A DNA stretch of 64,000 bases from Bacteroidota bacterium (GTDB lineage Bacteria > Bacteroidota > Bacteroidia > JAHEXY01), in assembly GCA_023251875.1 (NCBI GenBank), contig JAHEXY010000005.1, forward strand, positions 62,001 to 126,000, given 5' to 3'. Positions 1-64,000 of this stretch are shown in pieces. The translations under genes and the position numbers were made by a program. The notes below the pieces were generated by a model that saw nothing but the letters and a program-made list of their open reading frames with translations, did not search any database and was not told the DNA's origin. The stretch's first letter is position 1. Every line of letters begins with the position of its first letter.

Positions 1-471
1 ATGGCCGATGTTACAGATGATCAAGGGCTGTTTTCTTTAGATGGTTTAGCTTATGGAACATATCAAATTTATACTGAAGTAGAAGGAAGATTAACTACTC
101 CAATAATTGTAACACTTGATCAAAACAATGCTTCTGTTGCAGATATTGATATTGTAATCAATAGTGGTGATGTGGTAGCAAGTATAGCAGCACTAGAGTT
201 AACCGATGAAGTATCAACTGTTGGTGAAATTTATCCTAATCCAACAAGCTCCAATGCACAAATTGATATTGCATTAAAAGACAATACTGTTATAGATGTA
301 ATCATTTGTGATGCATTGGGAAAAATAGTATCGTCACAAAAAAGTGAATTACAAAGTGGCAGTCAAAAATTAATTTTAAATACGGCAAGCTTGAAAAAGG
401 GAATCTATACCCTTCAAGTAAGAAGTAATGAAACAGCAATTACTCATAAACAATTGGTGGTATTAAAATAA
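1..471 (+). CDS. T9SS type A cargo protein, C-terminal part (5' end off window)
   Basis: The reading frame is open to the left edge, so only the C-terminal 156 residues are visible and the ATG at base 1 is probably internal. Residues about 5-55 look like the end of a carboxypeptidase-regulatory or Cna-B-like beta-sandwich ('DDQGLFSLDGLAYGTYQI'). Residues about 75-156 form a type A T9SS sorting domain: 'IYPNPTSS', then 'DALGKIV', 'LKKGIYTLQV' and a terminal 'KQLVVLK'. Proteins with this domain cross the outer membrane through T9SS and are usually anchored to the surface. The catalytic or binding part lies outside the window, so the function is unknown. A strong hairpin follows the stop. Confidence 0.85.
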   Translation: MADVTDDQGLFSLDGLAYGTYQIYTEVEGRLTTPIIVTLDQNNASVADIDIVINSGDVVASIAALELTDEVSTVGEIYPNPTSSNAQIDIALKDNTVIDVIICDALGKIVSSQKSELQSGSQKLILNTASLKKGIYTLQVRSNETAITHKQLVVLK

Positions 472-491
472 AAAGGAAGTAGGTTGATTTT

Positions 492-526
492 AAAACTCCA
501 AAGGAGCATTGCTCCTTTGGAGTTTT
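492..526. terminator. Bidirectional terminator hairpin between convergent genes
   Basis: A perfect 17-base inverted repeat (arms 492-508 and 510-526, core CTCCAAAGGAGC) is flanked by A and T runs on both sides. It lies 20 bp after the plus-strand T9SS gene and 3 bp after the stop of the minus-strand small lipoprotein gene, so it can end both transcripts. Confidence 0.8.
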
Positions 527-529
527 AAT

Positions 530-685
530 TCATTTATAATGATGCTTTATTTTTGTTGATTCAATATGGGGGCAATCGCAATCTTCTTTTTTAAAAACTT
601 TACAGCTTGAAAGAAATAAAATAATAATTCCAATCAATAATCGAAGACATCTGATTTTTGAAATATTATTTTTCTCCTTTGACAT
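530..685 (-). CDS. Small putative lipoprotein (51 aa)
   Basis: This is a 51-codon frame, ATG at 685 and TGA at 532-530. It encodes a basic N-terminus (MSKEKNNISKIR), a hydrophobic stretch of about 12 residues (LLIGIIILFL) and a lipobox 'LSSC' with Cys28 as lipidation site. A short Cys/His-rich tail follows, with 'DCDCPHI' and a C-terminal 'KHHYK'. The mature part would be only about 24 residues. The stop abuts the bidirectional terminator. AAAGGAG lies within codons 3-4 and is not a ribosome binding site. I do not recognise the function. The clustered Cys and His residues would suit metal binding, but that is speculation. Confidence 0.55.
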   Translation of the reverse strand: MSKEKNNISKIRCLRLLIGIIILFLSSCKVFKKEDCDCPHIESTKIKHHYK

Positions 686-723
686 TTTGGCTAAAGCCAG
701 TTTTTATTTTCTACTTACCTATC

Positions 724-743
724 CCACGATCTAAAGATCGTGG
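724..743. repeat. Short palindromic hairpin
   Basis: A 9-bp perfect inverted repeat (CCACGATCT / AGATCGTGG, loop AA) lies just downstream of the stop of the minus-strand metzincin-like gene. It may act as that gene's terminator or be an intergenic palindrome repeat. I found no second copy in the window. Confidence 0.5.
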
Positions 744-746
744 CTA

Positions 747-3065
747 CTATTTCACAACCACTTTTATTTTATCCATTAATTTATTTTGATAATAAAATTG
801 TCCAAAATAAATTCCTGAAGGCAATTGATTTTTATGTAGAATAATATTTCCATTTTCATAAGTAGTATTCATTTCAATTTCCCTACCCAATACATCATGC
901 CAATTTAGCCGAATATTAGTACTAGAATAAAAACTATTTTCGAAACTAATTATTGCATAATCAGAGAACGGATTTGGATTAATTTTTATTACTTGTGAAT
1001 TATCCCCAACATTAACCAAACCGGTTGGAGTACTAATTACTATATAATTTGATTTGGTTAATGTATCTGCACAAAAATTTGCATCTACAACCGATAATGT
1101 GACAGATTTATTACCTGCATAAGAATAGGAATGGGTAGGATTTTGCAAATAACTAACATTACTAGTATCACCAAAATCCCAATACCATGCATTTATTGTT
1201 GATCCTGTTGATAAATCGGTAAATTGAATGCTTGTTGCTGTTGTAGTACTTGTTGGGTTGGCTTGAAAATCCACAACCGGTTTAGCAAAAACGGTAATAT
1301 AGGATGCTTGCGTTTCTATATCTGAACCTGAAGAATTGGTAGCCGTTAATTTTACTGTATATGTACCAGCAGAGTTATAAGTATGAGAAGGATTTTGTGA
1401 AGTTGCATCTGTTGTTCCATCATTGTCAAAATCCCATGCCCATGAGGTTGGAGTATTTGTACTAGCATCGGTAAAACTTGCTGTTAATGGTGCACAGCCC
1501 GATGTTATATCAGCAGAGAAATCTGCAACAGGCGCACTACCGCAGCCACTTACTGTTTTTAGGGTCATTGCAGTTGGTCCGCATGAGTTTGAAATCACAC
1601 TTCTCGTCATAACATCATCGCCTCCGGCAACATCACTGCTGTCATTTAAACTTCTCACATCATCGCCATTATACAAGGCATAGTTCATTAATTTTCCGGT
1701 TGCAATAATATGGCTGAGTTGATGAGAATGTCCCATTTCATGCGTCATTACTGATTGTATATCATACTGTGTAAGGGTTGATGCTGCAGGGCCATAATTC
1801 CAAGTATAACTTGTACCCGGACTAACCGCAAACAAAATATCATTTCCTTTTACATACCATTTCCATGTGCCATTGTTGCAGCCGGAATAAAAACTAAATG
1901 ATGTTCCTAATACACCCGTGGGTAGGGGGCAATTAGCATCAAAAGAAATAATGTTTTCACTATCATCAGCATCACAAGAAGTAGAAGTAGTACCCGATGT
2001 ATTAAAATTAACTTCGGTTGCACAGTTCCATGTTTTAAGAGCACTTTCAAATGCAGTAACAGCAGCAGAATTATTATTAAAATCAGTATTGTATTTCCAG
2101 GTATAGCCTCCCGCTGAGTTTTCATTTACAAGTTTGGGTAAATAATATCCTCCACTGTAATCAATAGCAGATTCATTGTACGCCACATCAAGTTCCGTTG
2201 CAGATTCAGCTGATGATGCACTGCTATTGGTAACTCTAAAAGTTCCTGTACCTGCTCCAGGGTCAAGTCCTGATGCATATCCGCCTGGAACCGTAACCAT
2301 AATTTTTGTATCGCTCCAAGAAATAATATGATCAGCCGGAACTGAAGCATAAGTGGCACCACCATCGTCAGGGTTTTTAAATTCAAGGTCTGCAGAACCT
2401 GAATAAGAAGCTCCAAATCCTGAACCATTTATCGTTAATACATCTCCCGTTCCACCATGCACAGAACTCGGACTAAAAGATGCAATTGAAATGGCTGAAC
2501 TATTTTTTTGTGCAGAGAATAAAATGGGCAATGGTTTAATTTCTGTATAGGATTGCGCAATTTGCTTATTGATAGTTTGGTATAATTCCACATCAATATC
2601 TACATATTTTTTAAAGGGATCGGCTGCAGTTTTTTCTTTTAAATCGTATTTAATACAACCTTGAGCACCGGCATAGGTATCAAATGAAATAAGATTATTA
2701 GCCGTGTATGCATTGGTACTGTATTGGAGAAAAAACAGGGCTGTTTGCCCAATATTTAATTTTAAGCTGGGATTTACCACATGTAAATCTTCTCCTACCG
2801 CTCCTCCTTGAGTAATTACATTTATCTGCTGTACCTTAATACTTCCCTTAAGAATTTTATATAGTTCAATAGTATTTGAAGTATAAATGAGTGTATGTTC
2901 AACATTCCAAAAAGATTGTTTGGCTATTACTTTTCCTTCTACAATGAATTCAGCATTGGCAATACGCGGCTCAAGCGAAATCGGATACATTAAACATTGA
3001 GAATACGTAGCGTAAGAAAATAATAGCGTAAAACTAAGAAGCGTAAATTTCTTTATCATAGACAA
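747..3065 (-). CDS. Secreted metzincin-like protein with IPT, PKD and T9SS type A domains
   Basis: 772 residues. The order is: Sec signal peptide (about 1-22, ending 'ATYSQ'; M1 or M3 could be the start); an N-terminal region of about 170 residues; an IPT/TIG-like domain about 193-290 ('SFSPSSVHGGTGDVLTINGSGFG'); a matrixin-like peptidase domain about 315-505; two PKD domains about 515-590 and 598-680 ('WAWDFDNDGTT', 'WYWDFGDTS'); and a type A T9SS sorting domain about 690-772 ('INPNPFSDYAII', 'LPSGIYFGQF'). The zinc site is H442-E-x-x-H446, continuing to H452 ('HEMGHSHQLSH'), with a Met-turn candidate 'KLMNYAL' just after. The usual metzincin Gly is replaced by Gln449. It is likely a surface or secreted protease, with unknown substrate. 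Confidence 0.85.
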   Translation of the reverse strand: MSMIKKFTLLSFTLLFSYATYSQCLMYPISLEPRIANAEFIVEGKVIAKQSFWNVEHTLIYTSNTIELYKILKGSIKVQQINVITQGGAVGEDLHVVNPSLKLNIGQTALFFLQYSTNAYTANNLISFDTYAGAQGCIKYDLKEKTAADPFKKYVDIDVELYQTINKQIAQSYTEIKPLPILFSAQKNSSAISIASFSPSSVHGGTGDVLTINGSGFGASYSGSADLEFKNPDDGGATYASVPADHIISWSDTKIMVTVPGGYASGLDPGAGTGTFRVTNSSASSAESATELDVAYNESAIDYSGGYYLPKLVNENSAGGYTWKYNTDFNNNSAAVTAFESALKTWNCATEVNFNTSGTTSTSCDADDSENIISFDANCPLPTGVLGTSFSFYSGCNNGTWKWYVKGNDILFAVSPGTSYTWNYGPAASTLTQYDIQSVMTHEMGHSHQLSHIIATGKLMNYALYNGDDVRSLNDSSDVAGGDDVMTRSVISNSCGPTAMTLKTVSGCGSAPVADFSADITSGCAPLTASFTDASTNTPTSWAWDFDNDGTTDATSQNPSHTYNSAGTYTVKLTATNSSGSDIETQASYITVFAKPVVDFQANPTSTTTATSIQFTDLSTGSTINAWYWDFGDTSNVSYLQNPTHSYSYAGNKSVTLSVVDANFCADTLTKSNYIVISTPTGLVNVGDNSQVIKINPNPFSDYAIISFENSFYSSTNIRLNWHDVLGREIEMNTTYENGNIILHKNQLPSGIYFGQFYYQNKLMDKIKVVVK

Positions 3066-3103
3066 AAGTTTTAGGGATTTTGCCTAATCTAAATTAAAAT
3101 TAT

Positions 3104-3751
3104 TTAAAGCGCAAGTATAGGGCGTTTTTCTATTTCTTCCGTTTTAAAAACAAAATGATTGATACCCACTTTAAATAATTCATCTTCATATACCAAATCA
3201 AACTGACTTGAATGAAGAAATGCAGTGTCTTTTTCTTCTGCAGGAGCAAACACCAAAATAATATTTCTGCTTTTAGAAAGTCCGTATACGTTTTCCATAT
3301 TGGCTAAAACCGGTTTAAAATCTCCGGCATCGGTTTTTAAGGTAATGTACTGGCCCATGTCAAAATTCATGGTCATAGCTTTTTGAGCAAATTCTTCATA
3401 ATTGCTAACACCATTCATCATCACATCGCCTGCATTTTTTTTACTTTCATCCGGACCAATAGTCATTAAAAAAGTGAGGCTTTTACTATAATATTTTAAT
3501 AAACTATCACGTTTAGTCGGACTCGAATTATTGTCATTTTTTAATTCTTGATATACTTGATATTCCTTTGGAAGTATTTTCACTTTTACTTCTAATCCAT
3601 TTGCAGCATGGGTTTTTACCATACCATTATCTGGATTACTCATCCATTTGATATACTCTTCATAAGAAACCGGTTTTTGAGTACAGGATACTGCCAAAAA
3701 AACAACTGAGAGTAATAACAATAAAATATAATGCGATAAGCTGTTTTCCAT
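3104..3751 (-). CDS. Putative lipoprotein of unknown function
   Basis: I use the second methionine (base 3751, MENSLSHY), which gives 215 residues. It puts the hydrophobic stretch close to the N-terminus and leaves a 10-bp gap to the OmpH-like gene, whereas the longer frame from 3772 would overlap it. A lipobox 'LAVSC' follows 'ILLLLLSVVF'. The mature protein is about 190 residues, mixed alpha/beta, and I do not recognise a family. It sits directly downstream of the OmpH-like lipoprotein gene and is probably co-transcribed with it, which suggests an envelope role. Confidence 0.75.
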   Translation of the reverse strand: MENSLSHYILLLLLSVVFLAVSCTQKPVSYEEYIKWMSNPDNGMVKTHAANGLEVKVKILPKEYQVYQELKNDNNSSPTKRDSLLKYYSKSLTFLMTIGPDESKKNAGDVMMNGVSNYEEFAQKAMTMNFDMGQYITLKTDAGDFKPVLANMENVYGLSKSRNIILVFAPAEEKDTAFLHSSQFDLVYEDELFKVGINHFVFKTEEIEKRPILAL

Positions 3752-3761
3752 TTTCGGTTTT

Positions 3762-4328
3762 TTATTTAGCACTTGTGCTATCTGTAGTTACAGCGCCTCC
3801 TGTATAATTTCTATTTAAGCCAGCAAGAATAGTATCTGTTAAATCGTATAAGCTATCAGCATATAATATATTTCCTGTATTTGAAGTGCCAAATATCATC
3901 ATATAACCATGGTCTTTACCATATTTTTCAACATAGGTGTTAATTTGATTCAATACCCCCTGCGTCATTTCTTCATCTGTTTTTTTTGCCTGATCTTGTA
4001 AACCTTGGTAATATTTATTCAAATTATCTTCCATTTTTTTCAATCTGTCTTCAGTTTGTGTTTTTTCAACTAAAGATAATTTTGAAGCTTGTTGATTGTA
4101 TTTGGCTACAGCCTCTTCGTATTCTTTTTTCATACCTTCTAAATTGGCTTGCCAATCTTCAGCTTGTTTTTTATATTTTTCGGTGGCTTCTTCCATTCCT
4201 TTGTATTTATATATTAAATCACCCGATCTTACGTAGGCAATTTTGATATCTGTTTTTTTGCTGTTACAGCTTATCCATGCAGCACTCAATACTAATAACG
4301 CAAGTAATAGGTTAATTTTTTTGTTCAT
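3762..4328 (-). CDS. OmpH/Skp-like periplasmic chaperone-family lipoprotein
   Basis: 188 residues. The N-terminus is a lipoprotein signal ('LLVLSAAWISC', lipidated Cys about 21). 'IKIAYVRSGDLIYKYKGM' is the beta-strand/helix start typical of OmpH/Skp. Residues about 48-125 are charged heptad-like helix (EATEKYKKQAEDW..., KKMEDNLNKYY), the tentacle region of the family, and the C-terminal 'YGYMMIFG'-like strand is also conserved in type. Members bind unfolded outer-membrane proteins. This copy appears membrane-anchored, unlike soluble Skp. It lies 98 bp downstream of a porP/sprF gene on the same strand, so a role in folding or delivering outer-membrane proteins is a reasonable inference. Confidence 0.8.
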   Translation of the reverse strand: MNKKINLLLALLVLSAAWISCNSKKTDIKIAYVRSGDLIYKYKGMEEATEKYKKQAEDWQANLEGMKKEYEEAVAKYNQQASKLSLVEKTQTEDRLKKMEDNLNKYYQGLQDQAKKTDEEMTQGVLNQINTYVEKYGKDHGYMMIFGTSNTGNILYADSLYDLTDTILAGLNRNYTGGAVTTDSTSAK

Positions 4329-4425
4329 AAAAATTAGATTAATAGATTATTGAATGCCAAAAATAGAAAAGGGATTGGAATAATCTATGTTTTGTGAAAG
4401 ATTTTTAAAAGAGAAGGGGGGAAAT

Positions 4426-5319
4426 CTATTTTATCAAACACCTCAACGAAATTTCATGTGCACCACCAGTGCCACCCGTTACAGTATTCAATTTTGAAGT
4501 TGTATAATCGTAACTATAATTAATTCTTAAACCATGAAATTCTATACCTGCCATTGCAAGCAATGCATCGCCAAAACGATAACCGCCACCAACTAAAAAC
4601 CATTTGTATTTAAAAGTTGCTGAGGTGATAAGCATGCGAGCTGTTTGCTGACTTTGCCATAGTAAATTAGGTGTTATAGAGAAATTTTTATTTTTTGACT
4701 GATAGGTATATCCTGCCGTTAATGCATATCTGCGAGGCAATGGAGATTCTCCTCCTACGAAACTTTCATTAGGCTCTAGTAAATGTTCTACATCAAATCC
4801 CACATAAAACGAAGTTGTATTAAAAACTATACCGCTAGATAAATCGAAAAATGATACATGGTCATTAATAGATTCTTGAGTAGTATATACAAAACCGCTT
4901 TGTGAATCTATCATATCACCAAAAGTTAATTCTGAAACATCAAGTGATTTAAAAATGTATGAAAATTTAATTCCGGGAGAAATAGAGAAATTTTTTATTT
5001 TAATTTTTGGTGCATAAGCCAAACTATTTGTATAAGTTCTAAATGTTCCTAATGCATTATCGTAAGTTGACATAAATCCAACTCCTCCTCTTACTTTCTT
5101 TACATATTGATCATAAGAGGCATAAATAGTTTGATAGCCACCCGAAAGTTTTGGCCATTGATCTCTATATAAAACCTCAGCCCTTTTTTCTGTAATACTT
5201 CCTGCAAACGCTGCATTATACCACAATGGAGCAGAATTAAATTGCGTGAATGAGGCGTCTTGTGCAAAAGCACTTTTGAGAAAGAAGCTCATTACTATTA
5301 CAACTATTACATTCTTCAT
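4426..5319 (-). CDS. PorP/SprF family type IX secretion-associated outer-membrane protein
   Basis: 297 residues. The signal peptide ends 'SAFAQ', followed by the family signature 'DASFTQFNSAPLWYNAAFAGS', then 'YRDQWP', 'ASYDQYV' and 'GGVGFMSTYDNALGTFRT'. Alternating beta-strands predict a barrel to the C-terminal 'EISLRCLIK'. PorP/SprF proteins work with T9SS and often with cargo carrying type B sorting domains. The gene is the last of a porP, sigma, anti-sigma-like, porP series on the minus strand. The cargo it serves cannot be read from this window. Confidence 0.88.
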   Translation of the reverse strand: MKNVIVVIVMSFFLKSAFAQDASFTQFNSAPLWYNAAFAGSITEKRAEVLYRDQWPKLSGGYQTIYASYDQYVKKVRGGVGFMSTYDNALGTFRTYTNSLAYAPKIKIKNFSISPGIKFSYIFKSLDVSELTFGDMIDSQSGFVYTTQESINDHVSFFDLSSGIVFNTTSFYVGFDVEHLLEPNESFVGGESPLPRRYALTAGYTYQSKNKNFSITPNLLWQSQQTARMLITSATFKYKWFLVGGGYRFGDALLAMAGIEFHGLRINYSYDYTTSKLNTVTGGTGGAHEISLRCLIK

Positions 5320-5374
5320 TTTTTTATAACTATTTTTTGCCTTTAATTCTCACTTAATCGGAACTATGAAATTT

Positions 5375-5410
5375 CTCCCTCTCCTTTGGAGAGGGTTGGG
5401 GAGAGGTCTT
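5375..5410. repeat. Dispersed CCCTCTCC hairpin repeat, copy 1
   Basis: Arms CCCTCTCC (5377-5384) and GGAGAGGG (5388-5395) around TTT, followed by the tail GGTTGGGGAGAGG. It is one of eight related copies in the window. It overlaps the stop codon of the anti-sigma-like gene and may shape the mRNA end there. Confidence 0.8.
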
Positions 5411-6164
5411 AAAACCCTTCCACCGGTACCGGAACAATATCCGGTTTTTCTTTTTTCGGTCCTTTTCTTGGGTGACGAGGATGCGAATTTCCGCTTAGCC
5501 AATCAGGTAATTTTAATTTGTATTGTGGGCCTTGAGGTTTTGATGTTTGAATGTTATTAGATAGTTGAGAGTTTAATGTTGAAAGTTCGATGTTCAATGT
5601 TTTAGTGTCTGCATCGCTAGTATTTATATTATTCGGTATTTGAAGCTTGATTTTTTGTAAAGCATCAATAACGTCTGTTTTTTCAGTTGCCTCAATCGCT
5701 TGACTCTTCTGTAAATTATTAGTTAAACCCAATTTTGAACTTTCAACATTGAACCTTGAACTATTATTAAAATTTATTTTTTGTAATTTTCTATTTGTAA
5801 CAATATTTTTTTCAGATTTATCCGCAGAACTGGAGTTAGAAACCTCTTTCTTTACCTCAACGGCAGAACTCTCTTGTAATTTATCATTCGTAATTAGTAA
5901 TTCATTAACCGAACCCAACTTTGAACTTTGAACATTCAACTTTGAACTATTATTATACAACAAAGCAAAAATCACAGCCCCCACCAAAATAGTATTGAAT
6001 ATTGTAAGTCCCTTCCACCCCATCCACCATTTACGTTTAGATTTTGCTGCAGGCATTTCCTGTTCGAGCTCTTTCTCGAAATCATTCCACAAGCCGGAAT
6101 TGTAATTGTTTTCAGGCTTTTGCTCATGAAAGCGCTGGCTAAATAGTTTGTCTATATTTTCCAT
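5409..6164 (-). CDS. Putative membrane anti-sigma factor partner of the ECF sigma
   Basis: 251 residues. A cytoplasmic N-terminus of about 50 residues carries the pattern 'IDKLFSQRF' then 'GLWNDFEKEL', resembling N-termini that pair with ECF sigma factors in Bacteroidota. One transmembrane helix follows at about 52-70 ('GLTIFNTILVGAVIFALLY'), then a low-complexity Ser/Asn-rich periplasmic part ending in a Pro-rich basic tail. Its start overlaps the sigma gene by 13 bp, typical of co-translated sigma/anti-sigma pairs. Residues 71-84 and 133-146 are near copies ('NNSSKLNVQSSKLG' and 'NNSSRFNVESSKLG'), and 188-204 is a third related segment. All three correspond to repetitive DNA. No classical zinc anti-sigma motif is visible, so the assignment rests on context and topology. 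Confidence 0.65.
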   Translation of the reverse strand: MENIDKLFSQRFHEQKPENNYNSGLWNDFEKELEQEMPAAKSKRKWWMGWKGLTIFNTILVGAVIFALLYNNSSKLNVQSSKLGSVNELLITNDKLQESSAVEVKKEVSNSSSADKSEKNIVTNRKLQKINFNNSSRFNVESSKLGLTNNLQKSQAIEATEKTDVIDALQKIKLQIPNNINTSDADTKTLNIELSTLNSQLSNNIQTSKPQGPQYKLKLPDWLSGNSHPRHPRKGPKKEKPDIVPVPVEGF

Positions 6165-6724
6165 GGCATTTTTTGAGTTTTAATTGTTGCTGAAGCATTT
6201 ACTTTTTGTTGCAATTGTTTACGCGCTTCTGATAAATGCCAGCGACTTGTACCTTCGCTCATGTTCATTTGCTGTGCAATTTCTTTATGCGTAAATCCAT
6301 CTATTGCATAAAGATTAAATACAGCACGTGTTATCTTTGGCAATTCTTGTATCATTTCATATAACTCAGCCATATTGTATTGTGAGAGCACCTCATTATC
6401 TACACTTACTACATCACTAACTTTTTCGTATTCTTTGTCTATTACATAAAGACCTTTATTTTGTTTTAAATGATCAAGCGCTTTGTTGATTAATATTTTT
6501 TTCATCCAACCTTCAAAATTACCTACACCAGAATATTGCGCTATGCTTTTAAAAATGCTCATAAAAGCATTATTCACTATGGTTTTAATATTTTCCGCAT
6601 CTTTTTCGTACCGCCTAACAATTGCATAAAACAAATTAAAATAAGTCTCATAGAGTTGCTTCTGAGCCTTGCGCTCATTGTTGCGACAACCTTTTATTAA
6701 TTCATCTATGAGATTCTGATTCAT
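6152..6724 (-). CDS. RNA polymerase ECF-type sigma-70 factor
   Basis: 190 residues. Region 2 is about 20-92 ('QKQLYETYFNLFYAIVRRY', then 'GNFEGWMKKILINKALDHLK'). Region 4 is about 125-178 ('LPKITRAVFNLYAIDGFTHKEIAQQMNMSEGTSR' pattern, a helix-turn-helix ending in 'SEARKQLQ'). It lacks regions 1 and 3, as usual for ECF factors. It overlaps the membrane anti-sigma-like gene by 13 bp and lies between two porP/sprF genes. A 31-bp element with ECF promoter spacing lies 57-87 bp upstream of the start codon and recurs upstream of the neighbouring porP, so autoregulation is likely. Confidence 0.92.
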   Translation of the reverse strand: MNQNLIDELIKGCRNNERKAQKQLYETYFNLFYAIVRRYEKDAENIKTIVNNAFMSIFKSIAQYSGVGNFEGWMKKILINKALDHLKQNKGLYVIDKEYEKVSDVVSVDNEVLSQYNMAELYEMIQELPKITRAVFNLYAIDGFTHKEIAQQMNMSEGTSRWHLSEARKQLQQKVNASATIKTQKMPWKI

Positions 6725-6780
6725 TCTTTTTTAACTGTTTATTTCACTCTCCAATTCCTTCAGTCACTAACTCAGTAGTT

Positions 6781-6811
6781 ACTAAGACGACAATTGTTTG
6801 TTAAACGTTGG
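6781..6811 (-). promoter_or_regulatory. Putative ECF promoter of the sigma gene
   Basis: On the minus strand the element reads CCAACGTTT (6811-6803), a spacer, then TCGTCTTAGT (6790-6781). There are 17 bases between the AAC of the -35-like box and CGTC of the -10-like box, the canonical ECF layout. It matches the element at 7954-7984 at 25 of 31 positions with identical spacing. The start codon of the sigma gene is 57 bp downstream. Confidence 0.65.
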
Positions 6812-6830
6812 CTCAACATTAAAATATTTT

Positions 6831-7838
6831 TTATTTGATTAAATAGCGGATTGAAAGTTCGTGGCTTAAATCTACAGCATGGTCAAATAGATTCCCAGAC
6901 CCTATGCTGTATGCTAATCGAATATTCTTAATTTGAAAACCTGCTAGTCCTAATATAATATCATTTGTATTAAATCCGCCACCTATTTCAATTCCCTTGT
7001 ATTTAGCACTCGTTGTAATTTGAGTTTCTAATGTAGACCAATTTTCATATGTATCGTCATAGCCCCCAATTTCTATATTAGGATTGATGCTTAATTTATT
7101 TGTTAATTTAAATGAATAGCCTATTTGTAGATTTAATTGATATAATCCAAAGTTAAACCCAGAATAATTGGTCTTTGATTCTCCATTGTATATCGTAGAG
7201 TCATTTTTTTGACTAATTCTAAAAAGGTTTCTGGCGGTTATCCCAATGTAAAATTTCGCTGTATTTAATACAGCCCCTAATGACAAGTTTACCCCCAACT
7301 TCTCGCTTGTTGAAGAACGAAAGCGTATTTCGGATGAATCCTCATCATAGTCATTTGAGTGATTATAGAAAAAATTAGATTCAATACCGGTCGCAAGCTG
7401 AGCTTTATCACCAATATTAAAACGCCTACTATAAATCGCAGACAAACTAATAACTTGATTTTTTGCATCGTATGTACTAAAAAAATTATCTGTTTTATGG
7501 GTCGTGGCGGTATATTCTAAGCCACTTTTAACATATAGGCCTACTCCTCCTTTTAACGTATTGTAATATTGGTCATATCCCACATATGTTAAATTTTCAA
7601 AATTGCGCCACCATTTGCTATTCGTGGGGCCAAAATTTGAATAATTAGGGCTTATCCTATTTACTATGTTTACTTTACCATCTATTGAAGATCCCGCAAA
7701 AGCAGGGTTGTTCATCAAATTGGTTGCTCCAAATTGATGAAAACTTTGCGCCTTGCTATCAAATACCCTTAAAAAACTTATCGAAATAATTACTATTACC
7801 GTTAATGCTATTAGATTTACTTTATTTTCTGTTTTCAT
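6831..7838 (-). CDS. PorP/SprF family outer-membrane protein (divergent)
   Basis: 335 residues. An N-terminal hydrophobic segment ('LIALTVIVIISISFL') ends in a signal-like 'SKAQ'. Then comes 'SFHQFGATNLMNNPAFAGS', the PorP/SprF opening, with 'YVGYDQYYNTLKGGVGLYV' and a barrel-like strand series to 'HELSIRYLIK'. The tail resembles that of the other porP at 4426-5319 ('HEISLRCLIK'). It is the first gene of the porP-sigma-anti-sigma-porP group. Upstream lie a putative ECF promoter (7954-7984) and a standard Bacteroidota -7 box (8127-8134), so it could be both constitutive and induced. Confidence 0.85.
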   Translation of the reverse strand: MKTENKVNLIALTVIVIISISFLRVFDSKAQSFHQFGATNLMNNPAFAGSSIDGKVNIVNRISPNYSNFGPTNSKWWRNFENLTYVGYDQYYNTLKGGVGLYVKSGLEYTATTHKTDNFFSTYDAKNQVISLSAIYSRRFNIGDKAQLATGIESNFFYNHSNDYDEDSSEIRFRSSTSEKLGVNLSLGAVLNTAKFYIGITARNLFRISQKNDSTIYNGESKTNYSGFNFGLYQLNLQIGYSFKLTNKLSINPNIEIGGYDDTYENWSTLETQITTSAKYKGIEIGGGFNTNDIILGLAGFQIKNIRLAYSIGSGNLFDHAVDLSHELSIRYLIK

Positions 7839-7953
7839 TTCATCTATTTTTTTAATTGGTTAATAATTTCGTTGGTGATTACTAACCTTTCTTTCTTCAA
7901 CGCTTGGGTTTTGAGAGCTCGTAAACATGCATGTTTTAATTTTGCTTTCATAT

Positions 7954-7984
7954 ACTAAGACGAGACAAGTTTGCCAAACGTTGG
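7954..7984 (-). promoter_or_regulatory. Putative ECF promoter of the porP/sprF gene
   Basis: The minus strand reads CCAACGTTT (7984-7976), a spacer, then TCGTCTTAGT (7963-7954), with 17 bases between AAC and CGTC. It is the second copy of the element upstream of the sigma gene. The porP start codon is about 115 bp downstream, leaving a leader of roughly 105 nt. Confidence 0.62.
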
Positions 7985-8126
7985 TATGCATCTCTTTTTT
8001 AACCTATTTGGCTGATAATTAAGCTTAAAATTAAATTGGCAAATAGGATATTTTGAAGGACTTATCAGCAATTGCTAGAAGTTTTTGATAAAAGAAGGTC
8101 TTGTTAGTATCTCATTTTATTGAAGG

Positions 8127-8134
8127 CAAAGATA
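8127..8134 (-). promoter_or_regulatory. Bacteroidota -7 box (TATCTTTG) facing porP
   Basis: TATCTTTG on the minus strand matches the TAnnTTTG consensus of primary-sigma promoters in Bacteroidota. No clear TTTG -33 box sits at the usual distance; a T-run lies there instead. Transcription would start near 8120 and run toward porP. Confidence 0.4.
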
Positions 8135-8255
8135 GATATGAGTAAAAAACATGCTTGTTATACTTACCCTTATTAGGTTTAGCTACATCACCTGTTTTGG
8201 TCGAACGCTTTTGGCGCATGCTTGCCAGTAATATGATCATCTGATTGTTTTTCTG

Positions 8256-9656
8256 CTATATAAGAAACTTTGCCAAGCTATTTGCAGCATGTATGCCTGA
8301 TATAGCACAGAGGCTTATCCCTTGGCCTAATGCCGTAGAGCTGCCTGCATGATATAAATTTTGAATATAGGTGCTTTTATAAGGGATGTGTTTTTTTAGC
8401 ATAAACTCTGGTGACATAATGGGATTCATACTATTTCGGTATAAATTATATTCCGTACCCCAATTAAAAGTAGTTTGGCTATGGAGAATTTTATATTCAG
8501 AGATATGGGTTTGCCACCATCTGTCTTTTACCAATTCATCCATCATTTTAATTTGTTCTTCCTGGTTTAGGGCAACTTCATTGTCAAGATGGGTAAACAA
8601 TTTTGCAGGCAACCATCCCTCTTTTTCAAGACTTGGATCTATGATTCCAGGCTGTACAAATGCAATACATTTTTTGCCGTTTACTTTAAAGCGTAAATAA
8701 TAATTGGGATTTATACCCTTAACAGCCAAGTAAACACAAAGTCCAACCGATTGTAATGGCTGTTGATTTAATTTTTGTTTTTCAGATTCTGAAAAGTCAT
8801 CTACTAGTTCTGAATAAGTTCCAATACCGCTGTAATTAGATATGATACCATCGGCAGCAACAGTTTCACCGGCTTTTGTTGTAATTCCCGTAGCAACTTT
8901 ATTTTTTGTGCAAATAGATTTTACTTTGGTATTGTATGTAATTTCTATTTCTAGTTTTTCTGCAATTGTTGTTAACGCATTTGTTAATGATGCAATTCCA
9001 CCCATTGGATAATAAGCGCCTGAATGGTGCATTAGGCTTGGAATAAGCGATAAAGTACTTACGGAATTGTTCAATGGTTGACCAGAAATAAGCGCCCAAA
9101 CACCTAATGCTTTTTGTACGGCTTGAGGTAAATGAGACCGTTCAAGCACATTGCCTAAGGAGCCGGTTAAAAATGGAATGTGAAGCAAAACATTGCTAAA
9201 AAGCATGTCCATAAAATTGGGATGTGCTTTATAGGATAAAGGTTGTAGCGTTTGATGAATTTTGGTTACATGTGAAAGAAAACTTTTATAAGTAGAAGCG
9301 CTTCCTTTAAATTTTTGTTCCAATATTGTTGCAGTATCCTCTATATTTTTATGAAATGCAATTTCTGTTTCGTTTTCATGAAGCACATGATAAACTTTAT
9401 CTACTAATTTAAAATTGGTAATATCATGTATGTTGACATGAATTTGCTGCATTGCCCATTCTAAGCCTGGTTTATCAAACAGAATATAAAAACTGGAATC
9501 GAAAGAAAAGTTGTTAAATGTAATATCAGACGCAAAACCTCCTGCTTTATTTCGGGCTTCAATAATTTGAACTTTGTAACCTTGTTGAGCAAGTTTTATG
9601 GCAGTAAACAAACCTCCAATTCCGGAGCCAATAACAATGATTTTTTTATTTGCCAT
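8256..9656 (-). CDS. Phytoene desaturase (CrtI)-like FAD-dependent oxidoreductase
   Basis: 466 residues from the ATG at 9656 (MANKKIIVIGSG...). The longer form from 9665 adds only MVK. A Rossmann FAD-binding motif 'VIGSGIGGLFTAIKLAQQG' is followed by the acidic end 'IIEARNKAGGFAS'. The C-terminal 'YHAGSSTALGQGISL' closes the FAD site, as in the CrtI / retinol saturase / carotenoid oxidoreductase family. The substrate is probably a polyene or other hydrophobic molecule, but no carotenoid genes (crtB, crtE) are nearby, so it is not assigned. The start overlaps the end of the MORN-repeat gene by 11 bp, suggesting translational coupling. Confidence 0.8.
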   Translation of the reverse strand: MANKKIIVIGSGIGGLFTAIKLAQQGYKVQIIEARNKAGGFASDITFNNFSFDSSFYILFDKPGLEWAMQQIHVNIHDITNFKLVDKVYHVLHENETEIAFHKNIEDTATILEQKFKGSASTYKSFLSHVTKIHQTLQPLSYKAHPNFMDMLFSNVLLHIPFLTGSLGNVLERSHLPQAVQKALGVWALISGQPLNNSVSTLSLIPSLMHHSGAYYPMGGIASLTNALTTIAEKLEIEITYNTKVKSICTKNKVATGITTKAGETVAADGIISNYSGIGTYSELVDDFSESEKQKLNQQPLQSVGLCVYLAVKGINPNYYLRFKVNGKKCIAFVQPGIIDPSLEKEGWLPAKLFTHLDNEVALNQEEQIKMMDELVKDRWWQTHISEYKILHSQTTFNWGTEYNLYRNSMNPIMSPEFMLKKHIPYKSTYIQNLYHAGSSTALGQGISLCAISGIHAANSLAKFLI

Positions 9657-10887
9657 CTTTACCAATTTCTTTTACTTGCTTACCATTTTTGAATTCAATT
9701 TGCTTTTCTACTTTTCCTTGAGGATCCCAATAGGTCCAAGTACCGGTTTTTTGTCCTTTATCAAAGTATTGTTCTATTTCTTTGCTTCCATGATCGTACC
9801 ATGATTCGCATTTGCCATCTAGTTTTCCTTTTTTGTAATTCTGTTTCATCATTACGGTTGCATTTGAATAATAATAGATCCAAGCTCCATCTTTAATGCC
9901 TTCAATATATGATCCTTGTTCAGATAATTTACCATCGTTAAACCAATACGTCCAAGCGCCATCTTCTGTTCCATTTACGTAGGAGCCTTGGTATTGCTTA
10001 TTCCCATTCTCGTACCAAAATGTAGCGGCTCCATTTTTAACTTCATTGGTATATTGCAAATCGTATTTGGGTTTATTATTATCATACCAACCCTTCCAAG
10101 TTCCATTCATTTTTCCTTTGCTAAAATAGCCTTCGTCTTTTGGTTTTGCATCTGCGTACCATGATTTCCAAAGGCCATCTTCTAAACCGTTAACAAAATT
10201 TCCTTCTCTTTCTTTTATACTAGATTCATACCAAGCGGTCCATAAACCAGATTTTTTTCCCTGTATAAAACTGCCTTGTTTCCACAAGGTATCAGGGTGA
10301 GTTTCATACCAAAATTTCCATTCCCCATCTTGGAGGCCGTCAACAAAATTTCCCGAGCTTCCTTTATTGCCATTTGAATAATAAAAATTCCAAATGCCAG
10401 TGCGTTTGTCTTGAGTAAAAGAACCTTCCATATCTGTTTTGCCATTGCTGTACCACCAGGTCCAATGGTTTGTTTTTAAACCTGAAATACAATCGCCCTC
10501 TACACTTTTTTTACCTGTACTAAACCATTCAATGCAATGACCGTCTAGCTGATCATTTTTGTAATCAAAATCTTTTGATGGTTTTCCATCGGCATACCAA
10601 AATTGCCATTTGCCTTCTTTTTTTCCATTATTGTAATTACCGTGTTTTTCCATTTTCCCATTATCGTAATAGAAATTCCAACCGCCTATGGATTCATTTT
10701 TTTCATAAGCCCCTACACTTTTCATTTGGCCGTTATCATACCAATAGCTCCATTTGCCTGTTTTTAAAGTATCGGTAAATTGTCCTTTAAATTTCATTTT
10801 ACCATTGGGCCAATAGTGTGTGCTGTCTTTTTGGGCTAATGATTGAAAGCTGATAAAGATTAAAAGAAAAAGAATATATTTTTGCAT
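9646..10887 (-). CDS. Exported MORN-repeat protein (about 16 repeats)
   Basis: I start at the ATG at 10887 (MQKYILFLLIFISFQSLAQ), a clear signal peptide, rather than at 10935; this gives 413 residues. The rest is about 16 tandem repeats of about 23 residues, pattern G-x-W-x-x-W-Y-x-N-G-K, for example 'KTGKWSYWYDNGQMKSVG' and 'KEGKWQFWYADGKPSKDF'. These are MORN-2/YwqK-type beta-hairpin repeats, stacked into an elongated sheet. The family is often labelled 'toxin-antitoxin system YwqK family antitoxin', but there is no toxin partner here, so that label is not supported. The location is periplasmic or surface and the ligand is unknown. Confidence 0.85.
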   Translation of the reverse strand: MQKYILFLLIFISFQSLAQKDSTHYWPNGKMKFKGQFTDTLKTGKWSYWYDNGQMKSVGAYEKNESIGGWNFYYDNGKMEKHGNYNNGKKEGKWQFWYADGKPSKDFDYKNDQLDGHCIEWFSTGKKSVEGDCISGLKTNHWTWWYSNGKTDMEGSFTQDKRTGIWNFYYSNGNKGSSGNFVDGLQDGEWKFWYETHPDTLWKQGSFIQGKKSGLWTAWYESSIKEREGNFVNGLEDGLWKSWYADAKPKDEGYFSKGKMNGTWKGWYDNNKPKYDLQYTNEVKNGAATFWYENGNKQYQGSYVNGTEDGAWTYWFNDGKLSEQGSYIEGIKDGAWIYYYSNATVMMKQNYKKGKLDGKCESWYDHGSKEIEQYFDKGQKTGTWTYWDPQGKVEKQIEFKNGKQVKEIGKDGK

Positions 10888-10950
10888 GGATCGTTTTGTT
10901 GTTTCTTTTTTACAAAAATACAATACTAATTTCACAATCCTAAACGAAAA

Positions 10951-11346
10951 TTAATGAGGCTTTGGTATTGTTTCCGTTAATATTGTATTACCAGCTTTAT
11001 CATGATAGGTACAAGTCATTTTTGCAGTATCTACTATCCATTTTTCAATCCCTGATTTTGCACAATCGCTGCAAAAAGTTGGATAATTGGTTTTGCCTTG
11101 TTGATGGGCTTTTAAATCTTGTTGAAATTGTATTTTGTTACTTTGTTCGGCAATAGGCATGATTGCATATTTAGCATCTGATTGTATTTGATATTCATTT
11201 TTGCCATGATACAAAGTACGACCATCTGAAACATGGTTTTCATAACTAAGCACGCCTAATTTGATAAGCTCTTGAACATAGTTGGGGAAATCTGCTCCGC
11301 TTTTTACTTTAGCATGTGTTTCTTTTATTTGAGAAATCGTAAACAT
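10951..11346 (-). CDS. DUF1398 (YbcV-like) family protein
   Basis: 131 residues, soluble, without signal peptide. The architecture fits DUF1398: N-terminal helix 'FTISQIKETHAKVKSGADFPNYVQ', the signature 'LGVLSYENHVSDGRTLY', and a C-terminal segment with 'TFCSDCAKSGIEKWIVDTAKMTC'. The function of the family is not established. It is 11 bp downstream of a GNAT gene and near a GyrI-like gene, a neighbourhood of small stress- or ligand-related proteins. Cys residues in 'FCSDCAKSG' could bind metal, but only two are close together. Confidence 0.7.
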   Translation of the reverse strand: MFTISQIKETHAKVKSGADFPNYVQELIKLGVLSYENHVSDGRTLYHGKNEYQIQSDAKYAIMPIAEQSNKIQFQQDLKAHQQGKTNYPTFCSDCAKSGIEKWIVDTAKMTCTYHDKAGNTILTETIPKPH

Positions 11347-11357
11347 AAATTTTTCTA

Positions 11358-11807
11358 TTATTTATTAATTATTTGTTCCATTAAATACAAATCAAATCCC
11401 GGAGCCCAATAATCTTTTTCTATTTTAATAAGACCGTATCCCAGTTTTTCAAAAAATTGATACGCCAATTGATAAGTTCTTACTATTAATATATCTACAG
11501 CAGGGTCAGCTTTTAAAATAGCCAAACAATATTCTACTGCTTTTTTTCCATAGCCTTTGTTTGAAAAATCAGGATGTAGAAATATCCAATTAATTCTACC
11601 TGATTTATCGCTTGCTCTCATTTCATATCCTACTCCACCAATAATTTTATTTTCAAATTCAATTGTTAAATAGGTTTTGCTTTTAATTTCTAAATATCCA
11701 ATAAATTCAGCCACTTCATGTGGTGCAAAATGTTTTGGAACATTGAAATTGAATATCTCTAGTAATTCTTTTTGGTCTGAATGATGGTATGGTCGTATGT
11801 TTAGCAA
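11358..11807 (-). CDS. GNAT-family N-acetyltransferase
   Basis: 149 residues, the usual single-domain GNAT length. The N-terminus 'LNIRPYHHSDQKELLEIF' is the typical first strand/helix. Motif A with the acetyl-CoA loop is 'WIFLHPDFSNKGYGKKAVEY' (Q/RxxGxG/A-like 'NKGYGK'). The C-terminal 'AYQFFEKLGYGLIKIEKDYW' is the usual motif B pattern. The substrate cannot be told. It lies in a run of closely spaced minus-strand genes. Confidence 0.85.
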   Translation of the reverse strand: MLNIRPYHHSDQKELLEIFNFNVPKHFAPHEVAEFIGYLEIKSKTYLTIEFENKIIGGVGYEMRASDKSGRINWIFLHPDFSNKGYGKKAVEYCLAILKADPAVDILIVRTYQLAYQFFEKLGYGLIKIEKDYWAPGFDLYLMEQIINK

Positions 11808-11831
11808 TGTATTTTTTTTATGAAAGGTCCT

Positions 11832-12311
11832 TTATTTGAGTTTTATGGGAATCCAAATTTCTTCTTCAGATGTTGGATCATTGTTTTTATATTTTTCTCC
11901 CAATATTTCAAAATGAGGTCTATTGTCTAGAACATAGTTGGATTGGGGCAACCATACTCCAAATATGTATTGGAATATTTTAGTGTCGGTACTTAGGCCT
12001 TTAAAGAAGAAAACGGCATATAGGCCGCTAGTTAATGTAAAGGGTTCCATTTCATTCGGAACTGTGTTAAAGTTGCTCACTTCAACTGCTGCCCATTTTT
12101 CAAATTCTTTATTTATATCAAAATTGTTAAATTCAAACGAAGGGCCGTAAACTTGCATTGAAATTAAATTGGCACTCAACTTATTTTGTATTTCTTTTCG
12201 CCTAGGCATGAAAGATTGCCAAAGTTTAAAGGTAGTATTGTTGGCAAAGCTCATTGTTAAGCGCTGACCAATAAGATTTTTTTGATTTATTTTTTTAATG
12301 ATAGGTTCCAT
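11832..12311 (-). CDS. GyrI-like / AraC effector-binding-domain protein
   Basis: 159 residues. 'LIGQRLTMSFANNTTFKLWQSFMPRRKEI', the central 'FEKWAAVEVSNFNTVPNEMEPFTLTSGLYAVFFFKG' type region, and 'IFGVWLPQSNYVLDNRPHFEILGEKY' with a final 'EEIWIPIK' match the stand-alone GyrI-like (SHS2 duplication) fold. This fold binds small hydrophobic ligands in multidrug regulators such as BmrR and Rob. There is no DNA-binding domain, so it is a ligand-binding or sequestering protein at most. It is 24 bp upstream of the GNAT gene. Confidence 0.75.
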   Translation of the reverse strand: MEPIIKKINQKNLIGQRLTMSFANNTTFKLWQSFMPRRKEIQNKLSANLISMQVYGPSFEFNNFDINKEFEKWAAVEVSNFNTVPNEMEPFTLTSGLYAVFFFKGLSTDTKIFQYIFGVWLPQSNYVLDNRPHFEILGEKYKNNDPTSEEEIWIPIKLK

Positions 12312-12331
12312 TATTTATACAATGCAATTTG

Positions 12332-13009
12332 TCAATTTTTGTTGTTTAATAATTGTTTGATTGTAACCAAGTGTGAAAATAAAACTAAAGGAACTACACA
12401 ACAAGGTAGCCACACAAATGGAAAATATAAAACAGCAATATTGGGTTGTTCAAAAGCAAACTGCTGAAACGGAAAAGGGGCAGATAAAATAGCATTGATT
12501 ACAATGTTAAAGAGGAGCCCCAAACAAATGAAATTCCAAAGTAGTAGGAGTTTTTTATCTATTTTCTTTTTAATAAAACCAAAGTAAAAAATAAATGGAG
12601 CACTAAGGCCCGATAAAATATCAAAGTTACGGCCTTCAAAAGTCATCAATTCGGGAATAGCTTTATTAATAAATAACCAAAATAAAACCAATTCAACAGG
12701 AATTCTAACCATGTGTAAAATAGTTAAGGCTTTGATGTTTAAACCATCAATAAATTGTCGACCTTTTGAACTTACAAAAAGACCAATAATAAATACAAAT
12801 GGAGGTAATATTGCAATTACTAATCGAGGCGGAATAGAATTAGTGACAGTATAAAAGCCCGAAAGTGCAATGCCCATTTGAATGGCAAGCCAGGTAAGCA
12901 GTATAATTAAAGTGGTTTTAGAATTATTGCTTGCTTTGTAAAATAGGATAACTGTTAAAATCGTAGTTAATCCGAAAATTACACTAATATATGTTGGTAG
13001 GTTTTCCAT
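12332..13009 (-). CDS. Conserved polytopic membrane protein, function unknown
   Basis: 225 residues with about seven hydrophobic segments (for example 'YISVIFGLTTILTVILFY', 'VIAILPPFVFIIGLFV', 'PFVWLPCCVVPLVLFSHL'). There is no signal peptide beyond the first helix and no motif that identifies a transporter or enzyme. A central 'MTFEGRNFDILSG' loop is distinctive and probably faces outside or a ligand site. I think I have seen similar hypothetical proteins in other Bacteroidota, but cannot name a family. It is spaced 20-24 bp from both neighbours in a same-strand run. Confidence 0.75.
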   Translation of the reverse strand: MENLPTYISVIFGLTTILTVILFYKASNNSKTTLIILLTWLAIQMGIALSGFYTVTNSIPPRLVIAILPPFVFIIGLFVSSKGRQFIDGLNIKALTILHMVRIPVELVLFWLFINKAIPELMTFEGRNFDILSGLSAPFIFYFGFIKKKIDKKLLLLWNFICLGLLFNIVINAILSAPFPFQQFAFEQPNIAVLYFPFVWLPCCVVPLVLFSHLVTIKQLLNNKN

Positions 13010-13033
13010 GTGATTTTTTTATGAATAAAGACA

Positions 13034-13474
13034 TTATATTTCTTTCACAAATTCATAGCTGTTTTTTACGTAATCCATTATACAATAATAATGTGTTAAA
13101 CCATTGGTAAGCATTAAATATTTTACTCGTAATGGCATATTGTAGCGTGCAATCTGATCAAATGTAGCTTGGGTAATTTTTACTTCAGGAGCTTTGCATT
13201 CTACTAACACGAGAGGCTTTAGTTCGGTGTCATAAACCAAGATGTCGCATCGAATATTCATGCGATTGTATTTTACTGTAGTTTCAACTTGCATTAAACC
13301 TTGTGCATATTTTTTTTCGTTAATTAAAAAATGCACAGTATGCTGGCGCACCCATTCTTCGGGAGTAAGCATCACGTATTTTTTTCTTACAATGTCAAAT
13401 ATTTGTTTGCCTGATATTTCTTCTTTTATTTTAAATGAATATTCCGGGAAGTTGAGTGTAGGATACATCAGCAA
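13034..13474 (-). CDS. Stand-alone HsdR N-terminal-like (PD-(D/E)xK fold) protein
   Basis: 146 residues. The core 'NRMNIRCDILVYDTELKPLVLVECKAPEVKIT' carries D then E-x-K ('VECK'), the PD-(D/E)xK nuclease signature found in the N-terminal domain of type I restriction HsdR subunits. There is no helicase, HsdM or HsdS gene nearby, so this is an orphan domain protein and not a restriction system. Similar proteins are common in Bacteroidota and of unclear role. 'EEWVRQHTVHFLINEKKY' is the conserved N-terminal helix pair. Confidence 0.8.
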   Translation of the reverse strand: MLMYPTLNFPEYSFKIKEEISGKQIFDIVRKKYVMLTPEEWVRQHTVHFLINEKKYAQGLMQVETTVKYNRMNIRCDILVYDTELKPLVLVECKAPEVKITQATFDQIARYNMPLRVKYLMLTNGLTHYYCIMDYVKNSYEFVKEI

Positions 13475-13504
13475 ATTTTATTATTCATCTTGTACAAAAA
13501 TACT

Positions 13505-13512
13505 TACATTTG
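13505..13512 (+). promoter_or_regulatory. -7 box (TACATTTG) upstream of the WlbA-like gene
   Basis: TACATTTG fits TAnnTTTG. It lies 105 bp upstream of the ATG at 13617, and the leader would include hairpin repeat copy 2. No clear -33 box is visible. Confidence 0.35.
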
Positions 13513-13536
13513 CCCTGCAAATTTTTATCCTTATTT

Positions 13537-13577
13537 CCTCTCTATAGAATAGAGGGTGCCCAAACTTAGGGAGAGGA
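13537..13577. repeat. Dispersed CCCTCTCC hairpin repeat, copy 2 (degenerate)
   Basis: Stem CTCTAT / ATAGAG (13540-13545 and 13549-13554), followed by GGG, a spacer and TTAGGGAGAGG. It has the same hairpin-plus-G-rich-tail layout as the other copies but has diverged. Confidence 0.6.
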
Positions 13578-13616
13578 CAATAATTTTTTATTTCCCAAAA
13601 GTAAGATATATAGCTG

Positions 13617-14663
13617 ATGAATAAAAATAGTAATATGATAGATACTGGGATAGGATTTGGAATAATTGGTTGTGGAGCCATTGCAGATAGGCATGCGAAA
13701 CATATTATAGAACACAAAGAAGCTACTCTGGTTTCGGTATTTGATAACAAAACTGAAAAAGCAAATCAACTTGCTACAAAACATAAGGTGCAAGCCGTAA
13801 CTTCTTTAAAAGAATTGCTCGATAATAAAACGATTGATATTGTTTCTGTATGTACACCCAATGGTATTCATCATCAATGTGCTTTAGAAGTATTAAATGC
13901 CGGAAAGCACGTAATTGTTGAAAAACCCATGGCCCTTAAAAGAGAGCATTGTGAGGAAATGATTGAAGCCGCTTTAAAAAATAATCGTCAACTTTTTGTT
14001 GTAAAACAAAACAGGTTTAATCCTCCCATACAAGCGGTAAAAAAATTAATGGACGAAAATAAACTCGGAAAAATTTATGCCGTAATGGTAAATTGTTTCT
14101 GGAATAGAAATGAAAAATATTATAAAAATTCTGATTGGAAAGGTTCACAAGAATTAGATGGCGGAACTTTATTTACACAGTTCAGTCATTTTGTAGATAT
14201 ATTTTATTACCTCTTTGGTGATATTCAAAACATACAAGGCGTATTAAAAAATTGCAGTCACCAGGGTATGATTGAATTTGAAGATTCCGGTTGTTTTACA
14301 TTCACGTTTTCAAAGTCAGGAGCCTTGGGAAGTTTTAATTATACTACTTCTAGTTATGAACAAAACATGGAAGGTTCTATTACTATTTTTGCTGAAAATG
14401 CTACAATAAAAGTAGGTGGTCAATATTTAAATGCCATGGATTATCAAAAAACAAATGGATTTGATATTGTTGATTTGCCTGTTTCAAATACCGAAAACGA
14501 TTATGGATTTTATAAAGGCTCCATGTCTAATCACGATAAAATGATTAGCAATGTTATTGATACATTAAAAGGCCGTGGGGCAATGATGACCAATGCTGTT
14601 GAAGGAATGAAAGTGGTAAACATTATAGAAACCATGTACAAACAAGCACAATGGAGCCGATAA
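13617..14663 (+). CDS. Gfo/Idh/MocA oxidoreductase, WlbA/WbpB-like (UDP-GlcNAcA 3-dehydrogenase type)
   Basis: 348 residues. The Rossmann motif is 'GFGIIGCGAIADRHAKHI'. The 'VIVEKPMAL' loop carries the catalytic Lys of the family. 'VVKQNRFNPPIQAVK' and 'ELDGGTLFTQFSHFVDIFYYLFG' match the WlbA subgroup, which oxidises UDP-GlcNAc uronate at C3. The next gene overlaps by 13 bp and is a WlbB/WbpD-like acetyltransferase, which strongly supports the pathway assignment (UDP-2,3-diacetamido-uronic acid). The aminotransferase (WlbC/WbpE) and the C6 dehydrogenase (WbpA) of the pathway are not in the window. The substrate is inferred from sequence flavour and context. Confidence 0.82.
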   Translation: MNKNSNMIDTGIGFGIIGCGAIADRHAKHIIEHKEATLVSVFDNKTEKANQLATKHKVQAVTSLKELLDNKTIDIVSVCTPNGIHHQCALEVLNAGKHVIVEKPMALKREHCEEMIEAALKNNRQLFVVKQNRFNPPIQAVKKLMDENKLGKIYAVMVNCFWNRNEKYYKNSDWKGSQELDGGTLFTQFSHFVDIFYYLFGDIQNIQGVLKNCSHQGMIEFEDSGCFTFTFSKSGALGSFNYTTSSYEQNMEGSITIFAENATIKVGGQYLNAMDYQKTNGFDIVDLPVSNTENDYGFYKGSMSNHDKMISNVIDTLKGRGAMMTNAVEGMKVVNIIETMYKQAQWSR

Positions 14664-15112
14664 TAAAGGAAATAGGTATACGAAATGTAAAATTTGGTAA
14701 AGATGTAATGGTTGTAAAACCTGCTAATCTTTATGATTGTGAAATTGGCGACAATAGTTTTGTTGGCCCCTTTGTTGAAATACAAGGTAGTGTTACAATA
14801 GGAAAAAATACCCGGATTCAATCTCATGCTTTTATTTGCGAGTACGTAACTATTGGCGATGATTGTTTTATTTCGCACGGAGCCATGTTTATTAATGACG
14901 TGTTTGCTATTGGTGGGCCGGCAAGAGGAAGAAGAGATTTATGGAAAAGTACGAGTATAGGAAATAATGTTTCTATTGGTACTAATGCAACGGTTTTGCC
15001 GGTAAAAATTTGTGACAATGTTGTTGTGGGGGCAGGTTCTGTGGTTACAAAAGATATTATCCAATCTGGAATTTATGCAGGCAATCCTGCAAAAAAAATA
15101 AGATCAATTTAA
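14651..15112 (+). CDS. Hexapeptide-repeat N-acetyltransferase, WlbB/WbpD-like
   Basis: 153 residues of left-handed beta-helix repeats ('IGDNSFVGPFVEIQGSVTIG', 'IGNNVSIGTNATVLPVKICDNVVVGAGSVVTKDI'). 'CFISHGAMFINDVF' holds the likely catalytic His. The loop 'GGPARGRRDLWK' is characteristic of WlbB/WbpD, which acetylates the 3-amino group of UDP-GlcNAc3N-uronate. The start codon lies inside the end of the WlbA-like gene, so translation is coupled. The product sugar is used in O-antigen-type polysaccharides. Confidence 0.85.
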   Translation: MEPIIKEIGIRNVKFGKDVMVVKPANLYDCEIGDNSFVGPFVEIQGSVTIGKNTRIQSHAFICEYVTIGDDCFISHGAMFINDVFAIGGPARGRRDLWKSTSIGNNVSIGTNATVLPVKICDNVVVGAGSVVTKDIIQSGIYAGNPAKKIRSI

Positions 15113-15124
15113 AATTCCAAACCT

Positions 15125-15152
15125 CCCTCTCCCATGGGGAGAGGGTAAGGGC
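15125..15152. repeat. Dispersed CCCTCTCC hairpin repeat, copy 3
   Basis: Near-perfect arms CCCTCTCCC (15125-15133) and GGGAGAGGG (15137-15145), with tail TAAGGGCA. It lies in the 57-bp gap between the acetyltransferase and glycosyltransferase genes. Confidence 0.8.
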
Positions 15153-15169
15153 ATAAAATTTAATCTCCA

Positions 15170-16255
15170 ATGCAAAAACTAAAATCTATACTCCGCCCAA
15201 TTGTAGCTTCATTACTTTACGTAATGTATTATCAATTTATCTACAAAAAATTTGAAACTACTAGAAATGGCCATCCTTTAAAAAAAGGAATAACCGCTGT
15301 TGTGTCTGCTAAAAATGAAGGCTACACTATTTTATTTTGTTTAAAAAGTTTAATAGGTTTTGCAGATCAGGTGGTATGTATCGATAATGGATCTAATGAC
15401 GATACGCTTGAAAAAATGAAAAAATTTAAAATGGAGTTTGGCGATAAAATTGAAGTAGATATTTTAGAAATGCCTAATGCTTTGTTGGGCGATTGCCGTG
15501 AAGCGGGATTAAATGCTACTCGATACCAATGGCATTTGCGTTGGGATGCCGATATGGTTTGCAAAACTTCCGGAAATGAAAGTATGTTGCAATTAAGAGA
15601 AAAAGCATTAAAAAATAATCGTCCTCGGGCTATTCAATTGCCTCGCACCAATTTGTATGGAGATTTTTTTCATACCAGTAAATTATATGAAATAGTTGAT
15701 CCGGGAGAGCCTATATTAATAAAAATGTCTACAAAAATAGAGTATAAAGAATTTGGTCGTTTTGATACCATTCGCTTGCCATTTTATTACATAACTGAAG
15801 TAGAAGAAAAAAGATATTATCACCATTGTGCTGGACTAAAATCTGATACCAATCTCATTCATCGCTATTTTTATTTTAATTGGAGAGAAGCCATTAATAA
15901 AAAAGAAACGAGCCAAGATTTTGAAACCTATAAAAATGCAGATGCCTTAAAACAATTTGGAACAACAAATTCTTGCTCTCTAAAATACCGTTACCAACGT
16001 CAATGTGTGCAACAATACATTAAATATGATGCAAAAAAATACGGTGATTATCCTGATGTTATTAAAGAGGAACTAAAAAAGGGAAAGGAAAGATTCAAAA
16101 TTATCTACAAAAATAATAGGCCTTTTATTCGAATAGATGAGGAGGATATTGAAATGAAGAACTACCAACCCAATACAGAAGATCTTGCCTGGGATCCTAA
16201 AAAATTCTTGGAAAAACTGGTTTCGCCTAGGGAATTGGAAATAATTTTTTCGTGA
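15170..16255 (+). CDS. Glycosyltransferase family 2-like protein
   Basis: 361 residues, GT-A fold. 'TAVVSAKNEGYTILFCLKSLIGFADQVVCIDNGSNDDT' is the GT2 nucleotide-binding start, and 'WHLRWDADMVCK' holds the DxD motif for metal and UDP-sugar. A hydrophobic N-terminal segment ('PIVASLLYVMYYQFIY') may associate with the membrane. It follows the WlbA/WlbB-like pair on the same strand and may transfer their product or a sugar next to it, which is an inference from neighbourhood only. Confidence 0.82.
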   Translation: MQKLKSILRPIVASLLYVMYYQFIYKKFETTRNGHPLKKGITAVVSAKNEGYTILFCLKSLIGFADQVVCIDNGSNDDTLEKMKKFKMEFGDKIEVDILEMPNALLGDCREAGLNATRYQWHLRWDADMVCKTSGNESMLQLREKALKNNRPRAIQLPRTNLYGDFFHTSKLYEIVDPGEPILIKMSTKIEYKEFGRFDTIRLPFYYITEVEEKRYYHHCAGLKSDTNLIHRYFYFNWREAINKKETSQDFETYKNADALKQFGTTNSCSLKYRYQRQCVQQYIKYDAKKYGDYPDVIKEELKKGKERFKIIYKNNRPFIRIDEEDIEMKNYQPNTEDLAWDPKKFLEKLVSPRELEIIFS

Positions 16256-16281
16256 ACAATTTTATTTAAAACAGAATTAAG

Positions 16282-16947
16282 TTATTCTTTTATTTTTTCA
16301 ATAAAAGGGATTACAGGCATATCATTTACAATAATACCCACGCCCAATTTTTGTATTTTCTGTGCTTTTTTATCAATTGAAAGTACCCAGTTTAACCCAA
16401 TAATATGGCTATAGATAAGCATTTTTGACAATAAATTTGTTTTTCCTGCACTTTGTTTGCTATAGGCAATAGCATTAATGGCAATTAAACCAAGAGATTC
16501 TAAAACATGCTTGGTCATCGCTAAATGCATTTGCTTTTCTTTTTCAATTTCAATAATATTTAACAACTCCTTTTTTACTAAAATGCTAATTGCATAAAAA
16601 TCATTTTTCTTTAATCCGAGTTGTACTTCTTTTTTTAATTCCATTAAAATACTCTGCAATAATTTTGATTCTGCATCAGTAAGTTCCTTAACATACAATG
16701 GGTTTTGATCAAAAGGGGATATCGCATCCATAGAAGCAAAATCATTTTCAACTATGGGGATTCCTTTTTTATTGTATTTTTTTGCCCAGCAATCAATGAG
16801 TAAGGCTATTGGCAGAATAAGAACTTCAGAAATAATTAATTGATTGGAAAGAGATTTGCTTTTATTCTCAGTAAGCTTGGCATATTGCTTACGCCTTTTA
16901 ATATTTACTTTTATTGCATCAATAAGGTGTTTGGTAAAGCCTTCCAT
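16282..16947 (-). CDS. Protein of unknown function (221 aa)
   Basis: A predicted soluble, helix-rich, Lys-rich protein without signal peptide. Two hydrophobic stretches ('NQLIISEVLILPIALLIDCW' and 'LGLIAINAIAYSK') could be buried helices. There is no catalytic motif I recognise. It is convergent with the glycosyltransferase (26-bp gap) and followed upstream by degenerate hairpin repeat copy 4. Codon use looks like its neighbours. Confidence 0.7.
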   Translation of the reverse strand: MEGFTKHLIDAIKVNIKRRKQYAKLTENKSKSLSNQLIISEVLILPIALLIDCWAKKYNKKGIPIVENDFASMDAISPFDQNPLYVKELTDAESKLLQSILMELKKEVQLGLKKNDFYAISILVKKELLNIIEIEKEKQMHLAMTKHVLESLGLIAINAIAYSKQSAGKTNLLSKMLIYSHIIGLNWVLSIDKKAQKIQKLGVGIIVNDMPVIPFIEKIKE

Positions 16948-16990
16948 AAAACATTAGAATAGCATTTATATATTTAAGATATTCCAAACT

Positions 16991-17025
16991 CCCCTTCTCT
17001 CTTTAAAGAAGAATGGGATAAGGGC
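16991..17025. repeat. Dispersed CCCTCTCC hairpin repeat, copy 4 (degenerate)
   Basis: CCCCTTCT and AAGAATGGG arms with mismatches, followed by ATAAGGGCATGAAAA, which resembles the tails of copies 3 and 7 (AAGGGCATAAAA and GAGGGCATAAAA). It lies between the unknown protein gene and the dsbD stop. Confidence 0.55.
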
Positions 17026-17032
17026 ATGAAAA

Positions 17033-19006
17033 TTATATCTTAGAGCTACTGTTAAAAACTTTTTTTCCACCATCTAAAAACCGAATAAATTTCTCTATAT
17101 CCGGATCATAACCCTGAGGCGCAATTAAAGGATTGCCATCATAATCAACCAATACATACCAGGGCTGAGAATTTGTTTTGTATTTAGAAATCTGCAAATC
17201 ACTCCATTTATTGCCAATACTTTTTACTTTGTTTCCTGTAGTGCTAGAAACATATCGTTCTGTTTCGGGCAACAACGTTTTTTCATCTACATAAAGCGAA
17301 ATTAAAACGTAATCGTTTTGCAAGCGCTCCAATACTCTCGGATCTGACCAAACTTGCTCTTCCATTTTTCTACAATTTACGCAGGCCCATCCTGTAAAAT
17401 CGAGCATAATGGGCTTGCCACTTTCTTTAGCATATTTTACACCTTCGTCATAATCATGAAAACAATTTAAATTATGCGGACAATGTGCTGGATCTCCAAC
17501 AATTTTTTCACTGGTTTTATTACTATTTGAATTTACAACAACCGTTGCCCCTGCTCCAAAACCATTTGGCGATTCACTATAAAATTGAGGAGGAGGAAAT
17601 CCGCTAATTAATTTTAAAGGAGCTCCCCATAATCCAGGAATCAAATAAATAGTAAAAGAAAAAAACAATAGCGCAAAAACTGCCCTTGTAACAGAAATTT
17701 TAGTTGTATCATCATCATGAGATAATTTAAACATCCCCAATAAATAAAATGTTAAAGCTGAGAAAATTGCTATCCAAATGGCAAGAAAAATTTCACGCTT
17801 TAACAAACCTGCTTGCACAACCAAATCGGCATTAGATAAAAATTTAAAAGCTAAAGCTAATTCTAAAAACCCCAGTGTAACTTTTACCGTATTAAGCCAT
17901 CCTCCTGATTTTGGCAGTGAATTAAGCCACCCCGGAAAAGCAGCAAACAAACCAAATGGCAATGACAAAGCCAATGCAAAACCAAACATCCCCATAAATG
18001 GAGATAAATAAGATCCGCTTACCGCTGCTTGAACTAATAATGTTCCAATAATAGGCCCTGTGCAAGAAAACGAAACCAAAGAAAGCGTAAAAGCCATGAA
18101 AAAAATACCAATCAAACCACCTTGGTTGGAGGCATCATCAGCTTTGTTTATCCATGAACTTGGAAGTGTAATTTCAAAAGCGCCCATAAATGAAATTGCA
18201 AAAACAATTAACATGATAAAAAATGCCAGATTAAACCATACATTGGTAGATAAGGCATTTAATGCATCTGCCCCAAATACAATGGTAACTGCCATTCCCA
18301 ATACAACATAAATTACAATGATTGATATGGCATAAATAATGGCATTTCGTATACCCTTAGCTTTTGTTTTACTTTGCTTGGTAAAAAAAGAAACCGTTAA
18401 GGGAAGCATTGGAAAAACACAAGGAGTTAGTAATGCCAATAAACCACCTAAAAACCCTGCTAAAAAAATTCCCCAAACATTATTTGATGCATTGGGGTCG
18501 CAATTGGGTTCTATATTAATGGGCTGCATACTTGCCAAATCTTCTTTACTAAAATGAAAAGTAAATTCTTTTGTTTCGGGAGGCAAACACATTTTATCAT
18601 TGCACACCATAAATTCTAATGAGCCTTTTAAAGTAAAAGTATCAGCAGAAAATATTTTTACTTTTTGAGTAAATGCAACTTCTTTATTAAAAAATCGCAA
18701 TTCCATTTCAAAATTAGGGTCGTATTCTTTTACCGGATTGGGTTCTATAACACTATCTGTAATGGCATAGTGCAAACTGTCTTTTTCAAAAGTAAATGAA
18801 GTGGGTATAGGACCTCCTTCAGCTAAATGCTGAGAATACACATGCCAACCCTCTTGAATACTTGCTTTAAAGGTAAGTTCCGTTTCTCCGTTTTTAATTT
18901 CCGATTTTGAAAACTTCCATTCAACCGGATGGTAAACTTCTTGGGAGAATGAATAGTGAACAATGAATAATGAACAATAAAGTATAAGGAGTTTCTTTAC
19001 AATCAT
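17033..19006 (-). CDS. dsbD: Thiol:disulfide interchange protein DsbD
   Basis: 657 residues. The signal peptide (about 1-22) ends 'FIVHYSFSQ'. The N-terminal DsbD-alpha-like domain (about 25-150) has a Cys pair in 'FMVCNDKMCLPPETKEF'. A CcdA-type membrane core (about 178-470) carries Cys in 'LTPCVFPMLPLTV' and in 'VSFSCTGPIIGTLLV'. The C-terminal thioredoxin domain has CxxC in 'FTGWACVNCRKMEEQVW' near residue 540. This is the full three-domain electron relay that moves reducing power from cytoplasmic thioredoxin to periplasmic proteins. The signal peptide coding region is made of a 14-bp tandem repeat typical of non-coding DNA. Confidence 0.93.
   Translation of the reverse strand: MIVKKLLILYCSLFIVHYSFSQEVYHPVEWKFSKSEIKNGETELTFKASIQEGWHVYSQHLAEGGPIPTSFTFEKDSLHYAITDSVIEPNPVKEYDPNFEMELRFFNKEVAFTQKVKIFSADTFTLKGSLEFMVCNDKMCLPPETKEFTFHFSKEDLASMQPINIEPNCDPNASNNVWGIFLAGFLGGLLALLTPCVFPMLPLTVSFFTKQSKTKAKGIRNAIIYAISIIVIYVVLGMAVTIVFGADALNALSTNVWFNLAFFIMLIVFAISFMGAFEITLPSSWINKADDASNQGGLIGIFFMAFTLSLVSFSCTGPIIGTLLVQAAVSGSYLSPFMGMFGFALALSLPFGLFAAFPGWLNSLPKSGGWLNTVKVTLGFLELALAFKFLSNADLVVQAGLLKREIFLAIWIAIFSALTFYLLGMFKLSHDDDTTKISVTRAVFALLFFSFTIYLIPGLWGAPLKLISGFPPPQFYSESPNGFGAGATVVVNSNSNKTSEKIVGDPAHCPHNLNCFHDYDEGVKYAKESGKPIMLDFTGWACVNCRKMEEQVWSDPRVLERLQNDYVLISLYVDEKTLLPETERYVSSTTGNKVKSIGNKWSDLQISKYKTNSQPWYVLVDYDGNPLIAPQGYDPDIEKFIRFLDGGKKVFNSSSKI
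18951..18978. repeat. 14-bp tandem repeat inside the dsbD signal peptide
   Basis: GAATAGTGAACAAT (18951-18964) is followed directly by GAATAATGAACAAT (18965-18978), one mismatch, and preceded by a partial third unit. Read on the minus strand it encodes 'CSLFIVHYS' in the signal peptide. Confidence 0.75.
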
Positions 19007-19098
19007 ATTTTAATTTATTCGGTTTTTTATAAAGATATAAAAACAGATGTTTTTGCCAATAAACTATTTACTTGTATTATCAGTTAGTCTAAATTAAT

Positions 19099-19106
19099 TA
19101 CCTTTG
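19099..19106 (+). promoter_or_regulatory. -7 box (TACCTTTG) of the M13 peptidase gene
   Basis: TACCTTTG, 28 bp before the ATG at 19135, matches TAnnTTTG. A TTG at 19072-19074 is 24 bases upstream, longer than the usual spacing, so the -33 box is uncertain. Confidence 0.5.
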
Positions 19107-19134
19107 CCATTCCATTTTTCAATTCAACTATCTT

Positions 19135-21189
19135 ATGCAAAAAAATAAATTTTTCTTATTTGCTATCGCTGCATTATTTTTAACAGCAGCTTGTAATAAT
19201 ACATCAGTCGAAAATAAAGAAACACCTAAGGCAGATATCCTTCAATCAAATTTAGATACAACTATTAGCCCTGCTAAAGATTTTTTCTCTTATGCCAATG
19301 GTGGTTGGATAAAACGCAATCCAATTCCTGAAACCGAAAGTCGATGGGGAATTGGTAATTTGGTTGATGATGAAATCAATGCCCGTCTTAAAAAAATAAG
19401 TGAAGAGGCTGGTGTTGCAAAAGACATACAAAAAGGGAGTGCAACACAATTGATTGGCGATTTTTATACCAGCGGAATGGATTCTGTAACTATAGATAAG
19501 CAAGGCATAGAGCCATTAAAAGATGAACTTAAAAAAATAAATGATTTAAAAAATACAAAAGACCTAATTGATAGGATTGCTCAAATGCAAATAGAACAAG
19601 TTGGGCCATTGTTTTCGTTATATATTGGTCAAGATGAAAAGAATTCGTCTGTAATGTCTTTGCATCTGGTTCAAGGTGGCTTGGGTATGCCTAATCGTGA
19701 TTATTATGTAGATAATGATACACGTACTAAAGATATTCGCGAAGCCTATAAAACCTATATGCAAAAAACATTTGTATTATTGGGAAATAATGATGCTATA
19801 GCACAAAAAAGTATGGAAGACGTAATGCAGCTCGAAACTTCATTAGCGAGCGCATCAAGAAAATTAGAAGAATTACGTGATCCCTACAAAAACTACAATA
19901 AAAAATCTATACAAGATCTTTCTAAGCTTTGTGTTTCTATTGAATGGAAAAGTTTCTTTTCTCAAATTGGTGCATTAAACATTGACAGTGTAATTGTTGG
20001 CCAACCTGAATTTTATACTTGCGTAGATAAAAATTTAAAATCTGTTTCTATTGATGTGTGGAAAAATTATTTGACTTGGCAATTGGTTGCCAACTTTAGT
20101 GATAAATTAGGAGGGGAGTTTGATAAAGAACATTTTCATTTCTATAATACTGTTTTAAGAGGTCAAGAAAAACAAAAGCCAAGATGGAAACGCGTAATGA
20201 ATGATGAAAACAATTTAATTGGAGAATTGCTCGGCCAACTTTTTGTGAAAGAATATTTTTCGGTTGAAACTAAAAAACGATATACTGATTTAGTAGATGC
20301 CATTATTGCTTCTTATGAAGAGCATATTAAAGGCTTAGATTGGATGAGTGATGTAACCAAACAAAAAGCATTAACCAAACTTCATTCCATCACTAAAAAA
20401 GTAGGTTATCCGGATAAATGGAGAGATATGTCGGCTATGGAAATTGGCAAACAGCCTTATGTGATTAATTGTATCAATGCCAATAAATGGTGGTGGTTTT
20501 ATGAAGTAAATAAGTTAGGCAAACCGGTTGATCGTACCGAATGGGACATGAATCCTCAAACCTATAATGCGTATTACAATCCATCAAATAACGAAATTGT
20601 ATTGCCTGCTGCATGTTTTGCTATTGCAGGGGTTAAAGACAGTGATTTAGATGATGCCGTAATTTTTGGTTATGCAGGCGCTTCAACCATTGGGCATGAA
20701 TTAACGCATGCTTTCGATGATGAAGGCCGGCAGTTTGATGAAAAAGGAAATCTCAATGATTGGTGGACAAAAGAAGATGCAGAAAAATTTCTTACTAAAA
20801 CAAAATTATATGTTGATCAGTTTAATAGCTATGTGGTATTAGACAGTCTTCATGTAAACGGAAAAGCAAGTTTGGGAGAAAACATTGCCGACTTAGGCGG
20901 AATAGTAGTAGGTCTTGATGCATTTAAAAAAACAGAGCAATATAAAAAAGGAGAAAAAATTGGAGGATTAACGCCTATTCAACGCTTCTTTTTGGGTTAT
21001 TCATTAGGTTGGTTGTTTGAGCAAAGAGATCAAAATTTGGCAAATCAAATACATACAGATGTACATGCACCGGCCAACTTACGTGTGAATGGGCCATTTG
21101 CTAACGTGCCTGCATTTTATGAAGCCTTTGATGTAAAACAAGGAGATGCTATGTGGAGAGCCGATGATATTAGAGTAAAAATCTGGTAA
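19135..21189 (+). CDS. M13-family (neprilysin/PepO-like) zinc metallopeptidase lipoprotein
   Basis: 684 residues. Lipoprotein signal 'LFLTAACNN'. The M13 N-terminal lobe begins 'DFFSYANGGWIKRNPIPETESRWG'. The substrate-binding 'NAYYNPSNNEIVLPA' (NAYY motif) is present. The zinc site is H521-E-L-T-H525, with the third ligand in E582-N-I-A-D586. The C-terminus ends 'DIRVKIW', similar to the usual M13 tail (CxVW) but without the Cys. All catalytic residues are present and the length is normal. It would be an oligopeptidase facing the periplasm or the surface. Confidence 0.95.
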   Translation: MQKNKFFLFAIAALFLTAACNNTSVENKETPKADILQSNLDTTISPAKDFFSYANGGWIKRNPIPETESRWGIGNLVDDEINARLKKISEEAGVAKDIQKGSATQLIGDFYTSGMDSVTIDKQGIEPLKDELKKINDLKNTKDLIDRIAQMQIEQVGPLFSLYIGQDEKNSSVMSLHLVQGGLGMPNRDYYVDNDTRTKDIREAYKTYMQKTFVLLGNNDAIAQKSMEDVMQLETSLASASRKLEELRDPYKNYNKKSIQDLSKLCVSIEWKSFFSQIGALNIDSVIVGQPEFYTCVDKNLKSVSIDVWKNYLTWQLVANFSDKLGGEFDKEHFHFYNTVLRGQEKQKPRWKRVMNDENNLIGELLGQLFVKEYFSVETKKRYTDLVDAIIASYEEHIKGLDWMSDVTKQKALTKLHSITKKVGYPDKWRDMSAMEIGKQPYVINCINANKWWWFYEVNKLGKPVDRTEWDMNPQTYNAYYNPSNNEIVLPAACFAIAGVKDSDLDDAVIFGYAGASTIGHELTHAFDDEGRQFDEKGNLNDWWTKEDAEKFLTKTKLYVDQFNSYVVLDSLHVNGKASLGENIADLGGIVVGLDAFKKTEQYKKGEKIGGLTPIQRFFLGYSLGWLFEQRDQNLANQIHTDVHAPANLRVNGPFANVPAFYEAFDVKQGDAMWRADDIRVKIW

Positions 21190-21194
21190 AATAA

Positions 21195-21233
21195 AATACA
21201 AGACACAAATTGCACGAATTTGTGTCTTGTATT
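21195..21233. terminator. Bidirectional terminator hairpin
   Basis: A perfect 17-bp inverted repeat (21195-21211 and 21217-21233, core AGACACAAATT / AATTTGTGTCT, loop GCACG) lies between convergent genes: 6 bp after the M13 peptidase stop and 19 bp after the Rieske-like lipoprotein stop. Confidence 0.75.
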
Positions 21234-21251
21234 TGGGTTAGGTGAGAGCCC

Positions 21252-21668
21252 CTAATTATATACATGCAATATTGTTCCATCAAAGGTAGTACGGTATTGC
21301 TTTAAAGAAAGCGTAGCAGGCGTTTGAATAGCCATTCCATTATCAATTTCAAATTTTGAGAAACAACAAGAATCTACCGCAGTAAAATTATTTGATTCTA
21401 CTTCAATTTGCCCACAAGTATTTTCAGGTTCGTAAGTGCAATGCCTGTCATAAGCCATAATCTCATCAATAGATTTTCTATATAATAAAATTCCTCTCGA
21501 GCCTCCTGTAACATACATCCAACCTCCTACACTATTTAAATTAATGTACAAAGGATCTGTAACGTAAATGGTAAAATTTACCGTAACATAAGGAATCACG
21601 CTTGCATCTTTAGAGCATGAATTTGCTATTAATAATAAAACAATTAAAATATTTTTAGTGATCTTCAT
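21252..21668 (-). CDS. Rieske-fold-like lipoprotein lacking His ligands
   Basis: I start at 21668 (MKITKNILIVLLLIANSCSKD), since the six residues before it precede a standard lipoprotein signal; this gives 138 residues. The arrangement 'GGSRGILLYR', 'IMAYDRHCTYEPENTCGQ', 'AVDSCCFSKFEIDNGMAIQTPATLSLKQY', 'DGTILHVYN' follows the Rieske [2Fe-2S] domain. However, the two ligand pairs should be CxH and CxxH, and here read 'HCTY' and 'CCFSKF' without the His residues. It probably keeps the fold without a cluster. The Cys residues may form disulfides. The function is unknown. Confidence 0.7.
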   Translation of the reverse strand: MKITKNILIVLLLIANSCSKDASVIPYVTVNFTIYVTDPLYINLNSVGGWMYVTGGSRGILLYRKSIDEIMAYDRHCTYEPENTCGQIEVESNNFTAVDSCCFSKFEIDNGMAIQTPATLSLKQYRTTFDGTILHVYN

Positions 21669-21786
21669 GATCTCAAAATTAGGCAATATCTTTGTTTATA
21701 AATTCGTTTGAGTATTTTTTTACAATAAACAAGCTCTGATTAAAATAAAGTTAGAAATTGAAAAATATTCTCGTATAAAAACTATA

Positions 21787-22104
21787 ATGAAACTATTTCG
21801 AAAAATAATATTCTTTTCTTTTTTTATACTGCTGGGCTATGCTAGCTATGCTCAAGATGCTTCCTCATCTTCATCATCAACTCATTTATCCAGAAAACAG
21901 AAAAAAACTGCTAAGCGAAAACAAAAACAAATGGATAATGCTAAAAAAATAGAAGAAGATTTAAAAGAATTGCATTGGAAACATCAAACAAAAAATACAC
22001 AAAAACGAATGAAGCGCTCACGTAAAAAAGCCCTTAAAATGGATAAAAATCAAGCCCAAACTTCTAAATGGAAACAATGGTGGTATCGTAGAAAAAGGAA
22101 ATAA
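21787..22104 (+). CDS. Small, very basic exported protein of unknown function
   Basis: 105 residues. A clear signal peptide ('IIFFSFFILLGYASYAQ') is followed by a Ser run and then about 75 residues dominated by Lys, Arg and Gln ('RKQKKTAKRKQKQMDNAKK', 'MKRSRKKALKMDK') ending 'WKQWWYRRKRK'. The mature protein would be strongly positive, predicted as a helix. Possible roles are binding of LPS, surface polysaccharide or extracellular nucleic acid, but none is supported directly. It is a single gene with no close partner. Confidence 0.65.
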   Translation: MKLFRKIIFFSFFILLGYASYAQDASSSSSSTHLSRKQKKTAKRKQKQMDNAKKIEEDLKELHWKHQTKNTQKRMKRSRKKALKMDKNQAQTSKWKQWWYRRKRK

Positions 22105-22206
22105 CATTCCGATGAACCTCATTTTTTGTTTTTTACCCAATCAAATTTACTCCTCATATTTGTAGATATGGGCTTAAACAAATTTTTTTTTGTTAAAAAT
22201 ATTTCC

Positions 22207-22243
22207 AAACTCCCTCTCCCTTTGGGAGAGGTTAGGTGAGGGC
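22207..22243. repeat. Dispersed CCCTCTCC hairpin repeat, copy 5
   Basis: Arms CCTCTCCC (22213-22220) and GGGAGAGG (22224-22231), loop TTT, tail TTAGGTGAGGGCTT. It lies upstream of the promoter of the TonB receptor gene. Confidence 0.8.
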
Positions 22244-22269
22244 TTATTAAACATATAAACATGTGAACC

Positions 22270-22298
22270 TTGAAACTTCAAAAAAATATTTATCTTTG
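22270..22298 (+). promoter_or_regulatory. Complete Bacteroidota promoter of the TonB-receptor/T9SS/PorV operon
   Basis: A TTG (-33 box, 22270-22272) and TATCTTTG (-7 box, 22291-22298) are separated by 18 bases, which fits the Bacteroidota consensus closely. Transcription would begin near 22304, leaving a leader of about 50 nt before the ATG at 22354. Confidence 0.7.
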
Positions 22299-22353
22299 CC
22301 GTCTTTAAATTTCTTTAACATTCTTTAACCCTTTGCTAATATAAAATAATATT

Positions 22354-25300
22354 ATGCGCAGAATATACACCTCTCTCTTTGTTTTTCTTATTAGTTCTAT
22401 TGCAATTGTTGCACAAAACGATGGTTCAATAAAAGGTATTGTGTTTGATAAAGACTCTAAATCTAAAGATCCTGTTCCTTTTGCAAATGTGATTGTTGAG
22501 CAAGGTGGGGCGCAAATTTTAGGAACCGCAACAGATATAGATGGTAATTTTAATTTAAAACCACTTAATCCCGGAAAATATACCGTTAAGGCTACTTATG
22601 CAGGATATCAAGCTGTACAAGTTAATGATGTGCAAGTTACAACCGGTAAAATTACTTTTCTTGATATAAGCATGACTGCTTCTGTTGAATTGAAAGCGGT
22701 AGAAGTAGTCGAATACAAAGTTCCCGTTTTTGAAAAAGACAATACTTCTGTGGGGGGGACAAAAACCTCGGATGATATAAAGAAAATTTCTGTTCGTGAT
22801 GTTTCGGGTATTGCGGCTACTACTGCCGGAGTATATCAATCAGATAATGGAGGTTCGGTAAATATTAATGGAGCTAGAAGTGATGCTACTGCCATTTATG
22901 TAAATGGGGTAAAAATATTAGGAAGTAGTGGCTTGCCAAAAGGTGCTATTGAACAGTTAACTGTAATAACAGGCGGTATGCCTGCTCAATACGGTGACGT
23001 AACGGGAGGTATTATTAGTGTTACCACCAAAGGCCCTTCAAAAGAACTTTCAGGTGGTTTAGAAGCATACAGCTCTAGGCTATTTGATCAATACAATAAT
23101 GATCTTTTAGGATTTAGTTTAACAGGTCCATTGATAATGAATAGAGATTCTGTAAATAGAAGACCAATTGTTGGGTTTTTTATAGCAGGTGAAGCAGAGT
23201 ATAAAAAAGACCAAGATCCATCAGCCATTGGAGTATATCAATTAAAAGATGGTATTTTAAGTGATCTAGAAAATAATCCCCTTCGTATTTCTTCAACAGG
23301 AACAGGAACTTTGCGTAATGCAGAATTTATCGACACTTCTGATATGGAACTTGTAAAAGTAAAACCTAACAATGCAAGAACTGATTTAAGGCTTTCTGCT
23401 AGTTTTGATGTAAAGCCTTCTCGTAGCACAAATCTTACTTTTGGAGGATCCCTAGCTCGTGACCAGCGAACCGTATATGACCAAGATTATTCTATGTATG
23501 ATTATGCAAATATGCCTATACAAACGGGTACTACATGGAGGGTATTTGGACGATTCACTCAAAATTTTAAAAATGAAGCAGAGAGTAAAGATTCAAAATC
23601 GTCCCTAATAAAAAATGTATACTATTCGTTACAGCTCGATTTTGAGAAGTTTGATCAAATTAGAGAAGACCCTACTCATAAAGACGATTTTTTTAATTAT
23701 GGCTATGTAGGAAAATTCAATACCTATAGTGCTCCTGTATATACATTTACATCCGACTCTATAAACGGACAATTAATTTCCGCTAATTATTTAACAGGAA
23801 CACAAGATACTTTAGTTGAATTTTCGCCTTCCGATGCTAACCCAACTCAAACAGCCTATACTTCTGAATTTTATGATTTAGTGGGCGCTAATACAGATAT
23901 TACATCATTAGATCAAATTTATGCAGGTGGAGGATTACGAAATGGAGATAGCCCACTTAATGTATATTCATTATGGTATAATTCAGGATATAGCTCAGGC
24001 AGATATTATCACAGAGATAATTCAAAATACTCTTTAAATTTTTCAGGCTCGGCTGATATAAAAGATCATGCAATTTCATTTGGCTTTGAATACGAGCAAA
24101 GAGATATTCGCTACTTCAGTGTAATGCCATATCAAAACTTGTGGTCATTAATGCGCCAATTAGCAAATAAACACATATCTCAATTAGACACTAAAAACCC
24201 AATACTTGTTACCGATAATTATGGCGTATTTCAAGATACTGTTAATTATGATTGGTTATACGATGCATCTTCTCAATCCTTATTTGATTATAATTTGAGA
24301 AAAAATTTAGGCTATGCAACGGATGGTACTGATCAAATAAATATAGACGCATTAGATCCAAGTAATTTCTCATTGAATATGTTTAGCGCAGAAGAATTGT
24401 TAAACGATGGAAATAGCTATGTATCTTATTTTGGTTACGATCATACAGGAACAAGATTGACTACTATCCCATCCTTAGATGATTTCTTTAATCAAAAAGA
24501 TGATCAAGGGTATTATAAAAGGCCCGTTGCCCCATTCCGACCTATTTATATGGCAGCATACATTCAAGATAAATTCTCTTTTAAAGATTTGATATTTAAT
24601 ATTGGTTTGCGTGTCGATCGTTATGATGCCAATCAAAAAGTATTATCAGATCCCTATTTATTGTATCCCGCAAAAACCGCATCAGAGGTTACTAATTTAG
24701 GAGAACATCCATCTAATATTGGTGATGATTATGCCGTTTATGTTAATGATCTAAATAATCCAACTTCTATAGTGGGTTATAGAAATGGAAATACTTGGTA
24801 TGATGCAACAGGAACCGAAGTGCTAGACCCTACTGATATAGCCGAAAAATCAAGTACCGGACAAATAACTCCTTATCTTGAAGATCCTACTGCTGCCATG
24901 AGTTCAAGTTCATTTAAAGATTATGTGCCTCAAGTAAACTTAATGCCTCGTGTTGCATTTTCATTTCCTATTTCTGACGAAGCGGTTTTCTTTGCGCATT
25001 ACGATGTGTTAACACAACGTCCAATACTTGAACTAGCATCAGGTAATGTTGCTTCCTTAGACCCAACAGATTATTTATTTATTCAAAATAAAATTGGTGG
25101 GGTTCTTAACAATCCCAACTTAAAACCTGAAAAAACAATTGACTATGAATTGGGCTTTAAACAAAAACTAACCAACAGTTCTGCTATTTCAATTTCTGCT
25201 TTTTATCGTGAATTAAGAGACCTTATTCAAGTTGTAAGAATGAACCAAGCTTATCCAATTACATATATGACCTATGATAATGTTGATTTTGGTACTGTAA

Positions 25301-26049
25301 AAGGGTTTACTATTGGTTATGATATGAGAAGAACCGGTAATGTTAAATTCAATGCCAGTTATACACTTCAATTTGCGAGTGGAACAGGCTCTGATCAAAC
25401 ATCTGGTTATGGTCTTGCCAATAGCGGCCAGCCTAACTTAAAAGCAATTTTCCCGCTTGATTACGATCAACGCCATGCTATCCTTATCGAAACAGATTAT
25501 CATTATGAAGGAGGGGCAGCATACAATGGCCCTGTATTATTTGGTAAACCTATTTTTGCTTATGCAGGTGCTAATTTAATTTTTCGTGCAGGATCCGGAA
25601 CTCCTTATACACAACAAAAAGATATTACTCAAGGTAACGTAAATGATATTGATGGAGATAATGTTGTAATTGGCGTTTCGCAACGTTCAACTTATGGTAT
25701 TCAAAATGCATTGCGTTTACCATGGACTTACCGTTTCGATTTACGTGTGGATAAAAGCATTCCAATAACTTTTGGAGGAAAAAAAGACGGGGGCAAAAAG
25801 AAAGAAGCCGAATTGGATATTTATATAGATGTTATCAATCTTCTTAACACAAAAAATATTGTGAATTTATATGTTGCAACCGGTTCAACAACTGATGATG
25901 GTTATTTATCAAGCCAGGCTGCCCAAGCTTCAATTGAAGCTCAAACAGTACCTCAAGCATACCGCGATCAATACAATGTAAAAATGGCGGATTATAATCA
26001 CTATACCCAACCAAGAAGAATGACTCTTGGCGTAATGTTTAATTTTTAA
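22354..26049 (+). CDS. TonB-dependent receptor with N-terminal carboxypeptidase-regulatory-like domain
   Basis: 1231 residues. The signal peptide ends 'AIVAQ'. A CarboxypepD_reg-like domain lies at about 23-110 ('GSIKGIVFDKDSK', 'TATDIDGNFNLKPLNPGKYTVKATYAGYQ'). The plug domain is about 130-235 ('VNINGARSDATAIYVNGVKI', 'IEQLTVITGGMPAQYGDVTGGIISVTTKG'). A 22-strand-type barrel follows to the terminal 'RRMTLGVMFNF', with Phe at the end as expected for BAM recognition. It takes up or interacts with an unknown ligand. It is first of three same-strand genes with a T9SS cargo and a PorV-family protein (gaps 44 and 129 bp). There is no SusD partner. Confidence 0.92.
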   Translation: MRRIYTSLFVFLISSIAIVAQNDGSIKGIVFDKDSKSKDPVPFANVIVEQGGAQILGTATDIDGNFNLKPLNPGKYTVKATYAGYQAVQVNDVQVTTGKITFLDISMTASVELKAVEVVEYKVPVFEKDNTSVGGTKTSDDIKKISVRDVSGIAATTAGVYQSDNGGSVNINGARSDATAIYVNGVKILGSSGLPKGAIEQLTVITGGMPAQYGDVTGGIISVTTKGPSKELSGGLEAYSSRLFDQYNNDLLGFSLTGPLIMNRDSVNRRPIVGFFIAGEAEYKKDQDPSAIGVYQLKDGILSDLENNPLRISSTGTGTLRNAEFIDTSDMELVKVKPNNARTDLRLSASFDVKPSRSTNLTFGGSLARDQRTVYDQDYSMYDYANMPIQTGTTWRVFGRFTQNFKNEAESKDSKSSLIKNVYYSLQLDFEKFDQIREDPTHKDDFFNYGYVGKFNTYSAPVYTFTSDSINGQLISANYLTGTQDTLVEFSPSDANPTQTAYTSEFYDLVGANTDITSLDQIYAGGGLRNGDSPLNVYSLWYNSGYSSGRYYHRDNSKYSLNFSGSADIKDHAISFGFEYEQRDIRYFSVMPYQNLWSLMRQLANKHISQLDTKNPILVTDNYGVFQDTVNYDWLYDASSQSLFDYNLRKNLGYATDGTDQINIDALDPSNFSLNMFSAEELLNDGNSYVSYFGYDHTGTRLTTIPSLDDFFNQKDDQGYYKRPVAPFRPIYMAAYIQDKFSFKDLIFNIGLRVDRYDANQKVLSDPYLLYPAKTASEVTNLGEHPSNIGDDYAVYVNDLNNPTSIVGYRNGNTWYDATGTEVLDPTDIAEKSSTGQITPYLEDPTAAMSSSSFKDYVPQVNLMPRVAFSFPISDEAVFFAHYDVLTQRPILELASGNVASLDPTDYLFIQNKIGGVLNNPNLKPEKTIDYELGFKQKLTNSSAISISAFYRELRDLIQVVRMNQAYPITYMTYDNVDFGTVKGFTIGYDMRRTGNVKFNASYTLQFASGTGSDQTSGYGLANSGQPNLKAIFPLDYDQRHAILIETDYHYEGGAAYNGPVLFGKPIFAYAGANLIFRAGSGTPYTQQKDITQGNVNDIDGDNVVIGVSQRSTYGIQNALRLPWTYRFDLRVDKSIPITFGGKKDGGKKKEAELDIYIDVINLLNTKNIVNLYVATGSTTDDGYLSSQAAQASIEAQTVPQAYRDQYNVKMADYNHYTQPRRMTLGVMFNF

Positions 26050-26093
26050 GAAGTATACAATTAGTAAAAAACAACCATTAAATAAAGATTGAA

Positions 26094-29000
26094 ATGAAAA
26101 TAAAAATCATTTGTTTGTCTGGAATACTCTTTATCTCCTCTTTGGTAAATGCTCATGAGAATATTAATCAAAAAGGGAAAAAGGGATCAACCTCAAACAC
26201 CAATAAAGTTGCTGCTGCATGTAGTCCTGCTACTGCAAGTACCGATCTTGATGTAAACAATGTGCGTGCTAAAATATTATCAGGTGGTGATATGTGGTGG
26301 GATTTGAATAATGCAAAATATGAAATCCCAAAAGGATCAAATAAAACTTCTCTTTTTTCTGGTGCCTTGTGGATAGGAGGCGTAGATCAAGGTGGTCAGT
26401 TAAAAGTTGCTGCTATGACCTATCGCCAAACCGGAAATGATTTTTGGCCGGGTCCACTTGATACAACAACAACATCTATTGAGCAAACTACATGTGCTGC
26501 TTATGATAAACACTATGAAATTACACGTACTGAAGTGGAAGATTATGCAGGTTGGTTAAATGATCCTGCAAGTTATCCTAATGTAACGGGTCCGTCTCAA
26601 ACCATTATTGATTGGCCGGCAAATGGAGATGCTTCCTTAAATCAAGGACATTTTTTAGCTCCTTTCTTTGATGCTGATGGAGATGGCTGGTACGATCCTA
26701 ATGCAGGTGATTATCCCGGTTATGATTTAGGTTCTACTACAGGTGAATTACATGGAGAGTTATATGGTGATCAGACTTTATGGTGGGTATTTAATGACGA
26801 AGGAAATATTCACAGTGAAACAGGTGCGCAACCAATAGGACTCGAAATTCAAGCGCAAGCATTTGGCTTTGCTACCAATGATGAAATTAACAACATGACT
26901 TTTTATAGTTATAAAATTATTAACCGTTCATCTTACGAAGTAAAACAATGTTATTTTGGCCAATGGGTCGATCCCGATTTAGGATATTATTTAGATGATT
27001 ATGTAGGTTGTGACGTGGCTCGTGGTTTAGGCTTTTGCTATAATGGAGATTCAAATGATGATGAACCTACAGGTTATGGCACTAATCCGCCTTCCATTGG
27101 TGTCGACTTTTTTCAAGGTCCTATTGCCGATTCAAATGATGGTATTGATAACGATAGAGACAGCGTGGTTGATGAAGCCGGAGAGCAAATTATCATGTCG
27201 AAATTTGTTTACTATAATAACGATTGGACAACTATTGGAAATCCCGAATCCGGAACACATTATTATAATTATTTAAAAGGCTTATGGAAAGATGGTACAT
27301 CAATGACTTATGATGGAAATGGATATGGCGGTTCTACTCCATGTGATTTTATGTTTCCGGGTTCATCAGATCCTACCGGATGGGGAACAGGCGGAGTAGT
27401 TCAAGCGGAATGGTCGGAAGCAACAGTGGGTAATACTCCGGCAGATAGAAGATTTTTGCAATCTGCAGGTCCGTTTACCTTGCAACCCGGTGCTATTAAT
27501 AATATTACTGTAGGTGTTGTTTGGGCACAGGCAAGCTCTGGAGGCCCTTCTGCTTCTGTTGACTTAATGAAAATTGCAGATGATAAAGCACAAGCCTTAT
27601 TTGATAATAATTTTAAAGTGTTAAATGGGCCTGATGCTCCTGATATTGATATTAGAGAATTGAGTCAAGAATTAATTTTTTATATCACCAATAAAACTAC
27701 ATCTAATAATTATTTAGAAAAATATGAAGAAAGAGATCCTTTAATTGTATGGGAAGCTTCTACAGATTACGATACTACCTATGATTTTGAAGGATACCAA
27801 GTATATCAATTAGCAGATGCTTCTGTTTCGGTTACCGACCTTAGCGATCCGGATAAAGCACAACTAGTATTTCAGTGTGATGTTAAAAATGGAATAGATA
27901 AGTTAGTTAACTATACTTATGATTCTGATTTAGAAGGAAACGTTCCTGAAAAAATGGTTGATGGGGCAGATGAAGGAATCGAACACTCTTTTACAATTAC
28001 CGATGATCAATTTGCTACTGGTGATAAAACTTTAGTAAACAATAAGCAATATCATTTTATGGCACTTACCTATGGCTATAATCAATATAAAGAGTACAAT
28101 CAAGCATTGGGGGGAAATAATTTGGATGGACAAAAATTACCTTATTTAGCTGGACGAAGAAATATAAAAACCTATACTGCAATGCCTCATATTGTAGATC
28201 CGCAAAATGGAGGAACCGTTCAAAATTCAAATTATGGTACAGGACCAAAATTAAAACGTATTGAAGGAAGTGGAAATGGAGGCTTAGTGGTTGATTTAAC
28301 AGATGAAACGGTTGCTAATATTTTAGCAAACGGTAAAGAAGATGAACCTGTTTACCAAAATTCTGCAGGACCGGTAAATATTAAAGTAATAGATCCTCTT
28401 AATGTTCCTGTTGGTGATTATGAATTGAGATTTGATGCCGGAGATGCCAACGCAAATTGGATGTTAATTAATAAAACATTAGGAGATACAGTTTTTTCAG
28501 ACACTACTATTGGCGTTAAAGATGAACAATTATTATTGGATTGGGGGCTAGCTATAACAGCTGAACAACCCGATCAAGTAGGTGATGAAGCAGATGATGA
28601 TAATGGATTTTTAGAATCAACCGTTGAATATGCCGATGATAGCTATCAATGGCTTTACGGTATGCCTGATATAGATGGAGAATCTGTATACAATTGGATA
28701 CGTTCAGGTGTATACCAAGATGGTCAATATCCTGAATATGATGATTATCAAGGAGACTCTGTTGAAGCGTATGAAAAGGTGGTAGTAGTTACAGATCCTT
28801 CGGGTCAATATTCAGGAGGAACATGGGCTCCGTATAAATTAACTTCAAAAGAAGTAGGTGGAACGGCATTTAATTACTCTGTAATTGATGTAACAAACAA
28901 ACTTGAAAATACAGCAAGCGTTGATGTTGTTATTACATCTGATCAAACCAAATGGACTAAATGCGCAGTAATTGAAATGAGTGACGATGCTGCTTTAGCC

Positions 29001-29900
29001 GAAGGAGGAGCAGAAAAATTTCATTTACGTGCAGGCACTTCTAAAGACATAAATGGAAATGATATTTCAGGAGAAACAGGAATGGGTTATTTTCCAGGCT
29101 ATGCTATTAATGTTGAAACAGGAGAACGTTTAAACATCATATTTGGCGAGAATTCTTTTTTAGTAGGAGATAATGGAAAAGATATGTTATGGAATCCAAC
29201 ATCCAGAGTAAATAATACATCCAATACCCTTCAAGTATATTTTGGAGGTATGCATTGTATTTATATTATGGGGCATAACTCTTCAACGGGTGTTCCTGCT
29301 TATGATGAAGGAGCCTTTATTTATTCAAAATTATCTACCGGTAATCAAACAGATATGAGATATGTGTATCAAGATGCCATGTGGGTAACTATTCCAATTG
29401 TTGATGAAGAAAAATTTATGAAATCAGATGTTAAAGTTCGATTGAGAGTTAAAAAACAATATGCTTCTTATATATATGCAAAAGATACTGTTAATGGTTC
29501 TCAAAATGACAATAATCCCATGTATACGTTTAGTACAGCCGATATAGCTACTGATACAGGTAATGCAGATGCTGCAGCTTCGGCATTGGATCTCATTAGA
29601 GTTGTTCCAAATCCTTATTATGCCTATTCAGATTATGAAACTACTCAGCTTGACAATAAAGTGAAAATTACCAATTTACCAAGAACATGTAGTATTTCTA
29701 TTTATACAATGGAAGGTAGATTAATTAGAAAATTCAGCAAGGATGATGATGTAACCTATTTGGATTGGGATCTTAAAAACAAATCCAATATATCCATTTC
29801 AAGTGGTATGTATTTAATTCATGTTGATGTGCCGGGAGTTGGAGAGCATACTATAAAAATGCTTGCTGTAATGAGGCCGGTAGATTTGGATTCGTATTAA
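26094..29900 (+). CDS. Large secreted protein with T9SS-type C-terminal domain
   Basis: 1268 residues. Signal peptide 'ILFISSLVNA'. The N-terminal part contains 'FSGALWIGGVDQGGQLKVA' and Asp-rich loops that look like calcium sites ('FFDADGDGWYDPNAGDYP', 'GIDNDRDSVVDEAGE'). No enzyme motif is recognised. The C-terminus (about 1165-1268) carries a type A-like sorting domain: 'IRVVPNPYYAYSDYE', 'IYTMEGRLIRKF', 'ISSGMYLIHVDVPG'. It continues past the usual final strand with 'LAVMRPVDLDSY', a tail absent from the other type A cargo in the window. It lies between a TonB receptor and a PorV-family protein. Function unknown. Confidence 0.85.
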   Translation: MKIKIICLSGILFISSLVNAHENINQKGKKGSTSNTNKVAAACSPATASTDLDVNNVRAKILSGGDMWWDLNNAKYEIPKGSNKTSLFSGALWIGGVDQGGQLKVAAMTYRQTGNDFWPGPLDTTTTSIEQTTCAAYDKHYEITRTEVEDYAGWLNDPASYPNVTGPSQTIIDWPANGDASLNQGHFLAPFFDADGDGWYDPNAGDYPGYDLGSTTGELHGELYGDQTLWWVFNDEGNIHSETGAQPIGLEIQAQAFGFATNDEINNMTFYSYKIINRSSYEVKQCYFGQWVDPDLGYYLDDYVGCDVARGLGFCYNGDSNDDEPTGYGTNPPSIGVDFFQGPIADSNDGIDNDRDSVVDEAGEQIIMSKFVYYNNDWTTIGNPESGTHYYNYLKGLWKDGTSMTYDGNGYGGSTPCDFMFPGSSDPTGWGTGGVVQAEWSEATVGNTPADRRFLQSAGPFTLQPGAINNITVGVVWAQASSGGPSASVDLMKIADDKAQALFDNNFKVLNGPDAPDIDIRELSQELIFYITNKTTSNNYLEKYEERDPLIVWEASTDYDTTYDFEGYQVYQLADASVSVTDLSDPDKAQLVFQCDVKNGIDKLVNYTYDSDLEGNVPEKMVDGADEGIEHSFTITDDQFATGDKTLVNNKQYHFMALTYGYNQYKEYNQALGGNNLDGQKLPYLAGRRNIKTYTAMPHIVDPQNGGTVQNSNYGTGPKLKRIEGSGNGGLVVDLTDETVANILANGKEDEPVYQNSAGPVNIKVIDPLNVPVGDYELRFDAGDANANWMLINKTLGDTVFSDTTIGVKDEQLLLDWGLAITAEQPDQVGDEADDDNGFLESTVEYADDSYQWLYGMPDIDGESVYNWIRSGVYQDGQYPEYDDYQGDSVEAYEKVVVVTDPSGQYSGGTWAPYKLTSKEVGGTAFNYSVIDVTNKLENTASVDVVITSDQTKWTKCAVIEMSDDAALAEGGAEKFHLRAGTSKDINGNDISGETGMGYFPGYAINVETGERLNIIFGENSFLVGDNGKDMLWNPTSRVNNTSNTLQVYFGGMHCIYIMGHNSSTGVPAYDEGAFIYSKLSTGNQTDMRYVYQDAMWVTIPIVDEEKFMKSDVKVRLRVKKQYASYIYAKDTVNGSQNDNNPMYTFSTADIATDTGNADAAASALDLIRVVPNPYYAYSDYETTQLDNKVKITNLPRTCSISIYTMEGRLIRKFSKDDDVTYLDWDLKNKSNISISSGMYLIHVDVPGVGEHTIKMLAVMRPVDLDSY

Positions 29901-29902
29901 TA

Positions 29903-29937
29903 CCTCTCCCTAACCCTCTCCAAAGGAGGGAGAGGGA
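29903..29937. repeat. Dispersed CCCTCTCC hairpin repeat, copy 6 (inverse orientation)
   Basis: CCTCTCCCTAACCCTCTCC, AAA, GGAGGGAGAGGG: the tail-and-hairpin unit read on the opposite strand. It directly follows the stop of the T9SS cargo gene and may attenuate transcription into the PorV gene. Confidence 0.75.
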
Positions 29938-29976
29938 AGCCGAAGGAAAAATACTTTACGAATGCGGATTTTAAAT

Positions 29977-30020
29977 TTTTGAACTTTAAACCTTGAACTT
30001 TTAAACATAGAACATTAAAC
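29977..30020. repeat. TTGAAC-type intergenic repeat
   Basis: A run of imperfect 7-mers (TTGAACT, TTAAACC, TTGAACT, TTAAACA, and so on) between the T9SS cargo and PorV genes. The same type of sequence occurs three times inside the anti-sigma-like gene (5560-5952). Confidence 0.6.
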
Positions 30021-30029
30021 TAAAAATAT

Positions 30030-31073
30030 ATGAAGTCAGTAAAATCAGGAATTATCTTTTTGCTTCTCATTATGAGCATAAATGTATTAATGGCTGGAAA
30101 TGAAAATAGAGCCGGGCAAGCAGGTGCTATGGAATTATTGGTGAATCCATGGGCAAGAAGCTCCGGTTGGGGCGGTGCAAATAGTGGTTGTATCCGTGGC
30201 TTAGAAGCTACTAATTCTAATGTTGCAGGTATTGCATTTGTTCCTAAAACAGAAATTTCTTTTGCTCATACCAATTGGCTTCAAGGTAGTGGTGTTGATG
30301 TAAATGCATTTGGCTTTGTTCAAAAATTAGGAGAATCAAATGCTATTGCCATGAGTGTAACAGCTATGAGTTTTGGTCAAATTGAAATTACAACGGTTGA
30401 CATGCCTGATGGTGGTATTGGTACTTATTCTCCTGTATTGGCAAACATTGGGATATCGTATTCGCATATGTTCTCAAATAGTATTTATGGAGGCGTAACG
30501 GTTCGTGCTATTTCAGAATCCATGGCAAATTTAAGTGCGGCAGGAGTTGCTTTTGATGCCGGTATTCAATATGTAACAGGTGAGAAAGAACAAATTAAAT
30601 TTGGAATTAGTTTGAATAATGTTGGACCTACAATGTCGTTTAAAGGAGATGGTTTATCTTTTAAAGCCGATGTATTATCTTCAGGAGTATCATTAACCGC
30701 TGAACAACGTTCTCAAACATTTGAATTGCCTTCTTGTGTGAGAATTGGAGGGTCTTATGATTTTCATATTTCTGAATTGCATAGATTAACCCTTGCTGCA
30801 ACATTTACTTCTAACTCTTTTACAAAAGATCAATACCAAGCAGGCTTAGAATATTCCTTAAAAGAAATTTTTATGATTAGAGGAGGTTATGTTTTTGAAA
30901 AAGGCATGTATGATATTACAACAAGAACAACTGTTTATACCGGTCCTACAGCTGGATTCTCATTCGATGTTCCGTATAATAAAAAAGGAGGCAAAGTAAC
31001 AATTGATTATTCTTATCGATTGAGCGATCCTTTTGCGGGCACACATGCTATAGGAGCTAAAATAAATCTATAA
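30030..31073 (+). CDS. PorV/PorQ-family outer-membrane protein
   Basis: 347 residues. The signal peptide ends 'SINVLMA'. 'RAGQAGAMELLVNPWARSSGWGGANSGC' and 'VAGIAFVPKTEISFAHTNWLQG' are the hallmark opening of the PorV/PorQ (FadL-like) family, and the end 'YSYRLSDPFAGTHAIGAKINL' is the usual last hairpin. PorV carries T9SS cargo from the translocon to the sortase PorU. This copy follows its own T9SS-tagged neighbour and a TonB receptor, and may be a dedicated paralogue rather than the housekeeping PorV, which is an inference from context. Terminator at 31099-31130. Confidence 0.88.
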   Translation: MKSVKSGIIFLLLIMSINVLMAGNENRAGQAGAMELLVNPWARSSGWGGANSGCIRGLEATNSNVAGIAFVPKTEISFAHTNWLQGSGVDVNAFGFVQKLGESNAIAMSVTAMSFGQIEITTVDMPDGGIGTYSPVLANIGISYSHMFSNSIYGGVTVRAISESMANLSAAGVAFDAGIQYVTGEKEQIKFGISLNNVGPTMSFKGDGLSFKADVLSSGVSLTAEQRSQTFELPSCVRIGGSYDFHISELHRLTLAATFTSNSFTKDQYQAGLEYSLKEIFMIRGGYVFEKGMYDITTRTTVYTGPTAGFSFDVPYNKKGGKVTIDYSYRLSDPFAGTHAIGAKINL

Positions 31074-31098
31074 CAAATTGAATTCTTTATAATTGATC

Positions 31099-31130
31099 AA
31101 TCTCGGGAAAAAAATCTCGAGATTTTTTTA
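31099..31130 (+). terminator. Rho-independent terminator after the PorV gene
   Basis: Arms AATCTCG (31099-31105) and CGAGATT (31118-31124), followed by a run of T (31123-31129). It lies 26 bp after the stop. Confidence 0.75.
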
Positions 31131-31143
31131 TTTAATTTAAAAC

Positions 31144-31539
31144 ATGAGCTCAATCTTTACACGTATTATTAAGGGTGAAATTCCTTGTTATAAAATAGCG
31201 GAGTCGGAAAATTGTTTGGCATTTCTGGATATTAACCCTCTTGTAAAAGGCCATACCCTTATTGTTCCTAAAAAAGAGGTTGATTATTTATTTGATTTAG
31301 AAGATGAATTGTATGTGGATCTGTTTTTATTTGCTAAAAAAGTTTCTCATGCAATTAAAAATACCATTCCTTGTTTAAGAATTGCAGTTGTTGTAATTGG
31401 AACAGAGGTACCACATGCACACATTCACCTTATTCCACTGAATCATATGGGAGATGTCAATTTTAGCAATCCCAAATTAAAATTACATACAGAAGAGTTT
31501 CAAAATATTGCAAAGGAGATTTCTTCCGTAATAATATAA
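31144..31539 (+). CDS. HIT-family nucleotide-binding protein
   Basis: 131 residues, normal for the HINT branch. 'IFTRIIKGEIPCYKIAES', 'AFLDINPLVKGHTLIVPKK' and the histidine triad H91-A-H93-I-H95 ('PHAHIHLIP') are all present. It is a nucleotide phosphoramidase or hydrolase acting in the cytoplasm, with unknown physiological substrate. It has no operon partner; the next gene is on the other strand. Confidence 0.93.
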   Translation: MSSIFTRIIKGEIPCYKIAESENCLAFLDINPLVKGHTLIVPKKEVDYLFDLEDELYVDLFLFAKKVSHAIKNTIPCLRIAVVVIGTEVPHAHIHLIPLNHMGDVNFSNPKLKLHTEEFQNIAKEISSVII

Positions 31540-31612
31540 ATGCCAAAGCTGCTGGTTATAATACTTTGTGATAATTCGTGAAATTCGTGTCTAAAATGCT
31601 TTTTGAGATTTT

Positions 31613-33391
31613 TTATTTTATTTCTAAAGTAAAGGGCAATCTAGCTTGAATACCTTGCATTTGTATTTCATTCTTTACTTTTTCGTAATAACGATAGTTG
31701 GCTTCGCCCAATTCTTTTTGGCTAAAATATACATGGGCTTCTTCTGCCATGCTACCAAATAATTTTTCAAAAGTATCTTTTAGTCGTGGCAGTTCGGTTA
31801 CTTTGTACTTAGTAAGTTTTGCCATGTGGGCTGCAATTGCAATTGCATCTTCCATACCACCAGAAGCATCTACCAAACCAATTCCTAATGCATCTTTACC
31901 GGTCCATACCCTTCCCTGTCCAATACTATCAATATCTGCTTGAGATTTTTTACGACCTCCGGCTACTCTTAAAGTAAATCTACCGTATACTTCTTCAATC
32001 GATTTTTGAATAATTGCTTTTTCAGGCTCTGTCATGGGCCTGTTAATTTCTCCAATATCAGATAAGGCATTTGTTTTTACGCCATCAAACGTGAAACCTA
32101 ATTTATCGGTAAACAATTCTTTTAAATTAGGAATAACACCAAATACACCAATAGAACCGGTTAAGGTCATAGGGTTGGCAAGTATCGTGTCCGCTACACA
32201 AGAGATATAATAACCTCCTGAAGCTGCATAATCTCCCATAGAAACAATTACAGGTTTTGCTGCTTTAGCCAAAGCCACTTCCCTCCAAATTACTTCGCTG
32301 GCAAGGGCACTTCCTCCTCCTGAGTTTACTCTAAAAACAATGGCTTTAACATTTTCATCTAGTCTTGCTTCACGGATGGTTTTGGCCATATTTTGAGAAG
32401 CTATTTTATCTTCATCATTGCTTTCGCCATCAACAATATTCCCTGATGCATAAATAATAGCAATTTCATCACGGGTAAAATCTTTTTTAATAGGATCAGG
32501 AGCATTGTTGTATTTATTAAGCGTAATAAAATTTACATCCTTGTCTTTTGCAGTAGCCATTTTTGTTTTCAGTTCTACTAAAACTTGATCATAATATTTT
32601 AAAGAATCTAATAAGCCTAACTTTACAGCATCCTCTCCGCTTGGAGTAGGATTTTCATCTGCCATTTTATTGAGCTGCTCTATTGTTAAATGGCGAGATG
32701 CTGCAACTTTAGTAGTTATTTCAGTCCAAATGGTATTAATAAATGTACTTGCTTGCAAACGATTGGCATCGCTCATTTTATCATTAATCAAGGGCTCAAT
32801 GGCACTCTTAAACTTTCCGTGGCGAATAATTTGAGGTTCTATGCCTAGTTTTTCTAGCGTTCCTTTAAGAAAAGTAAGTTTGTAATTTAAGCCTTTAAAT
32901 TCCATTGCTCCGCCCGGATTTAAGTATATTTTATCAGAAACAGAAGCTAAATAATAGGCTCCCTGAGTATAAAATTCAGCATAACTAATAATAAACTTTC
33001 CTGAAGTTTTAAAATCGAGTAATGCATTTCTTATTTCATCAATAGTGGCAATACCTGCTTCAATAGAAGACTCATCAAGGTAAATTCCTTTTATATTATC
33101 ATCTGCTTTAGCTTTTTTGATGTTTTTTAAAATATCATTAAGACCCAATTCTTTTTTTGCTTCAAAAGAAGTAAAATTAAAATCTTTAAATGCATTTTGT
33201 GAAGTGCGATCTTTTATAGGATAATCAAGGTGAATTTGTAAGATGGATGGAGACGAAACAACCACTTCTTTTGGCTTTTCAGATGACGATACCATAGCAG
33301 AAATAATTCCCACAAAAATAAAAAAGAGCGCAACGATTGCTAGAATTAATCCAAACATGGAGGCAAATAGCATCTTAAAAAAATCTTTCAT
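31613..33391 (-). CDS. sppA: Signal peptide peptidase SppA, 67-kDa type
   Basis: 592 residues with an N-terminal membrane anchor (about 8-33) and two tandem protease domains, as in the long SppA form. The catalytic Ser is S391 in 'MGDYAASGGYY' and the general-base Lys is K195 in 'GKFKSAIEP', matching the E. coli Ser/Lys dyad arrangement. It degrades cleaved signal peptides in the inner membrane from the periplasmic side. It is divergent from folK, with a short shared upstream region. Confidence 0.95.
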   Translation of the reverse strand: MKDFFKMLFASMFGLILAIVALFFIFVGIISAMVSSSEKPKEVVVSSPSILQIHLDYPIKDRTSQNAFKDFNFTSFEAKKELGLNDILKNIKKAKADDNIKGIYLDESSIEAGIATIDEIRNALLDFKTSGKFIISYAEFYTQGAYYLASVSDKIYLNPGGAMEFKGLNYKLTFLKGTLEKLGIEPQIIRHGKFKSAIEPLINDKMSDANRLQASTFINTIWTEITTKVAASRHLTIEQLNKMADENPTPSGEDAVKLGLLDSLKYYDQVLVELKTKMATAKDKDVNFITLNKYNNAPDPIKKDFTRDEIAIIYASGNIVDGESNDEDKIASQNMAKTIREARLDENVKAIVFRVNSGGGSALASEVIWREVALAKAAKPVIVSMGDYAASGGYYISCVADTILANPMTLTGSIGVFGVIPNLKELFTDKLGFTFDGVKTNALSDIGEINRPMTEPEKAIIQKSIEEVYGRFTLRVAGGRKKSQADIDSIGQGRVWTGKDALGIGLVDASGGMEDAIAIAAHMAKLTKYKVTELPRLKDTFEKLFGSMAEEAHVYFSQKELGEANYRYYEKVKNEIQMQGIQARLPFTLEIK

Positions 33392-33440
33392 AAAGCTTTA
33401 AGTTTAAAGAATTGAGAACGCAAAAGTAGGAAAATAAAAT

Positions 33441-33448
33441 TACCTTTG
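33441..33448 (+). promoter_or_regulatory. -7 box (TACCTTTG) of folK
   Basis: TACCTTTG ends at the GTG (33448) that would begin a longer folK frame. This supports starting folK at the ATG at 33469, about 20 bp downstream, giving a very short leader. Confidence 0.55.
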
Positions 33449-33468
33449 TGGAGTCTTATTCAACCTAT

Positions 33469-33975
33469 ATGCATACTTTATATTTACTATTGGGAGGTAA
33501 TGTTGGAGATCGACTGTATTATTTATCGAATGCTAAAGCAGAAATAGAAAAACATATTGGAAAATGTGTTAATCAATCTAGCATTTATGAAAGTACGCCA
33601 TGGGGATTTGAGCACGAGTCGCTTTTTTTTAACCAGCTCGTGGTTGTAAAAACGCTTCTTTCTCCGCATCAAGTAATGGCGGCCATTTTAATTATTGAAG
33701 GACAATTAGGAAGAGTAAGGGTTGGTACACAATACCAAGAAAGAACCATTGATATCGATATTTTATTTTATGATGGTTTGATACTTAAAAGTAATAATTT
33801 AGAAATTCCCCACCCCCGAATTGCAGAACGAAAGTTTGTATTGGCTCCTCTTTCAGAAGTAGTACCGGATTTTATACATCCTGTATCTCATAAAACAATG
33901 AGGCAATTATTAATGCAATGTAATGATCAGCTTAGTATAAGTATATATCCAATTCCTTTACAAAATGCACTATAA
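33469..33975 (+). CDS. folK: 2-amino-4-hydroxy-6-hydroxymethyldihydropteridine diphosphokinase
   Basis: 168 residues from the ATG at 33469. The longer frame uses GTG inside the promoter -7 box and is unlikely. 'LYLLLGGNVGDRLYYLSNAKAEIE', 'YESTPWGFEHESLFFNQLVVVKT', 'QERTIDIDILFYD' (the two metal-binding Asp residues) and 'PHPRIAERKFVLAPLSEV' are all signature parts of HPPK. It transfers pyrophosphate from ATP in folate synthesis. It overlaps the deoxynucleoside kinase gene by 11 bp, a pairing I recall as common in Bacteroidota. Confidence 0.95.
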   Translation: MHTLYLLLGGNVGDRLYYLSNAKAEIEKHIGKCVNQSSIYESTPWGFEHESLFFNQLVVVKTLLSPHQVMAAILIIEGQLGRVRVGTQYQERTIDIDILFYDGLILKSNNLEIPHPRIAERKFVLAPLSEVVPDFIHPVSHKTMRQLLMQCNDQLSISIYPIPLQNAL

Positions 33976-34603
33976 TTTTATTGCTATCGAAGGAAATATT
34001 GGTGCAGGTAAAACCACGTTAGCTAAAAAAATTGCGGAAAAATACAATGCCAAACTTATTTTGGAACAATTTGAAGAAAATCCCTATTTAGCAAAATTCT
34101 ATGAAAATCCCGATCGATATAGCTTTCAATTAGAAATGTCTTTTTTGGTAGATCGTTTTTTGCAATTTAAATATGATGTGGCACGGCAAGAATTATTCAA
34201 GAGCTTTACTATAGCAGACTACTATATATCAAAATCACTCATTTTTGCCAAAAATAATTTACAAGAACTAGAATATGGTTTGTACACTAAAATGTTTGAT
34301 TTATTAAGTAAGGCTTCGCCAAAGCCAGATTTATTAGTGTATTTATACGTAGAAATGGATCAACTATTAGAAAATATAAAACAACGTAATCGTGATTACG
34401 AACAAAGCATATCAAAAGAGTATCTTAAAAATATTCAAAACATTTACTTGGATTTTTTAAAGAAACAAAATGATATGAAAATATTGATAATTGAATTGAA
34501 AAAGATCGATTATTCCTATAGTAATTGTTATGTTGATAAAATATTTGAATTGCTAAATCATGACTATAAGCTAGGAATAACAAACTGTACAATAGAAATC
34601 TAA
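33965..34603 (+). CDS. Deoxynucleoside kinase
   Basis: 212 residues. P-loop 'IEGNIGAGKTTLAKKIAEKY', 'EQFEENPYLAKFYENPDRYSF' and 'DRFLQF' (substrate and lid regions) match the dCK/dGK-like deoxynucleoside kinase family. It salvages deoxynucleosides to monophosphates in the cytoplasm; the preferred base cannot be told. Translation is coupled to folK through the 11-bp overlap. An AT-rich hairpin with a T-run follows (about 34607-34636), a weak terminator candidate. Confidence 0.9.
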   Translation: MHYNFIAIEGNIGAGKTTLAKKIAEKYNAKLILEQFEENPYLAKFYENPDRYSFQLEMSFLVDRFLQFKYDVARQELFKSFTIADYYISKSLIFAKNNLQELEYGLYTKMFDLLSKASPKPDLLVYLYVEMDQLLENIKQRNRDYEQSISKEYLKNIQNIYLDFLKKQNDMKILIIELKKIDYSYSNCYVDKIFELLNHDYKLGITNCTIEI

Positions 34604-34678
34604 GAAAATATTTTTTCAGAAAAATTATTTTTTTGTTCATTTTGTGAAAAACATTATTTACTATTGCAGAAACTATTA

Positions 34679-34686
34679 TAATTTTG
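34679..34686 (+). promoter_or_regulatory. -7 box (TAATTTTG) of the OmpA-family gene
   Basis: TAATTTTG lies 20-26 bp before the first candidate ATG codons (34706, 34712). A TTG at 34664 is too close to be the -33 box, so this is a partial match. Confidence 0.4.
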
Positions 34687-34705
34687 TACCAGAAACAAAA
34701 TCCAA

Positions 34706-36220
34706 ATGAATATGAAAAATAAAATTTTACTCTCTCTATTATTACTCTCTCAGGTATTTTTTGTTGCCTCTGCCCAAGATGCCGGAACTACAACAGCAAC
34801 TGAAAAAAGCGAAAAGAGTTTTACTCAAAAATTAATGACCAATGTTTCTATTGGCGCAAATGTTGGCACACTAATTTGTTTTGCTGATATACGTCAATAC
34901 GATTGGTATCCTGTTTTTAAAAACAAAAATGAGTGGGGGCCAGCAGCATCGCTCCAATTAAATAAAGGAATTTCCCCCGCATTTTCTTTGCAAGGCCAAT
35001 TATTAATGGGAGGCTTAAGAGGTACGAGAAGAGACCTTAATATTTATTCGAGGGGAAATACAATGGAAATGACTTTAAACGGTATTATCCATTTAAGTAA
35101 TTTGATTTTATCAAAAAAAGGCGGAGAAAAGAAATGGTCGTATTATTTTACCATTGGAGTTGGTTTAACAAGTTTTAGAAGCCAGGTTTATTATTTAAAT
35201 AGTGATCTTCCTGTTATAGGAGGTGTAGCTGCCTTATCTCAAGGCTATGCCTATAATACTACTACAGGCGAGTTAGAAAAAGCTGCTCGTACAACAGAAA
35301 CGGTTATTCCTTATGGAATAGGTATAAAGTATAAATTAAGCCCTAGTTTGCAATTGGGTTTTGAAATGACAAGTAGATTAACCAACACAGACAAATTAGA
35401 CGGTTACAATTATGTAGGGTCGGCTAAAGATTTTTATACCTATACTGCTCTTGGTTTAACATATAAATTTGCTAAAGATGCTACAAAAGAAGATGCAGAA
35501 TGGAACAATCCTCTTGAGGATATGTATACAGAATTGATGAAAGGTCAAGAAAAATTAGAAGGCTTAACATCTGATGCTGATGCTGATGGGGTTGCTGATA
35601 TTTTTGACAAAGAAGCTAATACTCCTAAAGGTGTGGCTGTTGATGGAAGTGGTAAATCATTAGATATTGATGAGGATGGTGTAGCAGATTACATGGATGC
35701 AGACCGTTTTACTCCTAAAGGAGCTAAAGTTGATGCAAATGGTCGTGAATTAGATGCTGATGGAGATGGAGTGCCTGATAGTCGTGACCTTGAGCCAAAT
35801 ACTAAAAAAGGAACTTTAGTTAATTTTCAAGGGGTAAGTATTAATGCTGCACCTAGTACTACTAGTACCGTAAATACAAGCGCAAGTACAGGTTATTTAC
35901 CTTCTATTTTCTTTAAAGTAAATAGTTCAAGTGTTGACTACTCTAATTATGAAAGATTAGCAACCATTGCACAAGTAATGAAAACCAATGCCAATGTCAA
36001 ATTAAATGTTATTGGTAATGCTGATAAATCAGGATCTGAAAGTTATAATCTTGAAATCAGTAAACGTAGAGCTCAAGCTGTTGTTGATCATCTTGTTAAA
36101 ATATACGGTATTAGCGCAAGCCGATTAAATGTAGTTGCTAAAGGTAGTCAAGCTCCATTAGCTTCTGGAGATCCTAAAGCTGAAGTAAATAGAAGAGTTG
36201 ATTTTGAAATTTCAAAATAA
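34706..36220 (+). CDS. OmpA-family outer-membrane protein with TSP3 calcium repeats
   Basis: 504 residues (M3 at 34712 is an equally good start). The signal peptide ends 'FVASAQ'. The N-terminal part (about 30-260) looks like an outer-membrane barrel. Thrombospondin type-3-like repeats lie at about 285-370 ('DADADGVADIFDKEANTPKG', 'DIDEDGVADYMDADRFTPKG', 'DADGDGVPDSRD'). A C-terminal OmpA peptidoglycan-binding domain lies at about 400-504 ('NADKSGSESYNLEISKRRAQ', 'AEVNRRVDFEI'). It ties the outer membrane to the cell wall, probably with calcium rigidifying the linker. Strong terminator downstream. Confidence 0.93.
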   Translation: MNMKNKILLSLLLLSQVFFVASAQDAGTTTATEKSEKSFTQKLMTNVSIGANVGTLICFADIRQYDWYPVFKNKNEWGPAASLQLNKGISPAFSLQGQLLMGGLRGTRRDLNIYSRGNTMEMTLNGIIHLSNLILSKKGGEKKWSYYFTIGVGLTSFRSQVYYLNSDLPVIGGVAALSQGYAYNTTTGELEKAARTTETVIPYGIGIKYKLSPSLQLGFEMTSRLTNTDKLDGYNYVGSAKDFYTYTALGLTYKFAKDATKEDAEWNNPLEDMYTELMKGQEKLEGLTSDADADGVADIFDKEANTPKGVAVDGSGKSLDIDEDGVADYMDADRFTPKGAKVDANGRELDADGDGVPDSRDLEPNTKKGTLVNFQGVSINAAPSTTSTVNTSASTGYLPSIFFKVNSSSVDYSNYERLATIAQVMKTNANVKLNVIGNADKSGSESYNLEISKRRAQAVVDHLVKIYGISASRLNVVAKGSQAPLASGDPKAEVNRRVDFEISK

Positions 36221-36241
36221 AAATCTCTTTTTAAAATAAGT

Positions 36242-36275
36242 AAGAGGCGATCATTTATTAATGATCGCCTCTTTT
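36242..36275 (+). terminator. Strong terminator after the OmpA-family gene
   Basis: A 14-bp perfect stem (AAGAGGCGATCATT 36242-36255 and its complement 36260-36273, loop TATT) is followed by a T-rich stretch. Confidence 0.85.
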
Positions 36276-36311
36276 GCTTTTATATGTAGCCACTCTTAGT
36301 TTCAAAATAAT

Positions 36312-36319
36312 TACCTTTG
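36312..36319 (+). promoter_or_regulatory. -7 box (TACCTTTG) of the SLC13/cysQ operon
   Basis: TACCTTTG lies 18 bp before the ATG at 36338, so the leader is very short. No clear TTTG at the expected -33 position. Confidence 0.45.
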
Positions 36320-36337
36320 CAGTATTAAAGATTAAAT

Positions 36338-38113
36338 ATGAATTCTAATATTATTATTGTAATTGCAGTTATCTGTTTTGTGATTATTTCGCTTTATAAG
36401 GAAATAGTTAGGCCGGTAGCAACATTTATTATTGCAATAATAGCTTTAAGTTTATTTAATATTATTAAGTCTTCTGATGTATTAGCTGGTTTTGCAAATG
36501 AGCAATTGGCTGTTATTTTTTTGCTGCTAATATTAAGTGATGTAATTAAAAAAACGGGTATTTTAAATACATATATAAGAAAGATTTTTAATCCTGCTAT
36601 TTCTTATCAAGGGTTTATAGCACGACTCTCGCTCTTAGCGGGTAGTCATTCTGTTTGGATCAATAACACGCCTTTAGTTGCAATTATGATTCCACAGGTA
36701 ATTGATTGGGCAAAAAAAAAGGGTATATCTCCTTCAAAAGTATTAATACCGCTTTCTTATGCTACCATATTGGGAGGAACAGCTACCCTTATTGGTACAT
36801 CAACTAATCTAGTTGTAAATGGATTAGCGGTTAATGCAGGCCTTCAACCTTTAAAAATGTTTGATTTCACTTATGTAGGCATACCCCTTATTTTGCTCGG
36901 CTACTTATACATGGCATTAATAGGCCATAAACTATTGCCAGAAAGAAAAGATCCACTTGCCCTGTTTCAAGAAAAATCAAGGGAGTACTTGGTAGAAACT
37001 ATTGTAGAATCAAATTCATCTCTTATAGGGCAAACTATTGATGCCGCAAACCTTAGAAATTTAAGAGGCCTTTTTCTTGTTGAAATTACAAGAGGCAATC
37101 AGAAAATTGTTCCGGTATCTCCAGATGAAATTATTCAGGCAAATGATCACCTTATTTTTGCCGGAGCAACAGAAACCATTATTGATTTGATAAAAGATCC
37201 AAAGGGGCTCTCTCTTCCTAATCAAACTAGTTTTAAAGGACAAGGTAAAGTAGAAATAGTAGAGGTAGTTGTTTCTGCACAATCATCCTTAAATGGTACA
37301 ATAGTAAAAGAAACAAGCTTTAGAGGAAATTATGATGCTGCAATTGTTGCTATTAATAGAAATGGAGAGCGTTTGTCAGGAAAGATAGGTGAACTTGAAT
37401 TAGCCTCTGGTGATTTATTGCTTTTAGCTACTGGAAATGATTTTAAAAATAGATCAGCAGTATCGCAAGATTTCTATGTAATTTCTAATCTAGAAGCAAT
37501 TCAAACTTTAAGTCCTTTAAAAACTTGGATAATTTTATTAGGGACTGTTGCAACTTTTATTTTAGCAGCTCTGGAAATTCTACCTCTATTTATTGGATTA
37601 ATGATTTTGATAACTACTATTGTTGGAATGAAAGCGGCTCGTTTTGGAGAAATTAAACGTTCAATGGATATTGATTTATTTGCCATTTTAGCTCTTTCAC
37701 TTGCAGTTGGAAAGGCTATTTCTAATTCTGGTGCTGATAAATATTTTGCAAGCCAAATTATTTCCTTAATTGAACCTTTGCATAGCACGGTTGCATTATT
37801 GATTGGAATTTATGCGATAACTAATATATTGGCCATGGTTGTAACAAATAAGGCAGCTGTTGCTATTACATTTCCAATAGCATTGTCCATGACAACGAGC
37901 TTGGGAATAGATCCTAAACCATTTATTTTAGCTATTGCTTTTGCAGGTTGTGGAGAGTTTATTACGCCATTTGGCTATCAAACCAATTTAATGGTATATG
38001 GACCGGGTGGCTATAAATTTACAGATTATGTTAAGATTGGCTTTCCCTTAACACTTCTCTATATGACGGTAAGCATACTCGTATTAAGTTACACTTATAA
38101 TCTTTTTAAGTAA
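36338..38113 (+). CDS. SLC13-family permease with two RCK_C (TrkA-C) domains
   Basis: 591 residues. Hydrophobic halves (about 1-195 and 390-591) flank two soluble RCK_C-like domains (about 205-375, 'LIGQTIDAANLRNLRGLFLVEI' and 'LNGTIVKETSFRGNYDAAIVAI'). 'TATLIGTSTNLVVNG' and the second-half 'ATNILAMVVTNKAAVAI'-type helix hairpins match divalent-anion/sodium symporters. The stop codon is immediately followed by cysQ, so sulfate is the likely substrate (inference from this pairing). It acts in the inner membrane. Confidence 0.88.
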   Translation: MNSNIIIVIAVICFVIISLYKEIVRPVATFIIAIIALSLFNIIKSSDVLAGFANEQLAVIFLLLILSDVIKKTGILNTYIRKIFNPAISYQGFIARLSLLAGSHSVWINNTPLVAIMIPQVIDWAKKKGISPSKVLIPLSYATILGGTATLIGTSTNLVVNGLAVNAGLQPLKMFDFTYVGIPLILLGYLYMALIGHKLLPERKDPLALFQEKSREYLVETIVESNSSLIGQTIDAANLRNLRGLFLVEITRGNQKIVPVSPDEIIQANDHLIFAGATETIIDLIKDPKGLSLPNQTSFKGQGKVEIVEVVVSAQSSLNGTIVKETSFRGNYDAAIVAINRNGERLSGKIGELELASGDLLLLATGNDFKNRSAVSQDFYVISNLEAIQTLSPLKTWIILLGTVATFILAALEILPLFIGLMILITTIVGMKAARFGEIKRSMDIDLFAILALSLAVGKAISNSGADKYFASQIISLIEPLHSTVALLIGIYAITNILAMVVTNKAAVAITFPIALSMTTSLGIDPKPFILAIAFAGCGEFITPFGYQTNLMVYGPGGYKFTDYVKIGFPLTLLYMTVSILVLSYTYNLFK

Positions 38114-38926
38114 ATGAACACACTATTACAAACCGCCATTCAAGCTTCTCTTCAAGCGGGAAAAGAAATTTTATCGGTATATGAATCAGATTTTGCTATT
38201 GAACATAAAGATGATAAGAGCCCATTAACCTTGGCCGATAAAAAATCACACGATGTTATTGTCGGATTTTTAAAACCATTTGGTATTCCGGTACTAAGTG
38301 AAGAAGGCGCAACAGTTCCCTATGAGCAACGCTCAAAATGGAACAAACTATGGGTTGTTGATCCTTTAGACGGTACCAAAGAGTTTATTAAACGCAATGG
38401 TGAATTTACAGTTAATATTGCACTTATAGAACATCAACATCCTATTATGGGTATTATTTATGTGCCTATTACTAGAACACTCTATTTTGCATCTAAAGCC
38501 ATTGGATCTTATAGAATTGTAGTGTCTGCAGAGCTTGAAAATAAAATTGCTGAAAATAAAATCTCATTACAAGCATTAATTGAGCAGTCGGTAAAATTAC
38601 CAAAGCAAGAACTTAAATCTAAATATATTGTTGTGGGTAGTCGTTCACACATGAGCCCTGAAACAACTGCCTTTATTGATGACCTTAAAACAAGTAAAGG
38701 AGAAATTGAAATGGTTTCTGCAGGTAGTTCACTTAAACTTTGCATGATTGCAGAAGGTAAAGCGGATATTTATCCTCGTTTTGCCCCTACTATGGAATGG
38801 GATACTGCTGCAGGCCAAGCTATTTTAGAAAGCATACATTTTAAATTAATTGATGCTACTAGTAAACAAGCACTGCAATACAATAAAGAAAATTTAGTTA
38901 ATCCTTGGTTTATTGCCATGCAATAA
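38114..38926 (+). CDS. cysQ: 3'(2'),5'-bisphosphate nucleotidase CysQ
   Basis: 270 residues. Lithium-sensitive phosphatase motifs: 'LSEEGA', 'VVDPLDGTKEFI' and 'TMEWDTAAGQAIL' supply the metal-binding acids. It converts PAP to AMP, removing the by-product of sulfate activation or sulfotransfer. The ATG starts at the base after the stop of the SLC13 permease, so the two form an operon. cysD, cysN and cysC are not in the window. Confidence 0.93.
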   Translation: MNTLLQTAIQASLQAGKEILSVYESDFAIEHKDDKSPLTLADKKSHDVIVGFLKPFGIPVLSEEGATVPYEQRSKWNKLWVVDPLDGTKEFIKRNGEFTVNIALIEHQHPIMGIIYVPITRTLYFASKAIGSYRIVVSAELENKIAENKISLQALIEQSVKLPKQELKSKYIVVGSRSHMSPETTAFIDDLKTSKGEIEMVSAGSSLKLCMIAEGKADIYPRFAPTMEWDTAAGQAILESIHFKLIDATSKQALQYNKENLVNPWFIAMQ

Positions 38927-38942
38927 ATAATATTATTCTGAG

Positions 38943-38980
38943 CTTCCCTTTCCCTATGGGAGAGGGGTTGGGTGAGGGCA
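38943..38980. repeat. Dispersed CCCTCTCC hairpin repeat, copy 7
   Basis: Arms CCCTTTCCC (38946-38954) and GGGAGAGGG (38958-38966), loop TAT, tail GTTGGGTGAGGGCATAAAA. It lies between cysQ and rfbA. Confidence 0.8.
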
Positions 38981-38993
38981 TAAAAAAACGAAA

Positions 38994-39857
38994 ATGAAAG
39001 GAATTATTTTAGCTGGAGGTTCCGGCACACGATTACATCCGCTTACAATGGCAATGAGTAAGCAATTGCTGCCTATATACGATAAGCCGATGATTTACTA
39101 TCCGCTCACAGTACTGATGATGGCGGGTATAAAAGAAATTTTAATTATTTCTACTCCACAAGATATTCCCAATTTTGAAAGATTATTAGGAGACGGAAGT
39201 CAAATTGGTTGTACCATTCAATATGCCATTCAACATGTACCTAACGGACTTGCTCAGGCTTTTGTAATAGGCAAAGATTTTATTGGTAAAGACAAAGTTG
39301 CGTTGGTATTGGGAGATAATATATTTTATGGCTCTGGTTTAAAAAAATTATTGCAAGCCAATAACAATCCCGAGGGGGGAATTGTATTTGCTTACCATGT
39401 TTCAGACCCTGAGCGCTATGGAGTTGTTGAGTTTGATGCTAATTTAAATGCAATATCTATTGAAGAAAAACCCAAACAACCGAAGTCAAATTATGCCGTA
39501 CCGGGTTTGTATTTTTATGATAATGATGTTGTAGAAATTGCTTCTACTATTCAACCATCTCCAAGGGGAGAATATGAAATTACCGATGTAAATAATGAAT
39601 ATTTAAAACGTGGCCAATTAAAAGTAGGTGTTTTAGGAAGGGGCATGGCATGGCTTGATACCGGAACTTTTGCATCGCTAATGCAGGCCGGTCAGTATGT
39701 TCAAGTGATTGAAGAACGCCAAGGTTTAAAAATTGGATGCATTGAAGAAGTTGCCTACGAAATGGGATTTATTGATACAGAACAATTGGCTAAAACAGCT
39801 AAAACAGTATTGAAAAGTGGTTACGGAGAATATTTATTAAAACTTATTAAAAAATAA
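38994..39857 (+). CDS. rfbA: Glucose-1-phosphate thymidylyltransferase
   Basis: 287 residues, usual RmlA length. '[32 protein letters not shown]' is the nucleotidyltransferase signature, and '[10 protein letters not shown]', 'YGVVEFD', '[12 protein letters not shown]' and 'AWLDTGTF' are conserved RmlA segments. It makes dTDP-glucose, the first step to dTDP-L-rhamnose. It is first of rfbA-rfbC-rfbD, with gaps of 9 and 87 bp. Confidence 0.97.
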
Positions 39858-39866
39858 ATCCACCCG

Positions 39867-40430
39867 ATGTTATTTACCCAAACAGCTATACCCGGATTAG
39901 TAGTTTTTGAACCCAAAGTTTTTGAAGATTCGCGAGGCTACTTTTTTGAAAGTTTTAATGGTAAAGTTTTTGAACAAGCTTTTGGAAAACAAATTCATTT
40001 TGTTCAGGATAATCAATCAAAATCAGACTATGGCGTATTAAGAGGTTTGCATTATCAAATGGAACCTATGGCCCAAGCTAAATTAGTAAGGGTGTTGAGT
40101 GGGGAAGTATTGGATGTTGTAGTTGATATTAGAAAAGGATCTCCAACGTTTGGTAAACATTTCTCAATTATTTTATCTGCACAGAAAAAAAATCAATTAT
40201 TTATTCCTCGTGGTTTTGCACATGGTTTTGCTGTATTAAGCCCGAGTGCCGAGTTTTTTTACAAATGCGATAATTACTATTCTCCCTCTCATGAGGCATC
40301 TATTTTATACAACGATCCGGCATTGCAAATTGATTGGAAAGTTCCTACAGATAAAATGATTCTTTCAAAAAAAGATATTGAAGGAGTCCCTCTTGCATCA
40401 GCCAAAAATAATTTCACATTCACTGCTTAA
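39867..40430 (+). CDS. rfbC: dTDP-4-dehydrorhamnose 3,5-epimerase
   Basis: 187 residues. Cupin-type RmlC: 'VFEDSRGYFFESFN', 'DYGVLRGLHYQ' (catalytic His in RGLHYQ), 'VVDIRKGSPTFGKH', 'IPRGFAHGFAVLSPSAEFFYKCDNYY'. It epimerises C3 and C5 of the 4-keto sugar. The substrate-making RmlB is not encoded in the window. Confidence 0.97.
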   Translation: MLFTQTAIPGLVVFEPKVFEDSRGYFFESFNGKVFEQAFGKQIHFVQDNQSKSDYGVLRGLHYQMEPMAQAKLVRVLSGEVLDVVVDIRKGSPTFGKHFSIILSAQKKNQLFIPRGFAHGFAVLSPSAEFFYKCDNYYSPSHEASILYNDPALQIDWKVPTDKMILSKKDIEGVPLASAKNNFTFTA

Positions 40431-40517
40431 TGAAATTATCTCGCCAAAATAGGAACATCAGTGGCCATAATTTTCTATAAGATAATGGGGCAAAGTTTCA
40501 ATTAACAATTATAATCA

Positions 40518-41390
40518 ATGAAAACAATACTTGTTACCGGTAGTAAAGGGCAATTAGGAAGCGAACTAAACGACTTAACTTCATTCTATCCCTTTCAATT
40601 TATTTTTACCGATGTAAATGAATTGGATATTACATCTGCACAAGCAATCACTGCTTTTATTCAAAATCATAGCATTCATTATTGCATCAATGCTGCTGCT
40701 TATACGGCTGTTGATAAGGCTGAAACAGATCAAGAGATGGCTTTTTTAATTAATGCGAAAGCTGCTGAAAATCTTGCATTCGTGTGTGCAAAATCCAATA
40801 TTCCAATTATACATATCTCAACTGATTTTGTTTTAGACGGCAGGCTGCACACACCTTATAATGAGAACGCAAAAGGAAACCCTGTAAGTGTATACGGAAA
40901 ATCAAAATTAGAGGGAGAAAGATTAGTAAGTGCTGCAAATAAAAAAGCTATTATTATTCGTACTTCGTGGCTTTATTCTTATTACGGAAAGAATTTTGTA
41001 AAAACCATGTTGCAACTTTCAAAGGATAGAGATTCATTGGGCGTAGTAAGCGATCAGGTAGGAACTCCTACTTATGCGCGTGATCTTGCCAAAGTTATTT
41101 TAGAAATAATTTTACAAATAGATCATGCAAAAGATCCCAACCCGTATTTTGGATTGTATAATTATAGTAATGAGGGCATTGCCTCTTGGTTTGATTTTGC
41201 GAAACTAATTTTCGAGTTCTCAAATACTAAAATAAATGTAAAGCCTATACAAACATCTGAATATCCTACTCCGGCAAAACGTCCGGCATATAGTGTGCTT
41301 AATAAATCAAAAATAAAATCTACATTTAATTTATCTATTCCTACTTGGCAAGAAAGCCTTGCCGAGTGTATTGAAAAATTAACAAAATAA
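40518..41390 (+). CDS. rfbD: dTDP-4-dehydrorhamnose reductase
   Basis: 290 residues. Short-chain dehydrogenase fold with 'VTGSKGQLGSEL' (NADPH binding), 'CINAAAYTAVDKAE', the catalytic pair 'YGKSKLEGE' (YxxxK) and 'IIRTSWLYSYYGKNFV'. It reduces the 4-keto group to give dTDP-L-rhamnose. The next gene's ATG follows the stop directly. Confidence 0.96.
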   Translation: MKTILVTGSKGQLGSELNDLTSFYPFQFIFTDVNELDITSAQAITAFIQNHSIHYCINAAAYTAVDKAETDQEMAFLINAKAAENLAFVCAKSNIPIIHISTDFVLDGRLHTPYNENAKGNPVSVYGKSKLEGERLVSAANKKAIIIRTSWLYSYYGKNFVKTMLQLSKDRDSLGVVSDQVGTPTYARDLAKVILEIILQIDHAKDPNPYFGLYNYSNEGIASWFDFAKLIFEFSNTKINVKPIQTSEYPTPAKRPAYSVLNKSKIKSTFNLSIPTWQESLAECIEKLTK

Positions 41391-42254
41391 ATGGCTGATA
41401 AAAAAACGGTTGATATTCCATTACCTTTTGGGGCAAGATTACTATTGTCGTTTGTGAAGTTTTCCGATAAATATTTTCCGCTTATTGCACAGCAAATTAT
41501 TTTAAGTCAATTTTATCATCCTATAAGGTTTACCCAAAATCAAAACTATCCTCCAATATTTAAACAAGCTAAAGAATTTGAACTAAGTATTAGCAAACAA
41601 AAGGTAATTGCTTATTCTTGGGGAAAAGGACCATTGGTTTTACTATGTCATGGATGGTCGGGCTGGGCCGGACAAATGGGAGAATTTGTTGAACCATTAC
41701 TTGCTAAAGGATTTAGAGTTGTTGCATTTGATGGCCCTGCTCATGGCAGATCATCCGGAAAACGAACTACCCAAATTGATTTTGTTGAATGTGTGCGAAA
41801 TATTGAAAAACGATATGGGCCTATTGTTGCCATGGTGGGCCATTCATTTGGAGGCGTATGTACACTTATGGCATTAAAAGAGGGTATTAAAATTCCTAAA
41901 GCAGTTATTATTGGAACTCCTGCTTCCTTACCTGAAATGATTGAGGAAACTCGAAAAAAATTCAATGTATCAGAAAAAACGATTTCAATTATTCCTCAAA
42001 ATATAAAACACAGAACAGGAAAAGACTACCACGAATTTTCTGCTGAGCATATTGCACAATTTGTAAATATTCCCATATTAGTAATTCATGATAAAGATGA
42101 TGTAGATGTAAGTTTTGAAAATGCACATACACTTTCAAACATTATCAAACAATCTTCGTTATTAATAACGAATGGCAAAGGCCATAGACGCATTTTGCGA
42201 GATAGTGAAGTAATACAAAAAGTAGTTGAATATGTTTCACAAATACCTAATTAG
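41391..42254 (+). CDS. Alpha/beta hydrolase
   Basis: 287 residues. 'LVLLCHGWSGWAGQMGEF' (oxyanion hole), the nucleophile elbow 'MVGHSFGG', acid 'LVIHDKDDVDV' and 'GKGHRRIL' (His) give a complete Ser-Asp-His set. There is no signal peptide, though the N-terminus 'FGARLLLSFVKFSDKYF' is amphipathic. The substrate is unknown. It is directly joined to rfbD, but a role in rhamnose metabolism is not implied by its sequence. Confidence 0.87.
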   Translation: MADKKTVDIPLPFGARLLLSFVKFSDKYFPLIAQQIILSQFYHPIRFTQNQNYPPIFKQAKEFELSISKQKVIAYSWGKGPLVLLCHGWSGWAGQMGEFVEPLLAKGFRVVAFDGPAHGRSSGKRTTQIDFVECVRNIEKRYGPIVAMVGHSFGGVCTLMALKEGIKIPKAVIIGTPASLPEMIEETRKKFNVSEKTISIIPQNIKHRTGKDYHEFSAEHIAQFVNIPILVIHDKDDVDVSFENAHTLSNIIKQSSLLITNGKGHRRILRDSEVIQKVVEYVSQIPN

Positions 42255-42318
42255 CCATGTGGCAAGGTTGTTTTTTAGTGTTTCTTTGTATATATTATTA
42301 ATTCCACTAATTTTTTGA

Positions 42319-43305
42319 ATGAAGTATTTACTACAATATATCCTTGGTTTCGCCTTCTTTTTTTGCATGCAATTGCATGCTCAAGATCCTCATTTCTCAC
42401 AATATTATGCAAATCCTATTTACCTCAATCCTGCATTTGCAGGGGCAGAGCGATGTCCAAGAGTAATTAGTAATTATCGCAATCAGTGGCCTAGTATAGC
42501 GGGTCAGTTTGCTACATCAAGCATTTCATACGATCAACATGTTAATTTTTTGCAAGGAGGAATAGGCTTACAAGTAATGAACGATATGGCCGGTGAAGCA
42601 ACATTAAGTACTACTAGTGTTAGTTTAATGTATGCTTATGTTTTAAATGTAAACCGTGTGTTTTCTATCCGAACCGGATTTCAAGCCGCCTTTACACAAA
42701 AAGTATTGGATGCCAGTAAACTTATTTTTGCTGATCAACTAAATGCATTAAAAGGCTTGATAGGCCCAACTTCTGAAACTCATATTGCCCAATCCGTAAT
42801 GTATTCCGATTTTTCAGCCGGTATGTTGGGCTACTCTAAAAATTTTTATGGAGGGGTGGCTGTTCATCATCTTACACAACCCAATGAAAGTCTTATTCAG
42901 GGTAGCACAAGCACTTTACCAATGAAAATTACAGTACATGCTGGTGGCATTATTCCTCTTAAAAAAATGAGTGAACGCACCACTTCATTATCTCCTAATA
43001 TTCTTTTTTATAAGCAAGGAGATTTTACCCAAATTAATGTAGGCTTGTATGCACTTACCCGCCCCTTAACCTATGGAATTTGGTACAGAACGGGCGTAAC
43101 GGGAAGTACAGAAAAACGAGATGCCATAATAGCTTTGGTAGGCATTAAACAGCCACGTTATTCGCTTGGTTTTAGTTACGATTTTACAATAAGCGATATT
43201 AGTATGGCCAGTGGGGGTTCATTAGAATTCTCAGGTTCTTATATTTTTCCATGCAAAGCACCTAAAACAAAAAAATATAGGGCCATGGAATGTCCTAAAT
43301 TTTAA
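42319..43305 (+). CDS. PorP/SprF family outer-membrane protein (tandem copy 1)
   Basis: 328 residues. The signal ends 'MQLHAQ', followed by 'DPHFSQYYANPIYLNPAFAG', 'YRNQWPSIAG' and 'SYDQHVNFLQGGIGLQVMND', the PorP/SprF signature. The C-terminal tail 'FPCKAPKTKKYRAMECPKF' extends past the barrel and is shared with the next gene. The middle differs from copy 2 ('QLNALKGLIGPTSETH' in place of 'GDMIDERYGFVYNTQE'). It is a T9SS accessory protein. Confidence 0.9.
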   Translation: MKYLLQYILGFAFFFCMQLHAQDPHFSQYYANPIYLNPAFAGAERCPRVISNYRNQWPSIAGQFATSSISYDQHVNFLQGGIGLQVMNDMAGEATLSTTSVSLMYAYVLNVNRVFSIRTGFQAAFTQKVLDASKLIFADQLNALKGLIGPTSETHIAQSVMYSDFSAGMLGYSKNFYGGVAVHHLTQPNESLIQGSTSTLPMKITVHAGGIIPLKKMSERTTSLSPNILFYKQGDFTQINVGLYALTRPLTYGIWYRTGVTGSTEKRDAIIALVGIKQPRYSLGFSYDFTISDISMASGGSLEFSGSYIFPCKAPKTKKYRAMECPKF

Positions 43306-43357
43306 TTGATATTTCGCAGTTCTGTTTTTTTGAAAATGTATTGTCTATTAATGACTT

Positions 43358-43391
43358 ATGTTTATTATTTTAGATAAACGATAATAAACAT
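43358..43391. repeat. AT-rich hairpin between tandem porP genes
   Basis: Arms ATGTTTATTAT (43358-43368) and ATAATAAACAT (43381-43391), 12-base loop. It lies in the 193-bp gap and may end the upstream transcript. Confidence 0.45.
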
Positions 43392-43498
43392 CTTATTTTG
43401 ATAAAAAAGTGTATTCGAATAATTATCAGAATCTTGCTATTTTAAATATAAATGATTTGGCGTAACTTTACGTATTAATTTTTAACACCCTACAGATT

Positions 43499-44455
43499 AT
43501 GACAAAACGTTTACTGTTTTGTACACTTTTAAGTGTAATAGGCTTTAAGAGCTTACTTGCCCAAGATCCGCATTTTACGCAATTCTATGCCAGTCCTCTT
43601 TACTTAAATCCTGCCTTTGCCGGGTCAGAAAGATGTCCACGATTTGTAATGAATTACCGTAACCAATGGCCTGCTATTACCGGTCAATTTGTTACCTATT
43701 CCATGTCGTATGACCAACATATTGATGCTATACAGGGCGGTATAGGTTTATTGGTAATGAACGACCGTGCAGGTGAGGCCACACTTAATACTACTAATGT
43801 TAGTTTAATTTATTCTTATCTGTTAAACGTAAATAGAAATTTCTCTATTAAGTTTGGAGCTGAGGCTACTTTAGCTCAAAAACATATTGATAAAAGTAAA
43901 TTAACTTTTGGCGATATGATTGATGAACGTTATGGTTTTGTATACAACACACAAGAAGCACTACCAACCGATACTAAAACATTTACCGATTTTTCTGCCG
44001 GTGTTTTAGGATATTCAAAATCATTTTATGCAGGTTTTGCTGCACATCACCTTACTCAACCCGATCAAGGTTTTATTGGTAATAGCACACTTCCGATGAA
44101 ATTTACAGGACATGCAGGAGCGGTTATTCCTATTGAAAAAAGTAATGGAGATGCCGGTTTATCAATATCTCCCAATGTTTTGTTTTATAAACAACAAGAT
44201 TTTTACCAATTTAATTTAGGTTTGTATGTTTCAAGGGGTGCACTTGTTGGTGGAGCTTGGTACCGTTTCGGAGATGCACTAAACGTTTTAGTAGGTTTGC
44301 AACAAAATACTTATAGATTAGGATTCAGTTATGATATTACTACGAGTAAACTTACCAATGCAACAGCAGGTTCAATAGAGTTTTCTGGGGCCTATATTTT
44401 TCCATGTAAACCAAAGAAAAAGAAATTTAGAGCTGTTAAATGCCCTTCTTTTTAA
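43499..44455 (+). CDS. PorP/SprF family outer-membrane protein (tandem copy 2)
   Basis: 318 residues, clearly paralogous to copy 1 along most of its length ('DPHFTQFYASPLYLNPAFAG', 'YRNQWPAITG', 'SYDQHIDAIQGGIGLLVMND', 'RAGEATLNTTNVSLIYSYLL'). The signal peptide ends 'KSLLAQ' and the tail is 'FPCKPKKKKFRAVKCPSF'. This copy keeps the typical 'GDMIDERYGFVYNTQE' loop lost in copy 1. The stop is 23 bp from that of the convergent CPBP gene. Confidence 0.9.
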   Translation: MTKRLLFCTLLSVIGFKSLLAQDPHFTQFYASPLYLNPAFAGSERCPRFVMNYRNQWPAITGQFVTYSMSYDQHIDAIQGGIGLLVMNDRAGEATLNTTNVSLIYSYLLNVNRNFSIKFGAEATLAQKHIDKSKLTFGDMIDERYGFVYNTQEALPTDTKTFTDFSAGVLGYSKSFYAGFAAHHLTQPDQGFIGNSTLPMKFTGHAGAVIPIEKSNGDAGLSISPNVLFYKQQDFYQFNLGLYVSRGALVGGAWYRFGDALNVLVGLQQNTYRLGFSYDITTSKLTNATAGSIEFSGAYIFPCKPKKKKFRAVKCPSF

Positions 44456-44478
44456 AATAAGGTTAGATGTTAAAAAAA

Positions 44479-45420
44479 TTACAAAGGCCCTTGCTCAATA
44501 GCGGGGGTTTTGTTTTTATATACCCAATATAAAAGTGCAGATACAATAATAATACTTGCTAAAACCCACAAATATTCATTTTCGGGTAATTGTGCATTCT
44601 CTATTTCAGCTGAAACAATGTTTCTTTGAACTAAATACGCCATTACTACTCCCATGCCATTATTAAGAAAATGAGCCCAAATGGTTATCCAGATAGAACC
44701 ACTCCAATACAACAAATAACCAAACATAGCGCCTAGTAACATTCTTGGCAAAAAGCCATAAAATTCAAAATGTATGGCACTAAATACAATGGCTGTTATC
44801 CAAATGCCAATATGAATATTTGTAGTGATTTTAATAAATAGCTTTTGTAAAACCCCTCTAAAAATAAGCTCTTCTCCAATAGCAGGCAAAAGCCCAATGA
44901 TAAATATATTTAACAATAAATCTGAAACGCTGTTTACTTTTAAAAACGCTTCGGTAAGGGTAGCTGCTTCAGCTTCTTTTTCTTTCATCCATTGTTCTAC
45001 GCCTTTCATTGATTCAGGCAAAACTAAATGCGAATTTATTTCGGCAGTAAAATTTATTATTGGCTGACTTAGAATAACAAGAAGAATAGTTGTAATCAGC
45101 AATGGCAACATTTTTTTACTTTTTCTAATGGATAGGTATGAAAAAACATCCGGGCTACTAAAATGGGCTAGTAATAAGGGTGGAATAATAAAAGATCCGA
45201 CTGAACTAATCAGTTGCATCATTTTAAGTAAAAATATACCATTGGGGTCGGAGATATTTGCTATTGATTGTAAGTTTGTAAATACATCCATTCCATAAAA
45301 CGGGATAAGCATTACAGTAAATAAAAAACTAGATAGGGCAAGGCATATGAAAAAGAGAACAAGCAAAATAAATAATTGATAGCTTGCTGATTTTTTCTCT
45401 ATAATGGATTTGTAAAACAT
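44479..45420 (-). CDS. CPBP-family intramembrane glutamic endopeptidase
   Basis: 313 residues with about eight hydrophobic segments. The active-site motif E183-E-x-x-x-R188 ('GEELIFRGVLQ') is followed by H217 ('FSAIHFEFYGFLPRMLLG') and H250 ('WAHFLNN'), the Abi/CAAX protease set. Relatives cleave CAAX proteins in eukaryotes and take part in bacteriocin self-protection or regulation in bacteria. No bacteriocin gene is visible next to it, so the role is undefined. Confidence 0.88.
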   Translation of the reverse strand: MFYKSIIEKKSASYQLFILLVLFFICLALSSFLFTVMLIPFYGMDVFTNLQSIANISDPNGIFLLKMMQLISSVGSFIIPPLLLAHFSSPDVFSYLSIRKSKKMLPLLITTILLVILSQPIINFTAEINSHLVLPESMKGVEQWMKEKEAEAATLTEAFLKVNSVSDLLLNIFIIGLLPAIGEELIFRGVLQKLFIKITTNIHIGIWITAIVFSAIHFEFYGFLPRMLLGAMFGYLLYWSGSIWITIWAHFLNNGMGVVMAYLVQRNIVSAEIENAQLPENEYLWVLASIIIVSALLYWVYKNKTPAIEQGPL

Positions 45421-45917
45421 TTTTTAGTATTGGTTGATGTTTATTTTTAATGAAAAAAGAATTAATAAATAAATTTGTTTTAAAAATACTAATAATACCT
45501 AAGGCTAAAATACTTAAATTTGAAACATGTAGTTTCGAATAGTGAATTATAAGAAACGAATAAAATTTTTGGGTCCGTAGTTCAACTGGATAGAATGACA
45601 GGTTTCGGCCCTGTTGGTTGGGGGTTCGAATCCCTCCGGGCTCACTTAATAATGCTTAAAGCTTGTATTTGATGTGAGCTGCTAGAGTTAATACCAATTC
45701 ATACATCGAACTCAGGTTATTTAATAATAACCCTCAATTATTTTTTACCGTTATCGACCCTATAAAGGATCCAAATAAAATTGTAAAAGGAGATTTATTT
45801 TGTAAAATGATATAGGACAGATTGGATTGTTGAGGGCTCTATTTATTTTGAAGACCTCTGGATAAAATAAAAGTAGAAGTAATTGCCAATCCCTACAATT
45901 TATAAAGAAAACCAGAA
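45421..45917. other. 497-bp intergenic region with tRNA-Arg
   Basis: It holds the tRNA at 45571-45644. The remaining 270 bp up to the response regulator stop shows no convincing gene; one frame is broken by three stops. I see no attachment-site repeat of the tRNA 3' end. Confidence 0.6.
45571..45644 (+). tRNA. tRNA-Arg (anticodon TCG)
   Basis: 74 nt. Acceptor GGGTCCG / CGGGCTC (two G-U pairs). D arm GTTC...GAAT. Anticodon stem ACAGG / CCTGT with loop TTTCGGC, anticodon TCG, reading CGA and probably other CGN codons. T arm with TTCGAAT loop. Discriminator A. CCA is not encoded. Confidence 0.95.
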
Positions 45918-46601
45918 TTAAAACTCAAACTTATATCCAATACCCTTATAGGTATGGATATATTGATCGCCCATTTTTTCTCTGAGTTTATTGATATGCA
46001 CATCAACCGTTCTGTTGCCAATAATAATGTTTTGTTCCCAAATGGTTTGCATAATCTCTTCCCGGGTAAAAACTTTTCCGGGCTTTGATATGAGGAGTGC
46101 TAATAGTTCAAATTCTTTTTTTCTTAAATCGATTTTATAATTTCCTTTTGTAACAGTATATTTTTCATAATCAATAGTTAATTCTTTAATAGTAAGTTTT
46201 TTTTGATTTTGAAATTCACTATTGCGTCTGCGAATCAATGCTTTTACTCTACTTAAAAAAATTCTGGGTTTAATGGGCTTTATAATATAATCATCTGCAC
46301 CAACATCAAATGCCGCAAGTTGAGAATAATCTTCGCTTCTTGCAGTAAGAAATGCAATAATTACATTTTGCAACTCAGGTATAGCTCTTAATTCACGACA
46401 AACTTCCACGCCATCCATTTCAGGCATCATGATATCTAAAATAATTAAATCCGGTTTTTCTTTTTTAGCAATTTCAATTGCCAGCAGTCCATTTTGAGCA
46501 GTAAACACTTGGTAATTTTCTTTTTTTAAGGTGTAGCTTAAAAATTCCAGAGCATCAGCTTCATCATCAACCAAAAGAATTTTAATCAAAGAATTTTCCA
46601 T
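45918..46601 (-). CDS. OmpR/PhoB-family response regulator
   Basis: 227 residues. The receiver domain (about 6-120) has D12, D13, phospho-acceptor D56 ('LDIMMPEMDG'), T86 and K109 ('IIKPIKP'). The C-terminal winged helix (about 130-227) is 'LRKKEFELLALLISKPGKVFTREEIMQTIW', 'GNRTVDVHINKLREKMG', ending 'TYKGIGYKFEF'. No histidine kinase gene is adjacent. It is divergent from a TonB receptor, across a 166-bp region with TTA triplets at 11-bp intervals, so it may control that receptor. Confidence 0.93.
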   Translation of the reverse strand: MENSLIKILLVDDEADALEFLSYTLKKENYQVFTAQNGLLAIEIAKKEKPDLIILDIMMPEMDGVEVCRELRAIPELQNVIIAFLTARSEDYSQLAAFDVGADDYIIKPIKPRIFLSRVKALIRRRNSEFQNQKKLTIKELTIDYEKYTVTKGNYKIDLRKKEFELLALLISKPGKVFTREEIMQTIWEQNIIIGNRTVDVHINKLREKMGDQYIHTYKGIGYKFEF

Positions 46602-46652
46602 TTGTTTTTAAAAAGTAATCACAAATTTAGTATGGATTTTAGCCTTCATGTG

Positions 46653-46685
46653 TTAATTAAAAATTAAGTTAGAGTTACGCTTAAT
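46653..46685. promoter_or_regulatory. Possible 11-bp direct-repeat operator
   Basis: TTA begins three consecutive 11-bp units (46653, 46664, 46675) between the divergent response regulator and TonB receptor genes. OmpR/PhoB-type regulators bind 11-bp direct repeats. The match is weak because only three bases recur per unit. Confidence 0.25.
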
Positions 46686-46767
46686 GCTACTCTCACGCAG
46701 TTTACATAGCGTTAATATTGCAGTAAAATAGAGGTAATGTTGTATGACGTTCTTTGCATAAAATATT

Positions 46768-49584
46768 TTGTTTATGTATAAATTTTTATCTGCGTTATTT
46801 ATAAGTCTCTTGATTTTTTCATTTTATTCCTATTCTCAAAATGGAAGAATATTCGGATCCGTTAAAGACAAATCCAATAATGAAACAGTTGTTGGAGCTA
46901 CTATACAAATAGAAGGAACTGCACTTGCTGCGGCAACTGATCTTGATGGGCATTATGAAATTGCTAATATTCCTATAGGCAAGTATAATTTAATAGTGAG
47001 TTATATATCCTATAATAAAAAAATTATTCAAGGTGTAATTGTTGAAGAAGGAAAACCAACAGCAATTGATGTTGTATTAGAAGAAAGTCAAACAGAATTA
47101 CAATCAGTAGAAGTAGTAGCAACATTAAATAGACAATCAGTAACGGAATTAATTTCATTGCAACAAAAAAGTCTGGTTTTATCGGATGGCATTTCAGGAG
47201 ATGCGATAAAAAGATCTCCCGATAAAAATACCAGTGATGTTTTAAAAAGAGTAAGTGGGGCAAGTATTCAGGATAATAAATTTGTTGTTATTCGTGGTTT
47301 ATCCGACAGGTACAATACAGCACTCATTAACGGAATGCCATTGCCTACTACAGAGCCTGACCGCAAAGCTTTTTCATTTGATATTTTTCCTGCAGCCATG
47401 TTGGATAATATGGTCATTTATAAAACAGCTTCGCCTGATCTTCCGGGTGATTTTGCAGGTGGTATTATTCAAATTAATACCAGAGACATTCCTGATGAAT
47501 CTTATTTTAGTTTTTCTGCAGGTACCGGATACAATACACAATCAACGTTCAATAATTTTTATTCTTATGATGGCGGAAAAAAAGATTGGATGGGAGTAGA
47601 TGATGGAACAAGGGCTATACCAACGGCTGTATCTCCTACAACTGAATTTAAAGCATTGCTCTCTTCAACCGAAACAAAATACGCTTCAAGCAGCCTGTTT
47701 TCAAATGATTGGAAAATTAATCTAGGACTTTCATCTCCGCTTTCACAAAATTATCAATTGTCATTCGGAAGCCATAGCAAAGTTTTTAAAAATGATTTTG
47801 GTGTTACGGGAACCCTGATGTATAGTAATGTAAGAAAAATGGTAGATATAGATAGAGGTGATTTTAATACCGATACATCTAGAATATATGCTTATAATGA
47901 TAAGCAATACAAAAAAACGGTTACTAATGGAGCGATGTTAAACTTTGCTTATAAAATTGGAGAAAAAAATAAACTTTCTTTTAAAAATATGTTAAGTATT
48001 AATGGAGAAGATGTAGTTGTAGAGAGAACCGGATTTGATAATGAAAATCTCCGTTATGTAAAAGCAACATCTATGCAGTTTACAAGCAATAGATTATTTT
48101 CAAGTCAATTGGCAGGAGAACATTTTATTTCTAAAGGAAATATTAAAATTAAATGGGGCGGAGAATATGCTAATTTATACAGAGATGTGCCTGATTTAAG
48201 AAGAATGTATTATACAGAAAATATTGATGACAGTGTTTATTATGCTTATGTTCCTTCGGGGTCCCCTTCTCCCAATTATGCCGGAAAATATTATGCAACA
48301 TTAAATGAAAATTTATATGCATACAATGGAGATATTACTATTCCCTTTACAATAAAAAATGCAAAGCAATCTATAAAAATAGGAGCGAGTGATCTCATTA
48401 AATACAGACAATTTGATGCAAGAGTATTTGGCTATGTAATTGCCAATACTTCTAAATTTGATTGGGATTTATTAAGCTACGGACAAGATTCTATTTTTAA
48501 TCCCAATACTATTTCAGTAAACGGATTTCAAATAAAAGAATCGACCAATCCCAGTGATTCTTATGATGCCAATTCTCATTTGTTTTCAACATACATCATG
48601 TTTGATAATAAATTATTTAAAAAATTACGAATGGCTTGGGGCTTGCGTTTAGAAAAATTCAATCAGCAATTGCATTCCATCACTTATGGTGGAGATACGG
48701 TTACTATAGATACAACTTATATTGATCTTTTACCTTCTGCAAATTTTACTTTTGCATTAAATGAAAAAAGCAATTTTAGATTTTCTGTTTCAAGAACAGT
48801 TGCAAGACCGGAGTTTAGAGAATTAGCCCCATTTTCATTTTATGATTTTAATACTTCTTCTGCAGTGTATGGTAATGATACTTTGGTAAGAACAAACATC
48901 AGCAATTTTGATATTCGTTACGAAATTTATCCGGGATCTAATCAATTGTTTTCTTTAACTACTTTTTACAAAGATTTTAGAAATCCTATTGAGCAAATAG
49001 TAGATGCATCATCAGGTGCAGGTTCAAGAATATTTACTTATCAAAATGTAACACAAGCTCATAATTATGGCGTGGAACTTGAATACCGAGTAAAACTGGG
49101 ATGTATTGATTCTTTAATTCATTGGAAACAGTTTGATAATTTAACTTGGTTTACTAATTTTTCTTATATCTATTCTAAAGTAGATTTGTCACATGTTGCA
49201 TCAGCTACCGGAGCTGAAGATGCTAGATCATTGCAAGGGCAATCGCCCTACATTATTAATACAGGACTACAGTATACTGAGCCTAAAATAGGATTGAACA
49301 TAAGTTTGTTATTTAATAGGATTGGTAGGAGAATATCACAAGTGGGTTCAAATGGCTATTTAGATATTTATGAAGCACCAAGAAGTTTATTTGATATTCA
49401 AATTGCAAAACGCGTTTTTAAAAATGGTGAAATAAAATTTACTGCTGCTGATATATTAAATCAATCCATTACTTTTTATCAAGATCAAAATAAATCAGGA
49501 AAATTTGAAAAGGAAAATGATACCGAAATTACCAATATGAAATTGGGATCAAATTATTCGATCAGTTTATCTTATAAATTTTAA
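46768..49584 (+). CDS. TonB-dependent receptor with carboxypeptidase-regulatory-like domain
   Basis: 938 residues (M3 at 46774 is an alternative start). Signal 'FSFYSYSQ'. The regulatory-like domain is about 25-110 ('GRIFGSVKDKSNNETVVGATIQIEG', 'ATDLDGHYEIANIPIGKYNLIVSY'). The plug has 'DVLKRVSGASIQDNKFVVIRGLSDRYNTALINGMPLP' and 'PGDFAGGIIQINTRD'. The barrel ends 'SNYSISLSYKF'. It is divergent from a PhoB-type response regulator and followed by a T9SS cargo gene. No SusD gene, so the ligand is probably not a typical glycan. Confidence 0.92.
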   Translation: MFMYKFLSALFISLLIFSFYSYSQNGRIFGSVKDKSNNETVVGATIQIEGTALAAATDLDGHYEIANIPIGKYNLIVSYISYNKKIIQGVIVEEGKPTAIDVVLEESQTELQSVEVVATLNRQSVTELISLQQKSLVLSDGISGDAIKRSPDKNTSDVLKRVSGASIQDNKFVVIRGLSDRYNTALINGMPLPTTEPDRKAFSFDIFPAAMLDNMVIYKTASPDLPGDFAGGIIQINTRDIPDESYFSFSAGTGYNTQSTFNNFYSYDGGKKDWMGVDDGTRAIPTAVSPTTEFKALLSSTETKYASSSLFSNDWKINLGLSSPLSQNYQLSFGSHSKVFKNDFGVTGTLMYSNVRKMVDIDRGDFNTDTSRIYAYNDKQYKKTVTNGAMLNFAYKIGEKNKLSFKNMLSINGEDVVVERTGFDNENLRYVKATSMQFTSNRLFSSQLAGEHFISKGNIKIKWGGEYANLYRDVPDLRRMYYTENIDDSVYYAYVPSGSPSPNYAGKYYATLNENLYAYNGDITIPFTIKNAKQSIKIGASDLIKYRQFDARVFGYVIANTSKFDWDLLSYGQDSIFNPNTISVNGFQIKESTNPSDSYDANSHLFSTYIMFDNKLFKKLRMAWGLRLEKFNQQLHSITYGGDTVTIDTTYIDLLPSANFTFALNEKSNFRFSVSRTVARPEFRELAPFSFYDFNTSSAVYGNDTLVRTNISNFDIRYEIYPGSNQLFSLTTFYKDFRNPIEQIVDASSGAGSRIFTYQNVTQAHNYGVELEYRVKLGCIDSLIHWKQFDNLTWFTNFSYIYSKVDLSHVASATGAEDARSLQGQSPYIINTGLQYTEPKIGLNISLLFNRIGRRISQVGSNGYLDIYEAPRSLFDIQIAKRVFKNGEIKFTAADILNQSITFYQDQNKSGKFEKENDTEITNMKLGSNYSISLSYKF

Positions 49585-49593
49585 TTGCTCCAC

Positions 49594-49626
49594 TTAACAT
49601 ACAACTAACATACTGTTGATTTAAAC
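49594..49626 (+). promoter_or_regulatory. 11-bp direct repeat upstream of the T9SS cargo gene
   Basis: TTAACATACAA and CTAACATACTG are adjacent 11-mers identical at 8 of 11 positions (shared TAACATAC), with a weaker third unit TTGATTTAAAC. This is the geometry used by PhoB-type regulators, one of which is encoded nearby. A TACTTTTG box follows at 49664-49671. Confidence 0.4.
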
Positions 49627-49663
49627 GTAATCTCAGGATAATATAAACCTAATCTTTGGATAC

Positions 49664-49671
49664 TACTTTTG
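49664..49671 (+). promoter_or_regulatory. -7 box (TACTTTTG) of the T9SS cargo gene
   Basis: TACTTTTG fits TAnnTTTG and lies 26 bp before the ATG at 49698. No -33 TTTG is found at the standard distance, as would suit an activator-dependent promoter served by the repeats at 49594-49626. Confidence 0.4.
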
Positions 49672-49697
49672 AGCAAATAAAAAATTAAAAAAAATCT

Positions 49698-51518
49698 ATG
49701 AAGAAACTATTACTACTTACACTTGCTTTATTTTCCATTCTTGAAATAAAAGCACAAACAAAAACCATCTCTAGTGATATTACATCAAATACTACTTGGT
49801 CAAAAGACACTATTTATTTGCTCAGCGGTGGTTTTATTTATGTTGTAAATAATGCAACATTAACTATTGAGGCCGGTACAATAATTAAAGGAAATGCAAG
49901 CTCCCTAGTAATTACCAGAGGAGCCAAAATTAATGCAGTTGGAACAGCAACGCAACCTATTGTATTTACATCTTATCAAGATGCAGGATCAAGAGCTCCT
50001 GCCGATTGGGGTGGTGTACTTATTTTAGGTAAAGGAATTATTAATGATCCTGCAGGAGAAAAAACTGCCGAGGGTGGCATTGATGCTACAAAAGGATTGT
50101 ATGGAGGAACTGACAATGAAGATTCTTCAGGTATTATGAAGTATTGCAGAATTGAATATGCAGGTATTGCTTACCAACCCAATAGCGAAACCAATGGATT
50201 AACATTAGGAGGAGTTGGTTCTAAAACAGTTTTGGAATATATACAAGTGAGTTTTGGTGGAGATGATTCTTTTGAATGGTTTGGCGGTGCAGTAAACTGC
50301 AAACACTTTATTGCATTTAGCGGACAGGATGATGAGTTTGACACTGACAATGGCTTTTCAGGAAAATTACAATTTTTTGTTTCTTTAAGAGATTCAAATA
50401 TTGCTGATGTATCAGGCTCTAATGGATTTGAATCAGACAATGATGCAACAGGAACTACGAATGCACCATTTACTCATGCTATTTTTTCTAATGTAACTAT
50501 TATTGGACCATCAAAAACATCTACTACTTCTATTAATAGCAATTTTAAAAGAGCCGCACATTTAAGAAGAAGTACAGAAGAATCTATTTACAATTCTGTT
50601 CTTACCGGTTTTCCGGTTGGATTAAAATTAGATGGACAAACTACTGGAGATAATGCAAATAATGATTTACTACAATGGAAGAACAATATACTTGCCGGTT
50701 GTGTGCAAGATTTAGATTCTACAACAATAACCGGTTTTGCAATGCGTGCTTGGTACAATTCAAATTCAAACACAACACTTCCTAATAGCACAGATATTAT
50801 GCTAGGAGATCCATACAATTATGCTAATCCTGATTTTCAACCTCAAACCGGATCACCATTATTATCAGGTGCAAGTTTTTCTAGTTCAAATTTAAATGAC
50901 AGTTTTTTTGAAACTACTTCTTATGTAGGCGCTTTTGATGGAACAAATGATTGGACATCGTGCTGGGCTAACTGGGATCCGCAAAATGCAGATTATACAA
51001 GCCCTGGCATTAATTATTTGTCTTCAGATTTTAGTTATACAACTTCAGGAGCAACGGTTACTTTAACCAATATGTCAACAAGTGCTGCATCTTATTCATG
51101 GAATTTTGGAGATAGCGCAACATCTACTTCAGAAAACCCAACACATACTTATGCAAATGATGGTACCTATACTGTTTGCCTTACCGTTACAACCGGTTCC
51201 GGCTGCATAGATTCTATTTGTTATGAAATTGGAGTAAGTACCGGTATTGAAACATTACACAACTTAACATCCTTGGTTGTATACCCAAATCCCTTTACTG
51301 ATTATGCAACAATTGATTTTACACTTAATAATGCTGTAGATGCTACTATTGCTATGCAAGATTTAAATGGACAAATAGTATTGAGCAGAAATGAAAGATT
51401 AATGAGCGGAACAAATGCTATTTTATTAGACGCAACAAAAATTCCATCAGGAATATATTTCACAAGAATTATTGGAAACAATATAAATGAAACTGTAAAA
51501 ACATTTATTGTAAAATAA
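49698..51518 (+). CDS. T9SS type A cargo with beta-helix-like and PKD domains
   Basis: 606 residues. Signal 'LFSILEIKAQ'. The main part (about 20-430) has short repeated hydrophobic/Gly strands ('NATLTIEAGTIIKGNASSLVITRGAKINAVG', 'IMKYCRIEYAGIAY') suggesting a right-handed beta-helix. A PKD domain lies about 440-510 ('YSWNFGDSATSTSENPTHTY'), and the type A sorting domain about 525-606 ('VYPNPFTDYATIDF', 'IPSGIYFTRI', 'KTFIVK'). Substrate or ligand unknown. It is paired with the TonB receptor upstream, which suggests it captures a ligand at the surface for that receptor. Confidence 0.87.
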   Translation: MKKLLLLTLALFSILEIKAQTKTISSDITSNTTWSKDTIYLLSGGFIYVVNNATLTIEAGTIIKGNASSLVITRGAKINAVGTATQPIVFTSYQDAGSRAPADWGGVLILGKGIINDPAGEKTAEGGIDATKGLYGGTDNEDSSGIMKYCRIEYAGIAYQPNSETNGLTLGGVGSKTVLEYIQVSFGGDDSFEWFGGAVNCKHFIAFSGQDDEFDTDNGFSGKLQFFVSLRDSNIADVSGSNGFESDNDATGTTNAPFTHAIFSNVTIIGPSKTSTTSINSNFKRAAHLRRSTEESIYNSVLTGFPVGLKLDGQTTGDNANNDLLQWKNNILAGCVQDLDSTTITGFAMRAWYNSNSNTTLPNSTDIMLGDPYNYANPDFQPQTGSPLLSGASFSSSNLNDSFFETTSYVGAFDGTNDWTSCWANWDPQNADYTSPGINYLSSDFSYTTSGATVTLTNMSTSAASYSWNFGDSATSTSENPTHTYANDGTYTVCLTVTTGSGCIDSICYEIGVSTGIETLHNLTSLVVYPNPFTDYATIDFTLNNAVDATIAMQDLNGQIVLSRNERLMSGTNAILLDATKIPSGIYFTRIIGNNINETVKTFIVK

Positions 51519-51537
51519 TTAATAGATAAAATTATAG

Positions 51538-51575
51538 AGGCTTAACGTCTAAAAGTGTTAGGCTTTTTTATTACT
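51538..51575 (+). terminator. Terminator after the T9SS cargo gene
   Basis: GCTTAAC and GTTAGGC form a 7-bp stem (one G-T pair) around GTCTAAAAGT, followed by six T. Confidence 0.65.
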
Positions 51576-51653
51576 TAAAATGCAAAACTTAATAAGAAAG
51601 TAATGGTTACATAAAATTCAGATAACTTATAATGTATTTCTTTGAATTAAAAA

Positions 51654-52508
51654 ATGAAACAAAAGAAACGAAATATTAATGTTGCAGTAATCTCAGATGT
51701 ACATTTGGGTACATATGGATGCCATGCAGAGGAGTTGGTAAAATATCTAAAAAGTATTCACCCCCAAAAGTTAATATTAAATGGAGATATAATTGATATT
51801 TGGCAATTTAATAAAAACTACTGGCCCAAAGCTCACATGCAGGTAATTAAACAAGTTTGCAGCCTCATAGCTAGAGGAACGGAAGTTTATTATATAACAG
51901 GAAACCACGATGAGTTGCTGCGGAAGTTTTCGGGATTTAAAATTGGTGGCTTTGAAATAGTAAATAAAATTACGCTTGAGCTAGAGGGTAAAAGAGCTTG
52001 GATATTTCATGGAGATGTTTTTGATGTGACTATGCAACACTCCAAATGGCTAACTAAACTTGGTTCTATTGGATACGACCTACTTATCTTACTTAATAAG
52101 TTTACAAATAACCTTTCCGAAAAATTGGGGAGAGGAAAATTTTCTTTCTCTAAAAAAATAAAAGATGGTGTAAAAATAGCAGTAAAATATATCAATGATT
52201 TTGAGGAAACAGTTGCGCAAATTGCAATTAGAAATAAATTTGATTATGTAATATGTGGACATATTCATCAACCGGAAATCAGAAAAATAAAGATGGGGGA
52301 AAGCGAAGTGACTTATCTTAATTCGGGAGATTGGATAGAAAATCTAACCGCTCTCGAATACAATCATGGAGAATGGAGCTTATATCGTTATAAAAGTATA
52401 GAACCTGAAACCATCCCATTCTCAGATCAAGAGGTTGAAATGCTTAGCACAGAAGAAATTTTTAAGCAACTCATAATGGAATTTAATTTTACGCCCAATA
52501 CTATTTAG
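51654..52508 (+). CDS. LpxH-like calcineurin-type phosphoesterase
   Basis: 284 residues. Metallophosphoesterase motifs in order: 'VISDVHLGTYG' (DxH), 'LILNGDIIDIW' (GDxxD), 'YYITGNHDELL' (GNHDE), 'WIFHGDVFD', 'YVICGHIHQPEI' (GHxH). 'QHSKWLTKLGSIGYDLLILLNKF' is the insertion seen in UDP-2,3-diacylglucosamine diphosphatase-like proteins of Bacteroidota. It probably acts in lipid A synthesis (UDP-diacylglucosamine to lipid X) or on a related diphosphate. No lpx neighbours are visible, so the substrate is inferred from family only. Confidence 0.88.
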   Translation: MKQKKRNINVAVISDVHLGTYGCHAEELVKYLKSIHPQKLILNGDIIDIWQFNKNYWPKAHMQVIKQVCSLIARGTEVYYITGNHDELLRKFSGFKIGGFEIVNKITLELEGKRAWIFHGDVFDVTMQHSKWLTKLGSIGYDLLILLNKFTNNLSEKLGRGKFSFSKKIKDGVKIAVKYINDFEETVAQIAIRNKFDYVICGHIHQPEIRKIKMGESEVTYLNSGDWIENLTALEYNHGEWSLYRYKSIEPETIPFSDQEVEMLSTEEIFKQLIMEFNFTPNTI

Positions 52509-52741
52509 AAACATTCTTTTATTTGTAGTGTTTAATTATTAACTGTTATTCATGTACAGTATTAATGTATTGAAAAACATGGAGTCACAAATTATAATGG
52601 AATGAATACAGCTTCTTAATGTATTATAATATTCAAATTTTGTTTTTAAATCTCAGTTTATCTTAACTTAATTTTGTTTCACTTTCCCAAGAAGTAATTC
52701 TCCCAAGAATTTTCCCATTTATATTAATATAATTAATATTT

Positions 52742-55639
52742 ATGCCTAAATTTTCGTTGGGGATTTGTATCTTTTTATCTCTACTTTTTTTTAAAGCAAA
52801 GGCTACTCATATTGTAGGTGCCGATTTAACAGCTGAATGTCAAGGAGGCAATTCATATAAAATAACCCTGCATTTTTATCGTGATTGCGAGGGGGTAGAG
52901 CCTAATCTTAATCCTGTTGTTACAGTTAAATCAGATAATTGCAATTTCAGTAAAGACATAACCCTTGATCTGGTATCTCAAACAGATATTTCTGCAGTTT
53001 GTTCCAGTCTTAAAACAACCTGCGAAGGAGGTACCTATCCGGGCGTTCAGGAATACGTTTTTGAAAAAACCTATAAATTACCCCAACAATGTGATGACTG
53101 GAAATTCTATTACAATGAATCGGGATCTTTTAGAAATGCAGCTATCACTAATATTTTTAATCCTACAAGTACTGAAATGTATATTGAATCAAGTTTGGAT
53201 AACAAAAATGTGTCGTGTGATAATTTGCCTCACTTTTCAAATCCACCCTATCCTTTTATTTGCATGGGAGAAGAGTATTGTTTTAATCCTGGCGCAATAG
53301 ATGACGATGGAGATTCACTTGTTTATTCTTTAGTATGTCCTAAATCTTTACCGGGAGCCAATGTAATTTATATGCCGGGGTTTACTTATATAAACCCATT
53401 GACCACTTCTACGCCTTTAGCAATTAACAGTGCCACAGGAGATATTTGTTTAACCGCTAAGAAAGTAGAAATAAGTGTGATGGCAGTTAAAATTACTGAG
53501 TACAGAAACGGAAAAGAAATTGGATATGTAATCAGGGATATTCAACTTACTGTAGTTGATTGTGGAAATACATTGCCCTATGTTGATGGCATTAACAAAA
53601 CGGATGAATATGAAATAGACATGGTAGCCAATTGTCAATATTGTTTTGATGTTTATTCTTATGATGATGATGCTTCTGATAATGTGAGCATGTCGTGGAA
53701 TAACGGAATAGCGGGAGCTACGTTTTCTGTTGCATCAGGCTCAAGACCTAAAGGGTCATTTTGTTGGACGGCACCATCCTCAAGCGTTAGTTCAAATCCT
53801 TATTTGTTTACAGTAGAAGTAAAAGATGACGCATGCCCTTATGTGGGCTCACAAGTATTTTCGTTTTCTGTATTTGTTACAGATGCATTAGATGTTTCGC
53901 TAACGGGGCCAAGTTCTGATATTCCATGCGGAAGCACTGCTGATATAATAGCAACAGCCAATGGAGGCAGTGGAAATTTTTCTTATGAATGGGATACCAA
54001 TCCTGTTGAAACAGCATCAAAAATTAATGTTTATTCCGGAACTTATACGCTCACCTTAACCGACAAAGATTTAGGATGTAGTGTACAAGAGGCGTATACG
54101 GTTACGGAATCAAAAATAAATCCTGATTTTAGTTTTACCAATGTATGCGAAGGCAATGAAAACAATTTTACCGATTTATCTACACTTGCTTTAAGTAAAA
54201 TTACAAGTTGGGAATGGCAATATGGAGATATACAGCAAGGGAGTTCGTATATTCAAAATAGCAGTTATTTATATGACAGTTGGGGAACCTATCCTGTAAG
54301 TTTAATTGTTGGTTCCGAATTTGGATGTATTGATACCATTACAAAAAATATAGAAGTATATGCAGTACCGATAACTGATTTTTCAGCTACTGATGTTTGC
54401 TTTAACGCTATCAATTATTTTAATGATGCTACAACTCTTGCAAATGGAAATATTTCTTCTTGGGATTGGAATATTGGCGATAAATATAATGCTACAACAC
54501 AAAACCCATCATATACTTTTAATCAAGTAGGCAGCTATAATATTACGTTGGTCACGTTTTCAAATAATGGATGTTCTGATACATTAACCAAAACTATAAA
54601 TGTATATGATAATCCTAGTGCCAATTTTACCTTTGATAAAGTATGTTTAAATGACACCACAACTTTTACAGATCAATCTACAATGCCAAACGGCCAACCC
54701 GGTAATTGGCAATGGGATTTTGGAGATGTAGTAAGTGCCGGTTCAACCAATACAAGTCCCACGTATGTATACACAACTCCTGGTATGCACGATGTGCAAT
54801 TAATTGTTGCTTCAGATAAAGGATGTATCGATACAATAAGCAATCAAGTTGAAGTATATTATTTACCTGAAATAAATTTTTCAGCACTGCCCATTGAAGG
54901 CTGTATGCCACTAGAGGTAAATTTTACTGATGCTTCAACAATTGGCAATGGATCTGTTATTAATTGGTTATGGAAAACAGATGGACTTGCATTAAGTGAT
55001 CAAAACCCCATACACACCTATTCACATGATGGTACTTACGATGTAAGTTTAACTGCTTTTTCTGATCATGGCTGTGTTTCGTCTTTAATGCAGAACGATT
55101 TTATTTTAGTGCATCCTAAACCAATCGCCAATTTCTCATTTGAGCCACAACCCACTTCCATTTTCTTCCCCTTTATTGAATTTGAAAACTCATCAGAAGG
55201 ATCTGTAAGTTGGTCATGGGATTTTGGAGATGAAACTACTGATAATAGCGAAAATCCAAAACACACTTATCCTGATTCAGGTTATTACAATGCTCAACTA
55301 ATTAGCTATACTGAATTTGGTTGTTCTGATACTTCTTTGCAAACAGTCATTATCGATCCTGACTTTTCAATTTACACACCCAATACATTTACTCCTAATG
55401 GAGATGGAAAGAATGATAATTTTTCAGCCTCAGGATATGGGATTATCGATTACCAAATGAACATTTATGATAGATGGGGAAACGAAATTTTTTCATCCTC
55501 TAATTCACAACAAAAATGGAATGGAAAAGACAAAAAAGGAAATATTGTTAAAATAGATACTTACGTTTATGATTTGCATGTAACGGATGTTTTTAATAAA
55601 AAACATCATCAAGTAGGGAATATTAATGTAGTAAGATAA
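52742..55639 (+). CDS. Large PKD-repeat protein with T9SS type B (gliding-motility-type) C-terminal domain
   Basis: 965 residues. Signal 'LLFFKAKAT'. N-terminal about 20-280: Cys-rich beta domain ('ECQGGNSYKITLHFYRDCEG'). Then Ig-like and about five PKD domains between about 465 and 875 ('WEWQYGD', 'WDWNIGD', 'WQWDFGD', 'WSWDFGDETTDNSENPKHTY'). The C-terminus (about 880-965) is a type B sorting domain: 'YTPNTFTPNGDGKNDNFSASG', 'IYDRWGNEIF', 'GTYVYDL'-like 'DTYVYDLHVTDV'. Type B proteins need PorP/SprF-type partners; four such genes exist elsewhere in the window. It may be an adhesin, which is inference. Confidence 0.9.
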   Translation: MPKFSLGICIFLSLLFFKAKATHIVGADLTAECQGGNSYKITLHFYRDCEGVEPNLNPVVTVKSDNCNFSKDITLDLVSQTDISAVCSSLKTTCEGGTYPGVQEYVFEKTYKLPQQCDDWKFYYNESGSFRNAAITNIFNPTSTEMYIESSLDNKNVSCDNLPHFSNPPYPFICMGEEYCFNPGAIDDDGDSLVYSLVCPKSLPGANVIYMPGFTYINPLTTSTPLAINSATGDICLTAKKVEISVMAVKITEYRNGKEIGYVIRDIQLTVVDCGNTLPYVDGINKTDEYEIDMVANCQYCFDVYSYDDDASDNVSMSWNNGIAGATFSVASGSRPKGSFCWTAPSSSVSSNPYLFTVEVKDDACPYVGSQVFSFSVFVTDALDVSLTGPSSDIPCGSTADIIATANGGSGNFSYEWDTNPVETASKINVYSGTYTLTLTDKDLGCSVQEAYTVTESKINPDFSFTNVCEGNENNFTDLSTLALSKITSWEWQYGDIQQGSSYIQNSSYLYDSWGTYPVSLIVGSEFGCIDTITKNIEVYAVPITDFSATDVCFNAINYFNDATTLANGNISSWDWNIGDKYNATTQNPSYTFNQVGSYNITLVTFSNNGCSDTLTKTINVYDNPSANFTFDKVCLNDTTTFTDQSTMPNGQPGNWQWDFGDVVSAGSTNTSPTYVYTTPGMHDVQLIVASDKGCIDTISNQVEVYYLPEINFSALPIEGCMPLEVNFTDASTIGNGSVINWLWKTDGLALSDQNPIHTYSHDGTYDVSLTAFSDHGCVSSLMQNDFILVHPKPIANFSFEPQPTSIFFPFIEFENSSEGSVSWSWDFGDETTDNSENPKHTYPDSGYYNAQLISYTEFGCSDTSLQTVIIDPDFSIYTPNTFTPNGDGKNDNFSASGYGIIDYQMNIYDRWGNEIFSSSNSQQKWNGKDKKGNIVKIDTYVYDLHVTDVFNKKHHQVGNINVVR

Positions 55640-55642
55640 ATT

Positions 55643-57100
55643 TTACTCATCCGTTTTCTTTCTATGCCCACTTTCATGGTATTCTGCATCAATATTGATA
55701 CTCCAAATATCATAAGGCGTTTCCGTTAATTTAAGATAATTTCGAGCAGCTAACATGCCACTATAAATAGAATGATCTTGGTTGTTGTATTTATACAAGC
55801 CCCCTCTACCTACCGGTGTTAAATTCGAAATACCTTTAAGATGTTTTTGTAAAAGTTCATACGGTTCTTTGTATCCCAAATAATAAGTAGGATAACTTTC
55901 GGTTTCTCTAACTACCCAGCCTTTTTCAAAAGCCCCTTTGGGTATAAGCTTGGTAATTTCTAGTTCTGTAACGGCTAAATTAATTAAGGATTCATCATTC
56001 ATTTTCCATATATCATCATTCTGAAAAGTAAAATACTCAACACTAATGGCCGACTTATTTTGGTTCCCTACCATTGCTTTTGAAAAATTATTATAATTGG
56101 CTATTCTTGCCATTTTAACATCGGAAGAATGTATGTATATCCATTGATCAGGAAAAAGATTATCGCCATTTATCAATAAGTCAACAGTGATATGTTCTCT
56201 ATAATACAATGAGTTTACAGCTTTATCAATATCATCGCCAAAACCAGGAGATAAAAGCTTATAAAAATGTGTTAGCGGTGCACTATTAAAATAATGATCG
56301 GCTTTAATTTGATAGGTGTTGCCCTCTCTGTCTTCCACCTCAATAGATTCAATTTTGTTTTCTGTTTTGTTAAATCGAGTAACTTTAGTATCCGTAATAA
56401 TTTTACCGCCTGCATTTTTAATGAGCTCCGCCATTTTCTCATACATCTGACCTGAACCATATTTAGGGTAATCAAATTGTTCAACCAATGTTTTAGGGCC
56501 ATTGCCATTAGAAAAAGACAGTGCATTTTTGATTACCTCAATAATATCTAAGCCTTTAATTCTTTGAGAAGCCCATTCAGCTCCAATTTGATTACAGGGT
56601 ATGCCCCATACCTTTTCGGTATAAGTTTTAAAAAATGTAGTGTATAATTTTTTACCAAATTTTTGAGTAATCCATTCTTCAAAAGTTTTGGCTTCTTCTT
56701 GTTTTTTAAACTTAGTAGCGGCAAAAGAAAAAAATGCATGAATAGATTCAAATATGCCCATTTTTAAAAGAGCGTCTGTTGCTTTAATGGGATATAAAAA
56801 ATATTTTCCCTTGTAATAAATACGCGTTAATCGATTTACAGGAATAAAATCTTTACCCAGTAAATCATGCCACAAATCATTTACTTCTTTATTATTGGTA
56901 AAAAACCGGTGAGGACCCACATCAAATCGAATCCCGTCTCGTTCTTCTGTCCTTGCTAATCCACCAATCAAATGATTTTTATCTACAATTACGAGATTGG
57001 TTTTCCCATGCTTAATGAGTTCTAAACCTACAGACAAGCCAGCCGGTCCAGTACCTACAATACAACATTCAATTATTTCATTTTTTGTAATCTCGTTCAT
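55643..57100 (-). CDS. UDP-galactopyranose mutase-like FAD-dependent oxidoreductase
   Basis: 485 residues. 'CCIVGTGPAGLSVGLELIKHG' (FAD Rossmann), 'DKNHLIGGLARTEERDGIRFDVGPHRFF' and 'YIHSSDVKMARIANYNNFS' match the NAD(P)-binding amine-oxidase/UGM-related group found in surface-polysaccharide loci. The C-terminus 'GRGGLYKYNNQDHSIYSGMLAARNYL' closes the FAD site. It may carry out a ring contraction or redox step on a nucleotide- or lipid-linked sugar. Flippase gene 14 bp upstream. The stop is 3 bp from that of the convergent type B cargo gene. Confidence 0.82.
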   Translation of the reverse strand: MNEITKNEIIECCIVGTGPAGLSVGLELIKHGKTNLVIVDKNHLIGGLARTEERDGIRFDVGPHRFFTNNKEVNDLWHDLLGKDFIPVNRLTRIYYKGKYFLYPIKATDALLKMGIFESIHAFFSFAATKFKKQEEAKTFEEWITQKFGKKLYTTFFKTYTEKVWGIPCNQIGAEWASQRIKGLDIIEVIKNALSFSNGNGPKTLVEQFDYPKYGSGQMYEKMAELIKNAGGKIITDTKVTRFNKTENKIESIEVEDREGNTYQIKADHYFNSAPLTHFYKLLSPGFGDDIDKAVNSLYYREHITVDLLINGDNLFPDQWIYIHSSDVKMARIANYNNFSKAMVGNQNKSAISVEYFTFQNDDIWKMNDESLINLAVTELEITKLIPKGAFEKGWVVRETESYPTYYLGYKEPYELLQKHLKGISNLTPVGRGGLYKYNNQDHSIYSGMLAARNYLKLTETPYDIWSINIDAEYHESGHRKKTDE

Positions 57101-57113
57101 CTAAAAAATTATA

Positions 57114-58601
57114 TCATTTTGAAAAAGGATTCCTTGATTTAATAGCCATTAAAAAACTTTGAAATGTAGGATCATTTCTAATAATAAAATAGGAAAATAT
57201 TGAATATGAAAATATAATTACTAATGAACGAGTAGCAATTTCAACAATAGGTAATTTAAACCCCGCAAATTTAAAATTGATAAACAAACATACAATGATA
57301 AAACCAATAATTTTAAAATGTAATGAATCAAAAGGCTGAATCTTATATTTGATATAAATATATGTGTATTTTAGTAGATTATAGGAAACGCTACCCATCA
57401 CAGCTGCAATTGCAGCGCCTTCAATTCCATATAATGGAATAAAAATAAGATTACAAATTATGGTTACAATTAACATTGAAAATAAAAGACAAATTCCAAT
57501 TAAATAATTTTTCGAATTAAAGATTATAGCATTATTTAAACCAGTTAGCATGTTTATAAAAGCCCCTGTGCTTAAAATATACACTACATTTATTCCCAAA
57601 TAAAAATCTGGGGGAAGCATTTTTAATAATGCACTTATATTTGTAATTACGCCTAAAAATAATATACCGCCTATTAAAATAAGATATTTTGATGAACGTA
57701 TGTAAATTTCTTTTATCAAATCCATGTCATTATTTACCCAGGCATCTGAAACTTTAGGGCTTGCAATTCTATCTATTGCATTGATGGGAGCCTCAATAAA
57801 AGTAGGAATAAAAGCTACTAGAGAATATACGCCAACTATTGCTAATGGTAAATAAGTAGCAAGCATTAATGAATCAATATATTTTATTCCTAAAGTAGAT
57901 ACAGAGCCTATTGATAATAAAAATCCATAAGCCATCATTTTCTTCAAAGGCTGTTTTTTAAAAAAGGAAAAATTAATTTTAAAACTGGGTTGACCAACTT
58001 TAAACGTATAAAATAATAACACCAATAATTGAATACCATATATACCCACAAAAAATATAATTAATGTATTGATATTTATCCATCTAATAAAATAGATCGA
58101 AAATAGAATCATAGATAACAATCGGACTAAAATATCATTTAAAAAAGTTGGAACCGAGGATTTAAAAATAGAGGAACAGTAGGCATTTATTACAACTACC
58201 AAACAAAGAAAAAAGGATAATGGAAAAATATAATAAAAAAAATCAGTAAAAAGTTTTGCCTCTTTTGAATATTGTGCAATTATTACATCTCTAAAAATAT
58301 ATAGAAAGAAGGAGCTTATTAAAAATCCAATTAGTGGGAAAATTAACATAAAACCAAAATATCCCTGATGACCATTCTTTTCATTTCGAAATATTGGGAA
58401 ATACCTTATAGTGATATTAGTAGCTCCCATTGGCATAAAAATGGCGAGTAACATGGAAAAAGAATATAAGATTCTTGTTAAGCCAATTTCTTCTGAGCTG
58501 AGAAAATGCGGCTGAACAATGATTGTATTAACAAAGCCAATCGCTATACCTAAATAAGTAATTAGCGTATTTTTTACACCTTGCTTTAAGATAATTCCCA
58601 A
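57114..58601 (-). CDS. Polysaccharide flippase (Wzx / MOP superfamily)
   Basis: 495 residues with about 12-14 hydrophobic helices. 'NTLITYLGIAIGFVNTIIVQPHFLSSEEIGLTRILYSFS' is the typical N-terminal helix pair of the polysaccharide-synthesis flippase family. Later 'LTGLNNAIIFNSKNYLIGICLLFSMLIVTIICNLIFIPLYGIEGAAIA' fits the C-terminal domain. It moves lipid-linked oligosaccharides across the inner membrane. It is co-directional with the UGM-like gene. Confidence 0.88.
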   Translation of the reverse strand: MGIILKQGVKNTLITYLGIAIGFVNTIIVQPHFLSSEEIGLTRILYSFSMLLAIFMPMGATNITIRYFPIFRNEKNGHQGYFGFMLIFPLIGFLISSFFLYIFRDVIIAQYSKEAKLFTDFFYYIFPLSFFLCLVVVINAYCSSIFKSSVPTFLNDILVRLLSMILFSIYFIRWININTLIIFFVGIYGIQLLVLLFYTFKVGQPSFKINFSFFKKQPLKKMMAYGFLLSIGSVSTLGIKYIDSLMLATYLPLAIVGVYSLVAFIPTFIEAPINAIDRIASPKVSDAWVNNDMDLIKEIYIRSSKYLILIGGILFLGVITNISALLKMLPPDFYLGINVVYILSTGAFINMLTGLNNAIIFNSKNYLIGICLLFSMLIVTIICNLIFIPLYGIEGAAIAAVMGSVSYNLLKYTYIYIKYKIQPFDSLHFKIIGFIIVCLFINFKFAGFKLPIVEIATRSLVIIFSYSIFSYFIIRNDPTFQSFLMAIKSRNPFSK

Positions 58602-58925
58602 TAGTAGAATCTATTTAAAAGAAAACAGAATTGCAATATTAGAAAACAATTCGAACTTTCAGTCTGTTTTAAGTTTAAATTTGTATTTTTATAACATGCT
58701 ACAAAAACTTATATTCAAAAATAAATTACTGGAAAAAACACGTTTTCAAATTTAGCTTGTGGAAATACAATCTGTTTTGGGGATGGGTTTTTGGATATAA
58801 ATTATTAATATTCATATTGATAGAAATGGAGATATGAAATAGCCATCTGCCAAAATAGATTATTAATACTGATGAAGATTACTTGATGTATTCCAAATGA
58901 CATTTTAAAAACAAATAATCTACGT
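58602..58925. other. 324-bp intergenic region between divergent genes
   Basis: AT-rich. An open frame of about 50 codons with several Trp and aromatic codons (around 58690-58837, plus strand) has no start codon or homology that I recognise. No clear promoter box, repeat or RNA is seen. Confidence 0.5.
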
Positions 58926-59816
58926 ATGAAATTATTTTTAAAGATCATTTTTAGAGAATGGTATAATTTACTTAAAAACAAGAATTATAGGGCATTTTTT
59001 AGACTAGCACTTGTTTATACAACATTTAATAAGCGATATCGGTCTATGAACCTTAGAGTATTAGGATATCGTTTACTTATTGCTGATAGTCTTTCCTTTA
59101 TATGGCAATTCAAAGAAATATTTGTTGATGAATTTTATTGTTTTGAAAGTAATACTGACCGACCAATAATTTATGACTGCGGCTCCAATATTGGGCTTAG
59201 TTGCCTGTATTTCAAAAAAATATATCCATTAGCAAGGATTAAGGCATTTGAAGCCGATCCTAAAATCTGCGACATATTAAAAACAAATCTTTCTCAGAAT
59301 TTTATTAAAGGAGTAGAAGTATTCGATAAAGCGGTTTGGATTAATGATGCAACTCTATTTTTTGAAAGCGAAGGAGCTGATGGGGGCTCATTAATTAATA
59401 GTCAATCTAATAATAGAATTGAAGTTCAGGCAATTAGACTGCGTACTTTACTTGAAAAAGAAGAACATGTTAATATGCTTAAAATGGATATTGAAGGTGC
59501 AGAAACAGCTGTAATTGAAGATTGTCGCGATTTATTAGATAAAATTGATAACCTTTTTATTGAATATCATTCTTATACCAGCAATGAACAAGAACTAGAA
59601 AAAATTTTAATGATATTAAGAGAAAATAATTTTCGGTATTACCTTCAAGCAGCCAACAATAGGAAAATACCATTAATAAATACAGACAAGGAAAAAAATA
59701 TGGATTTTCAGGCTAATATTTTTGCTTATCAGAGAGAACGTAAAGTTAATTTAGAAAGAAAAACAAAGCCATCGAAAAACAAAAACACCTTGGAATTATT
59801 GGATAGTGTAAACTAA
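58926..59816 (+). CDS. FkbM-family SAM-dependent methyltransferase
   Basis: 296 residues. 'IIYDCGSNIGLSCLYFKKIYP' (SAM-binding glycine loop), 'AFEADPKICDILKTNL' and 'NMLKMDIEGAETAVIEDC' are diagnostic FkbM motifs. Members O-methylate sugars in antibiotics, exopolysaccharides and O-antigens. The N-terminal 55 residues are basic, possibly for membrane association. It is followed 52 bp later by a nucleotide-sugar epimerase, consistent with a polysaccharide role. Confidence 0.9.
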   Translation: MKLFLKIIFREWYNLLKNKNYRAFFRLALVYTTFNKRYRSMNLRVLGYRLLIADSLSFIWQFKEIFVDEFYCFESNTDRPIIYDCGSNIGLSCLYFKKIYPLARIKAFEADPKICDILKTNLSQNFIKGVEVFDKAVWINDATLFFESEGADGGSLINSQSNNRIEVQAIRLRTLLEKEEHVNMLKMDIEGAETAVIEDCRDLLDKIDNLFIEYHSYTSNEQELEKILMILRENNFRYYLQAANNRKIPLINTDKEKNMDFQANIFAYQRERKVNLERKTKPSKNKNTLELLDSVN

Positions 59817-59823
59817 ACCTTGC

Positions 59824-59831
59824 TAAATTTG
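59824..59831 (+). promoter_or_regulatory. -7 box (TAAATTTG) of the epimerase gene
   Basis: TAAATTTG matches TAnnTTTG. A TTG at 59799-59801 is 22 bases upstream, slightly longer than the consensus spacing. The ATG at 59869 is 37 bp downstream. Confidence 0.45.
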
Positions 59832-59868
59832 TCCTGCATATATTTTTACACAGCAAACCTCTTAAAAA

Positions 59869-60921
59869 ATGAAAATATTAATAACAGGAGCAGCAGGATT
59901 TATCGGATTTCATCTAAGTAAAGAACTTGCCAAGATGAATGATGAAATTATTGGCCTTGATAATATTAATAACTATTATGATCCACAATTAAAATTAGGC
60001 AGGCTAAATTTATTAGGCATTAATGCTAATGAAATTAAAGAAGGCAAAATTATTGAAAGCAAAACCTTGCATAATTTTAAATTTATTAAATTAAATCTTG
60101 AGCAAAGAGAGCAGCTAGAACAGCTCTTCAAAGAAGAGCAATTTGATTGTATTATTCATCTTGCCGCACAGGCAGGAGTAAGGTATTCTCTTAAAGATCC
60201 TTTTTCATATATCAATAGCAATATTGTGGGTTTTATGAGCATACTGGAGGCTTGTCGAAAGCATCCTGTTAAACACCTAATTTATGCATCATCAAGCTCT
60301 GTTTATGGCTTAAATAAAATTATTCCGTTTCACGAAAATCATCATACTGATCATCCCACTTCTTTATATGCAGCCACAAAAACTTCGAATGAAATGATGG
60401 CGCATGCCTACAGTTATTTGTTTCATATACCCCTTACCGGTTTGCGTTTTTTTTCTGTTTATGGCCCTTGGGGCAGGCCTGATATGGCCTATTTTTCGTT
60501 TGCAGAAAAAATAATAAAACAAGAACCTATTGAGTTATTTAATTATGGTAAGATGCGAAGAGACTTTACCTATATTGATGATATTGTAGAAGGAATAAAA
60601 AGAATTATGCCCTATCCTCCCACACCCTTAGCATCAACAGATAATATTGATCATATTTCTTCTGCTTCAACAGCTAAGTATTGTATTTATAATATTGGAA
60701 ATAATAAGCCGGTTGAATTAGAAGAATTTGTTTCGATATTGGAGCATGAACTTGGGCAAAAAGCAATAAAAAAATTAGTGGTCGCTCAGCCAGAAGATGT
60801 TCTTGAAACATATGCTGATATACAGGAGTTTTCTGCTAAAACAGGTTTTAAACCCTCAACGTCTTTAAAGGATGGTTTAAAAAAGTTTGTTGAATGGTAT
60901 AAAGAATATTATAAAGTATAG
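59869..60921 (+). CDS. NAD-dependent nucleotide-sugar epimerase (UDP-glucuronate 4-epimerase type)
   Basis: 350 residues. 'ILITGAAGFIGFHLSKELAKM' (NAD binding), 'IIHLAAQAGVRYSLKDPFSYINSNIVGF', catalytic 'SLYAATKTSNEMMAHAYS' (YxxxK) and 'GRPDMAYFSFAEKI' fit the extended SDR UDP-glucuronate epimerase group. It would supply UDP-galacturonate for surface polysaccharide. The exact sugar is not certain. It is not an RmlB (dTDP-glucose dehydratase), which would carry a 'DE' pair and different motifs. Confidence 0.87.
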   Translation: MKILITGAAGFIGFHLSKELAKMNDEIIGLDNINNYYDPQLKLGRLNLLGINANEIKEGKIIESKTLHNFKFIKLNLEQREQLEQLFKEEQFDCIIHLAAQAGVRYSLKDPFSYINSNIVGFMSILEACRKHPVKHLIYASSSSVYGLNKIIPFHENHHTDHPTSLYAATKTSNEMMAHAYSYLFHIPLTGLRFFSVYGPWGRPDMAYFSFAEKIIKQEPIELFNYGKMRRDFTYIDDIVEGIKRIMPYPPTPLASTDNIDHISSASTAKYCIYNIGNNKPVELEEFVSILEHELGQKAIKKLVVAQPEDVLETYADIQEFSAKTGFKPSTSLKDGLKKFVEWYKEYYKV

Positions 60922-60950
60922 GGCAGTTCTAAAAATTGTATTTTTTTGTT

Positions 60951-60982
60951 TCCTCTCCCTTAATCCCTCTCGAAGAGAGGGA
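60951..60982. repeat. Dispersed CCCTCTCC hairpin repeat, copy 8 (inverse orientation)
   Basis: CCTCTCCCTTAA, then arms TCCCTCTC (60964-60971) and GAGAGGGA (60975-60982) around GAA. It lies between convergent genes and may serve as a shared terminator. Confidence 0.8.
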
Positions 60983-60994
60983 CACAATAGTGAA

Positions 60995-62185
60995 CTATAA
61001 AATTTTATTTAAATACTGAAGCCTGGCTCTTAATTTAAGCATGTGATGTGACATAGATTTATTTAAGTAAGCGTTTATATCTGCCCTTTTAAAATTACTT
61101 GATAATAATGCTAAAAATTCTTCGCCCTCTAAACCTCTTTCGCATCGCCATATAGTATAGTCAGATAATGTTGTATCTTCTTTTTTTAGCTTCAGTTTTA
61201 TTTGTGGAGAATTTTTTTCAATACTTGATAAAATATCTGAATTGATAATTTGCAGCCATAATGCTTTTTGTTTCTTATTGCATTTTGCAATATTTCCTTC
61301 TGTTTTTATTACCTTATTTACAAAACCAATCATTCTAAATTCCTTCATCCAAGCAGTAAACGAATGAACAGGATAATAATGATAATGATTTTCTTTTAAG
61401 TTTTTATTGTTATCAAATTCAACTTTATGGAGTGCTTCTGACAAAAACAATCTTTCTATATTTTTCTTTTCTGATTGCAACCAAGCATATTCTCTTTCGT
61501 TGCCATCCGGAACAAAAAATGAGCTTTCGCCATCACGCCATGAAAAATGAATTTTATTATTTGTATGAAGTAATTTATTCCATACATCAGCATTGTAATA
61601 ATGAATTCCTTGAAGGTAAGCCTGGGTTAATGTTCCCATTAAAGGAATACATTTTATTTCTGTTCCAATTAAACCCTTTACATAATAGGGGTTTTCGGGG
61701 AGGCGGTTTTCTATTTCACTTTTAAATCGAGAGGGATTGATAAATGTACCTTCAATTCTTTTTGTATGGAGAATATACACCTGTTCATTGGTGAGCATAA
61801 ACTCCGGTGGCAGAAAATAGTTTTGATACGAATTAAATTCTCGTTTTAATGTTTTGATTCCGGTTTCAAGGTTTAGTAAAAAACCTTCTTTTGAACGCAG
61901 TAATGCAATGTCATGAGAAAATGGTCTTAATATAATTTCAAAGATGTTTCTGTTTTTGTTAATGAAATCAATTGTTTCCGGATTATGCATGCGCATATCT
62001 GCAAGGGTAGCACCCGTAATGCCTAAAGAAACCTTTTTCTTGGCTTTTACATATACCGAAAGCCATTGGTATAGATATGAATTACTGCCCTTTCTTAACA
62101 TATTGAGCCATTGCTCTGAAGAAAGACAACTGGCATCTGCATTAAGATTAACGATATCGGTAAGCAATATTTTTGTTTTAGACAT
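60995..62185 (-). CDS. Putative GH57/polysaccharide-deacetylase-like protein
   Basis: I start at 62185 (MSKTKILLTDIVNL), leaving a 20-bp gap to the upstream gene; the longer frame from 62218 overlaps it. 396 residues, no signal. 'EIILRPFSHDIALLRSKEGFLLNLETGIK' and 'YFLPPEFMLTNEQVYILHTKRIEGTF' resemble the GH57/NodB-like (beta/alpha) barrel segments, including a His and a Glu in 'LPPEF'. The resemblance is weak and no family is certain. It follows an Ldh-family and a Gfo/Idh gene, so a glycan-related role is plausible. Confidence 0.55.
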   Translation of the reverse strand: MSKTKILLTDIVNLNADASCLSSEQWLNMLRKGSNSYLYQWLSVYVKAKKKVSLGITGATLADMRMHNPETIDFINKNRNIFEIILRPFSHDIALLRSKEGFLLNLETGIKTLKREFNSYQNYFLPPEFMLTNEQVYILHTKRIEGTFINPSRFKSEIENRLPENPYYVKGLIGTEIKCIPLMGTLTQAYLQGIHYYNADVWNKLLHTNNKIHFSWRDGESSFFVPDGNEREYAWLQSEKKNIERLFLSEALHKVEFDNNKNLKENHYHYYPVHSFTAWMKEFRMIGFVNKVIKTEGNIAKCNKKQKALWLQIINSDILSSIEKNSPQIKLKLKKEDTTLSDYTIWRCERGLEGEEFLALLSSNFKRADINAYLNKSMSHHMLKLRARLQYLNKIL

Positions 62186-62205
62186 GAGTTGTTTTTTTCG
62201 AATAT

Positions 62206-63243
62206 TTATTTTTCGCAATTTTTAAAGCTCGCATCTAAGTTCAAAAATTCTTCCCATAAATTTTCATTAACAGGAATACCCTCTACTGTTCTTTTTGAAA
62301 ATGCCTTTTTTTCCGGATCACCGGCCACCATTACTTTTTCATTGCTCGATTTTGGCAGCATGCGAATACGATCGGCCATGATTTGTAAATTCTGTTTAAA
62401 AAAATCTATCTGTGTAAACTTGCCAATATCCATCACCATAAAAAAATGGGAGATTCTTCTTGGTTCTGAAATGGGTGATGTAAACATGGGCAATAAATCT
62501 TTACTCATAATACCTCCAGTTAATACAGCACAAAGAATATCGATCATCATACCCATACCAAACCCTTTGTAATCGCCTGCAGGCCTTAAACTGCGAGCTT
62601 GGTGCGGATCAGAAACAGATTTTCCTTGTTCATCAAAAGCCCAATCCTCTGGAATGGGATTGTTGGCCATGCGGTAGTTTTTAATTTTATTCCATGAAAC
62701 AGTTGAAGTAGCCATATCTAAACAAAATGGGCCTTCATTTTGCATGGGAGCCGTAAAACAAATTGGGTTTGTACCAAAAAAAGCTTCTTTACTGTTGTGG
62801 GCTTTTACCAAGGCATCGGCATTGGTAAAAGACCATCCAATGCAATTTTTATTTGCAGCACGCAAAGCAAAATAGGCCGCAGCGCCAAAGTGAGATGAAT
62901 CAATTACTCCAATGGCGCACATACCTGTTTCTTTTGCTCTCTCAATTGCATAGTCAATAGCTACAGCACCTGCGTGATGCCCAAATGCATGATCGGCATT
63001 TAAGATAGCAGCAGATGGGGCCGAAGAACTAATTTTAAAATTGGGAGTTTTATTAATGCGACCACCATCAACCGCACGACAATAATGTGGAAACAAATTA
63101 ATGCCATGCGAATCAACTCCTCGCAAAGAGGCTTGTATTAAAGAATCTACACAATGGTCTATTGATTCTTGATTAACATTTTTACTTTTTAAAATGGCTT
63201 TCATGGTAATTGAAAGCTTCATTCCATCAATTTGTTTTATCAT
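62206..63243 (-). CDS. Ldh-family (malate/L-lactate/sulfolactate dehydrogenase type) oxidoreductase
   Basis: 345 residues. 'SLIQASLRGVDSHGINLFPHYCRAVDGGRI' (with the SHG active-site motif), 'AIGVIDSSHFGAAAYFALRAAN' and 'FGTNPICFTAPMQ', plus 'DMATSTVSWNKIKNYR', are signature segments of the NAD(P)-dependent type 2 Ldh family. It reduces or oxidises a 2-hydroxy acid or a related compound. Overlaps the Gfo/Idh/MocA gene by 4 bp. The pair suggests metabolism of a sugar acid or an unusual nucleotide sugar for the surface. Confidence 0.85.
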   Translation of the reverse strand: MIKQIDGMKLSITMKAILKSKNVNQESIDHCVDSLIQASLRGVDSHGINLFPHYCRAVDGGRINKTPNFKISSSAPSAAILNADHAFGHHAGAVAIDYAIERAKETGMCAIGVIDSSHFGAAAYFALRAANKNCIGWSFTNADALVKAHNSKEAFFGTNPICFTAPMQNEGPFCLDMATSTVSWNKIKNYRMANNPIPEDWAFDEQGKSVSDPHQARSLRPAGDYKGFGMGMMIDILCAVLTGGIMSKDLLPMFTSPISEPRRISHFFMVMDIGKFTQIDFFKQNLQIMADRIRMLPKSSNEKVMVAGDPEKKAFSKRTVEGIPVNENLWEEFLNLDASFKNCEK

Positions 63244-64000
63244 AAATTAATATCGATCCATTCATTATTATTTTTTAAGCTTTGATTAGCGGCTTCAATT
63301 ACAGCAACTGAAACAAGTGATTCTCTAAAAGAAGGTCTGTGAATATTTAAATTTTCTAATGATTTATTTCCGCTTTTTAAATCCATTACATCTTTTAAAA
63401 ATACTTGCATACTCGTATACCCATATCCGCCAAAACGAAGTTCTCCATTTTCATCAGGTAAATAATCTGAAAAATAAGGGTTAATTTGTTGGATGCCGGT
63501 TTTTTCGGTAACCAATTCCACTCCTCTATTTTTTTGGTCACATTCAATACGCCCTAATGTGCCTATCACATTATATTTTTGATCACTTAATGCACTACTG
63601 CAATTAGGATCTATCCAATTGGTATTAAAGTTTGATACAAATTTATTGGTAGCATCATTTGGGTTTACCCATTCAATCATGGCATGAACAGAATCATACG
63701 TATCGATGCCTTGTTGTTTTAACACTCCATCTGTTCCATAAGCAGCAATGCGAATAGGAATGTAACGTGTTAAAAAATAAATGAGATCTACATAATGAAC
63801 CCCCAAGTATTGAAAAATATTGGTTTGACTACTCCATCCTTTAAATGTTTTTAAGGGTATATCTATTCGTTGACTATAATTTACAACAAAGTAATTGAGC
63901 TTACCTACTTTATTTTCATGAATGGCTTTCTTAATCCAAAGATTGGTTTCGTCATATCGCTTATGAAACTCTACACAAGCAAAGGTTTTGTTTTTATCTG
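63240..64000 (-). CDS. Gfo/Idh/MocA-family oxidoreductase, C-terminal part (5' end off window)
   Basis: The minus-strand frame is open from 63998 to the stop at 63240, so the gene continues past the right edge and the apparent start at 63806 (TTG) is internal. The visible 253 residues include 'CVEFHKRYDETNLWIKKAI' and 'KLNYFVVNYSQRIDIP', then 'YLGVHYVDLIYFLTRYIPIRIAAYG', the C-terminal dehydrogenase domain of Gfo/Idh/MocA. The NAD-binding domain with the EKP motif is outside the window. Translation is coupled to the Ldh-family gene by a 4-bp overlap. Confidence 0.85.
   Translation of the reverse strand, partial: DKNKTFACVEFHKRYDETNLWIKKAIHENKVGKLNYFVVNYSQRIDIPLKTFKGWSSQTNIFQYLGVHYVDLIYFLTRYIPIRIAAYGTDGVLKQQGIDTYDSVHAMIEWVNPNDATNKFVSNFNTNWIDPNCSSALSDQKYNVIGTLGRIECDQKNRGVELVTEKTGIQQINPYFSDYLPDENGELRFGGYGYTSMQVFLKDVMDLKSGNKSLENLNIHRPSFRESLVSVAVIEAANQSLKNNNEWIDINL

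Follow-up and report, generated by a model that had tools for sequence, protein, structure and literature searches.

A predicted self-regulated ECF sigma factor module linked to PorP/SprF and type B cargo genes of the T9SS in a Bacteroidota bacterium

Introduction

To our knowledge, little is known of how Bacteroidota tune the T9SS, or match type B adhesins to PorP proteins, beyond SigP of P. gingivalis and one flavobacterial transcription-start map. SigP is an ECF sigma factor whose T9SS targets include porP, and its autoregulation has been reported (PMC4800418, PMC8265659, PMC7712824). In Flavobacterium psychrophilum, the SM6 promoters carry CGT in the -10 box and, in the printed selection of targets, precede the genes of GldN, PorU and a PorG homologue and one ECF sigma/anti-sigma pair; which sigma factor reads SM6 was not established in that work (PMC9723704). 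The Das/Dma (ECF21) pairs of Bacteroides thetaiotaomicron consist of a sigma gene followed by the gene of a membrane anti-sigma factor, Dma, in which an N-terminal anti-sigma domain, a TM helix, a disordered tether and a C-terminal outer-membrane barrel are combined (PMC13088901). At the protein level, PorP-like proteins act as binding partners and anchors of type B cargo (PMC9143113).

Here we analyse a stretch of 64,000 nucleotides (hereafter the window) from the genome of a Bacteroidota bacterium. It contains what appears to be a sigma/anti-sigma/porP module that regulates itself and has a defined bipartite promoter; the module recurs in several lineages, and its predicted targets are porP genes, type B cargo genes and sometimes a core T9SS operon.

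Results

The gene cluster reads, on the minus strand, porP2, the ECF sigma gene, the gene of a membrane protein and porP1 (Table 1), after which come genes for an OmpH-like protein, a lipoprotein-like protein and a secreted metalloprotease. The sigma protein is short and made of regions 2 and 4 without region 3 (Sigma70_r2, 40.3 bits; r4_2, 59.6 bits; TIGR02937, 85.4 bits), which places it among the ECF sigma-70 factors. PorP1 exceeds the cut-offs of both PF11751 and TIGR03519 and is a member of the PorP/SprF family. PorP2 is probably a divergent member, at 64.9 bits over the PF11751 cut-off of 22.3 and, with TIGR03519, at 63.8 bits under the NCBIfam cut-off of 90.55. porP1 starts 89 bp after the membrane protein gene and may belong to the sigma operon. 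The 89-bp gap (5320-5408) contains a short inverted repeat, CCCTCTCCTTTGGAGAGGG.

Two minus-strand elements, one upstream of the sigma gene and one upstream of porP2, had been proposed as ECF promoters in a sequence-only reading of the window. The two are identical at 25 of 31 bases without a gap, as that reading had it; both conform to AACGTTT-N13-CGTCTTAGT, and exactly 17 bases separate AAC from CGTC in each. The looser pattern AACGTTT-N{10,16}-CGTCTTAGT matches at these two places only, in agreement with the statement that the window holds no third copy, and 0 matches are expected from 100 dinucleotide shuffles. When the two 151-bp upstream regions were shuffled, an ungapped match of 25/31 arose in 1 of 2000 trials. 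The site of the sigma gene ends 57 bp upstream of the start codon (ATG 6724) and that of porP2 116 bp upstream (ATG 7838). A porP2 leader made from the predicted promoter would be about 110 nt long, which we count against the promoter reading.

Table 1. Positions of the genes, predicted promoters and related features (window coordinates unless a contig or locus is given)
Feature	Position	Strand	Remarks
Predicted ECF promoter of the sigma gene	6781..6811	(-)	-35 CCAAC 6811-6807, -10 CGTCTTA 6789-6783; exact match
Predicted ECF promoter of porP2	7954..7984	(-)	-35 CCAAC 7984-7980, -10 CGTCTTA 7962-7956
ECF sigma factor, 190 aa	6152..6724	(-)	Pfam Sigma70_r2 and r4_2, TIGR02937, all above cut-off
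Probable anti-sigma factor, 251 aa	5409..6164	(-)	overlaps sigma 3' end; N-terminal segment and TM helix as in relatives
porP1, PorP/SprF-family outer-membrane protein, 297 aa	4426..5319	(-)	PF11751 E 1e-50, 173 bits; TIGR03519 204 bits
porP2, probable divergent PorP/SprF-family protein, 335 aa	6831..7838	(-)	predicted target of the second site; PF11751, TIGR03519
Third perfect site	contig C22		38 bp before ATG of 1088-aa T9SS type B cargo gene, then porP/sprF
Fourth perfect site, CAACGCTTTGCAAAATTTAGTCGTCTTAGA	C10:223405-223434 (L088:6406-6435)	minus	intergenic, antisense toward 3' end of a CarboxypepD_reg outer-membrane gene
Type B-tailed proteins after sigma in relatives	L082:6537-7778, L083:6538-7794, L142:2084-3349, L132:3465-4472, L138:3242-4525, L139:2027-3061, L140:3390-4511, L146:2027-2959, L172:2055-3176

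Homologues of the sigma factor were drawn from the class, the window genome being the only one of its family and order in the set. CAAC-N16/18-CGTC was counted within 120 bp upstream of the start and was found before 21 of 82 sigma homologues versus 3 of 451 other nearby genes. Where a PorP or PorG-like gene adjoins the sigma gene, the motif was present in 13 of 14 cases, versus 8 of 66 without such a neighbour (Fisher test, 8e-9, kinship ignored), a link that stems from few independent lineages, the tree offering too few contrasts for a phylogenetically corrected test. Motif and T9SS neighbour occur together in the row of the window and in two clades, one made up of L066-L073 and the other of L084 with L125-L158; the position of the window sigma itself in the tree is unsupported. 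Sigma, short anti-sigma, porP is the usual order in the second of these clades, and in L084, L145 and L147 the porP gene after the pair carries a second site of its own.

This type of site stands directly upstream of sigma homologues, on the sense strand, in several families. In 28 aligned sites AAC and CGTC are invariant with 16 or 17 bases between them, these letters having been required by the search patterns; the T or TT after CGTC and the C after AAC are also mostly conserved, though the patterns did not require them. The proposed ECF promoter layout thus appears borne out by the layout itself and by its recurrence before the sigma gene in distant homologues. On the same grounds, the sigma gene carries a candidate autoregulatory promoter with AAC as -35 and CGTC as -10 element, 16-17 bases apart. 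The further proposal, that the sigma factor controls itself and a PorP gene, gains support from the sites before the sigma homologues and before porP in L084, L145 and L147, provided that the sigma factor recognises these sites, as we infer.

Across the 4.8 Mb genome, CCAACSYTT-N13-CGTCTT, which was generalised from four sites, has four perfect matches. Its halves at 31 other spacings gave 2 matches in all versus 4 at N13 (Poisson, ~7e-7), a value that is somewhat circular because the pattern was written after the sites had been seen. The cargo behind the third perfect site contains DUF7948, PKD and CHU_C/TIGR04131 domains, and the hits to CHU_C and TIGR04131 (58.3 and 47.1 bits) at residues 1002-1088 of 1088 mark it as type B. 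The sequence-only reading had raised the possibility of further members of the regulon in the genome: the C22 site, before a type B cargo-porP operon, provides one more sense-strand candidate, and the C10 site is an antisense orphan. Close behind this orphan there is no ORF of at least 60 aa and no terminator-like structure; it might be a small RNA promoter or else a relic. Its assignment to an XdhC-like gene was ruled out by a strand check, the site pointing the other way. Searches in the same genome with AAC-N17-CGTCTTAG allowing one mismatch, and with the long site allowing two, were discarded; the matches lay mostly inside genes.

Eight PorP/SprF genes are present in the genome, three of which belong to the units described here (porP1, porP2 and the C22 operon). 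No credible site was found upstream of the other porP genes, of the core porP-gldKLMN operon (L226) or of another type B-porP pair. Because the core operon has no site, the predicted regulon looks narrow in this genome, comprising PorP partners and one type B cargo; and since the second type B-porP pair also has none, general control of the T9SS genes does not hold here. The genome contains two gldM/porM genes (C11:472364-473995 and C10:20920-22485) and possibly two T9SS motor sets. It also contains ten sigma-like matches, with two paralogues at 35-36% identity. Upstream of one paralogue (L086, 5934-6560) lies a site-like sequence with another -10 box, TAACC...TGTCTA, and upstream of the gene preceding the other (L087, 5940-6581) lies CAACC...CATCTA, also site-like with a different -10 box. 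These variant boxes may show each paralogue's own specificity.

The patterns used on relatives' genomes were chosen from the sigma sites and not from the targets; the targets therefore provide a fair test. The five GCAAC-N16/17-CGTCTT sites of genome G082 each lie upstream of a gene or operon of the same strand: the sigma gene, the porP gene after the anti-sigma gene, a porP-porK/gldK-gldL-porM-porN operon, and two genes for type B cargo, one of 2694 aa with porP and one of 1049 aa with porP and a PorE-like gene. In G087, the five CAACCTTT-N12/14-CGTCT sites are all intergenic, before the genes of the sigma factor, a type B protein, a type A protein and a LamG protein and before an 85-aa ORF. 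G209 has a second site upstream of a PorG-like gene. Some of the matches in G245 and G254 are intragenic or lie upstream of genes that bear no T9SS mark; one stands before a type A cargo gene. The core T9SS operon porP-K-L-M-N of G082 (L219:2602-8754) has a site and its equivalent in the window genome has none; core genes seem to enter and leave the regulon.

The membrane protein encoded after the sigma gene has a short N-terminal domain, one TM helix (about residues 52-70) and a low-complexity tail ending in PDIVPVPVEGF, and matches no curated family in Pfam or NCBIfam. It shares an IDxxF...W..FE..L segment and the single TM helix with the proteins that follow sigma in relatives, which points to a probable anti-sigma factor. 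The proteins after sigma in relatives take three forms. Many of those surveyed end in an outer-membrane barrel, as Dma of B. thetaiotaomicron does (PMC13088901), and several sigma homologues adjoin such barrel-type anti-sigmas. In nine relatives the protein carries a C-terminal T9SS type B sorting domain (CHU_C, 40-67 bits; cut-off 27), in several cases with PKD domains, behind an anti-sigma-like N-terminus and TM helix; we found no description of such cargo-like anti-sigmas in the literature searched. The third form, a short protein with porP next, is seen in relatives and in the window. We suggest for these anti-sigmas a role in monitoring either the outer membrane or the T9SS, and those ending in a T9SS sorting domain hint at a direct readout of the secretion state.

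Discussion

Very probably, the sigma factor activates its own gene together with parts of the protein-display machinery of the cell. We consider it likely that it reads both window elements as promoters, is restrained by the anti-sigma factor encoded after it, and has as targets the sigma/anti-sigma genes, PorP2, and the C22 type B cargo with its PorP. According to this model, the membrane anti-sigma would keep the sigma factor at the inner membrane until a signal, presumably from the outer membrane or related to the T9SS, frees it. The free sigma factor, together with RNA polymerase, would then use the CCAAC...CGTCTTA promoters. The output would be more sigma and anti-sigma (with more PorP1 if a single operon includes it) and more PorP2 and, from another place in the genome, a type B T9SS cargo and the PorP/SprF protein that partners it. 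In this way the supply of PorP outer-membrane partners would be matched to that of type B surface cargo.

Could the sites be genuine ECF promoters that a paralogous sigma factor reads, or several with overlapping specificity, the neighbouring sigma gene being a cascade target? The number of sigma-like matches in the genome, including the two paralogues at 35-36% identity, would allow it, and overlap among ECF factors was considered for SM6 in F. psychrophilum (PMC9723704). We nevertheless regard this as unlikely, as the site precedes this sigma factor's own homologues in many lineages and the nearest sequences before two paralogue loci have TGTCTA and CATCTA as -10 boxes. It is very improbable that the repeats bind another regulator that co-controls sigma and porP2, such as a response regulator like PorX or some other DNA-binding protein. 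PorX of P. gingivalis does bind the sigP and porT promoters, but its footprint is AT-rich, unlike these sites (PMC8265659); moreover, AAC and CGTC form separate boxes, the ECF distance between them being fixed and the spacer variable, always close upstream of sigma homologues and on the sense strand.

That the two sites resemble each other by chance, or through a recent local duplication without function, is hardly credible. The shuffled regions did yield a match as good, if rarely, and no gene follows one of the four genomic sites; against this, the likeness of the window sites ends at their edges, their spacers differ, and homologous genes in other families have comparable upstream sites.

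A wider scheme, which we put forward tentatively, is that the module is a T9SS surveillance switch. The anti-sigma factor might watch the outer-membrane step, its tail, in some relatives, being engaged by PorP or the translocon, and the short anti-sigma of the window might use a separate PorP instead; once released, the sigma factor could then tune type B cargo and PorP partners and, where a genome places it in the regulon, the core porPKLMN operon. The short promoter CAAC-N16/17-CGTCT beside a sigma/anti-sigma/porP cluster is searchable, which opens the regulon to genome-by-genome listing and to tests with simple reporters.

Several described systems resemble parts of this module. As for SM6, ECF-type promoters precede T9SS genes and a sigma/anti-sigma pair, and a PorG-like gene is also a target here, in the relative G209; unlike here, the printed selection of SM6 targets includes no porP or type B cargo gene (PMC9723704). 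With SigP the window sigma factor shares the tie of an ECF sigma factor to T9SS genes including porP, and autoregulation, which is predicted here. SigP differs in that it works with PorX and is activated via PorY, no downstream anti-sigma being listed for it, and its host has a single type B cargo. The motif proposed for SigP, C(T)AAA(G/C/T)A(T)A(C)T(A/G)A, also differs from the window sites, CCAACGTTT...CGTCTTAGT.

The gene order, sigma followed by a membrane anti-sigma, is that of Das/Dma, and in many surveyed relatives the anti-sigma also has the C-terminal outer-membrane barrel. The 251-aa window protein, unlike Dma, has no barrel domain in Pfam or NCBIfam and is followed by a separate porP gene; Das/Dma has been linked to vesicles and polysaccharide loci, not to the T9SS (PMC13088901). 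Lastly, the work on PorP/SprF-type B pairs concerns protein anchorage and, in the part used here, reports no shared sigma control of porP and cargo (PMC9143113); the C22 operon and two operons of G082 combine exactly these genes, each behind a site of the type described here.
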